A DNA stretch of 57,795 bases from Bacillota bacterium. GTDB taxonomy: Bacteria; Bacillota; Negativicutes; CTSoil-072. The notes beneath the pieces were generated by a model. That model saw only the letters and a list, made by a program, of their open reading frames with translations, was not told the DNA's origin and ran no database searches. Every line of letters begins with the position of its first letter. Positions within the stretch are counted from its first letter, which is position 1. This document shows positions 1 through 57,795 of this stretch, in pieces. Location of the stretch: positions 1-57,795 of the forward strand of contig JAGFZV010000028.1 in assembly GCA_017889545.1 (NCBI GenBank). Direction: 5' to 3'. A program made the translations under genes and the position numbers.

Positions 1-170
1 AGAAACCACTTGTCAAAGGGAGATTGACCGTCCCACTCCGGTGCAGTCATGGACATCATAGGCATTGGCGCCATTGCATGATTATGGTGTGAAGCTGCGT
101 AAGTGGTGGACCCAAGAAGCCCCAAGGATAAGATTGAAATCAAGAGTATCTGAGTAAGTCTCTTTAACAT
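1..170 (-). CDS. Secreted His/Met-rich protein, probable copper-binding (3' end outside window)
   Basis: The frame stays open from an ATG at 168-170 to the window edge (56 codons), so the C-terminus is missing. A clear ribosome site (GAGGAGG, 8 nt from the ATG) supports this start. Residues 1-26 form a signal peptide: basic MLKR, a Leu/Ile-rich core, then TTYAA as a likely cleavage site. The mature start is rich in His and Met (SHHNHAMAPMPMMSM), a composition typical of periplasmic or extracellular copper-binding segments. It is followed by TAPEWDGQ. It is the last visible gene of a minus-strand set with the two membrane proteins at 230-565 and 597-1085, across a divergent gap from a Cu+ ATPase. 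A copper-handling role is inferred from composition and context; I do not recognise the family. Confidence 0.7.
   Translation of the reverse strand, partial: MLKRLTQILLISILSLGLLGSTTYAASHHNHAMAPMPMMSMTAPEWDGQSPFDKWF
23..49. repeat. 27-bp direct repeat, left copy
   Basis: This stretch matches 3857-3883 at 24 of 27 positions in the same orientation (core GTCCCACTCCGGT-CAGTCA with one mismatch in 20). The left copy lies inside the coding sequence of the secreted protein (codons TAPEWD on the minus strand). The right copy lies outside any gene. The pair brackets the copper module. Confidence 0.6.
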
Positions 171-229
171 CGTCAATTCCTCCTCGATAATATTTGGTTA
201 CTTCTGTTCTTGTCGTAATTTCGGTTTGC

Positions 230-565
230 CTATAGTAGCGACAGGAATGGTGGAAAAACGAGCAGCGTTGCGAGCGCATATAAAATGACTGTCCAAATGA
301 TAAAAGTTCGTTCTTGTACTTCTTGACCGGAAAAAAGTTTGCTTAGAATAAACCAGGCCAAAAACCAAGTGATCAGGCCGACGGTTTGTTTTCCGGAGAA
401 TGGACCGATACCGGCATGAAAAGTCAATGCTTTTCCTACAGGACCGCCAGAACCTCCAGTAATGTCAGCTAACATATGTGATAAGGAAAGGCCAAGCAAT
501 CCAATCCCGCTCGCCAAAAAAGCGACCGCACATTTTGCTTGCTTAATTTTAATATCGGCAGACAT
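230..565 (-). CDS. Small integral membrane protein of unknown function
   Basis: A 111-residue protein with about three hydrophobic segments (roughly residues 12-32, 60-78 and 88-110) and glycine-rich loops (TGGSGGPVG, HAGIGPFSG). The ATG at 563-565 has a strong ribosome site (AAGGAGG). It begins 31 nt after the stop of the upstream membrane protein and ends 59 nt before the secreted His/Met-rich gene, so the three probably form one transcript. I do not recognise the family. Several His and Met residues lie next to the membrane segments, which would fit metal or haem binding, but nothing in the sequence proves it. Position opposite the copper ATPase suggests a copper-linked membrane role (inference). 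Confidence 0.7.
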   Translation of the reverse strand: MSADIKIKQAKCAVAFLASGIGLLGLSLSHMLADITGGSGGPVGKALTFHAGIGPFSGKQTVGLITWFLAWFILSKLFSGQEVQERTFIIWTVILYALATLLVFPPFLSLL

Positions 566-596
566 CAGAATACCTCCTTATTCTCACTATTCGCTT

Positions 597-1085
597 CTAG
601 ACGGCTTTCGCTTTGGTAATCATTGCGCCGAGACCCAGCGCGATGAAAGTATAAAGAATTGCTGCATAAAGGGCAATTCTCACAGTATTACGGGCCCATG
701 TACTTTCAAACCAATCTTCACTCATTGTAAAGACAACATAAGCGATGACCACAGCCAACGGGAATGTAAACAAAGCGATGAATTCTTTTAATTCCATGCC
801 CAAGGTATGATAATAATACATGTCATTGGCTCTCAGCCAAGGTTGGACTCCGTCTTTTGCCCGATAGGCGATGTAGATTGCATTCCCATAGGCAATGCTG
901 AGAAATGAAAAAATCACCATTGCGATGGAGCCTTTCTTGAGTCTTTCGAATGCTTCCGGTGATTTGTTGTTGACGGCTTCCACCGCCCAGATGAAGACAC
1001 CAAACAGCAGGAACCCGAACAAACCATGGAGGGCTGCAGAAAAGTCATAAGGACCACTGCCAATCAGTTTGAAATAATCTAACAT
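597..1085 (-). CDS. Four-helix integral membrane protein of unknown function
   Basis: I start this at ATG 1083-1085 (MLDYFKL) because AAGGAGGAG sits 6 nt upstream; a start further out would include the ribosome site in the coding region. The 162-residue product has four hydrophobic segments (about residues 18-36, 54-73, 100-121 and 133-154). His residues occur near membrane borders (AALHGLFGF, YYYHTLGMELKEF), so haem or metal binding is possible but unproven. It is first in the minus-strand set of three and is divergent from the SHOCT/copA pair. No family is recognised. A link to copper or redox stress is inferred from the neighbours only. Confidence 0.7.
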   Translation of the reverse strand: MLDYFKLIGSGPYDFSAALHGLFGFLLFGVFIWAVEAVNNKSPEAFERLKKGSIAMVIFSFLSIAYGNAIYIAYRAKDGVQPWLRANDMYYYHTLGMELKEFIALFTFPLAVVIAYVVFTMSEDWFESTWARNTVRIALYAAILYTFIALGLGAMITKAKAV

Positions 1086-1112
1086 ATCTTTCTCCTCCTT
1101 GCGTGTTATCAC

Positions 1113-1325
1113 TAAAAAAGAGAATCGTTTTACAATATTATTATCGCATGCATAATAAATTATCGCAATATTAAGAAAATAATATCGGATTATTCAAAAA
1201 AACAGTATTCATTATGATAGAATTCTGAGCAAGGTAAAGAAAGGTTATTTCAAATTGTCATTGCGGAGTTTTTCAGAATAGCGTACGATGAAAGTGAGAA
1301 TATTCTTAAAAAGGAGGAGGGCTAA
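1113..1325. promoter_or_regulatory. Divergent intergenic region of the copper module with direct repeats
   Basis: This AT-rich gap separates the minus-strand membrane genes from the SHOCT/copA pair and must hold both promoters. TTATCGCA occurs twice, at 1141-1148 and 1160-1167, 19 nt start to start (about two helical turns), and ATATCGGA at about 1182 is similar. Such spacing would suit a dimeric regulator. No confident -35/-10 pair was picked out. Confidence 0.35.
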
Positions 1326-1553
1326 ATGGGCTATGGAATGATGGACGAAAGATGGTTTGGCGGAGGGATTTTTATGTTACTCATTTGGGTAGCCATCATC
1401 GTCGGTGTTTTTTATCTGGTTCGGTTGCTGATAACCCAATCGCGAGCAACTGCGCCGCCAGAGGATAGCGCTCTTGAAATTTTAAAGAAACGTTACGCGC
1501 GCGGTGAAATTAGCCGTGAAGAATTTGAAAAAATGAAGGCAGATATTTCATAG
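1326..1553 (+). CDS. SHOCT-domain small membrane protein
   Basis: A 75-residue protein with one N-terminal membrane segment (about residues 14-36, after the Met/Gly-rich [14 protein letters not shown]) and a C-terminal SHOCT helix-turn-helix-like motif ([19 protein letters not shown]). SHOCT domains are short oligomerisation modules often found with copper and heavy-metal resistance genes. The start follows AAGGAGGAGGG. It ends 10 nt before copA, so the two are very likely co-transcribed. It may be an accessory subunit or assembly factor of the ATPase; that is inference from neighbourhood. Confidence 0.85.
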
Positions 1554-1563
1554 GAGGATCGTC

Positions 1564-3840
1564 ATGAAAGTCATGTACACCTGTCCTATGCATCCTGAGA
1601 TAGAGCAAGACCATCCAGGATATTGCCCTAAGTGTGGGATGACTCTGGAATTGCAAACACCCATAGCTGGAATAGATGCTGCAGAAACTGTTGAATTAAA
1701 GGATATGAGTAAGCGGTTTTGGATTGGAGCCGCATTGGCATTGCCGGTGTTTACCCTTGCTATGGCGCATGTCGTTCCGGGCTTGGACATGCAGTCTTGG
1801 GTAAATAGTGATGTTTCACGGTGGGTTCAGTTTGTGCTTAGCATACCGGTTATCTGGTGGGCCGGATGGCCATTTTTTGTGCGCGGTTGGCAGTCGCTTT
1901 TGACGCGGAATTTGAATATGTTTACTTTAATTTCGATTGGCGTTGGTGCAGCCTTCGCTTACAGTACCGTGGCAATGCTTGCGCCAAACATTTTTCCACC
2001 GTTGATGAAGCACGAAGGAATGGTCGCGATCTATTTTGAGGCAGCAGCAGTCATTGTGGTACTGGTTCTCCTTGGACAAGTGCTTGAACTCCGTGCTCGC
2101 AGTCGCACTGGCAATGCCATAAAAGCACTGCTGAATTTAGCGCCGCCCACAGCACGATTGGTAGTTGAACAAGGAGATCAAGAGATTTCACTCGACAAAA
2201 TAAAAGTTGGTGATTTGCTGCGAGTTGTTCCCGGGGATAAGGTGCCTGTCGACGGTGTGGTGGTTGAAGGACATTCCAGTGTGGAAGAGTCCATGATCAC
2301 CGGTGAACCATTGCCGGTGGAAAAAACTGCTGGTGACAAAGTAACAGGTGGAACCGTCAATGGTTCGGGCAGTTTTGTTATGCGAGCCGAACGGATCGGG
2401 CATGACACGTTACTCGGGCAGATCGTGACTATGGTTGCCGAAGCCCAGCGAAGCCGTGCGCCCATTCAGGGTCTTGCCGACAAAGTAGCCAGCGTGTTCG
2501 TTCCAACCGTATTGGCCATTTCAGCAATCACTTTTATTGTATGGATGATATTTGGCCCCGAGCCTCGTCTAGCTTACGCTATTGTCAATGCGGTCGCAGT
2601 TCTTATCATCGCCTGCCCCTGCGCTCTTGGGTTGGCCACACCAATATCTATCATGGTCGGGGTTGGACGTGGAGCACAGGAAGGGGTGCTCGTAAAAAAC
2701 GCCGAAGCATTTGAAAGGCTGGAGAAAATTGACACACTAGTTATAGACAAGACAGGGACCCTTACCGAGGGGAAACCTAAGATCACGGATATTATTCCGA
2801 TTGATAGGTACACTGAGCAGGATATTTTACGGCTTGCGGCTTCGTTGGAGCTAGTTAGTGAACACCCTCTTGCTGCTGCAATTGTGTTGGGCGCAAAAGC
2901 GAAAGGGATTGCAACCGAACCTTTAAAAGATTTTCGTTCGGTGACGGGTGGCGGAGTGATTGGCTCTGTTGACGGACGAGAGGTGATCATTGGCAAACCG
3001 GCCTTCCTGCGTGATGAAAAAATTTCCGGTTTGGATTTGCTTGAGAAATCTGCATTGCAACTCCAGGATGAAGGGAAAACCGTGATATATGTGGCAGTAA
3101 ACGGCAAACTGGCTGGCATTATTGCAGTCGCCGATCCTATTAAAGCTACTACCGCAGATGCCATAAATGAACTTCATGCACTTGGACTAACCATTGTTAT
3201 GCTCACCGGCGACAATCATCGCACTGCTGCGGTGGTCGCTAAGACACTTAATCTTGATGCGCTGGAGGCGGAAATTGAACCTGCCGGCAAAGTAGAGCAC
3301 GTGAAAAAGTTACAGAGTCAAGACAAACACGTTGCGATGGCCGGTGACGGGATCAATGACGCTCCCGCTCTCAGTGAAGCGGAAGTTGGTATTGCGATGG
3401 GCACGGGTACCGACGTGGCAATGCAAAGTGCAGGCATAACACTTGTTAAAGGCGACCTCCTTGGCATAGCCAAAGCCATTCGCCTTAGCCGATATACAAT
3501 GAGAAATATCAGACAAAATTTGGTATTTGCCTTTATCTACAATGTATTGGGAATTCCAGTAGCTGCAGGAATTCTTTATCCGTATTTTGGCCTGCTGCTG
3601 AGTCCGATCATTGCCGGTGCTGCGATGAGTTTAAGTTCGGTATCGGTCATTGGCAACGCTTTGCGATTGCGTGGGATTAACCTTGGAGCTAAATTGAAAG
3701 GAGGTGAAGTTATGGACAAAGAAAAAACATCTGAACAAAAGCCCATATACACTTGTCCAATGCATCCGGAGGTGCAGCAAGACCATCCTGGCAACTGTCC
3801 AAAGTGTCATATGACTTTGGAATTAAAAAAGTTGTCTTGA
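1564..3840 (+). CDS. copA: Copper-exporting P1B-type ATPase with terminal metal-binding domains
   Basis: A 758-residue P-type ATPase that should pump Cu+ out of the cytoplasm using ATP. Visible family marks are: CPC in the transport helix (about residues 351-353, [13 protein letters not shown]), the phosphorylated Asp395 in DKTGT, SEHPLA, MLTGDN and GDGINDAP. The last helices read YNVLGIP and [15 protein letters not shown], the Cu+ (P1B-1) signature. Instead of a CxxC HMA domain it has short heavy-metal-binding domains with the pattern YTCPMHPE...[10 protein letters not shown], one at residues 5-30 and a second at about 727-752. The C-terminal copy is unusual and is preceded by a perfect internal ribosome site (separate entry). 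It is co-transcribed with the SHOCT gene. Confidence 0.95.
3712..3840 (+). other. Possible internal translation start giving a free 42-residue metal-binding peptide
   Basis: In frame with copA, ATG 3712-3714 is preceded by AAAGGAGGTGA with 7 nt between GGAGG and ATG, an optimal ribosome site. The product ([11 protein letters not shown], then a [18 protein letters not shown] domain) would be a soluble 42-residue metal-binding peptide. Either a once-separate small gene fused to the ATPase gene, or both products are made, as E. coli copA makes a short chaperone by frameshifting. Seen: ribosome site and frame. Inferred: its use. Confidence 0.5.
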
Positions 3841-3856
3841 CAAGTAGGGCACTATA

Positions 3857-3883
3857 ATTGAAAGTCCCACTCCGGTACAGTCA
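3857..3883. repeat. 27-bp direct repeat, right copy
   Basis: Right-hand partner of the repeat at 23-49, 24 of 27 bases identical and in the same orientation. It sits in the 54-nt gap between the convergent copA and the truncated sigma-54 activator. The only open frame across it on the minus strand is about 16 codons and ends in a stop, so it is not a gene here. Confidence 0.6.
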
Positions 3884-3894
3884 GTCCGCTGTTT

Positions 3895-4848
3895 TTAATG
3901 ATCTAAGTTCAATTTGGTTAGACGGTATGTGATATGGTAATATTCTACATTTATCCCTTCGGATCGAAGTATATTTGCAATTTTTCTTGGCCCATAGCCT
4001 TGAGTTCTCAAGGCTACTATTTTTTTATCGATATATTGGTTGGAACTAAAATGTTTTTGTGGCGATGATATTTTGTAAGTTGATGTGGGGGGGCATGAAA
4101 TATTCACAACGATGTCTTGGGGAATATGTTGGTTATCTACAACAACATTTAAAGGAGTTGATTGATCAACAACGTTAAATATTGGAGGTGCTGCAGCATC
4201 AACTGAAGCATTGACAGCGTCACGAAATTGACGAATATTTCGCGGGTAATTGGAAGATATCAGCATATCCGTGGCTGAAGGAGTCACGGATAATTTTAAA
4301 TTAATCCCATAAATTTTTTTTGAGGATTCCTCATATTGTTTAAGAAAAACTTGCAGCATAGCCTGTTTTTCTTCGTTAGGACGATTTCGTAAAGGTTCTA
4401 AATGCAACGTATATTTAGCCAAGCGCTGGTACAGTTCAGGCATTAATTCCTTTTGCAGATCTTTAGTGGAGGCTGCAATGATAATAACATTTAGTTTTTT
4501 GCCTGTTCGGCCACCGACTCTTCTCAGCACACCTTCTTCAATGATTTTTAATAACATCGTCTGATGGGGACCAAGAGCATGTGCTTCATCGAGAAATATA
4601 ATTCCTTCGTCGGCTAACTCGAGCAATCCTTGTTTGTCAATTGCTCCAGTGAAAGAACCTTTTTCTGAACCAAAAATCTCTATTGCAGCAATATCAGGGT
4701 TTGTAAATTGGCCACAGTTGACATCAATAAATGGTGCATCGTTGCGCAATACTTTTATTCGTTTGGCAAATTGATAGATTGTTTTAGCAAAAACTGACTT
4801 TCCGGTTCCTGTTTCGCCAGTAATGATGCAATGACGAGGGCCGCCCAA
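3895..4848 (-). pseudogene. Sigma-54-dependent activator, 5'-truncated
   Basis: The protein begins almost at Walker A (GETGTGKS at residues 10-17) and continues with a GSFTGA loop (variant of GAFTGA, which contacts sigma-54), the Walker B-like IIFLDEAHAL, and a sensor region ending NYPRNIRQF. A C-terminal region with a helix-turn-helix-like segment (YGPRKIANILRSEGI) probably binds DNA. The AAA+ core normally starts about 30 residues before Walker A and follows a sensory domain; both are missing. The reading frame continues upstream of the TTG at 4848 with plausible sequence (LQAQRCIASLGG) but runs into the neighbouring synthase gene and then a stop, with no usable start. I infer that a deletion removed the 5' half. 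It probably once controlled the divergent gene at 4848-6005. Confidence 0.75.
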
Positions 4849-6005
4849 TGATGCGATGCAGCGCTGAGCTTGTAACGTTGCGGGACGGGGAACAGCAAAC
4901 CGGAGTTGTGTTTAAGAAAGATGATAAGATCGCGATTGCTGAAAAATTAGCGGAAGCCGGGGTGCATCGGATCGAAGCCGGGATGCCTGCTGTTTCCAAA
5001 GATGATGAGGCGGCTATCAAAGAAATAGTAAAACGAAATCTTGGTCCCAAAATTTTTGCTTTTGGCCGGTGTATGATTGATGATGTAAAACGCGCTGTAG
5101 ATTGTGGGGTAGATGGAATTGTAGTGGAAGTTCCTTCGAGTGAACATGTTATCAAACATGCGTATAAGTGGCCGCTGGAAAAAGCGGTAGATCTTTCAAT
5201 CAAAGCAACCAGGTATGCAAAAGAAAATGGGCTTTATACGGTCTTTTTCCCGATTGATGGGACAAGAGCTGATATTGACTGGTTTTTGACGTTAATAGAG
5301 AGAATTGCGAAAGAGGGTCATATGGATGCCTTAGCGGTAGTAGATACATTTGGCGGATGTTCACCGCATGCCATGCCATATTTGATGAAAAAAATAAAAC
5401 AACGCATCAATAAACCACTGGAAACCCATTTCCACGATGATTTTGGCCTTGCATCTGCGAATACTATTCTGGGTTTAGCTGCCGGTGCGAATGTTGCTCA
5501 TACGACAGTTTCTTCTATGGGCGAGAGAGCCGGAAATGCTTCCTATGAGGATGTTACTATGGCACTGCTGACGATGTATGGCGTTGATATTGGCATTAAA
5601 ACAGAGAAGATGTATGGGATATCTAAAATGGTTCGACACCTAGCAGGCATGTCAATTCGAAATAACCGAGGTATCGTTGGGGATAGCATCTTCAAAGTAG
5701 AATCTGGTATTGTTGCAGGATGGGCGAAGAATTGTGGCATGGAAAATGTTTTAGAATTGTTTCCGTATCGCTGGGACTTGGTTGGGCATGATCCGTATGA
5801 GGTTGTATTGGGCAAAAATAGCGGTGGCGATTCTGTGAAAATCTGGCTGGAACGTTTAGGAAAAACGGGTTCAAATAATTCGAATTTGGTAGTGTCAGAG
5901 GATAAAATTCTTGAAATAGTTCAAAAAGTCAAAGAACAGTCCTTCAAGAATAAAGGGTTGTTAAGTCTTAGCGAATTCGAGATTATTTTGAACAATTCAC
6001 TTTAA
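4848..6005 (+). CDS. HMGL/LeuA-family acyltransferase or lyase, N-terminally truncated
   Basis: A 385-residue TIM-barrel enzyme related to isopropylmalate/homocitrate synthases and HMG-CoA lyase. Metal and catalytic marks are the TLRDGEQ motif at residues 10-16 and the HxH pair His194/His196 (ETHFHDDFG). GERAGNA follows. Family members normally carry some 20 or more residues before TLRDGEQ. Here the preceding residues MMRCSAELV are simply the antisense of the adjacent activator gene, and no good ribosome site precedes the ATG. The gene therefore looks joined to a foreign 5' end and may be poorly expressed or inactive. The exact substrate cannot be told. A DapA-family gene follows after a terminator-like hairpin. 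Confidence 0.7.
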   Translation: MMRCSAELVTLRDGEQQTGVVFKKDDKIAIAEKLAEAGVHRIEAGMPAVSKDDEAAIKEIVKRNLGPKIFAFGRCMIDDVKRAVDCGVDGIVVEVPSSEHVIKHAYKWPLEKAVDLSIKATRYAKENGLYTVFFPIDGTRADIDWFLTLIERIAKEGHMDALAVVDTFGGCSPHAMPYLMKKIKQRINKPLETHFHDDFGLASANTILGLAAGANVAHTTVSSMGERAGNASYEDVTMALLTMYGVDIGIKTEKMYGISKMVRHLAGMSIRNNRGIVGDSIFKVESGIVAGWAKNCGMENVLELFPYRWDLVGHDPYEVVLGKNSGGDSVKIWLERLGKTGSNNSNLVVSEDKILEIVQKVKEQSFKNKGLLSLSEFEIILNNSL

Positions 6006-6060
6006 AATTAATAAATTAGCCGTCTTAGAACGGTGAAATAGGTTAGCAATTTAATGCAAT

Positions 6061-6105
6061 AACCGGGCGGAGAGTCAAATTGGCTTTCCCTCCGGTTTAT
6101 CTTTT
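6061..6105 (+). terminator. Probable terminator after the HMGL-family gene
   Basis: AACCGG at 6061 pairs with CCGGTT at 6092-6097 with partial pairing inside, followed by TATCTTTTT. It separates the HMGL-family gene from the DapA-family gene, which should therefore have its own promoter in 6105-6270. Confidence 0.55.
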
Positions 6106-6279
6106 TGCAGCCCAACTTTGTAGTAGTTCAAAAATTTTTTTAAAAATTCCTGGACAATTGAACTAAATTAAATTTACAATTTAGATAGTGCAGATGGAAT
6201 TGATAATTTGCAAAGGCGCTTGTGAATATTGCAGGTATGGAAAAAATAATGATATAAAATTGATTAAAGGAGAAATGTT

Positions 6280-7185
6280 ATGAGTCAATCCTTGTTTCAT
6301 GGAATTATTCCTCCGGTGTCTACAATTTTTACCCAAGAAGGAAAACTGGATAGAGCCGGCATGGCAAAGATGATTGATCACCTCATTAATGAAGGTGTTC
6401 ATGGGCTGTTTTTTTTAGGTACTGGGGGTGAATTTTCGCAGATGGATCAAAGCTTGCGTCTGGAGGTTGCCGAATATTGCGTTAAATATACCAACGGACG
6501 CTTGCCGGTTTTGGTTGGAATAGGATCACCGGGTACTCAAGAAACCATAAATTATGGGAAGCATGCTCAGTCAATTGGTGCTGATGGGGTCGTTGTTGTC
6601 AATCCTTATTATGTGAAGTTAACGGAAGAAAATTTATTATGCCATTACAAAAAAATAGCGTCAGAAATAAATTTGCCAATCATGCTCTATAATTTCCCGG
6701 CCCTTACCGGACAGGATTTGCATCCGCAGTTAGTCAAAAGACTGGTCCTCGAATGCCCTAATATTATCGGGATTAAAGAGACTGTTGATGTAATAGGTCA
6801 TATAAGAGAGATGATTGATACTATAAAGCCTATAAGACCGGATTTCGTTGTGTTTGCAGGGTATGATGAGTGTTTGTTAAGCACACTCATAGTTGGTGGA
6901 GCCGGATCTATACCGGCTAGCGCGAATTTTGCCCCGTCTCTCACTTGCGGGTTGTATAAGGCTTATCAAGAAAAAGATTATGAACGATTATTTGAATTAC
7001 AACAATTGATTTCTCAGTTATCGATCATTTATTCAATGGACTCGCCGTTTTTTAGTGTTATAAAAGAAGCAATTAAAATGGTTGGCGTAGATATTTCTAC
7101 GTACTCTTTGCCTCCCGCGTATCCGCTATCGGAAGAGAAGAAGGTTCAACTGCAAACAATATTGAAAAAATGCAATTTAATTTAA
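6280..7185 (+). CDS. DapA-family (dihydrodipicolinate synthase/N-acetylneuraminate lyase) aldolase
   Basis: 301 residues, full length for the class I aldolase family that condenses or cleaves 2-oxo acids such as pyruvate through a Schiff base. The catalytic Lys is at residue 166 (IIGIKETVD), the assisting Tyr at 137 (YNFPALTG), and the substrate loop reads GTGGEF rather than the GTTGE of true DapA. That change and the non-biosynthetic neighbours argue for a catabolic or side-path aldolase rather than lysine synthesis (inference). The start at 6280 follows AAAGGAGAAATGTT. It lies 275 nt behind the HMGL-family gene, and the two may have served one 2-oxo acid pathway. Confidence 0.85.
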   Translation: MSQSLFHGIIPPVSTIFTQEGKLDRAGMAKMIDHLINEGVHGLFFLGTGGEFSQMDQSLRLEVAEYCVKYTNGRLPVLVGIGSPGTQETINYGKHAQSIGADGVVVVNPYYVKLTEENLLCHYKKIASEINLPIMLYNFPALTGQDLHPQLVKRLVLECPNIIGIKETVDVIGHIREMIDTIKPIRPDFVVFAGYDECLLSTLIVGGAGSIPASANFAPSLTCGLYKAYQEKDYERLFELQQLISQLSIIYSMDSPFFSVIKEAIKMVGVDISTYSLPPAYPLSEEKKVQLQTILKKCNLI

Positions 7186-7411
7186 AAGATCAAAAACGTG
7201 AATTGACATCATTGTTTACTAAAACTGCAAGCAGCATAAATGAAAGTGGTCAGTGTATTAAATCAATGTTCAGTATAACAGCCATTGAAGGACCTTAAGA
7301 TTATTAAATAGAACAACTATATTCAAGACGGGTTATTATTTATGCAGCACGAAATAGGTAGGATAATCTTGGCAATCATGCGCTAATAAAAAAATGCAGG
7401 AGGGAATAATT

Positions 7412-8038
7412 ATGAAAGTCGTTGCATTTAATGGGAGTCCAAAGCAAAAAGGAAACACGTATCATGCCATAAAAATGGTTGCGGAAGAACTTGAAAAAGA
7501 AGGAATAGAAGTTGAAATTGTTCATGTAGGCAACAAAGTCATCAGGGGATGTTTGGCTTGTGGCGCCTGCGCGGAAAATAACAATGAGAAATGCGTAATT
7601 GACGATGAAGTCAATGAATGGATACAAAAAATGAAAGCGGCAGATGGGATACTATTGGGATCGCCTGTCCATTATTCGGCTATAGGCGGAACGATGAAAT
7701 CCTTTTTGGACAGGGCATTCTATGTTGCCAAGACAGGGATTTTGCGACATAAGGTAGGGGCGGCTGTAGTTGCTGTCAGGCGATCAGGCGGGGTTCCTAC
7801 ATTTAATCAGTTGACGAACTATATTAATTATGCTGAAATGCTCATACCTACGACAAACTATTGGAATGTAATTCACGGGACGGCGCCAGGCGAAGCAGTA
7901 AATGATGAAGAAGGAAAACAGATCATGAGAGTTCTGGGGAAGAACATGGCATGGCTTATGAAGCTGGTGGAAAACGGAAAAGAAACCGTGAAAGAGCCAG
8001 AAAGCGAAAATAAAATATTTACTAACTTTATTCGATAG
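7412..8038 (+). CDS. Iron-sulfur flavoprotein-like NAD(P)H:FMN oxidoreductase
   Basis: Start at ATG 7412 because GCAGGAGGGAATAATT precedes it. The 208-residue product has the flavodoxin-like FMN fold: the phosphate loop FNGSPKQKGNT at residues 5-15 and GSPVHYSAIGGTMKSFLDR for the flavin ring. Cys47, Cys50, Cys53 and Cys61 form CX2CX2CX7C, the compact cluster motif described for archaeal and clostridial iron-sulfur flavoproteins, so a [4Fe-4S] cluster beside FMN is likely. It probably passes electrons from ferredoxin or NAD(P)H to small acceptors or oxygen species. It stands alone between spaced genes and ends in a strong hairpin. Confidence 0.8.
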   Translation: MKVVAFNGSPKQKGNTYHAIKMVAEELEKEGIEVEIVHVGNKVIRGCLACGACAENNNEKCVIDDEVNEWIQKMKAADGILLGSPVHYSAIGGTMKSFLDRAFYVAKTGILRHKVGAAVVAVRRSGGVPTFNQLTNYINYAEMLIPTTNYWNVIHGTAPGEAVNDEEGKQIMRVLGKNMAWLMKLVENGKETVKEPESENKIFTNFIR

Positions 8039-8053
8039 AAAATCTTCAAAATT

Positions 8054-8104
8054 AAATTGCCAACCTTCTGTCGTAGTTATTATATGACAGGAGGTTGGCA
8101 ATTT
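8054..8104 (+). terminator. Strong 19-bp hairpin after the flavoprotein gene
   Basis: AAATTGCCAACCTTCTGTC (8054-8072) pairs with 8086-8104 over 19 positions, with one G-U, and a 13-nt loop. The T-run is short (ATTT), so it may act as a terminator or as an mRNA 3' stabiliser. Confidence 0.6.
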
Positions 8105-8273
8105 AGTTGACTTCATCTCCTATCATCATAGGTGTAAATTTGCCCCAAAAACAGGAAAAGCATATCCTCATCGTGAACGTTTATTCACAAGACTGATTAT
8201 GCATTGACTACAAAGGCATGTTGCGAATAAAATGATTGCACCACTAGCAAGTTATTTTTTCAGGAGGATACGA

Positions 8274-8846
8274 ATGGATAGTTTTGTGATGGACGAAAAG
8301 GTGCGCTGTTCTTGGGTCACGGCAGATCCATTATATATCGCGTATCATGATCAAGAATGGGGCGTGCCGTGTTGGGATGGCAAAAAATTGTTTGAGATGC
8401 TGTTGTTAGAGGGGTTGCAAGCTGGTTTAAGCTGGATCACGGTATTGCGAAAACGGGAACGCTACCGGCACGTAACCGATGGATTTTGCGTTGAAAAATT
8501 GGCAGCATGGAGCGATGAAGATATTGAGGCGGCTCTGCAAGACAAGGGTCTTATCCGTAACCGCCGCAAGATGGAGGCCCTGCGGCGAAATGCCCGAGCT
8601 TTCCTTGCCTTGCAGGAACGTTTTGATGCAGTGGCGTGGCTGTGGCAGTTTACCGGCGGCGTCACTTTGCACAACCGTTGGCAGCGTGAGGCGGACATTC
8701 CTGCCGCTACAGAGGAATCCCATGCAATGAGTCGAGCGCTTAAACGGGCTGGTTTCACTTTCGTGGGACCGACCATCTGTTATGCCTTTATGCAGGCGGT
8801 AGGCATGGTGAATGATCACGCCGGAGATTGTTTTTTGAAGTTGTAA
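8274..8846 (+). CDS. tag: DNA-3-methyladenine glycosylase I
   Basis: 190 residues from ATG 8274, chosen because TCAGGAGGATACGA precedes it. It removes 3-methyladenine from alkylated DNA as the first step of base excision repair. Family marks are RCSWVTADPLYIAYHDQEWG at residues 9-28, with Cys10 and His24 part of the zinc site, ILRKRERYR-type helix-hairpin-helix context (LSWITVLRKRE), the acidic SDEDIEAAL stretch, and the C-terminal FVGPTICYAFMQAVGMVNDH that carries the other zinc ligands. Length is normal. It is followed closely by a nitroreductase but with no obvious shared function. Confidence 0.95.
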   Translation: MDSFVMDEKVRCSWVTADPLYIAYHDQEWGVPCWDGKKLFEMLLLEGLQAGLSWITVLRKRERYRHVTDGFCVEKLAAWSDEDIEAALQDKGLIRNRRKMEALRRNARAFLALQERFDAVAWLWQFTGGVTLHNRWQREADIPAATEESHAMSRALKRAGFTFVGPTICYAFMQAVGMVNDHAGDCFLKL

Positions 8847-8907
8847 TTTTTGGAAACGATCAGAGTGAATGAAGGATAAAAATATGATAAAAACGAGGTG
8901 GAAAAAA

Positions 8908-9642
8908 TTGAACGAAATCATCAATCTGTTGGCTTCTCATCAATCCATAAGAAAGTACAAGAATATACCCGTTCAAGAAGAAACAGTAAAGGAAATCATA
9001 ACAGCTGCCCAGTGGAGTTCCAGCTCGAGTCATTTTCAGGCTTATACCATCATCAATGTTAAAGACCCACAAAAACGAGCGGCCATAGCAGAGATTGCCG
9101 GGGGACAGCAATGGGTGGTCGATTGCCCGCTGTTTCTAGTTTTTTGCGCTGATCTACATCGAGCCCAAAAGTATTGGAAAAGGAAGGATGATCAGATTTT
9201 TTCTAATAATGAAATGTTTCTGATCGCAACTGTCGATGCTTCATTAGCTGGGCAACAGGCCTATATTGCAGCCTCGTCATTGGGGTTGGGCGGAGTTTAT
9301 GTCGGGGGGATCAGAAATGATCTTGATGCTATGGGCAAATTGTTGAACTTGCCATATTTGGTTTACCCGGTGTTTGGAATGTGCCTGGGGTACCCGGATG
9401 ATAATCCTGGACAAAAACCACGGCTCCCATTGGAAGCAATCTATAAAATAGATCAGTATGAGGAAGCGGGAGATGACAGTCGTATTGCTGATTATGATCG
9501 GGAAATAGCTGAGTATTACCGGCAAAGAACCAAAGGTAAAAGCCAAGATACCTGGAGCGAACGATGCGGGCGGCTGATGATGGAGAAACCTAGAGAAAAT
9601 TTAGGCAGAAGTATCAGAGATAAAGGTTTTAATCAAAGATAA
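8908..9642 (+). CDS. NfsA/Frp-family NADPH nitro/flavin reductase
   Basis: I place the start at TTG 8908, since ACGAGGTGG lies 6 nt upstream and homology begins at NEIINLLASHQSIRKYKN. The 244-residue protein is an FMN-binding nitroreductase: HQSIRKY at residues 11-17 contacts the FMN phosphate, SSSSHFQAYTII follows, and AASSLGLGGVYVGGIRND shapes the flavin site. The C-terminal half matches the NfsA/Frp branch (KPRLPLEAIYKIDQY, ending in an Arg/Lys-rich tail). Such enzymes reduce nitroaromatics, quinones or flavins with NADPH by two electrons. It begins 61 nt after tag, so read-through is possible. Confidence 0.88.
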   Translation: MNEIINLLASHQSIRKYKNIPVQEETVKEIITAAQWSSSSSHFQAYTIINVKDPQKRAAIAEIAGGQQWVVDCPLFLVFCADLHRAQKYWKRKDDQIFSNNEMFLIATVDASLAGQQAYIAASSLGLGGVYVGGIRNDLDAMGKLLNLPYLVYPVFGMCLGYPDDNPGQKPRLPLEAIYKIDQYEEAGDDSRIADYDREIAEYYRQRTKGKSQDTWSERCGRLMMEKPRENLGRSIRDKGFNQR

Positions 9643-9704
9643 GCGCTTGCTCGCTATCAATCACGAAACGCGAAAAAATGTGAACGAAGGTTTGCAGGAG
9701 TTTT

Positions 9705-9730
9705 TTTCTTATATTCCGAAATATAAGAAA
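9705..9730. repeat. Perfect 11-bp inverted repeat upstream of the RiPP precursor
   Basis: TTTCTTATATT (9705-9715) and AATATAAGAAA (9720-9730) are exact complements around a CCGA loop. It lies in the 243-nt gap before the precursor gene, about 155 nt ahead of its start. It could be an operator or a leader hairpin. Nothing else is recognised in the gap. Confidence 0.5.
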
Positions 9731-9885
9731 TTAAGTTGCTATCAAAAATTTAATGGTATCTATACGAAAAAAATATTTCTGACACGGGAGTTACTTTTTT
9801 CTTTGATTAGCGTTTATTGAATCAAATGAGAAGATCGATTGTTGTTTTATCTTGCTCGAAGCATAATTCAAAAGGAGGTGAAAAT

Positions 9886-10101
9886 TTGGAACAGAATACG
9901 AAAAAGAAAATCAGCAAGGCCGTTACTGCGGCAGCGGCGGGGATTGCATTGACCGTTATGGTTGGTCAAATCACACCCGTTAATTTGATTAATTTCGTGT
10001 GTGACTCTTCAAGTTATTCCGACGATCAGCTTTTTGCAGCTCAGGAATGCTGCGGTCCGTATCAACAATGTCAGTGCCCCAGTTTTAAAGGCGCTTCCTA
10101 G
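9886..10101 (+). CDS. Cys-rich RiPP precursor peptide with signal-like leader
   Basis: The start is TTG 9886, set by the near-perfect ribosome site AAAGGAGGTG 6 nt before it. The product has 71 residues: a charged start (EQNTKKKISK), a hydrophobic stretch (AVTAAAAGIALTVMVGQI) that resembles a signal peptide, then a C-terminal region with five Cys (NFVC, AQECCGPYQQCQCPSF). A radical SAM/SPASM maturase follows 129 nt downstream, the typical arrangement of a ribosomally made peptide with radical SAM-installed links, for example thioether bridges at Cys. The leader may direct membrane association or Sec export of the core. The peptide class and the modification are not identifiable from sequence alone. 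Confidence 0.7.
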   Translation: MEQNTKKKISKAVTAAAAGIALTVMVGQITPVNLINFVCDSSSYSDDQLFAAQECCGPYQQCQCPSFKGAS

Positions 10102-10169
10102 GATTCATCGGTAACGACATTTTAGCTATCATGTCATAATATAATCTGGCAGTTATTTGATGCAAGCCA

Positions 10170-10207
10170 AATAGGCTGGGATCTTTTTGAGACCCAGCCT
10201 ATTTTGA
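10170..10207 (+). terminator. Hairpin between precursor and maturase genes (attenuator)
   Basis: AATAGGCTGGG (10170-10180) pairs with CCCAGCCTATT (10193-10203), followed by TTGAT. It lies directly between the precursor stop and the maturase ribosome site. A partial terminator here would give more precursor than enzyme, a common RiPP layout (inference). Confidence 0.7.
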
Positions 10208-10230
10208 TACAAGCCTGGAGGAGAGATATA

Positions 10231-11595
10231 ATGAGAAAATTGCGTGTGAGCAGCTATCTGAACCATGTCGATATTGGAGACGGAAGTTCCCTGCTTTATA
10301 ATGGATTAACGCTGTGCATAGACCTTGTACCGACCCAATACATGGATCGCCTGTCACGTGGAGAAAACCCGTCTTTTCTCTTGATGGAAGAAAAGGAATA
10401 TCTCTTGAAACGGGGACATTTAACGGCTTTATCTATCAATAACGAGCGCAAGGAATTCCGGAAAACAGTGGATGCTATTTTAGAGCGGCGTAATCAATTG
10501 GACAGAAACTCAAAAGCCGCCACACTCTGCCTCCTGTTGACGTATGATTGCAATCTTGCCTGCAGTTATTGTTTCCAAAAATCTTTGCCGAATACAGTAA
10601 GAACAGCGGTAATGAGCGGAGAATTTATTGATGAATTTTTTACGGATTATTTTCCCCAGTTATATCCCAATGTCCCTGAAAATCTTTTAATCTCTTTATT
10701 TGGCGGGGAACCTTTGCTGGCGAAGAACCGGGAAGCGATTACGCGCGTTTTGGCTTATGCCAAAGAACACCCCGGTATTCGGGTTTCCGTATCGACCAAT
10801 GCGACCAATATAGCCGGAATGGCGGATTTGATCGGAGCGGAAAAAGGGAAGATCACGAATGTTCATGTTACTTTAGATGGTGATCGCGTATTGCACGATG
10901 AAAATCGGATTCCTAATTCCGGTAAACCGACATTTGATGCCATGATCGCTGCTATCAGGCAGTTAATTCAACTGAATGCTCATATTAGTCTTCGTGTCCA
11001 CATTCATCCTGAAAGACTGGAATCAGCCCAAAACCTTGTTGAATATCTCGATAATGAAAAAATATTGGGTCATTCCCAAGTTTCTGTTTATTTTTCACCA
11101 ATCAATACGTTTGGCAGTGAAAACATTTCATTGGCTGATGCGGACATATTCAACCAAACTTTTCAGAAAGTCGCATTTAAGACGAATTACCCGCCATCCA
11201 ATCTTGCTTTTATCGATAATTTTTTAAAGATGCAGGATAAAAAACTTTTGCCAAAAGTCAGATATTGTGCTGCTGGAAGCGATAATTTTTATATTGTAGA
11301 TCCTTCGGGGGATCTTTACGCTTGTTATGAGGAAGCCGGACATAAGGATCGACGGATTGGAACGCTTAGGAATGGGAAAGTAAAAATAACAGCATTGAAA
11401 GAAAAATATTCCAAGCGCCACCTGCTTAAAATCACTGAATGCATTCGTTGTTCTGCAGCGCTGTTTTGCGGCGGAGGATGTCCTAGTGAAGCGAGAATGC
11501 AGAAAGGCTCAATGTATCAATCTTATTGCCATCAGAATAAGGAATTTATTGCTCAAACGATGAAAGCGTTCTTTCTATTGAACCGCAATGGATAG
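10231..11595 (+). CDS. Radical SAM/SPASM peptide maturase
   Basis: Start at ATG 10231 with GGAGGAGA upstream; 454 residues. The radical SAM cluster motif CX3CX2C is Cys107, Cys111 and Cys114 (CNLACSYCF), followed by LFGGEPLL, the usual SAM-binding GGE. The C-terminal SPASM domain shows its full Cys pattern: C(x13)GX4C around 346-365, then CX2CX5CX3C (CIRCSAALFCGGGC) and a final Cys, so two auxiliary [4Fe-4S] clusters are expected. The N-terminal ~100 residues probably include the leader-recognition region. The partner is the Cys-rich peptide just upstream. The likely product is a cross-linked peptide (thioether or C-C). A terminator follows, so the ABC genes downstream are separate transcripts. 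Confidence 0.9.
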   Translation: MRKLRVSSYLNHVDIGDGSSLLYNGLTLCIDLVPTQYMDRLSRGENPSFLLMEEKEYLLKRGHLTALSINNERKEFRKTVDAILERRNQLDRNSKAATLCLLLTYDCNLACSYCFQKSLPNTVRTAVMSGEFIDEFFTDYFPQLYPNVPENLLISLFGGEPLLAKNREAITRVLAYAKEHPGIRVSVSTNATNIAGMADLIGAEKGKITNVHVTLDGDRVLHDENRIPNSGKPTFDAMIAAIRQLIQLNAHISLRVHIHPERLESAQNLVEYLDNEKILGHSQVSVYFSPINTFGSENISLADADIFNQTFQKVAFKTNYPPSNLAFIDNFLKMQDKKLLPKVRYCAAGSDNFYIVDPSGDLYACYEEAGHKDRRIGTLRNGKVKITALKEKYSKRHLLKITECIRCSAALFCGGGCPSEARMQKGSMYQSYCHQNKEFIAQTMKAFFLLNRNG

Positions 11596-11629
11596 ACCCA
11601 TGGGGACGGTTCTTTTTTACAGAGCCTCT

Positions 11630-11660
11630 AAAGCCGTAATGAAAATTGCGGCTTTTTTTA
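11630..11660 (+). terminator. Intrinsic terminator of the RiPP maturase gene
   Basis: AAAGCCG pairs with CGGCTTT (11630-11655, with an inner AT/AT pair) and runs into TTTTTTT. Good rho-independent terminator. Confidence 0.85.
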
Positions 11661-11980
11661 ATGCATCAGAAAAAAAGACGAAAGATCGAAAAAGATCCAG
11701 TTCAGGTCAAGGACATTATCACATAATCTGGAATAGGTTATCGACTTATGGGACAATGAGACATAAATTGCTGTGTCCTCCCAGGCATGTATAATGATCA
11801 AACCTGTTGCTTAAACAAAAAATACGAGTTGGCAGTCAATCGGTTAAGCAACACAAGAGGTCTTATATGTTATTATAACGAATAAAATAATATGAAGTAC
11901 CTTGTTCGATAGTTCTCATTAACCTGGAAGATGATCATCTTGAAACCAGTTTGAACATAGCTCAAAATGGGGATGATGCG
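11661..11980 (+). promoter_or_regulatory. Upstream region of ABC efflux operon with spaced inverted repeat
   Basis: This 320-nt stretch has no gene. GTTGCTTAA at 11806-11814 and TTAAGCAAC at 11844-11852 are exact inverted copies 29 nt apart, suited to an operator or a long leader hairpin. The efflux operon must start here. A confident -35/-10 pair was not found. Confidence 0.4.
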
Positions 11981-13237
11981 TTGAATTTATCATTATATAT
12001 AGGGTACCGCGCTTTGCTGGCTAGTCGTCGTAACACTCTTATTTTGGTGGCTAGTGTCACTATGACGGTGGCAGTATTCTTAGTCATGTCCTCATTGCTG
12101 TTTGGGTTTCGAAATGAATTTATTAGTAAGACCGTCAATGCAACGGCGCATGTTCGTATTACTGCTGATGAATTGGAAAAGTTTGAGCAACCGGCACGCC
12201 TGTCTTCTTTTGTGGATGCGGAAATTAAACAAATTGAACATATTAAGCCATCGCAGCAATACAACAAAATTCGCAATAGTGCGCTCATAATTAAAGAATT
12301 GGAAGGAACAAGCGGGGTAGAGGGAATTTCACCGACCTTGGCTGCGAATGTACTGATAAAATATGGCTCGATCATATATCCCGCGTCCGTATATGGGATC
12401 GTACCCGATTCGGAAGATCAGCTGACTGATTTATACTCTAAGGCGATAGAAGGAAAAGTGCAAGATTTAAAAACGCAAGATAAAGGCATCGTCATTGGGA
12501 AAATTATTGCTGCGAAATTGGGTCTCGGGATCGGCAATACAGTGAAACTGGTAGCACGAAATGGATCAAGTTTCGATTTTCGTGTGGTGGCGATTGTGCA
12601 GACGGGAATTACTTCACAAGACGAATCGAAACTGTGGACGAGACTGAAAGATGCCCAGGTCCTCGCTAATCAATATAATGAAATTACCGATATTGGGATC
12701 AAGTTAGCGGATTATGAAGAAGCAGAAGCTTATGCCGCAAGTTTCGCAAAAAAATTTGGTTACAAAACGGAAAGTTGGCAGGTTGCCAATTCAAATATTT
12801 TAAGCTTGCTGGTTATTATCTTTGCGAATATTTATTTTGTAATCGGGGGCCTTTTGTTAGCGGCAGCTTTTGGTATTTATAATGTGTTTTCCATGTCAGT
12901 AATTGATCGGCGTCGTGACTTGGCAATTATGCAAGCATTAGGGTTAACCAATGCGACAATTAGCCAAGGCTTTTTTTTTCAAGGCTTGGTCGTCGGTGTC
13001 ATTGGTGGAATTATGGGATTGTTGATCGGACAAATATTAATCGAAATATTTTCTCAGCTAACGTTTGGACAATCCGGATCAGGTTTGACAAATGCCCGTG
13101 GGTTCGTGATGTTAAAAGTTTGGTGGCTATACGCAGCTTCTTTCTTAATAGGTGTTCTATTGGCGGTGATGTCGGCTATTCTGCCGGCCTATAGGGCCGG
13201 TACGGTTGATCCTGTAGAAGTGATCCGGGAGGGCTAA
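11981..13237 (+). CDS. FtsX/LolE-type ABC transporter permease (first)
   Basis: About 418 residues from TTG 11981; the frame also allows TTG 11951, and neither has a convincing ribosome site, so the start is uncertain. Layout is of the FtsX/MacB permease class: one membrane segment near residues 20-42 (LILVASVTMTVAVFLVMSSLL), a long extracytoplasmic domain of about 230 residues, then three membrane segments (about 270-300, 325-350 and 378-405). The cytoplasmic coupling motif IDRRRDLAIMQALGLT sits after the second segment. It ends PVEVIREG, the usual C-terminus. It pairs with the second permease 3 nt downstream. The set probably moves lipophilic or peptide molecules across or out of the membrane. 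Confidence 0.85.
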   Translation: MNLSLYIGYRALLASRRNTLILVASVTMTVAVFLVMSSLLFGFRNEFISKTVNATAHVRITADELEKFEQPARLSSFVDAEIKQIEHIKPSQQYNKIRNSALIIKELEGTSGVEGISPTLAANVLIKYGSIIYPASVYGIVPDSEDQLTDLYSKAIEGKVQDLKTQDKGIVIGKIIAAKLGLGIGNTVKLVARNGSSFDFRVVAIVQTGITSQDESKLWTRLKDAQVLANQYNEITDIGIKLADYEEAEAYAASFAKKFGYKTESWQVANSNILSLLVIIFANIYFVIGGLLLAAAFGIYNVFSMSVIDRRRDLAIMQALGLTNATISQGFFFQGLVVGVIGGIMGLLIGQILIEIFSQLTFGQSGSGLTNARGFVMLKVWWLYAASFLIGVLLAVMSAILPAYRAGTVDPVEVIREG

Positions 13238-13240
13238 TGA

Positions 13241-14470
13241 ATGTATTTATATATTGCCTGGCGACAGATCATTTTTCGGCGGCGGCAGTCGATTGCCAGC
13301 ATCTTTAGCATCGCTTTGGGAGTTGGCTTGTTTATTATGATGAGCAGTATGCAACAAGGGTTTGAGGAAGATTTTACAAATAGAGTAATTTCTGTTACTC
13401 CGCATGTTCAGATAACGGCTGAACGCGTCCGGCCGGTTCCGGATATGGGAAGGGAACAATATGACATCACTAACGTTTTACATGTTCAGGCTTTTGATAA
13501 AATAGAAATTATCAACGGTGCAGCATACTTGCAAAACCAACTCAATACTATGGAAGATGTTGTTGCAGTAGGAACAAATTATACCGGACAAGGATTAATC
13601 ACTTATGGCAATCGCGATATTGCCATTGTTGTGCGGGGTATTGATCCAGAGAAAGAAGAAAAATTGAATGGTTTTTCCGGTAAACTGAAATTACGTCATC
13701 AGGATTCATTAAACTTGATTTCGAATGCAATCATTCTAGGGAATGGGGTTGCTAAAACTCTTCAAGCATCGATCGGTGATACGGTGACGTTGGTGACCGA
13801 CAGTGGGAACCAGGACTTATATCGTGTAGTGGATATATACCAATCGGGCATTACAGCTTTTGATAATAAAACGGTATTTGTTTTGCTGAAAAACAGCAAA
13901 GCGTTATTTGGTGCTGATGGGCCAAACGGCATCAATATCAAGATAAAAGATCCATACAAAGCGGAAGCCTTTGCAGCAAATATATCAGATATGACTGGCC
14001 TCAACGTCAAAAATTGGATCTCCGAAAACTCCAATATTCGAGCTGAGTTGTATCGGAGAAGATGGATTAATCAATTCATCGTTGGCACAATTTTTCTCGT
14101 GGCAGGCTTCGGAATTGCCAATATTATGTTGATGAATGTTATGAGCAAACGAAGGGACATCGCAATCATGCAGGCTTTTGGCGTCAGTCCCCAATCCATT
14201 GATATGATTTACTTGATACAAGGATGCATTTTAGGGGCTTTTGGAGCTTTTCTGGGCTGTTTGTTAGGCGCTGCTTTGAATATTGGTTTGGAAAATATCC
14301 CCGTGAGTTTCAATGCCCAGTTGACACGAGAAGGATTTCCCGTAGCTTGGAACAGCCGCATTTTCTTTCAAGGATATTTTATGGGTATAGTGATTAGTAT
14401 CGCAGCCAGCTTTTTCCCTGCAAAAAAAGCGGCGGCCATTTTGCCGGCAGAGGTGATAAGACGTGGATAA
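13241..14470 (+). CDS. FtsX/LolC-type ABC transporter permease (second)
   Basis: 409 residues with the same layout as its neighbour: membrane segment at about 17-38 (ASIFSIALGVGLFIMMSSM), a large external domain, then three segments in the last 150 residues, with SKRRDIAIMQAFGVSPQ as coupling motif and a C-terminus PAEVIRRG. The two permeases are homologous but divergent, so the transporter core is probably a heterodimer. Start 3 nt after the first permease stop and an 8-nt overlap with the ATPase gene indicate tight translational coupling. Confidence 0.88.
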   Translation: MYLYIAWRQIIFRRRQSIASIFSIALGVGLFIMMSSMQQGFEEDFTNRVISVTPHVQITAERVRPVPDMGREQYDITNVLHVQAFDKIEIINGAAYLQNQLNTMEDVVAVGTNYTGQGLITYGNRDIAIVVRGIDPEKEEKLNGFSGKLKLRHQDSLNLISNAIILGNGVAKTLQASIGDTVTLVTDSGNQDLYRVVDIYQSGITAFDNKTVFVLLKNSKALFGADGPNGINIKIKDPYKAEAFAANISDMTGLNVKNWISENSNIRAELYRRRWINQFIVGTIFLVAGFGIANIMLMNVMSKRRDIAIMQAFGVSPQSIDMIYLIQGCILGAFGAFLGCLLGAALNIGLENIPVSFNAQLTREGFPVAWNSRIFFQGYFMGIVISIAASFFPAKKAAAILPAEVIRRG

Positions 14471-15188
14471 AATTATGGAATTGCAAGATGTAGGCAAAGT
14501 GATGACAACGGGCGGTACAAATTTTCCGATTTTAAGTCAAGTGAACTTAACTTTTTATAAAGGAGAATATTGTGCTATTGTTGGCAATTCCGGATCAGGG
14601 AAAAGCACACTGCTTTATTTGTTAGGCGCATTGGATCGCCCAACGTCTGGCACAATTAAGATTGACAATGTGGATGTATCGCAAATGTCTTCGCAGTCGT
14701 TAGCAAAACTGCGTAATGAAAAAATTGGTTTTGTTTTTCAGTTTCACTATATCTTGCCTGAATTCACTGCTTTGGAGAATGTGATACTGCCGATGATAGT
14801 AGCAGGGACATTGTCTGAAAAAAAGCGTCAAGAACGAGCGGCTATGCTCCTAGGTACATTGGGGCTATCCGATCGTATGGATTATTATCCGGCTCAATTA
14901 TCCGGCGGTCAATTGCAAAGGGTAGCGATTGCCAGGGCTTTGGCGAATCAACCATTACTTGTATTGGCGGATGAACCAACAGGAAATTTGGATAGCCGGA
15001 ATTCAGAACTGGTATTTGATTATTTTCGGAAGCTAAACGAAGAATTTGGCCAGACTTTCATTATCGTGACGCATAATACTAGTTTTGTTAAAGACTGTGA
15101 TCGGATTATTACTTTGGCGGATGGCAGGGTTGTGAGTGACGCTGCGGCTGGATTGTGCTTGCGGGAAAGGGGAGACAAAATGCCATGA
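14463..15188 (+). CDS. ABC transporter ATPase, LolD/MacB type
   Basis: 241 residues with a complete nucleotide-binding domain: Walker A GNSGSGKST (about 38-46), Q-loop VFQFHYILPEF, signature LSGGQLQRVAIARAL (about 142-156), Walker B LLVLADEPTGNLDS, and the switch His in VTHN. It belongs to the LolD/MacB/FtsE-like group that works with FtsX-type permeases by mechanical coupling. The start GTG 14463 overlaps the end of the second permease gene. The stop overlaps the start of the adaptor gene (ATGA at 15185-15188). It powers the efflux set. Confidence 0.92.
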   Translation: MDKIMELQDVGKVMTTGGTNFPILSQVNLTFYKGEYCAIVGNSGSGKSTLLYLLGALDRPTSGTIKIDNVDVSQMSSQSLAKLRNEKIGFVFQFHYILPEFTALENVILPMIVAGTLSEKKRQERAAMLLGTLGLSDRMDYYPAQLSGGQLQRVAIARALANQPLLVLADEPTGNLDSRNSELVFDYFRKLNEEFGQTFIIVTHNTSFVKDCDRIITLADGRVVSDAAAGLCLRERGDKMP

Positions 15189-16216
15189 AAACAAAATTCA
15201 TCTGGGCTATAATGCTTCTGCTGTTTGTGTTAGCAGGCGTTTATTGGTTTTGGTTTCGGCCGGTTCAGGTTAAAACGGAGGCTGCTGACTATGGGTCAGT
15301 TGCTGTATTTGTTTACGCATCCGGTCAGGTTATTCCGGAAGAAAAAGTCATTGTTCGCAGCAAAAATCCCGCTAGAATTGAAAAGATATTCGTAGTAGAG
15401 GGCCAAAAAGTCCAGAAGGGGCAACCGCTTGTGTTGCTGGAAAACAGTGAAACTACGGCCCAATATGAATTGGCGGTAGCGGAGCAAAGCCAAAAAGAAG
15501 CCGATTACGCTTTTGCTCTCCGGGAAAAAAACCGTTATGAACAACTATTGCAAAGTGAAGCAGTGGCAAGACGGGATTATGACCAAATCGCTACTCAGGC
15601 CGAAGGAGCGAGGCTGCAAGTTCTTAGAGCGCAAGCGAATGTATCATCTTTTTTGGCCAAAAATGCCGAAATGACAATCTTAAGTCCTTTTGATGGCACT
15701 GTTTTGGAAAAAATACTCGATGCCGGAACGGCAGTAGGCACGAATGACGGCATTTTGGTCCTGGCAAAACAAGGGAAGATGCAGGTGGAGGGAAAAGTTG
15801 ATGAATTGGATGCAGCAAAAATTGCAGTAGGTCAGAAAGTGCTGCTTACATTTGATAGCTTTGGCGGCCAGGTATATCAAGGCAAAGTGGCGACACTTGC
15901 TCCCCGTATTGATAATGCGACAAAATCCTTTAAGATCAAAGTAGATGTATTGGAAGATATAGCAGTCCAACCAGGAATGTCTGCGGAATTAAATATTTTG
16001 CTATCAGAAAAAAAACGGGCTGTACTGATTCCTGTTTCTGCCTTGACCGGTGACCAAGTTTTTATTGTTAAAAACGGTCGGGCCGCTTCTAAAACTGTTA
16101 CCGCAGGTATTCGGGACAGTAAAAAAGTTGAAATTATTGCTGGCATTGAACAAGGAGAAGCGGTGATTTTAAATCCCACAGAGATCAAAGAAGGTACTTC
16201 GGTGGTTGTTCCTTAA
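15185..16216 (+). CDS. HlyD/MacA-type periplasmic adaptor (membrane fusion protein)
   Basis: 343 residues from ATG 15185, which overlaps the ATPase stop and is preceded by AAAGGGGAGA. An N-terminal anchor helix (about residues 6-24) is followed by a barrel-sandwich/lipoyl half (VIVRSKNPARIEKIFVVEGQKVQKGQPLVLLEN), an alpha-helical hairpin (about 95-150), the second lipoyl half (NAEMTILSPFDGTVLEKIL), and beta-barrel and membrane-proximal domains. With the two FtsX-type permeases and ATPase this is a MacAB/Lol-like envelope exporter. An adaptor is consistent with a diderm cell, as in Negativicutes, though MacA-like adaptors also occur in monoderm Firmicutes. The substrate is unknown; the neighbouring RiPP is a candidate. 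Confidence 0.88.
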   Translation: MKTKFIWAIMLLLFVLAGVYWFWFRPVQVKTEAADYGSVAVFVYASGQVIPEEKVIVRSKNPARIEKIFVVEGQKVQKGQPLVLLENSETTAQYELAVAEQSQKEADYAFALREKNRYEQLLQSEAVARRDYDQIATQAEGARLQVLRAQANVSSFLAKNAEMTILSPFDGTVLEKILDAGTAVGTNDGILVLAKQGKMQVEGKVDELDAAKIAVGQKVLLTFDSFGGQVYQGKVATLAPRIDNATKSFKIKVDVLEDIAVQPGMSAELNILLSEKKRAVLIPVSALTGDQVFIVKNGRAASKTVTAGIRDSKKVEIIAGIEQGEAVILNPTEIKEGTSVVVP

Positions 16217-16401
16217 AGTAGCATGAAAAATTTTTTGCAAATAAATTATAATATTTAAAGGATTTTGAATATTCACACAGAACTAATTTATAGCTTTTGG
16301 TAAACGAAAAAAATAAATCTGAAACGGTACGTAGTTGCAAAAAAGAAGAAAGGGGCGTCGGATCTGTAATCATTAAAAAATAAAAAGGAGTGTGTTGACC
16401 C

Positions 16402-17859
16402 ATGATGATGGACGGTGAAAAATACAAAGCGAGTTTAAAGAAGATGAGGCCCAATATTTATAAATGGGGCAAGCTGATTGAAGATGTTACAACGGATCCG
16501 GCGACAAGGCTTCATGTTCAATCGGTTTCATTATCGTATGATGCATCGTTTGATCCGGAAAAAGCATCAATTTTCACTGCTAAGTCACATCTAACTGGTG
16601 CAACGGCTCATCGCTGGAATACTCTCATGGGGAGTGCTGACGATGTGTGGGGAAACTCAAAAATGAAACGTGCCCAATATCGGCAGACTGGGACTTGTCA
16701 AGGCGCAACTTGCGCCGGTTGGACCGGCATCAATGTTCTATGGGCAGTTACTGCTGAAATGGATAAAGAGTATGGGACTAATTATCATGAGCGTGTGAAG
16801 AATTATTTTCAGTTTATGGAAGACAATGCTTTAGCCTTGTCCGGAGCAATCACTGATGCGAAAGGCAACAGAAGTTTAAAGCCTTCTCAGCAGCCCAATA
16901 AAGACAGTAATCTGCATGTGAAGGAAGTTCTCCCAGATGGGATTGTCATTCGAGGTTATAAGGCGCAGATATGCGGTGTTGCTGCAGCTCATGAAATAAT
17001 TATTGTGCCAGGCAGTGGTTACGGGGAATCTGAAAAAGATTTCTGCGTCGCATGTGCCGTGCCTCGAGATGCAAAAGGATTGACGATTGTTGAAACCCGC
17101 AGACCTAGTGATTCTCGTGATGAAGAAGAAGGCTGGGATGTTCCGAAAGCGGGCAATATTACGCAGGCGTTTTTGATTTTTGATGATGTCTTTGTCCCCA
17201 ATGATCGTGTTTTCATGAATGGAGAATTCAAATATAGCGGCAAAATTATCGGTTATTTCACGGCTATTTATCGTGCGGCGATTGGTGCTTGTGTAGCTGG
17301 GCAAGGAGATGTGATGGCCGGCGCGGCAATTAATATGGCCCGGGCGAACGGTTTGAACCAAAAAGTCTTTCAAGATAAACTGAACCAAATGGCAATTAAT
17401 AATGAAATTACATATGCAGTCGGGCTTGGAGCCATGTTGGCAGGCAAGAGCCATTTTTCAGGACTTTGGATACCGGACATGCTTTTGGCTCATGTCAATA
17501 AGACCCAGGTAGCCAAATTGCCTTACGAAACAAAGGTGATTACCCAAGATATCAGCGGAGGCATTGGGGAGACGGGCTGTTTTCCGTCCTACAAGGATTT
17601 TCAGTCGAAAGAATATGGAGAAACCCTTTTCAAAATGCTTGAAGCAGGTACTGATGGCGAAACACGCGCCCGAGCCGCCAGGCTGGTAGAGTGGCTGACA
17701 GTCGGCGGAGGCATTCCAGGCTGCATGCATGGCGGGGGATCACCAGATGGCGCCCGTATGGTCGTAAAAGCAATGGAACCTTGGGAAGCTTTTGCAAATG
17801 ATGCAAAACGTATTGCCGGCATTACTGCAGATTTGTCAGAACCTCAGGTCAAAAAGTAG
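16402..17859 (+). CDS. 4-hydroxybutyryl-CoA dehydratase-like / HpaB-family flavoprotein
   Basis: 485 residues, alignable along its length with 4-hydroxybutyryl-CoA dehydratase (AbfD): MDKEYGTNYHE, GAITDAKGNR, FDDVFVPNDRVF and MHGGGSPDGARMV are recognisable. AbfD uses FAD plus a [4Fe-4S] cluster held by Cys99, Cys103, His292 and Cys299. Here Cys99 and a Cys at 104 (CQGATC, one residue longer than CX3C) and Cys297 are present, but the His position is Tyr290 (IYRAAIGAC). The cluster site is thus altered or lost, so the dehydratase reaction should not be assumed. Other family members are FADH2-dependent hydroxylases. The gene has its own upstream gap with AAAAAGGAG before the start and ends in a terminator. 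Confidence 0.8.
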   Translation: MMMDGEKYKASLKKMRPNIYKWGKLIEDVTTDPATRLHVQSVSLSYDASFDPEKASIFTAKSHLTGATAHRWNTLMGSADDVWGNSKMKRAQYRQTGTCQGATCAGWTGINVLWAVTAEMDKEYGTNYHERVKNYFQFMEDNALALSGAITDAKGNRSLKPSQQPNKDSNLHVKEVLPDGIVIRGYKAQICGVAAAHEIIIVPGSGYGESEKDFCVACAVPRDAKGLTIVETRRPSDSRDEEEGWDVPKAGNITQAFLIFDDVFVPNDRVFMNGEFKYSGKIIGYFTAIYRAAIGACVAGQGDVMAGAAINMARANGLNQKVFQDKLNQMAINNEITYAVGLGAMLAGKSHFSGLWIPDMLLAHVNKTQVAKLPYETKVITQDISGGIGETGCFPSYKDFQSKEYGETLFKMLEAGTDGETRARAARLVEWLTVGGGIPGCMHGGGSPDGARMVVKAMEPWEAFANDAKRIAGITADLSEPQVKK

Positions 17860-17865
17860 ATTTTT

Positions 17866-17908
17866 AAAGAGCTGTTGTGTAAAAGTTGGATTACACAGCG
17901 GCTCTTTT
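17866..17908 (+). terminator. Intrinsic terminator of the dehydratase-like gene
   Basis: AAAGAGC...TTGTGTAA pairs with TTACACA...GCTCTTT, followed by T-rich sequence. It starts 7 nt after the stop codon. Confidence 0.8.
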
Positions 17909-17925
17909 GGTTTTAAACAGAAAAG

Positions 17926-17959
17926 AGCCGTGCCGAAATCTGATGTTTTCGACACGGCT
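17926..17959 (-). terminator. Intrinsic terminator of the LarA-like gene
   Basis: AGCCGTGCCGAAA (17926-17938) pairs with TTTCGACACGGCT (17947-17959) with one mismatch. On the minus strand it runs into CTTTTCTG. It separates convergent genes. Confidence 0.75.
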
Positions 17960-17991
17960 TCCATATTAGAAAAGGAAAGAATATAACTTTC

Positions 17992-19281
17992 TTAGCGCTT
18001 GCGATCGAGGATCTTCACAATATTTCCTGCATCATCGAACTGCATTGGTTTTAGTTCTTCCAGTACTTCAAGGTTCGGTCTGCTTTTTGCCTCTTGCAGC
18101 AGGCTTTCGGAGATTTCCATGTACCCGACTTCATTGGTATTTTGAATATGAACGACTTTCGCTTTTTCGGCCGGTGTGCTTCCAATGCAGGTTAAAGCAG
18201 CGCCAATGCTCTCTTTTTCCGTTGCGAAGAAAATCGGTAATCGGCCTTTCTCCGGAGATTGTGCAGTAACGCAATTGAAATAAGTAGGCCATGAATCCAA
18301 CTTATCGATCAACTTTTTCGTCGTGAAGTCTGCCAGTCCGACGCCGGTAGCCATTCCATGGCTTTCTTCAGTCGTATCCAGGACAACGATCCGTCTGATA
18401 ACGGGCTTTAACGGTTCTTTTTGGCCAAATACCATAATTCTTCCGATTACATTGGTATCCATGCCGGATCCACTGACGTTCTTGCCCATTTCATCGATAA
18501 TCAGAACATCAAATTCATCAAAGGGTACTTTGCCAAGTGTTGATTTAGCCAATTTTAACAGTTTTATTTCTTCATCGGCAATTTCTTCTGGCAGCATAGC
18601 TTTGATATAGGCTGTTTTATGATAATAATTTTCTACTGTGGCAATAGCGAAAGCAACCGGCAGGTGTTCGATAATATACCCGCCAACTTCAGTAATTGTT
18701 TTTTCATACCCGAAATCCAATGCGTATTGGTGTACCGCCAAAGAGCCTTTCGGATTTCCGATTCCGATGGCACAAATTTTATGGATCCCGCTTTCGATAT
18801 CACCTTCAAATTCCGTGTGCTCTTTGACCCGGTTAAATAGAATAATTTTATCCATTTGGCCAGATTGAGTCACCTCATTGACATACACGGGAATTCCGCT
18901 TGCGGTTGTGCCAAGTTGATTGACTTCGCCGCAAGCAAGGATAGGAACATGCAAAGTCTCTTCACTAATACCGAGGGAAGCCAGCATTTCCTTTTGGCCT
19001 TCAGCAGTTCCGGCGCCATGGGTGCCCATTGCCGGCAAAATAAAGGGTTCGCCCCCGACTTGTTTAACGGCATCAATAAGAATTTCTACGATCATCTTTA
19101 GGTTGGATATGCCGCGGCTGCCAACGGTGATTCCAACTTTTTCTCCCGGTTTTATCCGTTCTGACAGGTTAATTTGCTGCAATTCTTTTCGGCAAGCGCT
19201 CTCGATGTCCTCAATCGCTGGTTGAGCTATGATTTGTTTTACCATAGCCATTTTGGGAAAGTTTACTGTTTCTGCGTACAA
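17992..19281 (-). CDS. LarA-like (DUF2088) nickel-pincer racemase/epimerase homologue
   Basis: 429 residues starting at TTG 19279-19281 behind GAGGAGTG. The protein belongs to the lactate racemase LarA superfamily (DUF2088). GTHGAGTAEGQ holds the conserved His of the first domain, and FNRVKEHTEFEGD and the later GIGNPKG/VHQ segment match the region that holds the Lys and His residues binding the nickel-pincer cofactor in LarA. The sequence is remote from true LarA, so substrate and cofactor use are open; 2-hydroxy acid racemisation or epimerisation is the family theme. No larB/larC/larE cofactor genes lie in the window. It converges on the dehydratase-like gene and is divergent from korAB. 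Confidence 0.8.
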   Translation of the reverse strand: MYAETVNFPKMAMVKQIIAQPAIEDIESACRKELQQINLSERIKPGEKVGITVGSRGISNLKMIVEILIDAVKQVGGEPFILPAMGTHGAGTAEGQKEMLASLGISEETLHVPILACGEVNQLGTTASGIPVYVNEVTQSGQMDKIILFNRVKEHTEFEGDIESGIHKICAIGIGNPKGSLAVHQYALDFGYEKTITEVGGYIIEHLPVAFAIATVENYYHKTAYIKAMLPEEIADEEIKLLKLAKSTLGKVPFDEFDVLIIDEMGKNVSGSGMDTNVIGRIMVFGQKEPLKPVIRRIVVLDTTEESHGMATGVGLADFTTKKLIDKLDSWPTYFNCVTAQSPEKGRLPIFFATEKESIGAALTCIGSTPAEKAKVVHIQNTNEVGYMEISESLLQEAKSRPNLEVLEELKPMQFDDAGNIVKILDRKR

Positions 19282-19655
19282 GATATCACTCCTCTGAAAT
19301 TTTTTAAAATATGGCGCCTAACATATCTTTTATGCCTATCAAGGCAGCACTAGTGCGCAGGTTATTGTCAACTTGCGGCTGCGATGATAGGATAACAGAC
19401 TTCTACTGCAAGAACGTGAATCTGGTTGCTTGACAATCATTCATCCGTTTAGAGATGCTGAAATACCCTACTAGGATATTATACTAAAATTTTCGCAAGA
19501 TATCAAAAAATTCACCATGTTTATGGCAATAAACTCCAGAGGGTAATTTTCATCTTGTTTTCTTAATATTCTGCAAAATATATGATAGAATAATTGTAGG
19601 ATTGGTTTGCTGATTTGGTTGACATGGGGAATAGAAGTGACGAGGAGTGATTAGC
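19282..19655. other. Divergent intergenic region, larA-like / korA
   Basis: About 370 nt without a gene. It must hold promoters for both directions. A clear GAGGAGTGA ribosome site lies before korA. I see no confident promoter pair, riboswitch or repeat. Confidence 0.4.
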
Positions 19656-21332
19656 ATGATATACAATATCTTGATCGGCGGAGCGGCAGGGCTCGGTATG
19701 GAGACCATGGCCTTCATTCTGGAAAAAATTCTGAAACGAAAAGGTTTTGAGATATTTGTCACTCAGGATTACATGTCCAGAGTAAGAGGCGGGCACAATT
19801 TCTTCCAAATACGGTTTGCTGATGAAGCAATCGATTCCCATGGGGACGAGCTTGACGGAATTATTGCATTAGATAAGGAAACAATTCAAACCCACCTTAA
19901 CCGATTGAAAGCGGATGGTTTTATCATCGCCGATGAAGAAATCGATTTTCGAGATGCCAGACTATATAGTCTGACGTTAAAATCCACAGCGAAAACAATC
20001 GGCAACTCTAAAGTATTTGGAAATGTTGCGTTGGGAGCAGTACTTAAATTATTTAATCTGGATTTTACCGGCATTGAAGATGTCATTAACGAAAAATTCC
20101 AAGGCGAAGCCGCCCCGCAAAATATAAAGGCATTCAACGAAGGCTATAAGCTGGTTCCGGAAAAATATGCGATTCAGGCCAAGAGAAAAGATGATCAAAT
20201 TCTCATTAACGGCAGCGAAGCAATTGCTCTCGGCGCTTTGGCAGCGGGTTTGAAATTCTATTCCGGTTATCCGATGACGCCTGCAACGGGGATCATGAAT
20301 TATTTGGCAGCAAAGATGAATGAAGCAGAAATTATCGTTGAGCAAGCAGAGGATGAAATTGCTGCAATCAACATGGCAATCGGCGCTTCCTATGCTGGAG
20401 TCCGGGCAATGACCGGTACTTCGGGAGGAGGCTTTGCCTTGATGGTGGAAGCAATCGGCTTGTCTGCCATGCAGGAAGTACCGTTAGTGATCGTCGAGAT
20501 GCAGAGGCCTGGTCCGGCCACCGGTTTTCCGACACGAACGGAGCAAGGTGACTTGAAGTTCGTCATTTTTTCTTCACCTGCAGAAATACCCAAGATGGTC
20601 ATCGCCTTGCGGGACCCGGAAGATGCATTTTATCAGACGCATAGAGCCTTCAATCTGGCCGATAAATATCAGATTCCGGTTATTTTAATGGGAGATCAAT
20701 TTTTGGCAGATAATACGCGGACTGTTTCTCCTTTTGATTTCAGTAAGATTAAAAATAATCGCCATTTGAGCCAGCAAATATACTCTGAGACCAAGGAATA
20801 TCGAAGATATGAAATCACTGATTCGGGGGTTTCACCCCGCATTATTCCAGGAAAAATGCCGGGAACTAGAGTATTGACGGAAAGCCATGAACATGACGAA
20901 TATGGACACATTACCGAGTCAGGTACGATAAGAAATAAAATGCATGATAAACGGCTGAGGAAAATGATTTATTTGAAAGCAGAGCTCCAGGAACCGATTT
21001 TTGTGGGCGAAGAAAATGCGGATACTTTGTTCCTGACCTGGGGTTCCTTGTCTAACCCAGTTAAGGAGGCTGTGAAACTTTTGAATAGCCGGGGGAAAGA
21101 TAGATATGGCGCATTGTTGTTTGGAGATATCTGGCCTTTACCTGATAAACTGCTCACAGAAAAAGGCAAAGGGGTAAAAAGGCTGATCAATGTGGAACAA
21201 AATGCTACAGGCCTCTTTGCGTCACTGATCAGAGATTGTACAGGAATACAATGTGACAGCAGTATTTTAAAATATGATGGAAGGCCTCTTTCTTCACAAG
21301 AAATAGTTTCCAGGATGAAGGGAGGAGAGTAA
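19656..21332 (+). CDS. korA: 2-oxoacid:ferredoxin oxidoreductase, fused gamma-alpha subunit
   Basis: 558 residues from ATG 19656, which sits 8 nt behind GAGGAG. The N-terminal ~185 residues are the gamma domain (GGAAGLGMETMAFILEKIL and SRVRGGHNF). Residues from about 195 onward are the alpha domain (GSEAIALGALAAGLKFYSGYPMTPATGI) with VEQAEDEIAAINMAIGASYAG, followed by domain II/III. With the beta subunit it oxidatively decarboxylates a 2-oxo acid to an acyl-CoA, reducing ferredoxin. The fused gamma-alpha, two-subunit form matches archaeal and anaerobic 2-oxoacid:ferredoxin oxidoreductases (KorA-like). The substrate (2-oxoglutarate, pyruvate or branched) cannot be fixed from sequence. Next gene 2 nt downstream. 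Confidence 0.9.
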   Translation: MIYNILIGGAAGLGMETMAFILEKILKRKGFEIFVTQDYMSRVRGGHNFFQIRFADEAIDSHGDELDGIIALDKETIQTHLNRLKADGFIIADEEIDFRDARLYSLTLKSTAKTIGNSKVFGNVALGAVLKLFNLDFTGIEDVINEKFQGEAAPQNIKAFNEGYKLVPEKYAIQAKRKDDQILINGSEAIALGALAAGLKFYSGYPMTPATGIMNYLAAKMNEAEIIVEQAEDEIAAINMAIGASYAGVRAMTGTSGGGFALMVEAIGLSAMQEVPLVIVEMQRPGPATGFPTRTEQGDLKFVIFSSPAEIPKMVIALRDPEDAFYQTHRAFNLADKYQIPVILMGDQFLADNTRTVSPFDFSKIKNNRHLSQQIYSETKEYRRYEITDSGVSPRIIPGKMPGTRVLTESHEHDEYGHITESGTIRNKMHDKRLRKMIYLKAELQEPIFVGEENADTLFLTWGSLSNPVKEAVKLLNSRGKDRYGALLFGDIWPLPDKLLTEKGKGVKRLINVEQNATGLFASLIRDCTGIQCDSSILKYDGRPLSSQEIVSRMKGGE

Positions 21333-21334
21333 GA

Positions 21335-22186
21335 ATGAGCCAATCAGTTTTTCCAAATTTGGAGACCGCCTGGTGCCCAGGGTGCGGTAATCATAATATT
21401 TTGAGCGCCTTGAAAGAAGCACTGATTGTGCTGGATAAGAAACCTTATGAAGTTCTTGTTGTGAGTGGGATCGGCCAGGCAGGGAAATTGCCCCAGTATA
21501 TCACTACGAATGGCTTTTGCGGGTTGCATGGCAGAGCGCTTCCTCCTGCCGTTGCGGCAAAAATTGCCAATAAGAACTTAACCGTCATCGTCAACAGTGG
21601 TGATGGAGATTCTTACGGTGAGGGCGGTAATCATCTGATCCATACGATCCGAAGAAATGTGGATATCACTCATTTTGTCCATGATAATCAAATTTATGGA
21701 CTCACGAAAGGACAGGCGTCGCCAACCTCGGATATCGGCCATGTTACTGATGTTCAGCCGAACGGCTCCAATAATATGCCTTTGAATCCGATGCTTTTGG
21801 CAATTGTCCTGGGCTGTGGATTTGTTGCCAGAGCCTTTAGCGGAAATCAAGAACATCTGAAAGCGGTGATGGTTGAAGGAATCAGGCATAAGGGATACGC
21901 GCTGATCGATATTTTACAGCCATGTGTTAGTTTCAACAAAGTGAATACCTATCAGTGGTATAATGATAGGGTTTATAAATTGGGAGATGATTACGAACCG
22001 GAAAATAAGTTGAAGGCAATTGAAAAGGCAATGGAATGGGGCGAGAAAATTCCCATAGGAATTTTATATCGGGAAGAAAAGCCGGATTTTCATGCTAAAA
22101 TTGATTTCTTAATGAATGGATCTCCCTTAGTGGATAAGGTTATAGATATGGAAAAGATCAAGGAATTTATGAAGGATTTCAGATAG
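21335..22186 (+). CDS. korB: 2-oxoacid:ferredoxin oxidoreductase, beta (TPP-binding) subunit
   Basis: 283 residues. WCPGCGNHNIL at residues 14-24 gives part of the [4Fe-4S] cluster ligands, with a further Cys in GLHGRALP-adjacent NGFCGLHG and one near 196 (LQPCVSFN). The thiamine diphosphate/Mg motif is SGDGDSYGEGGNHLIH (about 88-103), followed by VHDNQIYGLTKGQASPTS. The dedicated 4Fe-4S ferredoxin (delta) domain is absent, as in the two-subunit class. It starts 2 nt after korA with GGGAGGAGAG before it, so the pair is one translational unit. It supplies reduced ferredoxin to anaerobic metabolism in the cytoplasm. Confidence 0.92.
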   Translation: MSQSVFPNLETAWCPGCGNHNILSALKEALIVLDKKPYEVLVVSGIGQAGKLPQYITTNGFCGLHGRALPPAVAAKIANKNLTVIVNSGDGDSYGEGGNHLIHTIRRNVDITHFVHDNQIYGLTKGQASPTSDIGHVTDVQPNGSNNMPLNPMLLAIVLGCGFVARAFSGNQEHLKAVMVEGIRHKGYALIDILQPCVSFNKVNTYQWYNDRVYKLGDDYEPENKLKAIEKAMEWGEKIPIGILYREEKPDFHAKIDFLMNGSPLVDKVIDMEKIKEFMKDFR

Positions 22187-22244
22187 AACGAGATTCAGTA
22201 GAATGCCGCGCATTGAATACAAAGACTGTACATTGGGAGGGCGG

Positions 22245-23414
22245 ATGATGAGCAAGAGCAGCCGGCTGCATTTTACGCATTCAACTGTTGCGTTTTTGCT
22301 AATTTTAACGGGGCTAATGCTATCCAGCCAATCCCTTCGGGGAGCGTTGGCAGATCTGAGAATTTATTTAAAATATGCACATATTGTTTGCGGCGTAATT
22401 TTTGCCATCACTACAGCAGCCTATATCGTCCCGTTGACGGCAAAATGGAAGACGTTCGCATGGCGAACCATGCAAAAAGCGGGGTATATCCTATTCGCCT
22501 TTCTGGCAAAGGGGGCCATCTTCACTGGCGTTTTGCTGGCGTTCGGAATGGATATTGGAGCGGCAGGCGGAATATCTGTCTTGCATTTGCACAAGGGACT
22601 AGCGATGATTAGTATCACGGTTATTTTGTATCATAGTTTCTCAGAATTGTTGAATTTGCTCACTACGCGATCGGGTGTTGCGGAGGGAGGCTTTCAAGTA
22701 GACCGACGCAGCTTTATCAGATGGTCATCGGCTGTTGCGGCGCTTTTTGGCGGCGGAGTGATCGCCAATTGGCTGGGAAGAGGGGGAAATGAAAATCTAT
22801 TCGTGAACAAGGAAAAACGTTTTTCAAACTGTAACCAGATGGACCCGCCGCCGTTGCCGAATTTAGGTTCCGTACCGCCGATCGGAGGCGGTTATGAAGG
22901 GGAATTCGAGGTTTTTACAGTGACAAAGATTCCTTGTGCCAATTCAGACAGCTGGCAATTCCGGCTTTTCGGTTTGGTAGATCAACCGCTTACATTATCT
23001 TGGAAAGAGTTCCTTGAAATTCCCAGAAAAGTTCAAGTAAGCGACTTTTATTGTGTTACGGGTTGGACTGTGTATCATGCAACTTACGAGGGGATTCTTC
23101 TTTCCCGGTTGATTGATCTTGGCCGTATAAAATCTCAGGCGCGTTATGTCAAGTTTTATTCTTCCGATGGTATTTACACCAGCGCATTAAGTCTGGAACA
23201 GGCAAAGATGGAAGATGTTATGGTTGCGGTATTAATGGATGGTGAGCCTATTCCGTCTGATTTAGGCGGTCCTGCACGGTTGATCGTGCCCAAAATGTAT
23301 GCCTATAAAGGCGTTAAATGGATCAATGCGATCGAATTTATTGCGGAACCGCATGACGGTTATTGGGAAAGCCGTGGTTATGAAAACGATGCATGGGTTA
23401 AAGGAAAAATTTAA
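22245..23414 (+). CDS. Cytochrome b-type membrane anchor fused to a sulfite oxidase-family molybdopterin domain
   Basis: Start at ATG 22245 (GGGAGGGCGG upstream), 389 residues. The first ~140 residues hold four membrane helices with regularly placed His (LHFTHS, YAHIV, LHLHKG, LYHSF), a di-haem cytochrome b-like pattern. Residues ~160-182 have a twin-arginine-like stretch (DRRSFIRWSSAVAALFGGG) leading outward. The C-terminal ~190 residues are an oxidoreductase molybdopterin-binding domain, with the Mo-ligand Cys in DFYCVTGWTVYHATYEG and the PKMYAYKGVKWI ending. Seen as one chain, it would be a self-contained membrane Mo enzyme exchanging electrons with quinone or periplasmic partners. It begins 58 nt after korB; a functional link is possible but unproven. 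Confidence 0.8.
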   Translation: MMSKSSRLHFTHSTVAFLLILTGLMLSSQSLRGALADLRIYLKYAHIVCGVIFAITTAAYIVPLTAKWKTFAWRTMQKAGYILFAFLAKGAIFTGVLLAFGMDIGAAGGISVLHLHKGLAMISITVILYHSFSELLNLLTTRSGVAEGGFQVDRRSFIRWSSAVAALFGGGVIANWLGRGGNENLFVNKEKRFSNCNQMDPPPLPNLGSVPPIGGGYEGEFEVFTVTKIPCANSDSWQFRLFGLVDQPLTLSWKEFLEIPRKVQVSDFYCVTGWTVYHATYEGILLSRLIDLGRIKSQARYVKFYSSDGIYTSALSLEQAKMEDVMVAVLMDGEPIPSDLGGPARLIVPKMYAYKGVKWINAIEFIAEPHDGYWESRGYENDAWVKGKI

Positions 23415-23652
23415 AAACTTTTTTGCATAAGAAAAAATGGAATCGCCCAGACCGAACTGCACCTCAATGTTTAAAAATTTCTTGATATTATTCGGGGCGC
23501 AGTTCAATTTGTGCGATTTTTTACTTTTGTCGGTATTTCTGCATAGGAATAGGAAAATGAGTAAAAACAAGAGGGATTTTGTGTAAAAGTATGGAAGATA
23601 AAATAAACTATCAGAAATAGAAGAAAACAAATTTTTTTCAATAGGGGACCTT
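23415..23652 (+). other. Intergenic region before comEC
   Basis: About 240 nt, AT-rich. No gene or clear hairpin was recognised. It marks the change from accessory genes to the conserved housekeeping segment. Confidence 0.35.
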
Positions 23653-26037
23653 ATGAATTCTATCTTGGTTTGGATTACAATGGCATTTGCCGGTGGTGTA
23701 TGGCTAGCCGGGATGGTTGCCTGGCCGTTGCCGGTGTTATACATTCTTATCGCATCTATGACGATTTTTGCGGGTTTATTATTGACAAGAGGCGATAAAA
23801 TAACCTTTTTGGCAGTTTGCGTCATCTTCTTTTTTCTTGGGATGATACTGCATTTGCACTCCGTTCAGCTAGCGCCGAACGATATTAGCAACTGGGCTGG
23901 ACGCAATGTCATTGTGCAGGGCGAAGTCGTTGAAGTGCCGGACATTGTTGAGTTGGAAGATGGAAAAGTTCGGGTACGCTATATCATAACGGTAAAAAAC
24001 GTGACAGAGAGGCAACAAGCTTTTACGGCCAGCGGCGGTTTGATGCTCTTCGTCAAACAGGCGGCCGGATCGCCTCTGGCGGCGGTAAATGACCGCCTCA
24101 CAGCGAGCGGCGAAATTATTTTGCCGCATGGGTATCAGAATCCTGGCTTGGTCGATACTGTGGCCGGGTTGCAGCGCAGAGGGGTTACCGCCCGGATGAG
24201 TGCAGCCGTCAACACGGTTCATATCCAATCGTCCGGAAGGAACGCTGATTGGAAAACGCGGTTGGCACTCTGGCGGCAAACGATGACCGCGAACATGCAA
24301 AAGGTGATGCCGCCTGCGGATGCGGCCATTTTAACCGGCATGCTGTTTGGCGGCTATACCGGCATTAATCCGGAAGTGGTGAGGAATTTCGCCGCCACGG
24401 GAATTGTTCATATTTTATCGGTGTCCGGTACACATATTGCTCTTGTAGCCGGTGTCATTCTTTGGTTTGGGAGAAGACTTCATTTGCGCTTTGCTTTGAT
24501 TGCGGTTCTGGCAGTCGGGAGCATTTTGTTTTATGGCTGTTTAAGCGGTTTTACACCGCCGGTCGTGCGATCGGTGGCGATGGGAATTATTGCTTTGGCA
24601 GCAGTAGGTTTTGGCCGCGAACAGGATGGTCAGGGCGCACTGGCTGTTGCCATTTTAGGCATGTTGATTTATCAGCCGGCATTCATTTATGATATTAGTT
24701 TTCAACTGTCTGCCGGCGCTACGGCAGGGATTATTTTTTTCTATTCCCGTACTGTTGATCAGTTGTCATTTTTGCCGGATTGGCTGCGGTGCGCTCTGTC
24801 GGTAACCTGGTCAGCCCAGATTGGAGTTCTCCCTTTCATGGCTTGGTACTTCAATAATCTTTCTTTGAGTTCGTTTCCGGCGAATATGATCGTGGTACCG
24901 ATTATTGAGCTATTGGTTGTTTTGGGTTTGGCCGGTACGTTGCTGAGTCTGGTTATACCTGCGGTGGGCAGCTTGATTTTCATCATTTGCAGTCTGTTGA
25001 CCGGTACCACGGTTATACTGACTTCCGGTTTGGCGGGTTTGCCGGGCGGAACGTTGTATTTGCCGCCCTTAACTGTTGGCAGCGGTTTCATTTACTATAT
25101 ACTGTTGGCCTGGTTTTACGGTTATTGTCCGAAAAAATTACCGCGTCCCCGGGAAGTTGTAAAGTGGGTTTGGGCCTCTGCTTATCGGACAAATTTCTTG
25201 CTAGTGGTAATTGTTGGCGGTTTTCTGCTTGCTTCCTGGTATCCTAAACCGGTTGGCGTTCATTTCATTGATGTTGGGCAGGGGGATTCAACCCTGATCA
25301 CGACGCCGCACGGAAAAGCGGTATTGGTGGATGCAGGAGGGATAATGGGCGACAGTACAACCGGTTTTGACATTGGGGAACGAGTGGTTTTCCCTTATTT
25401 GCGGCATTATGGTATACTTTCACTAGACTATCTGATTTTGACTCACGGCCATCAGGATCATGCCGGCGGGGCGGCGGCAGTCGCCAATTGTGTTCCGGTC
25501 CGTCAGGTGATGCTGGCGCAAGAAGAATATACTTCCCCAGTGCAACTGCTGTTGCGTAAAATGGATCATAAAAATATGATTCCCATGGTTGAAGGCCAGC
25601 GTATTTTGCTTGACGGCGTCCTATTTGAGGTCCTGCATGCCGAGGGTTCCCAAGGATCAGGCGGCAACGAAGTTTCCTGCGTAATCCGGGTGAGTTACGG
25701 ACGCCATAGTTTCTTGATTACCGGTGATTTGGAGGCGCAGGGCGAAGAGGTTATGATTAAGAGTGGAAACCAAATGGAAAGCACGGTGCTGAAAGTAGGA
25801 CATCATGGTGCAAGAAAATCGACAACTCCGGCTTTTTTACAGGCCGTCAATCCGGCGTATGCAGTCATTTCGGTTGGCAGCCATAACCGGTTTGGGCATC
25901 CGCATATGGAAACCTTACAACGTTTAACAGAAAGAAAAGTGACCGTATATCGTACTGATCAGCAAGGCGCGGTAGCCTTCTATACCGATGGGGAAATGCT
26001 GACGGTGGAACCGTTTTTGAAAGGAGACCGCCTGTGA
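23653..26037 (+). CDS. comEC: DNA uptake channel ComEC/Rec2
   Basis: 794 residues, normal for a three-part ComEC: N-terminal membrane segments followed by an OB-like DUF4131 region (about residues 60-185), the central Competence membrane domain with many helices (about 225-505; GMLFGGYTGINPEVVRNFAATGIVHILSVSGTH-type motif), and a C-terminal metallo-beta-lactamase-like domain (HFIDVGQGDSTLI, THGHQDHAGG, VGHHGARKST). It forms the inner membrane channel for single-stranded DNA in natural transformation; the C-terminal domain is a proposed nuclease. The stop overlaps the start of holA by 4 nt. Confidence 0.95.
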   Translation: MNSILVWITMAFAGGVWLAGMVAWPLPVLYILIASMTIFAGLLLTRGDKITFLAVCVIFFFLGMILHLHSVQLAPNDISNWAGRNVIVQGEVVEVPDIVELEDGKVRVRYIITVKNVTERQQAFTASGGLMLFVKQAAGSPLAAVNDRLTASGEIILPHGYQNPGLVDTVAGLQRRGVTARMSAAVNTVHIQSSGRNADWKTRLALWRQTMTANMQKVMPPADAAILTGMLFGGYTGINPEVVRNFAATGIVHILSVSGTHIALVAGVILWFGRRLHLRFALIAVLAVGSILFYGCLSGFTPPVVRSVAMGIIALAAVGFGREQDGQGALAVAILGMLIYQPAFIYDISFQLSAGATAGIIFFYSRTVDQLSFLPDWLRCALSVTWSAQIGVLPFMAWYFNNLSLSSFPANMIVVPIIELLVVLGLAGTLLSLVIPAVGSLIFIICSLLTGTTVILTSGLAGLPGGTLYLPPLTVGSGFIYYILLAWFYGYCPKKLPRPREVVKWVWASAYRTNFLLVVIVGGFLLASWYPKPVGVHFIDVGQGDSTLITTPHGKAVLVDAGGIMGDSTTGFDIGERVVFPYLRHYGILSLDYLILTHGHQDHAGGAAAVANCVPVRQVMLAQEEYTSPVQLLLRKMDHKNMIPMVEGQRILLDGVLFEVLHAEGSQGSGGNEVSCVIRVSYGRHSFLITGDLEAQGEEVMIKSGNQMESTVLKVGHHGARKSTTPAFLQAVNPAYAVISVGSHNRFGHPHMETLQRLTERKVTVYRTDQQGAVAFYTDGEMLTVEPFLKGDRL

Positions 26038-27134
26038 CATACAAATCAGAGCTGAACAAAGTTCTTGCCGGAGAAATAAAGCCGGTGTATCTTTTATACG
26101 GTGAAGAAACTTTCCGGATGCGGGATTTTGAAAAGGCCGTAATTGAGGGATCTTTGTCTCCGGCTGACAGGGAAAACGGTCTGATCGTTTTTGATCAGGA
26201 ACCGGACTTGCGCGATTTGACGAACCAGATTGAAACGGCTCCTTTTTGGAGTGAAAAAAATGTCATTGTGGTGAGGAGTACATCGTTGTTCCGCTCCTCC
26301 CGCAAAGCTAAGGTGGAGGAGCAGGGGGAAGCAGGGGATCAGGATGAAATAGAAGCGGAACCTGTGGCGGCAAAACCTGGCGAGGATGTTTTGCTTGCAG
26401 CACTGAGCAATATGCCATCCTATAGCAGGGTGATTTTTTCGATAACGGCGAAAAAAGAAAAAAATGCATATAAAGAAATTGACAAACGGCGTAAAAGTTT
26501 TAAGATTGTTGAAAAACACGGCGTTGCGCTTGAAGTAGCTTCCCTTCAGGCGAATGAGGCTCATGAATGGGTGCAGGAACGGTTACAGACAATGGGGAAG
26601 CGATTGGAACGGTCAGCGGCCGAACATATCTGGTCGTCTATCGGCGTTATGACCTCTGTACCGATCGGCTTTTTGGAAAATGAACTGAACAAACTTGACT
26701 TATACACCGGTGAACGTACTTTAATAACGAAACAGGATGTTATGACAATGATGTCGGCAGTGCCGGAGGTTTCGATTTTTACGATGCTTGAGGCGATGAG
26801 CCGCAAACAGGTCCAGGAGGCGCTGTTTTTGCTGCAGCAGCAATTGTCCTCCGGCGTTTATCCTTTGATTATTCTAACTCTTTTGGCCCGCCAGGTCCGG
26901 TTGCTTTGGCAAGTGAAAGAATTGAGCAAAAACGGGAATAATTCAGCAGCTCTTGCGCGGCATTTTAAATTACCGGCGTTTGTAGTGGAAAGATTGCAGA
27001 GGCAAAGCCGCGGATTTTCCATAGAAGCATTGCAAAGGGCGATGTTGTCGCTGGCGGAGGCGGATCGCGATTTGAAGTCGGGAAAGGCGACTAACGCTGT
27101 ATTTGAAATCATTCTGATCGATATGTGCCGGTAA
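26034..27134 (+). CDS. holA: DNA polymerase III delta subunit
   Basis: 366 residues starting GTG 26034, overlapping comEC. Delta opens the beta sliding clamp within the clamp loader. YLLYGEETFRMRDFEKAVIEG is the typical N-terminus, with the clamp-contacting segment nearby (APFWSEKNVIVVRS), and the C-terminal collar domain follows (LLARQVRLLWQVKELSKNG). An acidic low-complexity insert (about residues 97-120: EEQGEAGDQDEIEAEP) is longer than usual. comEC-holA-rpsT is a common Firmicute order, and a strong hairpin separates it from the convergent rpsT. Confidence 0.93.
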   Translation: MTYKSELNKVLAGEIKPVYLLYGEETFRMRDFEKAVIEGSLSPADRENGLIVFDQEPDLRDLTNQIETAPFWSEKNVIVVRSTSLFRSSRKAKVEEQGEAGDQDEIEAEPVAAKPGEDVLLAALSNMPSYSRVIFSITAKKEKNAYKEIDKRRKSFKIVEKHGVALEVASLQANEAHEWVQERLQTMGKRLERSAAEHIWSSIGVMTSVPIGFLENELNKLDLYTGERTLITKQDVMTMMSAVPEVSIFTMLEAMSRKQVQEALFLLQQQLSSGVYPLIILTLLARQVRLLWQVKELSKNGNNSAALARHFKLPAFVVERLQRQSRGFSIEALQRAMLSLAEADRDLKSGKATNAVFEIILIDMCR

Positions 27135-27164
27135 AAATAAGAAGACACTCTCCGAGTATAATGA

Positions 27165-27195
27165 AGAGGCCAGGAGTTATTAACTCCTGGCCTCT
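27165..27195. terminator. Bidirectional terminator between holA and rpsT
   Basis: AGAGGCCAGGAGTTA pairs perfectly with TAACTCCTGGCCTCT (15 bp) around a single T. It lies between convergent genes and can serve both. Confidence 0.8.
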
Positions 27196-27216
27196 CGGTT
27201 TGTGACTGATAAAATA

Positions 27217-27374
27217 TTATTTCGCCAGAGCATTAATTTTGCGAGCGAGGCGAGATTTTTTGCGGGCTGCGGCATTTTTATGAATAACACCTTTGGCGGC
27301 TGCTTTGTCAATGGTGCTGCTAGCTTTAGTCAGGCGGTAATTACGCTGCGTTCAGATGATTTGATGTTTGGCAA
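27217..27374 (-). pseudogene. rpsT: Ribosomal protein S20 gene with a frameshifting internal deletion
   Basis: The 5' end is intact: ribosome site AAGGAGGTGAACTAC, start TTG 27372-27374, coding (M)PNIKSSERSV, then ITA and a TGA stop. The 3' end is also intact in another frame: TKASSTIDKAAAKGVIHKNA followed by ARKKSRLARKINALAK and TAA. From start to stop there are 158 nt, whereas an 88-residue S20 needs 267. The net loss of 109 nt is not a multiple of three, so the two halves are out of frame and the helical middle of S20 is gone. S20 is a primary 16S rRNA-binding protein, so either another rpsT exists or this is a sequence or assembly error. Confidence 0.85.
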
Positions 27375-27501
27375 GTAGTTCACCTCCTTATGATAATCTT
27401 ACTAAAACATTTTAGCATGCCAGGTTTTAAAATGCAAGCGCTATCATTGGCAATATTCACCTTTCCCTTCATGAAAATTTGGTTTGCATTACAGCCGGTA
27501 G

Positions 27502-27531
27502 TTGCAGGCGGGAGGGGACGGATGATATAAT
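27502..27531 (+). promoter_or_regulatory. Probable sigma-A promoter of lepA
   Basis: TTGCAG at 27502-27507, an 18-nt spacer, and TATAAT at 27526-27531. It lies 41 nt before the lepA start and after the divergent rpsT gene. Confidence 0.6.
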
Positions 27532-27572
27532 CAAATGATACAACAATTCTTATTTATGGAGGGAGACTTTGC

Positions 27573-29369
27573 ATGGAGACTTCTCATATTCGCAACTTTT
27601 CAATCATTGCACATATTGATCACGGAAAGTCAACATTGGCGGACCGTCTGATTGAATATACCGGCGCTCTCTCTGCCCGTGAAATGGAAAATCAGGTTTT
27701 GGACCAAATGGAACTGGAGCGGGAACGGGGCATTACGATCAAAGCCCAGGCTGTGCGCCTTGAGTATGCGGCGCAAAATGGCGAAGCATACATGTTGAAT
27801 TTAATTGATACGCCCGGACACGTCGATTTTACTTATGAAGTTTCCCGCAGCCTGGCAGCCTGTGAAGGCGCTTTGCTGGTGGTGGACGCCACACAGGGTA
27901 TTGAGGCGCAGACGTTGGCTAATGTATATCTGGCGCTTGAACATGATCTGGAAATTATCGTTGTAATCAATAAAATCGATCTCCCCAGCGCGGATCCGGA
28001 AAAAGTAAAACACGAAATTGAAGAGGTTATTGGGTTGGATACCTCCGATGCGATCCTGGTCAGTGCGAAAACAGGGGTCGGCATTCCTGAGGTTCTGGAG
28101 GCGATTGTCCGCAAAATCCCGGCTCCAAGTACAAATGAGGGGGAGCCTTTGCGCGCGCTTATATTTGATTCCCATTTTGATTCATACAAGGGAGTCATTG
28201 CCTATGTCCGCGTCATGGACGGTTCAATCCGTCCGGGGATGAGGGTAAAAACGATGGCTTCCGATAAGGTTTTTGAGGTTACGGATGTCGGCGTTTTTCG
28301 TCCGGCCTTGCGGAATGTTGACGAATTGGGACCAGGGCAGGTTGGTTTTTTGGCGGCCAGCGTCAAAAATGTAAAAGATACCCGGGTCGGAGATACTATC
28401 ACCGATGCCAGTCGTCCGGCAGCACAGCCATTGACTGGGTACCGCAAAATCACGCCGATGGTTTTTTGCGGCTTATATACAGTGGAAAGTGTGGACTATG
28501 AAGCATTGCGGGATGCACTGGAAAAATTGCAGTTAAACGATGCGTCGCTGGTTTTCGAACCAGAAACTTCCGTAGCGCTTGGTTTTGGCTTCCGATGCGG
28601 TTTCTTGGGACTGCTGCATATGGATGTCATTAAAGAGCGCTTGGAGAGAGAGTATGATTTATCGCTGATTACAACGGCGCCAAACGTTATTTACAAGGTG
28701 TATCGGACGGATGGCCAAATGCTGCAGATTGATAATCCGGCGCATTTGCCATCGCCTCAGGAGATCGAACATATTGAAGAGCCTTATGTGAAAGCGACAG
28801 TGATCGTACCAAACGAATTTGTCGGCGCGGTAATGGAATTGTCACAGGAAAAAAGGGGCGAATACCGGGATATGAAATATCTTGATACGACCCGGGTGAT
28901 GCTGACGTATCACTTGCCGCTCAGCGAAATTATTTATGATTATTTTGACCGTTTGAAGTCATCAACTCGCGGGTATGCTTCGTTGGATTATGAACTTACC
29001 GATTATCAGGAATCGGATCTTGTCAAGCTGGATATTTTGTTGAACGGCGATCCGGTGGATGCGCTGAGCGTGATTGTTCATCGTGATCGGGCGCAATACC
29101 GTGGTCGTTTACTGGTTGAAAAGCTGCGGGGAATTATTCCCCGGCAGATGTTCGAGATTCCCGTGCAGGCAGCGATTGGCAACAAAGTGATTGCCCGGGA
29201 AACTGTTCGGGCAATGCGCAAGGACGTATTAGCAAAATGTTATGGCGGGGATATTACCCGGAAACGAAAATTGCTGGAGAAACAAAAGGAAGGCAAGAAG
29301 AGAATGAAACAAGTCGGCAACGTTGAAATTCCGCAGGAAGCGTTTATGGCGGTTTTGAAAATTGACTGA
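27573..29369 (+). CDS. lepA: Elongation factor 4 (LepA), translational GTPase
   Basis: 598 residues, full length. G1 [13 protein letters not shown] at residues 12-24, [10 protein letters not shown] (switch I), DTPGHVDF (G3), NKIDLPSA (G4) and SAKTGVG (G5) are all present. The C-terminal LepA-specific domain ends in the basic [19 protein letters not shown] stretch. EF4 back-translocates or rescues stalled ribosomes and aids ribosome assembly. The start follows GGAGGGAGAC. It overlaps hemW by 8 nt, so the two are co-translated. In Bacillus subtilis, gpr and spoIIP lie between rpsT and lepA; they are not here. Confidence 0.97.
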
Positions 29370-30513
29370 TCTAACCGGTATTTATGTGCATATCCCCTTT
29401 TGCCGGCAAAAATGTTTTTATTGCGACTTCCCTTCTTACGCCGGGCTTGACAGTGTATTTGATGATTACGCCGCCGCTTTACGCCGGGAAATCGACCGGC
29501 GAAGCGGCCTTTTATCAAGTTGTCGGATTGACACGATTTATTTTGGCGGCGGGACCCCGACGTTGTTGTCCAGTCACGCCATATTATCTATTTTAGAAAC
29601 TCTTCAGCGGCGCTTTACGGTGCTGAAAGATGTTGAAATCAGTATTGAAGCAAACCCGGGAACGATTGATAAGGAGAAGCTGCGAAGTTTGCGGTCGGCC
29701 GGGTTTAATCGCATCAGCTTTGGCGTGCAGTCCTTTTCAGATTCTGTTCTTCAATCAGCCGGGCGAATTCATACCGCGCAGCAAGCGGTTCAGTCGATTA
29801 GGGAAGCGCAAGCTGCCGGCTTTGCCAATGTCAGTGTTGATTTAATGTACGGTTTGCCCGGACAAACGCAGAAGGATGTACTTTTTAGTTTTCAGCAGGC
29901 AATTCGTTTGCAGATTTCACATATTTCCGTGTATGGGTTGAAAGTGGAAGAAGGGACGCCTCTTGAGGCTGCTTTGCATTCCGGGCGGGCTGTGTTGCCG
30001 GATGAAGACGATGAGTTGGCAATGTATGAGCTGGCAACTCGTATTTTGCCGGAAAATGGCTATTTCCGTTATGAAATTTCAAATTATGCCCGGTTGGGTT
30101 CACAAAGCCGGCATAATCTCAAATACTGGCGGTATCTTCCATACATTGGCTTTGGCGCGGCCGCTTGCTCTTTTTTCGATAATGAGCGGCTAACGAATAC
30201 GCCGGACGTGATGGATTATATTGCCATGGTAAGAGAAAATAGGGATCCGGCAGCTGTGCGGGAGCGTATTGAAGCCGGCACGGCGATGGCTGAATATGCG
30301 TTTCTAGCCTTGCGTACAGTGCAAGGCATCTGCTTTGCAGATTTTTCTGATCGTTTCCAGGTACAATTTGAAAGTCACTATGCTGAGCAGATTGATCGCT
30401 TGCTTCACCAGCAGTTGATTTGCCAATATCCCGGTGGTATTCGTCTCACTCCGCTGGGCATGAAGTTCGGTAATCTTGTTTTTGCCGCTTTTTTACCGAA
30501 AAAAGACAAATAA
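29362..30513 (+). CDS. hemW: Radical SAM haem chaperone HemW
   Basis: 383 residues. The radical SAM motif is CX3CX2C in [11 protein letters not shown] (about residues 13-23). Then [22 protein letters not shown] and [13 protein letters not shown] follow as in the HemN/HemW family, and the C-terminal HemW domain is present ([18 protein letters not shown]). The extra N-terminal Cys of true coproporphyrinogen oxidase HemN is absent, as expected for HemW, which binds haem and hands it to apoproteins. The gene overlaps lepA and ends 97 nt before hrcA, with the heat-shock promoter in between. Confidence 0.93.
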
Positions 30514-30526
30514 CTTTGTTGCTATC

Positions 30527-30555
30527 TTGACAGCGGTCTGAACAAGTGGTATTTT
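30527..30555 (+). promoter_or_regulatory. Sigma-A promoter of the hrcA-dnaK operon
   Basis: TTGACA at 30527-30532, a 17-nt spacer and TATTTT at 30550-30555. The CIRCE operator follows 11 nt downstream, so it covers the transcription start region, as is standard for HrcA control. Confidence 0.8.
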
Positions 30556-30566
30556 TTTAGTAGGCA

Positions 30567-30593
30567 TTAGCACTCTACTGACGCGAGTGCTAA
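30567..30593 (+). promoter_or_regulatory. CIRCE operator for HrcA
   Basis: TTAGCACTC, 9 nt, GAGTGCTAA: a perfect match to the CIRCE consensus (30567-30575 and 30585-30593). HrcA bound here represses the operon hrcA, chaperonin, grpE, dnaK and possibly dnaJ until heat stress. Confidence 0.97.
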
Positions 30594-30610
30594 CAAAGGG
30601 GGCGAGCAAT

Positions 30611-31639
30611 GTGTTGGACGAGAGAAAAAGAAAAATTTTACAGGCAATTATCGACGACTATGTATCTACAGCTGAGCCGATTGGATCTCGGACCATTGCC
30701 CGCAAATATGATTTAGGGATTAGCCCGGCGACGATCCGCAATGAAATGGCTGATTTGGAATTGTTGGGCTATTTGGAACAGCCGCATACTTCCGCCGGCC
30801 GCATTCCTGCGGCGAAAGGATACCGGTTTTATGTCGACAGTTTGATGTCAACGCCGGCGATTTCCGAAAATGATGTGATGCTGATTACGAATTGGTACCA
30901 AACGCGGGCTCGCAGGATTGAAGAAGTATTCCAGGAAACGGCCAAGATCATTTCGCGTATGACGCGCAATGTTTCGTTGGTCTTAGCGCCGCAGTTCGGT
31001 CCAGCTGTTTTTAAATATTTGCAGTTTATGCCATTGGATAATTCCAGAGTGATCCTGGCGATAGTCACCGATACCGGTTATGTGGAAAACAAGGTTTTGA
31101 CTATTCCCGAAGGCCTTGTATTTGATGATTTGCACCGGATTGCCGAGCGGATTAATCGTCGTTTGTCAGGCCAGGCGCTTGAACATATCCGGTCGTCTGT
31201 GTTTCATGATATTCGTCAGGATTTTCAGCATGACCGTGCTGTTTTTGATACTTTGCTGGAAGTTATCCGTCAATCTATTGCAGGGGACAAACAAGAACGG
31301 CTTTATTTGGGCGGTACCGCTCAGTTGCTGGCGCAGCCCGAATATCGCGATGTGAAAAAAGTGAAGGATTTACTATCAATGCTGGAGGAAGAACGCTTGT
31401 TATGCGATATTTTGCATACGAAAGAATCGGATGGCGTTGTGATTACGATAGGCGGCGAGAATAAATATTCAGGCATCCAGGATTGCAGCGTAGTGCAAGC
31501 GACCTACCGGATTGATGGACAGGTCGTCGGCACGGTCGCTGTTCTTGGCCCAACCAGGATGGAATATGGAAAAATAACTTCCGTATTGGAATTCATGCAC
31601 CGTCATCTTGGCGATATTTTAAATCGTTATCGACTATAA
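30611..31639 (+). CDS. hrcA: Heat-inducible transcription repressor HrcA
   Basis: Start at GTG 30611 (AAAGGGGGCGAGC upstream); the frame opens earlier inside CIRCE, which is not plausible as coding. 342 residues. An N-terminal winged helix (LDERKRKILQAIIDDYVSTAEPIGSRTIARKY, with SPATIRNEMADLELLGYLEQPHTSAGRIP) binds CIRCE. The central GAF-like and C-terminal domains follow (YSGIQDCSVVQATYRIDGQVVGTVAVLGPTRMEYGKI). It is first in the operon it represses, with the operator just upstream. Its activity normally depends on the GroEL chaperonin; whether the adjacent group III chaperonin can take part is unknown. Confidence 0.96.
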   Translation: MLDERKRKILQAIIDDYVSTAEPIGSRTIARKYDLGISPATIRNEMADLELLGYLEQPHTSAGRIPAAKGYRFYVDSLMSTPAISENDVMLITNWYQTRARRIEEVFQETAKIISRMTRNVSLVLAPQFGPAVFKYLQFMPLDNSRVILAIVTDTGYVENKVLTIPEGLVFDDLHRIAERINRRLSGQALEHIRSSVFHDIRQDFQHDRAVFDTLLEVIRQSIAGDKQERLYLGGTAQLLAQPEYRDVKKVKDLLSMLEEERLLCDILHTKESDGVVITIGGENKYSGIQDCSVVQATYRIDGQVVGTVAVLGPTRMEYGKITSVLEFMHRHLGDILNRYRL

Positions 31640-31664
31640 TGAAGAATTTTGGGGAGGTGCATGC

Positions 31665-33251
31665 ATGAATTTGAAGCAGGCAGGAAGCGGTGCTGATGTG
31701 GATGAACGCTTGGCGGCGCTGATGACGAATGCGAATGCTGTCAGGGCAATTACTGCCGCGGTAGAGGGTACGATAGGTCCGAAGGGACTCGATACTATGC
31801 TGGTGGACCGTTTTGGCGAAGTGATTATTACGAATGACGGTGTAACGATTTTAGATAAGATGGATGTCAATCATCCTGCAGCGAAAATGTTGATTAATAT
31901 TGCCAAAGCCCAACAGGCTGAGGTTGGTGATGGGACGACGACCGCTACGATTATGGCCGGAGCGTTGGTTACCGAAGGCGTAGGCCAGGTTTTGCGCGGG
32001 GTCCCGGTAGCCCGGGTTATTGAAGGAATCCGGTATGGTGTGAAACAGGTTCTGAGCCAGATTGAGGAACGGGGCCGCAAAGTAACCGATATACAGGATC
32101 CGATTTTGCGCAATATTGCTATGATTGCCGGCAGGGAGTATGAAGATATTGCTGACCTGGTAGTGGAAGCGGTGCAATTGATTGGGGTAGAAAAACTCTG
32201 TGAACAACATTTCAAACTGTCGGATATCATTACGGCCGAGGAAGGCGCCGGCAATGAAGTGTTTATGGGCGTTATTGTTGATAAAGAACGTATGAATCAG
32301 GAAATGCCTGCCGAGATGATCGATGCGAAGGTTTTGTTGGTGGATGATGCGCTGGAACCGGAAGAAATGGAAGATGAAGCGTTAAGCACGGAAACAGGAT
32401 TTAAGCGTTATATTGATTTTCAGGACGAGTTTAAATGCAACGTGCAGAAAATTGTTGATTTGGGGGTAAAGGCTGTCTTGGTGGACCGCGGCGTTCATGC
32501 GATGGCTGAAGAACTGCTGACCGATGCCGGGGTGCTGGTTATCCAGCGAGTTGCCAACAAAGATTTGCGGCGAGCCTGTGAACATGTCGGCGCCAGAATG
32601 ATTAAACGAACCGGTTTAAAAAAGGATATTGCTGATATTGAGAAATATCTTGGTTTTGCTGCCCGGATATATGAAGATGAAAAGCTCCGGCAAATTCGTA
32701 TCCTAGGCGGCGGTGGCAAGCCGATGGCGACTATTTTAGTGGGCGCGGCAACGGAGGAAGTGGTCGGTGAAAGAGAACGGATCGCCAAGGATGCCGCATC
32801 AAGCGTACAGGCAGCCATTCGCGGCGGATATGTAGCCGGCGGCGGGGCGACTGAGATTGCCATGGCACGGCAAGTGGAAAAAATGCGGGACAATGTGAAA
32901 GGAATGGCTGCTTATGGCGTGGATTGCGTAGCAAACGCGCTGAAAAAGCCGTTAACACAGATTGTTCAAAATGCCGGTTTTAATCCGTTGGAAAAAGTGG
33001 AAGAGGTAATGGCCGCCCAACTGAAGGCCGGCAGTGATACTTTGGGGATTGATTGCGATACCGGGTTGGTTGCCGATATGTTGTCTCAGGGAGTCGTTGA
33101 TCCTGTACCTGTCAAATACCATGCAATCAAAGCAGCCGCTGAGGTTGCGGTTGCTATTCTGCGAATTGACACGATTATCAAGAAAAAAGAAGAGGGGGCT
33201 CCTGCCGCGAAAGCTGCAGGCGGCGTTGAAGCCGGAATGCCCGACTTTTAA
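31665..33251 (+). CDS. Group III (archaeal-type) bacterial chaperonin
   Basis: 528 residues resembling the archaeal thermosome/CCT, not GroEL. Marks are GTIGPKGLDTMLVD (about 37-50), ITNDGVTILDKMDVNHPAAKML, the ATP-site GDGTTTATIMAG at residues 88-99, GREYED, VSRE-like ATEEVVGERERI and the C-terminal GGVEAGMPDF (thermosomes end with GGM repeats and an acidic tail). It has a built-in-lid apical region and should need no GroES. Group III chaperonins are known from some anaerobic Firmicutes such as Carboxydothermus, and there too they sit in the dnaK operon between hrcA and grpE. A GGGGAGGTG ribosome site precedes ATG 31665. HrcA/CIRCE control is likely. Confidence 0.95.
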   Translation: MNLKQAGSGADVDERLAALMTNANAVRAITAAVEGTIGPKGLDTMLVDRFGEVIITNDGVTILDKMDVNHPAAKMLINIAKAQQAEVGDGTTTATIMAGALVTEGVGQVLRGVPVARVIEGIRYGVKQVLSQIEERGRKVTDIQDPILRNIAMIAGREYEDIADLVVEAVQLIGVEKLCEQHFKLSDIITAEEGAGNEVFMGVIVDKERMNQEMPAEMIDAKVLLVDDALEPEEMEDEALSTETGFKRYIDFQDEFKCNVQKIVDLGVKAVLVDRGVHAMAEELLTDAGVLVIQRVANKDLRRACEHVGARMIKRTGLKKDIADIEKYLGFAARIYEDEKLRQIRILGGGGKPMATILVGAATEEVVGERERIAKDAASSVQAAIRGGYVAGGGATEIAMARQVEKMRDNVKGMAAYGVDCVANALKKPLTQIVQNAGFNPLEKVEEVMAAQLKAGSDTLGIDCDTGLVADMLSQGVVDPVPVKYHAIKAAAEVAVAILRIDTIIKKKEEGAPAAKAAGGVEAGMPDF

Positions 33252-33272
33252 TGTGGATGCGAGGTGAAAACA

Positions 33273-33845
33273 GTGGTAAATAGCAAAAAAACGGAGCAAG
33301 AAAAAGGCAAACAGGAAATTCCTGGAGCAGAGGTGGAAACCGGTGGTTCAGAAGGCCGTATTGGCAGCGGTGAACCAACAGTAGAAAAATTGCTGGTCGA
33401 AATCGAAGAAAAACAGACTTTATTAGAAGAAATGACCAACCGTTATCAACGATTGCAGGCTGATTTTGATAATTTTCGCCGGCGCACCCGCCAGGAAAAA
33501 GAAGAACTATCGTCAGTTGTCGCCCAGGATTTGATATTGCAGATATTGCCGGTTATTGATAACTTGGAACGGGCATTGGACGGCAAGAGCCAACAGGATT
33601 TACAAGCAATGATGGCTGGCGTGGAGTTGATTTATCGTCAAATGGTGGGTTTATTAGCTAAAAATGGCTTGGAAACGATTGAATCTGTAGGCTCTGTGTT
33701 TGATCCCGGGCAGCATCAGGCTGTTATCCGGGCTGAAGATCCTGAACAGCCTGATGGGATGATCATCGAAGAATTGCAAAAAGGATACCGGGTCCGTGAT
33801 AAAGTGATCCGGCCGAGTATGGTCAAGGTAGTAGGAAATTGCTAA
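33273..33845 (+). CDS. grpE: Nucleotide exchange factor GrpE
   Basis: About 190 residues from GTG 33273, 6 nt behind GAGGTG (GTG 33264 is a less likely alternative because it overlaps the ribosome site). A variable charged N-terminus is followed by a long coiled coil (VEIEEKQTLLEEMTNRYQRLQADFDNFRRRT-like, about 45-85) and a C-terminal beta-wing (SVFDPGQHQAVIRAEDPEQPDGMIIEELQKGYRVRDKVIRPSMVKV). It releases ADP from DnaK. It lies 21 nt after the chaperonin gene and 60 nt before dnaK. Confidence 0.95.
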   Translation: MVNSKKTEQEKGKQEIPGAEVETGGSEGRIGSGEPTVEKLLVEIEEKQTLLEEMTNRYQRLQADFDNFRRRTRQEKEELSSVVAQDLILQILPVIDNLERALDGKSQQDLQAMMAGVELIYRQMVGLLAKNGLETIESVGSVFDPGQHQAVIRAEDPEQPDGMIIEELQKGYRVRDKVIRPSMVKVVGNC

Positions 33846-33905
33846 TGTAAGATTGTTTTTAAAAAGAAAGTTCAGTTTGTATCTATATAAAAGGGGGAAA
33901 AGAAT

Positions 33906-35747
33906 ATGGCAAAAGTAATTGGTATTGACCTTGGAACTACGAATTCGGTTGTTGCTGTTATGGAAGGCGGCGAGCCGGTTGTTATCCCGAATGCGGAAGG
34001 GAGCCGCCTGACTCCATCTGTTGTCGGCTTTTCAAAAACAGGAGAACGCCTTGTCGGTCAGCTGGCTAAACGCCAGGCGATATCCAATCCGGATCGTACG
34101 ATTAGCTCAATTAAGCGGCACATGGGTACGGATTATAAGGTGAAAATTGACGACAAATCATATAACCCACAAGAAATTTCTGCCATGATTTTGCAAAAAA
34201 TGAAGCAGGATGCAGAAGCTTATTTGGGTGAGAAAGTTACCCAAGCAGTTATCACTGTCCCGGCTTATTTTACCGACAGTCAACGTCAGGCGACCAAAGA
34301 CGCCGGAACTATTGCCGGATTGGAAGTATTGCGGATTATTAACGAACCTACCGCTGCTTCGTTGGCTTATGGCATGGATAAGGGCGAAGACCATACCATT
34401 CTTGTTTTTGACTTGGGTGGCGGAACGTTTGATGTTTCGATCCTGGAATTAGGCGATGGCGTGTTTGAAGTAAAAGCAACAAACGGAAACAATCGCTTGG
34501 GCGGCGATGATTTTGATGAGCGCGTCAAAAAATGGCTGATTGATGAATTTAAAAAGCAGCAGGGAATTGATCTTGCTCATGACAAGATGGCTCAGCAACG
34601 GCTGTTGGAAGCTGCGGAAAAAGCGAAAATTGAGTTGTCCAGCGTATTAACAACGAATATTAATTTGCCGTTCATTACTGCAGATCAAACCGGTCCAAAA
34701 CATCTGGATTTAAACTTGACCCGAGCAAAATTCGACGAACTTACGTCTGACTTGGTAGAAGCTACAATGGGACCAACCCGTCAGGCGATGAGCGATGCCG
34801 GAATGTCACCGAAAGATATTGATAAAGTCATCTTGGTTGGCGGATCTATCCGTATTCCTGCCGTTCAAGAAGCGATTAAAAACTTTTTTGGCAAAGAGCC
34901 GCATCGCGGTGTAAACCCGGATGAGTGTGTCGCTATCGGCGCCGCTATTCAGGCCGGTGTGCTGGTCGGGGAAGTAAAAGACGTTCTCCTGCTTGACGTT
35001 ACTCCATTGTCGCTTGGTATTGAAACCATGGGCGGTGTGTTCACTAAGATCATTGACCGCAATACGACTATTCCTACTTCTAAAAGTCAAACGTTTTCTA
35101 CTGCGGCCGACAATCAGCCATCGGTTGATGTCCATGTATTGCAAGGCGAGCGCGAAATGGCTTCTTACAATAAGACCCTTGGACGGTTTGAGTTGTCTGG
35201 AATTCCGCCGGCTCCCCGGGGCGTCCCGCGCATTGAAGTCACATTTGACATTGATGCGAATGGTATCGTCCATGTTTCCGCAAAAGATCTTGGAACTGGA
35301 AAAGAGCAGAAGATCACAATCACTTCTTCGGGCGGTATCAATAAAGAAGATATCGACCGCATGGTGAAAGATGCGGAAGCGCATGCGGCAGAAGACAAAA
35401 AACGCCGTGAAGAAGTGGAAATTCGCAATAATGCTGACTCACTTGCTTATAATGCAGAAAAAACGATTAAGGATGCCGGTGACAAAGCAGATAAGGAACT
35501 AGTTGCGAAAGTCCAGGCGGCCGTTGATAAATTGAAGGAAACCCTGAAAGGGACTGATATTGAGAAAATCAAGGCGGATACGGAAGAACTGACGAAACCG
35601 CTATACGAATTGTCGTCGGCGATGTATAGTCAGGCCGATGCTGCTGCTGGTCAGCCAGGTGCGCAAGCATCCGGCGCGCATGAAGCGCCGAAGGATGAGA
35701 AGGTTGTTGATGCTGAGTACAAAGTCGTAGACGACGAGAAGAAATAA
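33906..35747 (+). CDS. dnaK: Hsp70 chaperone DnaK
   Basis: 613 residues, standard length. The actin-like ATPase domain has [13 protein letters not shown] at residues 6-18, [35 protein letters not shown] and [13 protein letters not shown]. The linker [15 protein letters not shown] leads to the substrate-binding beta-domain ([14 protein letters not shown]) and the helical lid, ending in a disordered tail and [12 protein letters not shown] (normal acidic end). With DnaJ and GrpE it folds and protects proteins. The region around the phosphate-2 loop reads VGGSIRIP where many DnaKs have VGGSTRIP, a mild variation. A GGGGGAAAAGAAT ribosome site precedes the ATG. Confidence 0.98.
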
Positions 35748-35784
35748 GTAAATGAAGCTAACCTAATGGAACAATCATAACAGA

Positions 35785-35823
35785 CATAACTTGGAAGGGG
35801 TTGCTAACCCCTTCCAAGTTATG
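35785..35823 (+). other. Perfect 18-bp hairpin between dnaK and dnaJ
   Basis: CATAACTTGGAAGGGGTT (35785-35802) and its exact complement (35806-35823) are separated by GCT. No T-run follows, so it is more likely a processing, stability or partial attenuation element than a simple terminator. It may set dnaK above dnaJ. Confidence 0.75.
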
Positions 35824-35893
35824 CCCATGCTTAAAGATATGAGTGGCGGCCAGTGAAAATGGCCCGAAAAAATGATTTTGGATGGTGTAACGA

Positions 35894-37015
35894 GTGAGTA
35901 AACGTGACTATTATGAAGTGCTGGGCGTTGAGAGGTCGGCGTCAGAAGAAGAAATCAAAAAAGCATTTCGCAAGGCAGCCCGAAAGTACCATCCCGATGT
36001 GAATCGCGATAATCAAAAAGAAGCAGAAGAAAAATTCAAAGAAGTCAACGAAGCCTACGAAATTTTATCAAATGCTGAACGGCGCGCCCAGTATGATCAG
36101 TTTGGGCACGCTGCTTTTGAGAATGGTCAAGGAGCTGGAGGGTTTGGCGGCGCCGGCGGATTTAACGATATTTTCGATATGTTTTTCGGGCAATCGGGCT
36201 TTGGCTTCGGACGTCGTCCGGCGGGACCGGAAAAGGGCGCGGATTTGCGGTATGATATGGAAATTACTTTTGAGCAGGCTGCGTTTGGCATGGAAACGGA
36301 AGTACAGGTACCGAGGACGGAAGATTGCTCTGTTTGCGATGGTTCCGGCGCCAGTCCGGGAACGCATGCCCAAACTTGTCCGCAGTGTCAGGGAACCGGT
36401 CAGGTGCAGGTTGCCCAAAACACGCCTTTTGGTAGGATGGTCAACGTTGTGACGTGTGATCGTTGCCGCGGCGAAGGGAAAATCATTCAGTCGCCTTGCA
36501 AGGAATGTCATGGACGTGGTAAAACGCGGATACGCCGAAAAATTAAAATTAAAATTCCGGCCGGTGTAGACAATGGGTCGCGTTTGCGGGTGAGTCATGA
36601 AGGTGAAGCCGGAACTCGCGGAGGTCCTCCGGGAGATCTTTATGTATATTTGTTTGTAAAACAGCATAAATTATTTATCCGCGAGGGTAACGACGTAATC
36701 TGTGATGTACCGATCAGTATTGTACAGGCGACGATTGGTGATGAGATTGAAGTGCCGACGCTTGATGGCAAAGTGAAGCTCAGGATTCCCGAAGGAACGC
36801 AAACAGGGACGATTTTCCGGGTAAAAGAAAAAGGGATCCCGTTTTTAAAGGGACATGGCCGAGGAGATCAGCATGTTCGGGTCAAAGTGGTCACACCGAA
36901 AAAACTGTCGGATCGTCAGCGTGAGTTATTGGTTGAGTTTGCCCGCATTGGCGGTGTAGATATGAACCCTGAGCAAAAAGGTTTTTTCAAAAAAGTAAAA
37001 GAGTTTTTGGGATGA
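35894..37015 (+). CDS. dnaJ: Hsp40 co-chaperone DnaJ
   Basis: 373 residues, type I DnaJ. J-domain at 1-70 with His33-Pro34-Asp35 (YHPDVNR), a Gly/Phe-rich linker ([20 protein letters not shown]), and four zinc-finger repeats CXXCXGXG ([32 protein letters not shown], about residues 148-215). The C-terminal substrate-binding and dimer domains follow. It stimulates DnaK ATPase and delivers unfolded clients. The start is GTG 35894. It is 147 nt after dnaK, with a strong hairpin between, so it may be partly uncoupled. A structured repeat-like element lies behind it. Confidence 0.97.
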
Positions 37016-37025
37016 ATGTAGACTT

Positions 37026-37147
37026 ACTTCAGTTGGAGTTGCCTGTACCCGGAGGGTGCAACTCCAACTGAAGTTTAGTCGAATTTACTTCGAGCTATAG
37101 CCTGTTTCACCCTTCGGGTACAGGCTCCCCGACCTAAGAGGGCGGGG
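37026..37147. repeat. Nested multi-hairpin element between dnaJ and prmA
   Basis: First a perfect 17-bp stem: ACTTCAGTTGGAGTTGC (37026-37042) with 37058-37074. Its loop region GCCTGTACCCGGAGGGTG (37041-37058) is complementary to 37108-37125 with one mismatch. A second hairpin pairs AGCCTGT (37099-37105) with ACAGGCT (37120-37126), and a third pairs CCCCG (37127) with CGGGG (37143). Such competing, closely packed stems resemble ends of IS200/IS605-type elements or a REP-like repeat; they could also terminate dnaJ. No transposase is present. Confidence 0.6.
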
Positions 37148-37200
37148 TCTTACAGGCTGTGTGAAGGATAATGTAATTTTACAGGCGAGGAGTGGTTGGT

Positions 37201-38142
37201 ATGAAATGGGCTGAAATTAGCATCCAGACTACCCAGGAAGCCACGGAGGCAGTGGCCAATATCTTTCATGATTTAGGGACAAGCGGAGTGGTAATTGAAG
37301 ACCCCGAACTCATTAATTCGTACCGGCATTCCGGAACGTGGGACTATTGCGGGATCCCTGAAGACGACACGGGAATAGTAACTGTTACTGCATACTTGCC
37401 GGTAGATAATCGTTTGCATCGTAGTCTGCAGTTGTTTGAGCAGAGGGTGAATGAACTTATTCATCATGATATTGACAAAGGCAGCGGTGCGATCCGATGG
37501 CGGGAGGTTCAAGACGAGGATTGGTCTTCGGCTTGGAAACAGTATTTTCACCCGGTGAAAATTGGCGAACGGGTAGTCATTAAACCTTCTTGGGAAGACT
37601 ATCAGCCTGCTGATGGCGAGATTGTCATCGAGCTGGATCCTGGAATGGCGTTCGGTACAGGAACCCATCAAACAACGCAAATGTGCATTCGCTGCTTGGA
37701 AGAGGTAATGGCTCCTGGCTGCACGGTATTTGATATTGGTACCGGCTCTGGTATTTTGGCGATTGCGGCTGCAAAGCTTGGCGCCCGGGAAGTACGCGCA
37801 GTTGATTTGGACCCTGTGGCGGTAAAAATAGCCGGTGAAAATATCCTCTTAAATGGCGTGCAAGATACAGTCTGTATCTCGCAAGGAGATTTGCTGACTG
37901 GGATTGCCGGTGACGACAAGGCTGAGGTAGTCATCGCTAATATTGTTGCTGATGTGATTATTCGCTTGGCGCCTGATCTTCCGTTCCGTCTCAAGGAAGG
38001 GGGTCTCTTGATCGCAAGCGGTATTATTATTACCCGTCTTAGCGACGTTGCTGCCGCATTGGAACAAATTGGCCTATCTGTTGAAAAAATCATGGAAGAA
38101 GGCAGTTGGGCGGCTATAGTGGCCCGTCAGGGGGGCGTATAA
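37201..38142 (+). CDS. prmA: Ribosomal protein L11 methyltransferase
   Basis: 313 residues from ATG 37201 (GAGGAGTGG upstream). N-terminal recognition domain (MKWAEISIQTTQEATEAV) with the linker VQDEDWSSAWKQYFHPVKIGERVVIKPSW, then a class I SAM domain: DPGMAFGTGTHQTT (about 147-160), FDIGTGSGILAIAAAKLGA, and the catalytic-region NIVADVI (like NI(L/V)A). It trimethylates L11 on the large subunit. prmA-rsmE-mtaB behind dnaJ is a common Firmicute order, with a 1-nt gap to rsmE. Confidence 0.95.
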   Translation: MKWAEISIQTTQEATEAVANIFHDLGTSGVVIEDPELINSYRHSGTWDYCGIPEDDTGIVTVTAYLPVDNRLHRSLQLFEQRVNELIHHDIDKGSGAIRWREVQDEDWSSAWKQYFHPVKIGERVVIKPSWEDYQPADGEIVIELDPGMAFGTGTHQTTQMCIRCLEEVMAPGCTVFDIGTGSGILAIAAAKLGAREVRAVDLDPVAVKIAGENILLNGVQDTVCISQGDLLTGIAGDDKAEVVIANIVADVIIRLAPDLPFRLKEGGLLIASGIIITRLSDVAAALEQIGLSVEKIMEEGSWAAIVARQGGV

Positions 38143-38143
38143 A

Positions 38144-38881
38144 TTGGCCCGCTTTTTTATTGAAAGTGAATTGGCGGAAAAAATGGTGCTTCGTGGCCTT
38201 GATGCGCATCATGCCAGTCACGTTTTACGCTTAAAACCGGGTGATGAAATTATTGTAGTCGATTCTCGTGGAATGGCAGCCAGAGCCAGGCTTGAGACAA
38301 TCAGTTTGTCAGAAATTACATTAACGTTCATTGAGAGAATTGCTGACAGCGGTGAACCTCCTGTTGCTGTGTATTTGGCACAGGGTTTGGCCAAAGGCGA
38401 CAAGATGGATTATATTGTGCAAAAGGCTGTAGAACTTGGGGTTGGTAAAATCATCCCCTTGGCAGCAGACCGCAGTGTAGTGCGCTATGACGCTGCCAAA
38501 CAGGCTAACCGGCAGGAACGCTGGAAAAAAATTGCTTTGGAGGCTGCGAAACAGTGTGGGCGGCTTACTGTTCCGGAAGTAACAGTGTTTGAGGACGTGA
38601 AAGGGCTGTTGGCCAAGTATGGGCAAGATTTTATGATGGTCATGCTATACGAAGGCGAGCAAAAAAACGGGTTCAAAGCTTTACTGAAAAATTGTCAGGC
38701 GCGTGCTGTTTTGCTCTTGATTGGTCCGGAAGGTGGATTTAGTGATGGAGAAGTGGCGTTTTGCCGTCAACATGGAGTTCATACTGTATCGGTCGGACCC
38801 CGGATATTGCGAACAGAAACGGCGGCATTGGCGGCACTATCGATCGTGATGTATGAATGCGGCGATTTGGGGGGGTATTAG
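38144..38881 (+). CDS. rsmE: 16S rRNA (uracil-1498-N3)-methyltransferase
   Basis: 245 residues starting TTG 38144 behind a G-rich ribosome site in the prmA end. N-terminal PUA-like RNA-binding domain (HHASHVLRLKPGDEIIVVDSRG) and a C-terminal SPOUT knot domain: KMDYIVQKAVELGVGKIIPL, ALEAAKQCGRLTVPEV, LLIGPEGGFSDGEV and LRTETAALAALS. It methylates U1498 of 16S rRNA. Its stop shares a base with the GTG of mtaB. Confidence 0.95.
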   Translation: MARFFIESELAEKMVLRGLDAHHASHVLRLKPGDEIIVVDSRGMAARARLETISLSEITLTFIERIADSGEPPVAVYLAQGLAKGDKMDYIVQKAVELGVGKIIPLAADRSVVRYDAAKQANRQERWKKIALEAAKQCGRLTVPEVTVFEDVKGLLAKYGQDFMMVMLYEGEQKNGFKALLKNCQARAVLLLIGPEGGFSDGEVAFCRQHGVHTVSVGPRILRTETAALAALSIVMYECGDLGGY

Positions 38882-40179
38882 TGCGGCGCGTGGCGTTTAG
38901 TACACTAGGATGCAAGGTGAATCAATTTGAAACAGAAGTAGTGGAAGGGCTATTCCGGGAACGCGGCTACACAACTGTTGATTTTTCTTCTATTGCAGAG
39001 GTATATGTTATTAATACGTGTTCAGTGACTCATCTGGGAGAAAAAAAATCACGGCAGTTGATTCGTCGTGCAGTTCGCACCAATGCAGAGGCAATCGTCG
39101 TGGTGACCGGCTGCTATGCGCAGGTTTCATCGCAGGAAATCGCTGCGATTGAGGGTGTGGATATTGTTATTGGCACACAGGAACGCAACCGGATTGTGGA
39201 CGTTGTGGAGGAATTTTCCAATTTGCATCAGAAACGGAATTTGGTTAGCGACATCATGAAAGCAGACCATTTTGAAGATATTCCGCTGCTAAAGGCGCCT
39301 GAACGGACCAGAGCCTTCTTGAAAATCCAGGAAGGCTGTGATAATTTTTGCTCATACTGTATTATTCCTTATGCGCGGGGGCCGTTACGGTCAAGATCGT
39401 TGTCCAGTGTAATTCATGAAGCAGAAAAATTGCTTCACGCCGGATTTAAAGAAATTGTTCTGACTGGTATCCATTTGGGTGCATTCGGACGAGATTTAGA
39501 CGATCATATTACCTTGACGGATGCCGTACGGAATGTATTGTCGTTTCCAAATGCGTTTCGGCTGCGCCTTGGATCGATTGAATCCCTTGAAATTTCTCCG
39601 GAACTTATCCGGATTTTCCAGACCGATTCCCGCCTGTGCAAGCATTTGCATTTACCTTTGCAGGCGGGCGATGATACGATTCTGGCAGCAATGAACCGGC
39701 AGTACACGACGGCGCAATATCGTCAGTTGGTTCAACGGATTGAAGCGGAAGTACCGAATATGGCGATTTCTACCGATATTATTGTGGGCTTTCCCGGCGA
39801 AACGGAAGCAATGCATGAAAATGCATTGCGTTTTGTGGAGAGTATGAATTTTTCCCGGATGCATATTTTCCCTTATTCACGCCGTAATGGAACGGCGGCG
39901 GCTTCTTTTCCTCAGCAAATACCGGAAGTTGTTAAAAAACAGCGGTTGCTGTCAATGCAGCAATTGGCAGAGCGTAAATCGAGAGATTTTGCAGCACGGT
40001 TCATCGGCAAACGCCTGGAGGTATTAATTGAGACTGTAACAGCTGAAGGCGCGGAAGGCTTGACAGAACAGTATCTTCGTGTATATATTCCGAATTGTCA
40101 AGTTGAAGCGGGAAATACCGTAACGGTCATGCCGGATGATTTTCTTTATGATGGATTAAGAGGGGTTCGCGTAAATTAA
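38881..40179 (+). CDS. mtaB: tRNA t6A37 methylthiotransferase MtaB
   Basis: About 432 residues from GTG 38881; TTGGGGGGGTATTA upstream serves as ribosome site. Methylthiotransferase domain with three Cys for one [4Fe-4S] cluster (STLGCKVNQFETE, INTCSVTHLGEKKSR, VTGCYAQ), the radical SAM domain with CX3CX2C (EGCDNFCSYCIIPYARG), and a C-terminal TRAM domain. It converts t6A37 to ms2t6A37 in ANN-decoding tRNAs. It is the last gene of the dnaJ-prmA-rsmE group before a gap. Confidence 0.95.
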   Translation: MRRVAFSTLGCKVNQFETEVVEGLFRERGYTTVDFSSIAEVYVINTCSVTHLGEKKSRQLIRRAVRTNAEAIVVVTGCYAQVSSQEIAAIEGVDIVIGTQERNRIVDVVEEFSNLHQKRNLVSDIMKADHFEDIPLLKAPERTRAFLKIQEGCDNFCSYCIIPYARGPLRSRSLSSVIHEAEKLLHAGFKEIVLTGIHLGAFGRDLDDHITLTDAVRNVLSFPNAFRLRLGSIESLEISPELIRIFQTDSRLCKHLHLPLQAGDDTILAAMNRQYTTAQYRQLVQRIEAEVPNMAISTDIIVGFPGETEAMHENALRFVESMNFSRMHIFPYSRRNGTAAASFPQQIPEVVKKQRLLSMQQLAERKSRDFAARFIGKRLEVLIETVTAEGAEGLTEQYLRVYIPNCQVEAGNTVTVMPDDFLYDGLRGVRVN

Positions 40180-40349
40180 ATTATAAGTTTTCATACGAGT
40201 TTTAGCAGGATATTAAAAAAAAAAACAGAATGCTTTCTACCAGGACAGTGATTTCTGCAGATTCTGCAGGTGTTATTTTTATCCGATATCTAATCCGCTT
40301 TGCCACTGGGGATGTAATGTGTTGCGGCGGTGATGAAAGGGGCGAATTT

Positions 40350-40697
40350 GTGCATAACGATTGTATTTTTTGCAAAATAGCTGCGAAAGAAATTCCGGTA
40401 AAAATAATTTATGAAGATGACCATGTATTGGCTTTCCCTGATATTAACCCAATGGCGCCAGTTCATATATTAGTCATCCCCAAACAACATTTTGACAGCC
40501 TCCTCACTGTGAAACCGGAAGAGATGCCAATTGTTGCCCAAGTAATGGCAGCGTTGCCGGCTGTTGCTGAAAAAGCCGGTGTAACTGGCGAAGGTTTTAG
40601 AATTGTTGTCAATACGGGGGGTAATGGCGGGCAGACAGTGAACCATTTACACTGGCATCTTTTAGGCGGGCGGATCATGAGTTGGCCTCCAGGCTAA
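40350..40697 (+). CDS. HIT-family nucleotide hydrolase (HinT-like)
   Basis: 115 residues from GTG 40350, placed 7 nt behind AAAGGGGCG; homology starts at NDCIFCKIAAKEIP. The histidine triad HLHWHLLGG carries the catalytic His, and DDHVLAFPDINPMAPVHILVIPK is the substrate strand. Cys residues at the N-terminus (CIFC) with the triad His may bind zinc, as in many HinT proteins. The family hydrolyses AMP-linked phosphoramidates. It sits between mtaB and rpsU as in many Firmicutes. The 170 nt before it hold no other gene. Confidence 0.93.
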   Translation: MHNDCIFCKIAAKEIPVKIIYEDDHVLAFPDINPMAPVHILVIPKQHFDSLLTVKPEEMPIVAQVMAALPAVAEKAGVTGEGFRIVVNTGGNGGQTVNHLHWHLLGGRIMSWPPG

Positions 40698-40699
40698 TA

Positions 40700-40729
40700 T
40701 TGACAATAGTTATTGATATCGTGTATAAT
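40700..40729 (+). promoter_or_regulatory. Sigma-A promoter of rpsU
   Basis: TTGACA (40700-40705), an 18-nt spacer, TATAAT (40724-40729). Perfect consensus hexamers, 64 nt before the rpsU start. Confidence 0.85.
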
Positions 40730-40793
40730 GTCTAAGTATATGTAGCAGTAATGTGCTTCCCCAAAGGTCTATGTGTGGAGGGAGGGATATCAG

Positions 40794-40967
40794 ATGTCAG
40801 AAGTTAAAGTAGGCAAAAATGAAACGATTGATAGCGCACTCCGCAGATTCAAACGTACATGTCAAAAGGCCGGCGTTCTTTCGGAAGTTAGAAAACGCGA
40901 ACATTATGAAAAACCCAGTGTAAAGCGCAAAAAGAAGTCCGAAGCAGCACGCAAACGCAAGTTTTAG
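40794..40967 (+). CDS. rpsU: 30S ribosomal protein S21
   Basis: 57 residues from ATG 40794, preceded by [30 protein letters not shown] and the lysine/arginine-rich C-terminus ([14 protein letters not shown]) are typical of S21, which helps mRNA contact the 30S subunit. It heads a short transcript with yqeY, ending in a terminator. Confidence 0.97.
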
Positions 40968-40988
40968 TCAGTTTCGGAGGTAATGAAA

Positions 40989-41441
40989 ATGTCTCTTAAA
41001 GAACGACTAATGACAGATATGAAGCAAGCCATGAAAGACAAAGAAGCTGGCAAGCTTCGGCTTTCTGTTATTCGCATGGTTCGTGCGAGCATAAAAAACG
41101 GTGAAATCGACCAAAAAAAAGAGTTTAATGATGATGAAGTTTTAGACATTTTGGCAAAAGAAGTTAAAATGCGACGTGATTCGATGGAAGATTTTCGAAA
41201 AGGAAATCGTCCGGATCTTGTGGAACAATTAGAACAAGAAATCGTTATTCTCAAAGAATATCTTCCGGAACAACTTTCAGAAGATACTATCCGCGAACTC
41301 GTTACACAGGCGATTCAGGAAACACAGGCCGTCACGGTGAAAGAAATGGGCAAAGTGATGGCTGTGCTGATGCCCAAAGTAAAGGGGAGAGCCGATGGCA
41401 AACTGGTGAATGCCGTGGTTCGGGAACTGTTGCATAATTAA
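40989..41441 (+). CDS. yqeY: YqeY/GatB-like protein
   Basis: 150 residues; ATG 40989 is chosen over 40983 because GGAGG lies 8 nt before it. The protein matches the YqeY family (LKERLMTDMKQAMKDKEAGKLRLSVIRM, AKEVKMRRDSMEDFRKGNR, EMGKVMAVLMPKVKGRADGKLVN), whose C-terminal part resembles the tRNA-binding tail of GatB. Its role is not settled; tRNA-linked or amidation functions have been suggested for the family. rpsU-yqeY adjacency is widespread. Confidence 0.93.
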   Translation: MSLKERLMTDMKQAMKDKEAGKLRLSVIRMVRASIKNGEIDQKKEFNDDEVLDILAKEVKMRRDSMEDFRKGNRPDLVEQLEQEIVILKEYLPEQLSEDTIRELVTQAIQETQAVTVKEMGKVMAVLMPKVKGRADGKLVNAVVRELLHN

Positions 41442-41455
41442 ATCCTACAACATGG

Positions 41456-41490
41456 GATCCGGTACCGTTTGGTATCGGATCTTTCTATTT
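41456..41490 (+). terminator. Intrinsic terminator of rpsU-yqeY
   Basis: GATCCGGTACC (41456-41466) pairs with GGTATCGGATC (41471-41481), one G-U, followed by TTTCTATTT. Confidence 0.8.
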
Positions 41491-41533
41491 CAGCCTGCAT
41501 AGTTGGCTTTGGGGGATGCGCGGACAAAAAAAG

Positions 41534-41560
41534 AAGGCAGGCGTAAGCCTGCCTTGCATT
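41534..41560. terminator. Second hairpin after yqeY
   Basis: AAGGCAGGC (41534-41542) pairs with GCCTGCCTT (41547-41555) around GTAA, with AAAAAAAG before and GCATTTT after. It could terminate transcription from either side. Confidence 0.65.
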
Positions 41561-42043
41561 TTCAGTTAAAGTGAAGGTGCCGTCAAGATACAAAAGATAG
41601 AGCTTCGAAATATGCATTCAATAAAGCGGCAATGAAGTTTGCTATGACGATGAATAACAATGCAGGAACGTCTGATCAACAACACTTACAACAAATAAAA
41701 CAAAATCAATACAATTTGTGTTAAAATAATACTGATGCGATGTGTGCAGTAATACAACAGCGATGAGCGAAGTTTGCAGGATCCATTTGTGCAATGAATG
41801 AAAAATTCTTCACTAGAACTTACTGGCTTATCATAGCAAAGCAACATTCAGTTGTCAATGATATTTAGAAAAAATATCTATTAATTATTATTATTATACA
41901 ACTATAGTTCGAAATAGGATACAATGGTATTTACAGGAATACAGATGATATACGGCGAATTACAGATTGTAGAGAGCCAAACGGATCATAGACGACGACG
42001 GGCTCTTTGAGCAGCTTGCGCAGCGATAAATAGGAGTGATACT
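41561..42043 (+). other. Long intergenic region upstream of nfeD
   Basis: About 480 nt with low GC and no supportable gene. A 30-codon open frame at 41632-41724 lacks a ribosome site. ATT-rich sequence at 41875-41900 and TACAAT at 41920-41925 could be part of the nfeD promoter. The stretch ATAGGAGTGATACT just before ATG 42044 is the nfeD ribosome site. Confidence 0.4.
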
Positions 42044-43348
42044 ATGGTTGGTAGAAAGTTTATCATATTGTTGCTGGCAACTATGGTTTTATCGGGAATA
42101 TTTTTGGCTCCTGTGTCGGCGGCCGAGGCTCCGGTTATTATTGTTCAAATCAAAGGAGAAATAGATGCCGGACAAGCGTCCGTCGTTCGCCGGGCTATGG
42201 CTGAGGCTGCAGAAAAACGCACACAGGCCATACTGGTAGAGGTCGATACGTTTGGCGGGCTTGTTGATTCTGCAGTGAAAATTCGCGATATGATCAGCGA
42301 TTCACCGATACCGACAATTTGCTATGTGCGTAACCGGGCGTGGTCTGCCGGTGCATTAATTGCGCTGTCACATCGTTACATCGCAATGGCGCCTGGCGCC
42401 AGTATGGGTGCAGCGGAACCAATACCAGCCACAGAAAAAACGATTGCTGCGATCAAGGCGGAATTTGCCGCTACTGCCGGGAAAACCGGACGTAATCCAA
42501 GAGTAGCAGAAGCGATGGTTGATAAAACGCTGGGATTACCCGGTTATGCTGAACCAGGGCAGATACTGGCGTTAACTGAGGTACAGGCAATAAAAGTCGG
42601 CTATGCGGATCTGATTGCCGCCGACAGGGAAGCTGTATTAGCGCATTATGGTTATTCCGGGGTTCCTATTGTCGAGTATAAAATGGAATGGGCGGATAGA
42701 CTAATAGGCTGGCTTTCCGATCCGGCAGTAAAGTCGATTCTTTTGACGATCATTTTTCTTGCGGTGTTGACAGAAGTAAAAACTGCGGGGTCCGGAATTG
42801 CGGGTTTAATCGGTTTGGGTGCTGCAGTGCTGTTTTTCGCCGGACAATGGATGGCAGGTTTGGCAGGGATCGTTGAAATCCTATTATTTGTAAGTGGACT
42901 CGTGTTAATTGTTGTTGAATTCTATACACCGGGATTAGGACTGTTTGGCTTCGCTGGTTTGGGTTGTATTTTTGCCAGTTTGTTTTTTACGCTCGGAGGT
43001 GATTTGCGAGCGTTGAATATTTTGGCGGTCAGTATGGCTGCTGCCGTTGCCGTATTTTTGCTCATCCTGAAAAAACTACCTTCCAGCAAACTTTGGTCCC
43101 GGATGGTTTTGAAGGATTCAGAAAGAACACAGGACGGCTTTGTCAGCGCGCATGATTATAGCCGTTATATCGGTAAACAAGGGAAGACGTTAACGTTATT
43201 GCGTCCGGCCGGAATAGTAGAGATCGACGGGGAACATTTGGATGTAGTATCAGACGGACAGTATGTTAAAATGGGAACGACAGTAATTGTAATGAGTGTA
43301 AGTGGAAATCGGATTGTAGTTCGCCCCGTTCCTGATGAGGAGAAATGA
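42044..43348 (+). CDS. NfeD-type membrane serine protease (ClpP-class, long form)
   Basis: 434 residues. Signal peptide at 1-28 (LLLATMVLSGIFLAPVSAAEA), a ClpP-like protease domain (VVRRAMAEAAEKRTQAILVEVDTFGG; the nucleophile Ser in NRAWSAGALIALS with a Lys later), three to four membrane helices (about 228-345), and a C-terminal OB fold (GFVSAHDYSRYIGKQGKTLTLLRPAGIVEIDGEHLDVVSDG). Long NfeD proteins occur with flotillin-like proteins and act in membrane microdomain or stomatin processing. It is followed 41 nt later by floA, the usual pairing. Confidence 0.93.
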   Translation: MVGRKFIILLLATMVLSGIFLAPVSAAEAPVIIVQIKGEIDAGQASVVRRAMAEAAEKRTQAILVEVDTFGGLVDSAVKIRDMISDSPIPTICYVRNRAWSAGALIALSHRYIAMAPGASMGAAEPIPATEKTIAAIKAEFAATAGKTGRNPRVAEAMVDKTLGLPGYAEPGQILALTEVQAIKVGYADLIAADREAVLAHYGYSGVPIVEYKMEWADRLIGWLSDPAVKSILLTIIFLAVLTEVKTAGSGIAGLIGLGAAVLFFAGQWMAGLAGIVEILLFVSGLVLIVVEFYTPGLGLFGFAGLGCIFASLFFTLGGDLRALNILAVSMAAAVAVFLLILKKLPSSKLWSRMVLKDSERTQDGFVSAHDYSRYIGKQGKTLTLLRPAGIVEIDGEHLDVVSDGQYVKMGTTVIVMSVSGNRIVVRPVPDEEK

Positions 43349-43389
43349 GTGGGTGCTGACAGGTGTTATAAAAAAGGGAGGATGAATCA

Positions 43390-44406
43390 ATGATTATTAC
43401 CACGATGCTGGGCAGTTTTTTGATTGTTTTCTTGTTCATCGTTTGCGTGTTCGTTTTTTTGCATTTTGTGCCGTTGGGCCTTTGGATTTCGGCTATGGCT
43501 GCAGGAGTGCATGTTGGCATATTCAATCTTGTGGGCATGCGGCTTAGGCGTGTACCGCCGGCCAGAATTGTATTGCCGCTGATTAAAGCGAATAAAGCCG
43601 GATTGGATGTCAACGTCAACCAATTGGAAGCGCATTTTCTGGCTGGCGGCGATGTGGATAAGGTAGTGGATGCGTTAATTGCCGCACATCGAGCGCAGAT
43701 TACGTTGCCATTTGAACGTTCCGCTGCGATTGACTTGGCGGGACGAAATGTTTTAGAAGCCGTTCAAATGAGCGTCAATCCCAAAGTTATTGAAACTCCT
43801 GTTGTTTCGGCTGTAGCCAAAAACGGGATTGAACTGAAAGTAAAAGCCCGGGTTACAGTGCGGGCGAATTTAGACCGTTTGGTCGGTGGAGCTGGTGAAG
43901 CGACGGTTATTGCCAGGGTGAGTGAAGGAATTATTACCAGCGTCGGCTTGGCGGATGACCATAAACAAGTCTTAGCAAATCCAGATCACATTTCGCAGAT
44001 TGTGTTGGCGAAAGGGTTAGACGCAGGGACGGCGTTTGAAATCTTATCCATTGATATTGCAGACGTTGATGTTGGACGCAATATTGGCGCAGCGCTATTG
44101 ACTGACCAGGCGGAAGCGGATAAACGCATTGCTCAGGCGAAGGCGGAAGAACGTCGGACGATGGCTGTGGCAAGAGAACAAGAAATGAAAGCGTACACGC
44201 AAGAAATGCAAGCCAAAGTAGTTGAATCGCAGGCAGAGGTGCCGGTCGCGCTGGCAATTGCATTAAGAGAGGGACGCTTAGGCGTTATGGATTATTATAA
44301 TATGAATAATATTCTGGCCGATACGCAGATGAGGGACACGATTGCCAAGTCTGCTCCGGCGGCTGTTCCGGGTGCTATCAAACCGGAAGAGCCAAAGAAC
44401 AGGTGA
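43390..44406 (+). CDS. floA: Flotillin-like protein FloA
   Basis: 338 residues: two N-terminal hydrophobic segments (about 5-27 and 30-48), an SPFH/band 7-like domain, and a coiled-coil, Ala/Glu-rich C-terminal half ([23 protein letters not shown]) that ends in a PEEPK tail. FloA scaffolds membrane microdomains and affects fluidity and protease function. A GGGAGGATGAATCA ribosome site precedes it. It sits between its partner NfeD and a small unknown membrane protein. Confidence 0.95.
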
Positions 44407-44410
44407 TAGA

Positions 44411-44767
44411 ATGGATTTCCTACTGATCGTAATTCTAATGGTTGTTCTTTATATTGTCCCGGAACTATTAAAGCGCCGGCGTCGGCCGGAACGCTATGAA
44501 TATCCGGATATCCCGCTGCCATTGCCGCCCTCGGAGATGAAGGCGGCAAAGCTCGAGGCGGAGCCTGAAGAAATTCCGGAAAGCAAGTTATGGACAGGGC
44601 AAGGCGCGATAATTGCAGAAACAGCTGTTAGTGCCAGGCCGAAAACAACAGAAGAGGTTCCAATGTTGCAGGGCCGATTTACGCAAGAAGCATTGATTAA
44701 TGGATTTATTTTTGCGGAAATCATTCGCCCGCCACGAGCGTACCGGCCGATGCGCCGCAGATTGTAG
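44411..44767 (+). CDS. Small membrane-anchored protein of unknown function
   Basis: 118 residues from ATG 44411, 5 nt after floA. One N-terminal membrane helix (DFLLIVILMVVLYIVPEL), then a basic segment (LKRRRRPERYEYPD) and a Pro/Glu-rich cytoplasmic tail (LPLPPSEMKAAKLEAEPEEIPESK), ending ALINGFIFAEIIRPPRAYRP. No family is recognised. In B. subtilis this place between floA and phoH holds yqfB and the sporulation genes yqfC and yqfD; this protein does not resemble YqfC or YqfD. Close linkage to floA suggests a microdomain partner (inference). Confidence 0.75.
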   Translation: MDFLLIVILMVVLYIVPELLKRRRRPERYEYPDIPLPLPPSEMKAAKLEAEPEEIPESKLWTGQGAIIAETAVSARPKTTEEVPMLQGRFTQEALINGFIFAEIIRPPRAYRPMRRRL

Positions 44768-44815
44768 AAGGAAGATATTAACGGTTTACGCTGAAATACA
44801 GGAGGCAAAAAACGA

Positions 44816-45781
44816 TTGGAAAAAATGATCAGTTTGCATGATAACCAAGAGGCATTGGCGATCTTGGGCCGCAATGATGAACATTTGCGATTAATAAAGG
44901 AGCAAACTGCAGCACGAATTACGGTGCGCGGCGAGGAGATTGTTATTGCCGGCGAAAACGATGAAACGGAGAGGCTTGTTCAATTATTTTCCGAACTGCT
45001 TTTTCTCTATCGGGACGGAAATCCGATTACCGACCATGAGGTGCGTTATGGGTTGCACTTGTTAAAAGAGGGCCATTTTGACCGATTGCATCAATTGTTT
45101 GCCGATACTGTCCTGGTTACTCATCGTGGGCGCAGGATCAAACCAAAAACGTTTGGGCAAAAAGTGTACCTTGAAGCGATCCGTAATAATAATATTACTT
45201 TTGGTCTAGGTCCGGCAGGGACCGGCAAAACGTATCTTGCGATGGCGATGGCGGTCTTGTCTCTGAAGAATAAAGAAGTGGAACGAATTATTTTGACCCG
45301 TCCGGCAGTGGAAGCCGGTGAAAAGCTGGGATTTTTGCCTGGTGATCTGCAGGAAAAAGTGGATCCCTATCTCCGGCCGCTTTACGATGCGTTGTATGAT
45401 ATGCTTGGCGTTGATACTGTGCAAAAATATATGACAAAAAATATTATTGAAGTTGCCCCGCTGGCTTATATGCGGGGCAGGACGTTGGATGATTCTTTTA
45501 TTATTCTGGATGAGGCGCAAAATACAACTTCTGCTCAAATGAAGATGTTTTTAACCCGATTAGGGTTCGGTTCAAAAATCGTCGTGACCGGAGACACGAC
45601 TCAAGTTGACTTACCACACGGCAGCAGTTCAGGATTGAAGCAATGTCAGATTATTTTTAAGGGGATTGATGATATCGCGATTGTACATTTGACGGAAGGC
45701 GACGTAGTACGACATCAGCTTGTTGCTAAAATCATTAAAGCATACGAACGTTATGAAGAAAAAAAAGGTGAAAATTTATAA
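44816..45781 (+). CDS. phoH: PhoH-like ATPase
   Basis: 321 residues from TTG 44816 (CAGGAGGC upstream). The N-terminal ~110 residues form a KH-like RNA-binding region (INVRG-like ARITVRGEEIVIAG). The ATPase domain has Walker A GPAGTGKTYLAMAMA (about 139-153), Walker B FIILDEAQNT and the sensor VTGDTTQVDLPHG. PhoH proteins are proposed RNA helicase-like ATPases linked with YbeY. Here phoH-pgpH-ybeY is the standard Firmicute order. Confidence 0.95.
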   Translation: MEKMISLHDNQEALAILGRNDEHLRLIKEQTAARITVRGEEIVIAGENDETERLVQLFSELLFLYRDGNPITDHEVRYGLHLLKEGHFDRLHQLFADTVLVTHRGRRIKPKTFGQKVYLEAIRNNNITFGLGPAGTGKTYLAMAMAVLSLKNKEVERIILTRPAVEAGEKLGFLPGDLQEKVDPYLRPLYDALYDMLGVDTVQKYMTKNIIEVAPLAYMRGRTLDDSFIILDEAQNTTSAQMKMFLTRLGFGSKIVVTGDTTQVDLPHGSSSGLKQCQIIFKGIDDIAIVHLTEGDVVRHQLVAKIIKAYERYEEKKGENL

Positions 45782-45814
45782 ATTTTTTAAGTATAAACTG
45801 GAGTTGAAACACGA

Positions 45815-47998
45815 ATGGCGTTGATTGATAATAAAATGCGCGATTTTTTCGTTCATCCGACGAATAAACAGAGCCATTTGTTCGCCCGGCGGATCATATT
45901 TGGATTGGCTTTCTTTGTTTTAACGATGATCGCGTTGTCTGCCGATTTTATTTCCGATAAAGTTTCGCTGCAGGCGGGCCAAGTCAGTGATCGTGACGTG
46001 ATTGCATCAAGAAGTGTTTCGTATATTGATGCGGACAAAACGAAAAAACTGGAAGCGGAAGTGTTATCCAGTGTCGCTACTGTTTACGATTTGGACGTTG
46101 CTGTATCAGCCAAGTCGGATGAAATGGTTACGGTTATTTTCCGGTCTGCGCAAAAAGTGGTTTCTGATGCGGCGCTTTCAACGCCCGAACAGAAAATGAA
46201 CAGTTTGCAGTCCGTGTTGCCGATCCCGCTTTCGACGTCCACCTTGTCTGGGCTGGTTAATTTGGATTCTGCTGGTTTACATAAATCAAATGAATATACT
46301 GTACAATTATTGCATAAATATTTTCAACGCGGTATTCGTGATGATGATTTGGATACACTGCGTAAAAAAATTGTCATCGATGTTGAAGAGATGGGACTTG
46401 GAAGGCATGGTGAGGCCGTAGTAGCAGGTATTGCACAAGCAATGCTGCAGCCCAATTTTATCCTCAATGTTCGGGAAACAGATAAACGCAAGCAGATTGC
46501 CTTGGCCAGTGTCGAACCGGTGCGTGAAACGGTAAAAAAAGGTCAGGTTCTTGTATTGAGGGGCGATATTGTTACCGATGAGCAAATTCAAGTAATGGAG
46601 GAACTGGGTCTCCATAAAGGATCGATTAACAGTTTACGGATCTTTGGGTTGTCGATTTTCATCGTATTGGTTATGGTGATGCTGCTGGGATATTTATATA
46701 AATTTTATCGTTGGCTTTTGGATGATGAGAAACAAATAGTGCTGTTGGGGCTGATCATATTGGTTTCTCTGTTTTTAGGGAAGCTTGCTCATTCCTATTC
46801 TGATTTTGCAGCTCCGATGGCAGTTGGTGCTTTGTTGACTGCGATTTTGATTGATAAGCGGATCGGCATTGGGGTCGGCATTACTTTGACTTTGTTTTTT
46901 GCCGTTATGATTGAGAACGGATTGCGGCCGGTAATTGTTTTGTTGGCGGGCAGTGTTTTTGGCGTATTCAGCGTTTCCAAAATGACGCATGGCTATAGTT
47001 TGACGAAAACAGGAGTTTGGATTTCCGTCGTTAATTTTATCACGATTGTTGCCACCGGACTCATTGAGCAGGGAAATATTACACAAGTGCTGACTGACGG
47101 TGTAATAGGGGCGTTGAATGGGATTGCCGTTGCCGTATTGACGATTGGAATGCTTCCTTATCTTGAGAACACATTTAATATTACAACATCGATCAAATTG
47201 CTGGAGTTAACGAAACCCAATCATCCTTTGCTGCAAAGGTTGCTTTTGGATGCACCGGGGACTTACCATCATAGCGTTTTTGTCGGCAATTTGGCGGAAA
47301 CAGCAGCAGATTATGTCGGAGCCAACCCTATTGTTGTAAGGGTTGGGGCGTTTTATCACGATATCGGTAAAATCAAGAGGCCATATTTCTTTATTGAAAA
47401 TCAGGTAGATGCTGAAAATCCTCATGATAAAATTTCGCCGTCATTGAGCACATTAATTGTTACTTCGCATTTGAAGGATGGAGTGGATTTGTGCCGTGAT
47501 TATAAGCTGCCGCAGGTGATTCTTGATGTTGTTCAGCAGCACCATGGAACGACGCTGGTTTCCTATTTTTATAAACGTGCAACGGAAAATGAGCATGGCG
47601 AATGCGTCATTGAAGCCGATTTTCGTTATGAAGGGCCTCGGCCTCAGTCAAAGGAGGCGGCTCTAGTCATGTTGGCTGACTCCTGCGAGGCGGCAGTCCG
47701 TTCGATTTCACGTCCTAATGCAAATCGAATTGAAGCGACCGTTCGTAAAATTATCAGGGAACGTCTTCATGACGGTCAATTGGATGAGTGCGATTTGACT
47801 TTACGGGATCTTACTGTGATTGGGGATGTGTTTATTCGCATTTTATCCGGTATGTTCCATCCACGCATAGAATATCCTGAAGCGATTAAAGAGCTGGAAA
47901 GGAGAAAAGCGAAGAATGGAAATAGTAATAAGCAATGCCCAGGAAAAGATGACAGTAACGCAGGAAATGGAAAAGATGTTGCTTGCAGTGTTAAATAA
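45815..47998 (+). CDS. pgpH: 7TM-HD phosphodiesterase, PgpH-type (c-di-AMP)
   Basis: 727 residues. One N-terminal membrane helix (about 26-46), a large extracytoplasmic 7TMR-HDED domain (to about 270), seven membrane helices (about 275-455), and a cytoplasmic HD domain with the metal ligands in [23 protein letters not shown] and VQQHHGTTL. PgpH hydrolyses cyclic di-AMP and so controls osmolyte and cell-wall balance. The last ~27 residues (after RRKAKNG) are low-complexity, Asn/Lys-rich and overlap the ybeY gene by 83 nt in another frame, which is unusual. Confidence 0.93.
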
Positions 47999-48383
47999 GG
48001 CTGCCGCTGCGCTTGATGTAGAGCCGAATGCCGAAGTCAGCATTGTATTGGCAGATGATGCGTACATTCAGGAATTGAACTGCCAGTACCGGGGAAAAGA
48101 TATGCCTACGGATGTTTTGTCTTTTGCCCTGAATGAGGGAGAAGAACCGGAAATCATTGATGGACCGGAAGAAAATCTTCTTGGCGACATCATCATTTCG
48201 CTTGAGACTGCTCAGAGACAGGCTGTTGATTATGGGCACAGTCTTGAGCGGGAGCTTGCTTTTTTGACAGTCCATGGTTTTCTTCATTTATTGGGGTATG
48301 ATCATGAGAAAGAGGACCAGCGTCAAACAATGCGGGCGGAAGAAGAGCGTATTCTTGAGCTTATTGGCTTGAGCCGGAACTGA
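47916..48383 (+). CDS. ybeY: Endoribonuclease YbeY
   Basis: 155 residues. The start ATG 47916 matches the family N-terminus ([15 protein letters not shown]) and has AAAGGAG upstream within pgpH. The zinc motif [16 protein letters not shown] (HX3HX5H) is complete, and [17 protein letters not shown] is the other family signature. YbeY matures 16S rRNA 3' ends and helps ribosome quality control. It overlaps pgpH by 83 nt and lies 6 nt before dgkA. Confidence 0.95.
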
Positions 48384-48389
48384 GGCGAA

Positions 48390-48755
48390 ATGATGGCCCG
48401 ACAAAATCTTTTCCAAGCTTTTCGTTGTGCTTTCGCCGGGATAATACACTGTATTCGCCGGGAGCGCAATATGAAAATTCATGTTGGCGCGATGCTTGCC
48501 GTATTGTTTTTGGCATGGCGGTCGGATTTGTCCCGAAGCGATTGGGCGTTGCTGATCATCACAATCGCATTTGTTTTGAGCGCGGAAATGTTCAATACGG
48601 CAATTGAAGCGGTGGTTGATCTGATGATCCCGGAATATCATCTTTTGGCGAAGATTGCCAAGGACGTGGCGGCCGGCGCTGTGTTGGTTAGTGCTATTGC
48701 TTCATTGGCAGTTGGATATTTATTATTTTTCCATGGTTATTTCGTTGATAGGTAA
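48390..48755 (+). CDS. dgkA: Undecaprenol/diacylglycerol kinase DgkA
   Basis: 121 residues with three membrane helices (about 31-46, 52-70 and 95-115). The active-site signature is AEMFNTAIEAVVDLMIPEYHLLAKIAKDVAAGAVL. In Gram-positive relatives this family phosphorylates undecaprenol, salvaging the lipid carrier for cell-wall synthesis. ATG 48390 or 48393 could be the start; no strong ribosome site is present, so coupling to ybeY is likely. Confidence 0.93.
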   Translation: MMARQNLFQAFRCAFAGIIHCIRRERNMKIHVGAMLAVLFLAWRSDLSRSDWALLIITIAFVLSAEMFNTAIEAVVDLMIPEYHLLAKIAKDVAAGAVLVSAIASLAVGYLLFFHGYFVDR

Positions 48756-48765
48756 GGAGAACAGA

Positions 48766-49179
48766 ATGGATGAACAATTGATTGAAGCCGCATTGGCTGT
48801 ACGGGATAAAGCTTACGCCCCCTATTCCCATTTTTTAGTAGGAGCGGCGCTTCGTACTAAAAACGGATGTCTATTTACCGGGGTAAACGTTGAAAATGCT
48901 TCTTACGGGCTGACAATCTGTGCCGAAAGAGCTGCAATCTTTCAAGCGGTTGCAGCGGGTGAAAGAGAGTTTTCTTCAATGGCGATAGCGGTTGATGCGC
49001 CTTTGCCAGCGGCGCCGTGTGGCGCTTGCCGCCAAGTGATGGCGGAGTTTGGTTTCGAGGAAATTATATTATGCACAACAGATAAACAGGTTAAAACATT
49101 TTCTCTGGCAGACTTATTGCCGGAAGCATTTGTGAAAGAAAATCTTCCCGGAGGAGATCGCAATGAAAAAAACAAATGA
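48766..49179 (+). CDS. cdd: Cytidine deaminase
   Basis: 137 residues from ATG 48766, with GGTAAGGAGAACAGA upstream. Zinc site residues are in NVENASYGLTICAERAAIF (the CAE motif: Cys plus catalytic Glu) and PCGACRQVMAEF (two Cys). YAPYSHFLVGAAL contacts the substrate. It deaminates cytidine and deoxycytidine in pyrimidine salvage. It overlaps era by 17 nt. Confidence 0.96.
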   Translation: MDEQLIEAALAVRDKAYAPYSHFLVGAALRTKNGCLFTGVNVENASYGLTICAERAAIFQAVAAGEREFSSMAIAVDAPLPAAPCGACRQVMAEFGFEEIILCTTDKQVKTFSLADLLPEAFVKENLPGGDRNEKNK

Positions 49180-50059
49180 ATATAAATCTGGTTTTGTGGC
49201 TGTCATTGGACGGCCAAACGTTGGTAAATCGACGTTGGTGAACAGTTTGATCGGACGAAAAATAGCGATTATGTCGGATAAGCCGCAGACGACCCGCAAT
49301 AAGATTGTATGCGTTCTTTCCCTGCCGGATGCTCAAATTTTATTTATTGATACGCCGGGTATTCATAAACCCAAACATAAATTAGGTGAATATATGGTTC
49401 GGACTGCAGAAAACACGTTGAAAGAAGTGGACGTTGTTTTATTTGTGGTGGACGGGACTGCAGAAAAAGGGGCGGGAGAACAATATATTCTTGATCGCCT
49501 TGCTGCCGTGCGAACGCCGGTCGTTTTAGCCGTGAACAAAATCGATCAAATACCGAAAAATAAAATGCCGTCTGTTTTGGCGACTTATGGCTCCGGTTAT
49601 GAGTTTGCTGCGGTTGTTCCGATTTCTGCGCTGGAGCATACGAATCTGGAAATATTGACGCAAGAATTGAAAAACTACATGGAACCAGGCCCGCAATACT
49701 ATCCGGAGGATATGATTACAGATCAACCGGAACGATTGCTGATCGCTGAATTAATCCGGGAAAAAACCCTGCAGTTGACTCGTGAAGAGATCCCTCATGC
49801 GATTGCGGTGGATATTGAGGAGATAACAACCCGGCAGAATGAAGATCTTTATGTGCGGGCTGTGATCTATGTAGAAAGAGAGTCTCAAAAAGGAATTGTT
49901 ATTGGCGCCGGCGGCAGTTTGCTGAAGGAAATTGGTCGTTTGGCCCGCATCGATATTCAAAACTTACTAGGGTCAAAAGTCTTTCTGGATTTATGGGTCA
50001 AAGTGAAAAAAGATTGGCGAAACCGGGAAGGAATTTTAAGGAGTTTTGGTTATGATTGA
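49163..50059 (+). CDS. era: Ribosome-assembly GTPase Era
   Basis: 298 residues. G1 GRPNVGKSTLVN at 16-27, TTRN in switch I, DTPGIHKPKHKLG (G3), NKIDQIPK (G4) and ISA (G5). The C-terminal KH domain has IVIGAGGSLLKEIGRLARIDIQ. Era binds the 3' end of 16S rRNA and couples 30S assembly with growth. The start follows GGAGGAGATCGCA inside the end of cdd. Confidence 0.97.
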   Translation: MKKTNEYKSGFVAVIGRPNVGKSTLVNSLIGRKIAIMSDKPQTTRNKIVCVLSLPDAQILFIDTPGIHKPKHKLGEYMVRTAENTLKEVDVVLFVVDGTAEKGAGEQYILDRLAAVRTPVVLAVNKIDQIPKNKMPSVLATYGSGYEFAAVVPISALEHTNLEILTQELKNYMEPGPQYYPEDMITDQPERLLIAELIREKTLQLTREEIPHAIAVDIEEITTRQNEDLYVRAVIYVERESQKGIVIGAGGSLLKEIGRLARIDIQNLLGSKVFLDLWVKVKKDWRNREGILRSFGYD

Positions 50060-50102
50060 CCATCTACATAGTAAATGGTATGATTTGTAAGAGGGGTGAA
50101 AT

Positions 50103-50690
50103 ATGAAACCGGTATCCAGATATTTTCTCAATGGGTTAATTGTTACTGTACCTATCGCTATCACTATATTGGTTGTAAACCAAATTTTTTCGCTCGCGGA
50201 TAAATTATTGGGTCAATACTTGCCCATTTATTTCCCGGGGTTGTCTTTAATTATCGTTCTTGTCACCATTTGCATGGTGGGTTGGCTGTCCTCCAACTGG
50301 ATATTAAGACGGATTTTTCTCTTTGCTGAACGGATGGTTGATACGATTCCGATCGTGAAGTTTATTTATAGTATCGTAAAACAGATTTCTACTGCCATGC
50401 TGGAATCCAAACAACTATTCAAAAATGCCGTATTGGTTCCATATCCTCATCCGGGTTGCAAAGTATTGGGTTTTGTGATGTCGCCACTGTCCGAGCCGTT
50501 AACGGAGAAACTGGATGTGGAATATGTTTGCATATTTATTCCCATGAGTTTTAACATGACTGCCGGTTTTAATATTATGGTTCGCAAGGATGATGTTATA
50601 CCGTTGGAAGTGACCAGTGAAAGCGCTCTGCAGTATATATTGACTGCGGGCGCCATGATGCCTCGCAGCAACGATGTGACAAAATGTTAG
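50103..50690 (+). CDS. DUF502 membrane protein
   Basis: 195 residues, two membrane helices (about 9-30 and 46-70), then a cytoplasmic or external beta-rich domain with DTIPIVKFIYSIVKQIS, AVLVPYPHPGCKVLGFV and CIFIPMSFNMTAGFNIM, typical of DUF502. Function is not established for the family. A GAGGGGTGAAAT ribosome site precedes the ATG. It lies between era and a CorC-type gene, an insertion relative to the B. subtilis era-recO order. Confidence 0.9.
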   Translation: MKPVSRYFLNGLIVTVPIAITILVVNQIFSLADKLLGQYLPIYFPGLSLIIVLVTICMVGWLSSNWILRRIFLFAERMVDTIPIVKFIYSIVKQISTAMLESKQLFKNAVLVPYPHPGCKVLGFVMSPLSEPLTEKLDVEYVCIFIPMSFNMTAGFNIMVRKDDVIPLEVTSESALQYILTAGAMMPRSNDVTKC

Positions 50691-50727
50691 GGAGAGATGC
50701 TTTATCGACTCGTCGATAGTTAGTGTG

Positions 50728-52041
50728 ATGAAAATTGGAGCGGCGTTAATGCTTGTTCTGATCAATGGTTTTTTTGTACTAGCAGAATTTTCAATGGTAA
50801 AAATTAGGAAAACAAGACTGGAAGAGCTGGTGCAACAAGGGAATAATCGTGCTTCTTTGGCCTTGAAAATTGTTACTTCGCTTGACTCCTATCTGGGAGC
50901 AACGCAACTGGGAGTTACTTTGTCTTCATTAGCCTTGGGATGGATTGGAGAGCCGGCTGTCGCTTCTCTTTTAGAACCGTTGATTTATGCGTATTTTCCC
51001 GGGTCATCTTTGCTGCTGCATACAATTTCAGTCACACTTGGATTCACGATTATTTCATTTTTGCATATTGTTATTGGTGAATTGGTTCCCAAGTCGATCG
51101 CTATTCAGCGCGTGGAAGATGCAGTGTTGTTTATCGCATTTCCTATGTATTTATTCCATCAATTAGGTTATCCGGTCATTGTGCTGTTTAACCGGGTTGC
51201 AAATGCCATCCTGGGTTTGATGAATATCACACCTGCTACGGAAGCTTCATTAGCTCATTCTGAAGAAGAGCTGCGGATGATTGTCAGTGCCAGCCAACGT
51301 GGCGGAGTATTGGACAAAATGGAAAGCGAACTCATTGATAATGTGTTCGATTTTGCGGATCGCGTAGTCCGGGAGGTCATGGTTCCGCGTCAAGATATGA
51401 TCTGTCTGTTCATAGAGGATTCGTTTGAAGAAAACATGCGTGTTGTACGGGAAGGCGGCCATACCCGATATCCGTTGTGCGAAGAGGATAAAGACCATGT
51501 CCTTGGGATGATCCATATTCGCGATTTGATGGATTTTGACATGACGGATTCAGAACCAAAGGTGCTGCAAAGTATTATGCGGGAAATTCTGGTTGTTCCG
51601 GAAGGAATGCCGGTTGCCAAGCTCCTGCAGTTAATGCGCCGTAAACGGACTCATCTGGCGGTTGTCGCGGATGAATACGGTGGGACTGCCGGCTTGGTGG
51701 CGATGGAAGATGTTTTGGAAGAGATCGTAGGGGATATCCAGGACGAACATGACGAGGGGAATGTTGAAATACTTCGTCTGCCAAACGGGGCTTATGAATT
51801 TGACGGCCGGGTGTTGTTGGAAGATGTAGCGGAAATTTTGAACATTCATCTCGAAGAACACGAGGAAGATACGATTGGCGGTCATATTTTCGGCATTCTG
51901 GGCAGAATTCCAGAGGTAGAAGATCAAGTTATCATTGATACGTATAAGTTTCACGTGCTGGAAGTGAATGGTTTTCGGGTGGTACGGGTGAAAGCTGAAC
52001 CAACCAAAGAAAAAGCGCCGTCAACGGCGGAGTATTTTTAG
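50728..52041 (+). CDS. CorC/HlyC-type CNNM transporter-like protein
   Basis: About 437 residues from ATG 50728 (GTG 50725 also possible; ribosome site weak). DUF21/CNNM membrane domain with four helices at 1-190 (FFVLAEFSMVKIRKTRLEELV, LGATQLGVTLSSLALGWIGEPAV, IVIGELVPKSIAIQ), a CBS pair (about 200-330; VMVPRQDMICLF, HLAVVADEYGGTAGLVAMEDVLEEIVGDI) and a CorC_HlyC C-terminal domain. CNNM/CorC proteins export or sense Mg2+. The hemolysin label attached to this family is historical. Confidence 0.93.
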   Translation: MKIGAALMLVLINGFFVLAEFSMVKIRKTRLEELVQQGNNRASLALKIVTSLDSYLGATQLGVTLSSLALGWIGEPAVASLLEPLIYAYFPGSSLLLHTISVTLGFTIISFLHIVIGELVPKSIAIQRVEDAVLFIAFPMYLFHQLGYPVIVLFNRVANAILGLMNITPATEASLAHSEEELRMIVSASQRGGVLDKMESELIDNVFDFADRVVREVMVPRQDMICLFIEDSFEENMRVVREGGHTRYPLCEEDKDHVLGMIHIRDLMDFDMTDSEPKVLQSIMREILVVPEGMPVAKLLQLMRRKRTHLAVVADEYGGTAGLVAMEDVLEEIVGDIQDEHDEGNVEILRLPNGAYEFDGRVLLEDVAEILNIHLEEHEEDTIGGHIFGILGRIPEVEDQVIIDTYKFHVLEVNGFRVVRVKAEPTKEKAPSTAEYF

Positions 52042-52069
52042 ATAGGGTAAATACAATAGTGAGGTAAGA

Positions 52070-52804
52070 ATGGCGCAATATCAGACAGAAGCCATATTGT
52101 TGGCAGTCCGCGACTGGGGTGATTCAGATAAATTGGTGACTTTGTTTTCGCGTGAGCATGGCAAGATTAATGCAGTTGCATACGGCGCCCGCCGACCCAA
52201 AAATCGCATGGCGGGATCCTTGCAGCTGTTTTCCTATGTTGAATTGGTTTTGCTGCAAGGAAATAAGCTGGACACGATACGTCAATGCGATGTCAAAACT
52301 TCTTTCCGTACCTTGCGTGAAGATCTTAGTCAAATGGCTTATGGTGTTTTTATTCTTGAACTGGTCGATGAGCTTTGGCCGGACCGGCAGCCGGAAACAG
52401 CAGTATTTGATTTACTCTTGCTGGTTTTAGGGGTTTTACAGAAGCGAAATCCCCGATTGGTTGCTCTTGCTGCTGCGTGGCAGATGTTAAAGCTGGCTGG
52501 ATTCCAGCCTGTATTGCATCAATGCGTTCGGTGCGGCTGCCCTCTGCATTTTCCCGCTAAATTTGATTCTGAGGCGGGAGGCGGAGTTTGTTTGGTTTGC
52601 GGCAAGCCGAATGAAGTGGATTTTGCAGAAGAAGAAGCCGATTTTCTGCAAAAATTATTGCTGCTGAATTGGGATGCGATAGAGCTGTTTACGGTAAAAG
52701 GGAAAGTCATGATGGAAACAGAGCGGAAGTTAATTGATTATCTGCTTTGCCGGTTAGAGCGTCATTTGCGTTCGCTGGATTTTATTCGCAAGGTCGCCTA
52801 TTAG
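52070..52804 (+). CDS. recO: DNA repair protein RecO
   Basis: 244 residues from ATG 52070 (GTGAGGTAAGA upstream). N-terminal OB fold (TEAILLAVRDWGDSDKLVTLFSREHGKINAVAYGARRP) and a helical domain with a four-Cys zinc site (CVRCGCPLHF and CLVCGKPNE). RecO loads RecA on SSB-coated DNA in the RecFOR path. Position between era and glyQ is conserved. It is followed by the glyQS T-box leader. Confidence 0.95.
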   Translation: MAQYQTEAILLAVRDWGDSDKLVTLFSREHGKINAVAYGARRPKNRMAGSLQLFSYVELVLLQGNKLDTIRQCDVKTSFRTLREDLSQMAYGVFILELVDELWPDRQPETAVFDLLLLVLGVLQKRNPRLVALAAAWQMLKLAGFQPVLHQCVRCGCPLHFPAKFDSEAGGGVCLVCGKPNEVDFAEEEADFLQKLLLLNWDAIELFTVKGKVMMETERKLIDYLLCRLERHLRSLDFIRKVAY

Positions 52805-52827
52805 GGGGAATGGTTTAGATTTTGTTC

Positions 52828-52857
52828 TTGCTTTTTTTTCTTTGATTAGGGTATAAT
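52828..52857 (+). promoter_or_regulatory. Promoter of glyQS
   Basis: TTGCTT (52828-52833), an 18-nt spacer, TATAAT (52852-52857), directly before the T-box leader. Confidence 0.65.
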
Positions 52858-52862
52858 GAGCG

Positions 52863-53156
52863 TAACTACGGCGATGCAGGAAAAAGTAACCTGTCCAACA
52901 GCAGCGAGCGGGGAAATGGTGTGAGCCTCGCACGATACAGGCGAAAGGCGTTCCTAAGCTGCAAGAAGAAATCTTTTGACAAAAGAAAGTAAAACTTGCC
53001 ATATATTTGAGGTGGGCTCTGGTAAAAGAGCCAATCAGGGTGGAACCGCGGGAATATTTCTCGTCCCTGTAACAATATGTTACGGAGATGGGATTTTTTT
53101 ATGTCTATTTGCTGCATCCGATTGTACAAAATTTACTCGCAGGAGGGTTAAACACT
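52863..53156 (+). ncRNA. T-box leader for glycyl-tRNA synthetase
   Basis: The 294-nt leader holds the conserved T-box AGGGTGGAACCGCGG at 53037-53051, whose TGGA pairs with uncharged tRNA. Upstream, Stem I is flanked by GCAGC (52900) and GCTGC (52968) and contains the typical AGCGAG...GGTGTGAGCC distal-loop sequence. GGC at 52947-52949 is a candidate glycine specifier. A terminator-like stem (53063-53093) ends in TTTTTTT. Uncharged tRNA-Gly should favour the antiterminator and switch on glyQS. The specifier choice is tentative. Confidence 0.92.
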
Positions 53157-54035
53157 ATGACGTTTCAAGAGATAATTATGACGTTGCAAAATTTTTGGGC
53201 CAAACAACAGTGTATTCTTCAACAGCCGTATGACGTGGAAAAAGGCGCAGGGACCATGAATCCTGCTACGTTTTTGCGGACTTTGGGTCCGGAACCATGG
53301 AATGTAGCTTATGTTGAGCCGTCGCGCCGTCCGGCGGATGGCCGTTATGGCGATAACCCCAATCGCTTGTTTCAACATCATCAGTTTCAAGTCATTATGA
53401 AACCGTCACCGGCCAACATTCAAACATTGTATTTGGAAAGCTTGAACTGCCTGGGTATCGATCCGGCAAAACATGACATTCGTTTTGTGGAGGACAACTG
53501 GGAATCGCCTACTCTCGGCGCTTGGGGCCTGGGCTGGGAAGTTTGGCTGGATGGCATGGAAATTACTCAGTTTACTTATTTTCAGCAAGTCGGCAGTATT
53601 GATGTAAAACCGGTTGCCGTTGAAATTACATACGGCTTGGAACGACTCGCGATGTATATTCAGGGTCGGGAAAATGTGTATGATGTGGAATGGGTTAAGG
53701 GGATAACGTATGGAGATATTTTCCATCAAAATGAAGTGGAACAATCGCATTATAATTTTGAGGCCGCGGATACGGATATGTTGTTTCAGTTATTTGATAC
53801 TTATGAAAAAGAAGCATTGCGCGTTGTTGAATTGGGGTTTGTGCTGCCGGCTTATGACTATGTTTTAAAATGTTCGCATACGTTTAATTTGCTTGATGCG
53901 CGCGGAGCGATCAGTGTCAGTGAGCGGACGGCGTTTATCGGGCGGGTTCGCACGATGGCCCGGTTGTGTGCGCAAGGCTATTTGGAGCAGCGTGAAAAAT
54001 TGGGATATCCGCTTTTGAAAGGGGAGAAACAATAA
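53157..54035 (+). CDS. glyQ: Glycyl-tRNA synthetase alpha subunit
   Basis: 292 residues from ATG 53157 (CAGGAGGG upstream; the frame opens earlier inside the T-box terminator, which is not coding). [24 protein letters not shown] at the start, [38 protein letters not shown] and [13 protein letters not shown] are the bacterial alpha-subunit motifs of the tetrameric class II enzyme. It holds the aminoacylation site. The stop shares a base with the glyS ATG. Confidence 0.98.
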
Positions 54036-56098
54036 TGCCGCAAGATATTTTATTGGAAATTGGCACGGAAGAGATTCCTGCAAAATTTATGCCGGGTGCT
54101 TTAGAACAGCTTGGCGCCATTGCCCGTGAAAAGTTTGCCGCCCATCGGATTGCTTATCAGGAGATCGCGACGATGGGGACTCCAAGAAGGATGACGCTGA
54201 TTGTAAGGCAAGCAGCTGATTTTCAGAGTGACAAACGCAGCGAGAATAAAGGGCCGGCCGTAAAAATCGCTTATGATGCCACCGGCAATCCCACAAAAGC
54301 GGCGCAGGGTTTTGCACGCGGACAAGGCGTTGAGGCAGCTCAATTGATTGTAAAAGACGGATATGTCTATGCGCTGGTTGAAGAAATCGGTCGTGAAGTT
54401 CGGACATTGCTCCCGGAGTTGCTTGGTGATCTGATCCATGCCCTCAATTTTCCCAAAACGATGCATTGGGCCAATCTTGATATGAAGTTTGTCCGTCCTA
54501 TTCGCTGGTTGCTGGCACTTTACGGAACGGAAATCATTCCCTTCACCGTTGCAACGGTTTCATCAGCCAACATTACCTGCGGGCACAGGTTTTTAGGACA
54601 AAATAATATTATTGTAACCGGTGTGGAAGATTATATTGAAAAATTGCGCGCCAGTTCCGTGATTGTTGATCAGACAGAACGTCGTCAAATGATTCGCGAA
54701 CAGATTGAAAAATTAGCCAAAGAACAGGGCGGCGCAGCAGATATTGATGCTGATTTGCTGGAAGAAGTAGTTTATTTGGTAGAGTATCCAACTGCTTTAT
54801 GCGGTCGGTTTGAAGAAAAATATCTGGCATTGCCCAAAGAGGCGATTATTACGCCGATGCGCGAACATCAGCGTTATTTTCCTGTTCTGAATGAAAATGG
54901 CGCTCTGTTGCCTTTGTTTATTACTGTCCGCAATGGAGGCAGTGAACATTTGGATATCGTTCGTCATGGTAATGAACGGGTTTTGCGAGCCCGCTTGGCG
55001 GATGCCCGCTTTTTCTTTGAAGAGGACCGAAAATTGCCTCTGGCTTCGCGAGTGGATAAATTGAAGACGATCGTGTTTCAGGAAGGTCTTGGCACGCTGT
55101 ACGATAAAACTGTCCGGTTGCAGTGGATGGCGGAAATGGTAGCGTTTGAGGCCGGTGAAGACAAAAAAGTATTGCCGGTGATCAAGCGTGCAGCGCATCT
55201 GGCAAAGGCGGATTTGGTTACGGGAATGGTTTGTGAATTCACCGAACTGCAAGGGGTTATGGGACGGGAATATGCTCTTTGTGACGGTGAAAATGCAGCA
55301 GTGGCGGAAGCGATTTTCGAGCATTATCTTCCTCGTTTTGCCGGCGATGTCTTGCCGGGTGCGGCGGCAGGAAGGATCATAGGAATTGCCGATAAACTGG
55401 ATAATATTACTGCCACCATCAGCAGAGGACTGATGCCGACCGGGTCTCAGGATCCCTATGCATTGCGACGGCAAGCTTTGGGCATTATCAATATTTTAAT
55501 TTCAGCGGGCTATTATGTCTCATTAGCCGCTTTAATTAACCATATGATTGACTTGCTTGGCATAAAAGAAACAGACCGGAAAGAAAAATTATTGGTGGAT
55601 ATTTTGGACTTTTTCCGTTTGCGGATCAAAAACGTTCTGGCCGAACATAACGTACGGTACGATATTGTCGATGCTGTAATGGCGGCAGGTTCAGACGATC
55701 CATTGGATACTTGGCAACGGGCTGCTGCGATGTCTTCAGATGCAGGCCAGCAAGCAACAGAAAAGGCGGTTCGTGCATTTACAAGAGCTGGGAATCTGGC
55801 AAAAAACTGTACTACGGAAAAAATCGAACCGTCTTTATTCGCTGTTGAGGCCGAACATGCGCTGTACAATGCATATTGTGACGCCAACGCTTCGATCCAA
55901 ACTAAATTGGCAAGCCATGATTATGTTGGCATTTTGCAGGATATGGCGGAGCTTGCCGCGCCTATTGATCTGTTTTTTACTGCCGTGATGGTAATGGTTG
56001 AAGATGTTGATGTACGCAATAATCGTCTGGCATTATTAAAAGCGATTACGAACTTGGCCGTGCAGACGGCTGATTTCAGTAAAATTGTGACGGTATAA
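54035..56098 (+). CDS. glyS: Glycyl-tRNA synthetase beta subunit
   Basis: 687 residues, normal length. It starts LLEIGTEEIPAKFMPGALEQL, contains IRWLLALYGTEIIPF, the HD-like domain segment and TGSQDPYALRRQALGIINILI, and ends with the anticodon-binding domain (FFTAVMVMVEDVDVRNNRLALLKAI). It supplies tRNA recognition to GlyQ. Translationally coupled to glyQ and controlled by the same T-box. Confidence 0.98.
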   Translation: MPQDILLEIGTEEIPAKFMPGALEQLGAIAREKFAAHRIAYQEIATMGTPRRMTLIVRQAADFQSDKRSENKGPAVKIAYDATGNPTKAAQGFARGQGVEAAQLIVKDGYVYALVEEIGREVRTLLPELLGDLIHALNFPKTMHWANLDMKFVRPIRWLLALYGTEIIPFTVATVSSANITCGHRFLGQNNIIVTGVEDYIEKLRASSVIVDQTERRQMIREQIEKLAKEQGGAADIDADLLEEVVYLVEYPTALCGRFEEKYLALPKEAIITPMREHQRYFPVLNENGALLPLFITVRNGGSEHLDIVRHGNERVLRARLADARFFFEEDRKLPLASRVDKLKTIVFQEGLGTLYDKTVRLQWMAEMVAFEAGEDKKVLPVIKRAAHLAKADLVTGMVCEFTELQGVMGREYALCDGENAAVAEAIFEHYLPRFAGDVLPGAAAGRIIGIADKLDNITATISRGLMPTGSQDPYALRRQALGIINILISAGYYVSLAALINHMIDLLGIKETDRKEKLLVDILDFFRLRIKNVLAEHNVRYDIVDAVMAAGSDDPLDTWQRAAAMSSDAGQQATEKAVRAFTRAGNLAKNCTTEKIEPSLFAVEAEHALYNAYCDANASIQTKLASHDYVGILQDMAELAAPIDLFFTAVMVMVEDVDVRNNRLALLKAITNLAVQTADFSKIVTV

Positions 56099-56186
56099 TT
56101 TTTCGTAAAGGGTTTTGCCTGACAATGGAGTATAGTTATGGTAGACTGGTAAATACTTTCATTCGTTGCATTGTCAAAAAAAGGGG

Positions 56187-56837
56187 GTGGCGTCCATCAC
56201 ATTAACATTACGACAGGAAAAGATTGTCGAAATCGTGCGCGCTTCCGGCCCTATTACCGCAGAACAGATTGCTGACCGGCTGCAGGTGACTAGGGCGGCT
56301 TTGCGTTCAGATCTTGCAATTCTAGTGATGTATGGTATTTTGGATGCCCGGCCTAAGGTCGGATATTTCTATACCGGTAAAAATACGCTTGGTATATTGG
56401 CAGAGGAAATAAAGCGTGTCAAGGTCAGGGATGTTCAATCGGTGCCGGTTGTTGTTCCGGATGATGCAAGTGCTTATGATGCCATTGTAACAATGTTTTT
56501 GGAAGATGTTGGAAGCGTTTTTGTGGTAGAAGCCGGGGGAATTTTGATTGGCGTTGTTTCCCGTAAAGATTTATTGAAAGTTTGCATGGGGAATAGTAAT
56601 TTGCAAAAAGTTCCGGTGAAAGTCCTGATGACTGCCTCACCCAAAATTGTAGTGACTACGCCTGATGAATCTATTTTAACCGCTGCCCGGAAAATTATTG
56701 ATTATGAAGTGGATAGCTTGCCGGTTGTTCGGGCAACTGATGGCAGTTCAGGGAAAGTTTATGAGGTTATCGGGCGCCTTACGAAAACGAATCTGACTAG
56801 GCTGTTAGTTGATTTTGGTCAGGGGAAAAGGGGGTAA
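56187..56837 (+). CDS. CcpN-like HTH/CBS transcription regulator
   Basis: About 217 residues; the start is uncertain. AAAGGGGGTG lies at 56179-56188, so a GTG at 56187 overlaps the ribosome site, and an ATC at 56196 spaced 7-9 nt would fit better but is a rare start. N-terminal winged helix (RQEKIVEIVRASGPITAEQIADRLQVTRAALRSDLAIL) is followed by two CBS domains (VVVPDDASAYDAIVTMFLEDVGSVFVVEAGG and KVLMTASPKIVVTTPDESI). CcpN in Bacillus represses gluconeogenic genes and senses ATP/ADP. It is paired here with ppsR, as in Bacillus. Confidence 0.9.
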   Translation: MASITLTLRQEKIVEIVRASGPITAEQIADRLQVTRAALRSDLAILVMYGILDARPKVGYFYTGKNTLGILAEEIKRVKVRDVQSVPVVVPDDASAYDAIVTMFLEDVGSVFVVEAGGILIGVVSRKDLLKVCMGNSNLQKVPVKVLMTASPKIVVTTPDESILTAARKIIDYEVDSLPVVRATDGSSGKVYEVIGRLTKTNLTRLLVDFGQGKRG

Positions 56838-56842
56838 CTAGC

Positions 56843-57655
56843 ATGGCTTCATTATCGATCATCTATGCTTTATCTGACTCAATTGGTGAAACTGCTGAAA
56901 TGGTGGCGCGAGCCACTGCAAGCCAATTTGATTCTAACGAGATTGATATCATCCGTATCCCATATATTAACTCGATAGATCAGATAGCGGAAACGGTTAC
57001 CGAGGCGGCAAAACATACTTGTATTATTTGTCATACTTTGGTGTCGCCGCATTTGCGGGAGGCTTTGTTAGAATATGCTTCTAAGCATAATATTGTGACA
57101 GTGGACATCATGGGGCCGATGATCAAGGCGGTTCAAAAGCTGTCCTCCAAGGAACCAAAATTAAAACCGGGGTTAATACATAAGTTGGACCAGGAGTATT
57201 TCAAAAGAGTAGAAGCGGTTGAATTTGCAGTAAAATATGATGACGGAAAAAATCCATGGGGCTTGCTGAAAGCGGATATTGTGCTTATTGGCGTGTCCCG
57301 TACATCTAAAACGCCGCTTAGCATGTATTTGGCACATAAAAAATTAAAAGTTGCCAATGTACCGCTTGTTCCAGAGGTTCCGCCCCCGGAAGAATTATTT
57401 TCCGTTCCACCTGAAAAAATTGTCGGATTAGTCATTGATCAATTTAAGTTAAATGAGATTCGTGCTGAGCGCTTAAAAACATTGGGTTTGGCTCCCAACG
57501 CAAGTTATGCTAATCTGGATCGGATTACGGAAGAAATGGAATATGCAAAAAAAATTATCCGTAAATTAGGTTGTCAGGTTGTTGATGTGTCGAATAAAGC
57601 GATTGAAGAAACTGCTAATAAAATTCTTGAGATTTCCAGTAAAAACAGAAAATGA
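56843..57655 (+). CDS. ppsR: Pyruvate, phosphate dikinase regulatory protein (kinase/pyrophosphorylase)
   Basis: 270 residues, DUF299 family. IYALSDSIGETAEMVARA at the N-terminus and the nucleotide loop ADIVLIGVSRTSKTPLSMYLA (about residues 146-165) are diagnostic. The enzyme uses ADP to phosphorylate a Thr of pyruvate phosphate dikinase (inactivation) and Pi to reverse it. It starts 5 nt after the CcpN-like gene, so the pair shares control of the pyruvate/PEP node. The target gene ppdK is not in the window. Confidence 0.96.
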   Translation: MASLSIIYALSDSIGETAEMVARATASQFDSNEIDIIRIPYINSIDQIAETVTEAAKHTCIICHTLVSPHLREALLEYASKHNIVTVDIMGPMIKAVQKLSSKEPKLKPGLIHKLDQEYFKRVEAVEFAVKYDDGKNPWGLLKADIVLIGVSRTSKTPLSMYLAHKKLKVANVPLVPEVPPPEELFSVPPEKIVGLVIDQFKLNEIRAERLKTLGLAPNASYANLDRITEEMEYAKKIIRKLGCQVVDVSNKAIEETANKILEISSKNRK

Positions 57656-57662
57656 CTAAAAG

Positions 57663-57694
57663 AAAAACGCCGTCCATTTGATGGAGGCGTTTTT
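57663..57694 (+). terminator. Intrinsic terminator after ppsR
   Basis: AAAAACGCC (57663-57671) pairs with GGCGTTTTT (57686-57694), with an inner CCAT/ATGG pair. It begins 8 nt after the ppsR stop. Confidence 0.9.
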
Positions 57695-57746
57695 AGTTGT
57701 TGCACTTTAGTGCGTTTTAGCTTGCTTGCAAGGTAAAACAAATAAA

Positions 57747-57765
57747 CCACTTGCTCTGCAAGTGG
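57747..57765. repeat. Short hairpin near window end
   Basis: CCACTTGC and GCAAGTGG are exact inverted copies around TCT. Nothing else is recognised in the last 100 nt. Confidence 0.5.
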
Positions 57766-57795
57766 AATGGAATCGCTTTAGCTATAAGGAAAAAC

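Follow-up and report, generated by a model that had tools for sequence, protein, structure and literature searches.

A radical SAM/SPASM maturase paired with a Cys-containing precursor that bears a Sec-like leader: a probable rare RiPP subfamily

Does a short gene whose product ends in a CC pair and a CxC, and which lies directly before a radical SAM/SPASM gene, encode a modified peptide, and to which class would such a peptide belong? The question concerns positions 9886 to 11595 of a contig from a Bacillota bacterium (JAGFZV010000028.1), of which the whole stretch of 57,795 nucleotides was analysed and is called the window. The original prediction was a RiPP outside the known classes, with a five-Cys precursor, a signal-like leader and a SPASM maturase. 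The features of the locus are as follows.

9871-9885, + strand: Shine-Dalgarno region AAAGGAGGTGAAAAT, directly 5' of the TTG start (from the sequence)
9886-10101, + strand: RiPP precursor gene, 71 aa (homologues adjoin the maturase orthologues in loci L032, L033 and L038)
9901-9963, + strand: Sec-signal-like N-terminus, residues 6-26, KKKISK followed by the hydrophobic run AVTAAAAGIALTVMV (KD15 value and likeness in three relatives)
9964-9987, + strand: leader motif GQITPVNL, residues 27-34 (G[QK]I[TI]P[VIL]NL in 4/4 precursors; unique in the genome)
10045-10098, + strand: probable core ECCGPYQQCQCPSFKGAS, 18 aa (comparison with two relatives, 18 and 19 aa from the [DE]CCGP start)
10168-10205, + strand: stem-loop between precursor and maturase (folding, about -22 kcal/mol, z -4.1)
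10231-11595, + strand: radical SAM/SPASM peptide maturase, 454 aa (domain models, alignment and orthologues)
11630-11660, + strand: intrinsic terminator-like hairpin with a T run, 3' of the maturase (terminator scan and folding)

The maturase is complete, as had been claimed. It matches Radical_SAM PF04055, scores above the cut-off of the SPASM model TIGR04085 (48.6 bits, cut-off 27) and carries both the CxxxCxxC motif (C107/C111/C114) and seven SPASM cysteines (residues 346, 365, 404, 407, 413, 417 and 433), the combination that marks a radical SAM/SPASM RiPP enzyme. All of these cysteines are invariant in the five enzymes aligned. The closest solved structure is 5wgg/5why (E 4e-21, match spanning residues 85-438), the thioether-forming SCIFF maturase CteB. 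The AlphaFold model computed from a three-sequence input had a pLDDT of 50 overall and below 50 in residues 1-94, too poor for a fold search or for the recognition of a leader-binding domain such as the PqqD-like N-terminal domain of RRE-containing maturases.

The precursor gene begins with TTG behind a strong Shine-Dalgarno sequence (upstream string AAAGGAGGTG), and a near-identical string, AAAGGAGGTGAAAATATG, precedes the start of its relative in a Smithellaceae genome. The translation, MEQNTKKKISKAVTAAAAGIALTVMVGQITPVNLINFVCDSSSYSDDQLFAAQECCGPYQQCQCPSFKGAS, contains five cysteines (residues 39, 55, 56, 62 and 64), including the predicted CC pair (55-56) and CxC (62-64). KKK occupies residues 6-8 and the hydrophobic run residues 12-26; the KD15 hydrophobicity of 2.12 is reached by 1.2% of shuffles. 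A match of the precursor to xanthine phosphoribosyltransferase was rejected as chance (16 bits, cut-off 177).

The transcription unit probably consists of the precursor and the maturase alone, because a terminator-like site follows the maturase and a hairpin stands between the two genes. The latter is probably a partial terminator or an mRNA stabiliser, and an analogous hairpin lies 3' of the Smithellaceae precursor gene (-28 kcal/mol, z -4.9). Rfam gave no match near the pair.

Three maturase orthologues, 53-62% identical to the window enzyme, were identified: L032 in a Smithellaceae MAG (62%), L033 in an Oligoflexia MAG (60%), both found by scanning genome contigs, and L038/L039 in genome G535 (53%), which belongs to the phylum of the Smithellaceae genome. 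In all four loci, the window included, a precursor ORF of 64-96 aa lies within about 130 bp of the maturase gene. Each of these precursors begins with a K-rich, hydrophobic and signal-like segment, carries G[QK]I[TI]P[VIL]NL in its leader and ends in a short Cys core, so the predicted signal-like leader holds for every member. The Oligoflexia precursor (78 aa, MKKSKVQKAVVVAAYAMALTAMTDSAVTNASTYAKVGKITPINLISSSTTTDFGSNQVVSECCGPYSQCFCGSAFIGG) and that of G535 (96 aa, MKKSRLAKVLSVSAAIALAGTTGAGAAEPDK...GKITPLNLRGG...SGCNCLCAVRG) are encoded upstream of the maturase, and the Smithellaceae precursor (64 aa, MKNSKVANAVVTVATGVTLAVMVGQIIPVNLLSGSTDFSLTQVNADCCGPHPMTGCPDMVPITK) directly downstream, with the gene order swapped.

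The pairing of precursor and maturase is beyond chance, and the case for it is stronger than originally put. About 1.6e-7 occurrences of the eight-residue motif are expected in a 90-aa ORF, and the one instance of the corresponding DNA pattern in the host genome lies within the precursor gene. A leader-and-core precursor beside its modifying enzyme, the two conserved together, was thus found in the window and at three orthologous loci. The original prediction had proposed a search for homologous pairs and an alignment of their cores; this search placed a precursor beside all three close orthologues and gave no class match. Moreover, it added two elements, the conserved motif and the [DE]CCGP start of the core, which that prediction had not contained. 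In L039 the maturase is followed by a gene for a radical SAM C-methyltransferase of RiPP maturation (586 bits with TIGR03975, cut-off 282), which is independent support for the RiPP reading. It is reasonable to regard the window precursor as very probably modified by the adjoining maturase.

The leader motif is kept in all four precursors while spacers and cores diverge, and GQITPVNL is proposed as the maturase recognition site. Three of the four cores follow [DE]CCGPxxxxxC, with 18, 18 and 19 residues from [DE]CCGP to the end, and the fourth (G535) has CxCxC (CNCLC) without CCGP; in the window, ECCGPYQQCQCPSFKGAS is the probable core peptide. The five cysteines originally described are those of the window copy, but they do not define the family: the relatives have 3, 4 and 3, and Cys39, in the spacer, has no counterpart in the alignment. 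A definition by a five-Cys core was therefore dropped.

Members of this family are very sparse, and only four are known. Among 150 relatives searched at E 1e-40, the window itself was the sole maturase match, and it was likewise the only close match among 380 genomes of its class. The other enzymes found in these genomes are 25-30% identical, and several of them adjoin Nif11-like, SCIFF or Clo7bot-like precursors. A profile of three orthologues matched 1 of 299 genomes from the phylum to which the window belongs (the window itself), 2 of 395 from that of the Smithellaceae genome and 1 of 291 from that of the Oligoflexia genome; a five-row profile, run on 155 genomes of the class that includes the Smithellaceae genome, matched 1, namely that genome. 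Viral contigs searched with the maturase and precursor profiles contained no relatives, and plasmids yielded maturase matches below 30% identity and no precursor. The sparse occurrence of the family across phyla at 53-62% identity suggests that the pair probably spread horizontally.

The Oligoflexia genome encodes a second SPASM enzyme, L037, 35% identical. The peptide upstream of it, MKNEFLIESLNVKSGEALTLEKAEDRVEFEALISFGSADQPSSNDDLTCSCYDSQKCWDWW, has neither ITPxNL nor a hydrophobic run, its KD15 of 0.57 being a value that 38% of shuffles reach. As this peptide lacks both the stretch and the motif, the signal-plus-motif leader appears to be a property of the close clade and not of the wider enzyme group, and a change in the enzyme appears to go with a change in the leader. 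The L037 locus (G381:C398, 201-3121, - strand), with its SPASM maturase and soluble-leader peptide ending in TCSCYDSQKCWDWW, also contains as its next gene one for a 429-aa membrane protein with no Pfam match, M50-peptidase-like by eye (HEIGH).

The most probable explanation, held with some confidence, is a two-gene RiPP locus in which a precursor with a Sec-type signal, a recognition motif and a Cys core would be cross-linked by thioethers, exported by Sec and trimmed outside. The modification, the bond type, Sec export, the cleavage site and the biological role are what we infer from the sequences. The precursor would consist of the K-rich start and hydrophobic stretch as signal, of G[QK]I[TI]P[VIL]NL for recognition, and of a C-terminal Cys core starting at [DE]CCGP. 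A cytoplasmic radical SAM/SPASM enzyme would bind the leader, probably through ITPxNL, and generate a 5'-deoxyadenosyl radical, its auxiliary iron-sulphur clusters helping to install cross-links at the core cysteines. These cross-links would most likely be thioethers, each with a loss of 2 Da. The modified peptide would then enter the general Sec route, the leader would be removed outside the cytoplasm, and a product of about 18-19 residues would act in the periplasm or outside the cell, either as a bacteriocin-like peptide or as a metal- or redox-active Cys peptide.

As to the class, the pair fits no catalogued group and looks like a small new family of peptides that are modified and secreted. 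By model score, the nearest families of the window enzyme are peptide maturases: PapB (NF047865, 122.8 bits, cut-off 340, the best family-model score), TIGR04463 (120.8 bits, cut-off 525), CefB (120.2 bits, cut-off 600) and SCIFF (TIGR03974, 117.4 bits, cut-off 425), followed by the geopeptide (115.7 bits, cut-off 400) and Clo7bot (106.4 bits, cut-off 600) maturases. Every equivalog match is below one half of its curated cut-off. Pfam and NCBIfam gave no meaningful match for any of the four precursors, some classes being without a precursor model, and none of the curated precursor classes (Nif11-like, Clo7bot and others) had a model match. The earlier failure to assign a known class is thus borne out for both genes.

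The pair could instead belong to an existing bond class as a member with a new sequence and an unusual leader, its chemistry being that of an ordinary ranthipeptide or sactipeptide. We regard this reading as unlikely but worth weighing, as the top family matches are ranthipeptide/SCIFF-type maturases and 5wgg/5why is the closest solved structure. PapB or freyrasin-type ranthipeptides likewise arise from a SPASM enzyme acting on a Cys peptide, but the window differs from them in its Sec-like leader and in a score far under the cut-off. The PapB ranthipeptide motif is Cys-X3-Asp/Glu (PMC9413430), and the window core contains no such spacing. SCIFF maturases likewise have seven SPASM cysteines; however, the SCIFF precursors of the class relatives are soluble, about 46 aa long and six-Cys, whereas those of the window family have a signal-like leader and 3-5 cysteines, and the soluble six-Cys pattern of about 45 aa was not found in the window precursor. 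The similarity to the TIGR04463, CefB, geopeptide and Clo7bot maturases is nearly full-length and includes the N-terminal region, but it reaches 18-29% of the cut-off scores and has no precursor match beside it. Furthermore, a tree of 16 enzymes places the four pair enzymes in a clade of their own (99/100), apart from the SCIFF, Clo7bot and Nif11 maturases, although long branches make the deeper order unsafe.

The stronger claim would be a distinct RiPP class with a true Sec signal, recognition at ITPxNL after this signal, passage of the cross-linked peptide through the Sec translocon and, in some hosts, finishing by a caspase-like CHAT protease. We hold this claim only tentatively, as an unlikely extension. 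In the two longer precursors, a spacer parts the signal from the motif, and the two therefore look like separate elements. In the precursors of the window and L032, the hydrophobic run leads straight into ITPxNL with no obvious signal peptidase site, so the run could be a recognition helix instead of a signal. A clear AxA-type site, AGAA|EPDK, was seen by eye only in the L038 precursor. The best reading of the sequences is a new and rare subfamily of radical SAM RiPPs with a Sec-like leader and not a categorically new system.

Bufferins are a precedent for RiPP precursors with Sec-type signals (PMC12452194). Such signals on bacterial precursors are rare and have been called 'highly unusual', and Sec export has been experimentally shown only for the bufferins, which are MNIO-modified (PMC12452194). 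Bufferins and oxazolins likewise derive from Cys precursors with a Sec signal that are modified and then exported (PMC12452194), but their modifying enzyme is an MNIO, whereas that of the window family is a radical SAM enzyme; no MNIO was seen among the neighbouring genes examined. A SPASM-modified family with a Sec-like leader, a compact motif and a Cys core of 18-19 residues would be a test case for how a radical enzyme in the cytoplasm beats Sec to its substrate, and also for whether a cross-linked peptide can pass through Sec. The precursor and maturase form a small two-gene unit that is easily reconstituted. A literature search for this precursor type, or for CHAT domains together with RiPPs, found nothing relevant.

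The bond itself might be of another kind. Instead of thioethers, the enzyme could form a cyclophane or other C-C bond at the Y or H after CCGP, epimers or a peptide-derived cofactor, with the cysteines binding metal or forming disulfides. Each of the three CCGP cores does carry an aromatic residue (Y, H, Y) after this element, a free CC...C would be well suited to bind metal, and bufferins offer a parallel as Sec-exported Cys peptides that bind copper (PMC12452194). This is nevertheless improbable, since the nearest enzymes form thioethers and the fourth core has no aromatic residue at that position.

About 360 bp downstream of the maturase, on the same strand, lies an exporter cassette (11951-16216) of two LolC/E-like permeases, a LolD-like ATPase and a membrane fusion protein. 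Darobactin is thought to exit through DarBCD, and its system (DarE with DarBCD) likewise combines a SPASM maturase with a nearby exporter of the MacB/LolCDE type that includes a membrane fusion protein; the window pair differs in having no darobactin-type core and no DarBCD-type export genes conserved with it. That the hydrophobic segment of the same RiPP pair is a recognition helix only, and that the product leaves by this LolCDE-like ABC exporter and membrane fusion protein, is more doubtful still: the cassette is rare (2 of 100 class genomes searched) and its ATPase and adaptor match DarD (193 bits) and DarC (34 bits), among many others, but these scores are far below the cut-offs and exceeded by LolD and MacB, a strong terminator-like site separates maturase and cassette, the nearest relative of the cassette, in G021 (54%), occurs without the pair, and no exporter was seen at the other three pair loci within the stretch read. 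On the last three grounds the cassette was also rejected as a core part of the system.

Two of the four loci offer a candidate for the final cut of the favoured Sec-exported peptide, a TPR-CHAT protein that resembles a protease and has a signal-like N-terminus. A divergent TPR-CHAT gene, the sole CHAT match of its genome, stands on the other side of the maturase in L039, and a homologue (38% over 1010 aa) lies about 3 kb downstream of the precursor in L032. Both proteins have signal-like N-termini and, by eye, retain both the H and the C of the CHAT site. Neither the host genome nor that of the Oligoflexia MAG gave a CHAT match, and a CHAT protease was therefore rejected as a general part of the system; it can only be, if that, a lineage-specific finishing protease.

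Other genes near the L032 pair were also recorded. Two small Kunitz/BPTI proteins with signal-like N-termini (7518-7889 and 9622-10026; 50 and 22.5 bits, cut-off 21) flank the pair; Kunitz domains are uncommon in bacteria. A second SPASM enzyme (9914-11113), nearest to the GDL-motif peptide maturase model TIGR03913 but below its cut-off, directly follows the precursor and a Kunitz gene. A 1012-aa fusion of PDZ, thioredoxin, WD40 and caspase (C14) domains is encoded at 2938-5976, with the CHAT gene on the opposite side of the pair.

Elsewhere in the window, a TCP-1/thermosome-like chaperonin (31665-33251) is encoded between the hrcA-like and grpE-like genes of a dnaK cluster. It scores 383 bits with Cpn60_TCP1 and 317 bits with the thermosome model, under the subtype cut-offs but better than with GroEL, and presumably resembles the archaeal-type chaperonins of a few Firmicutes.
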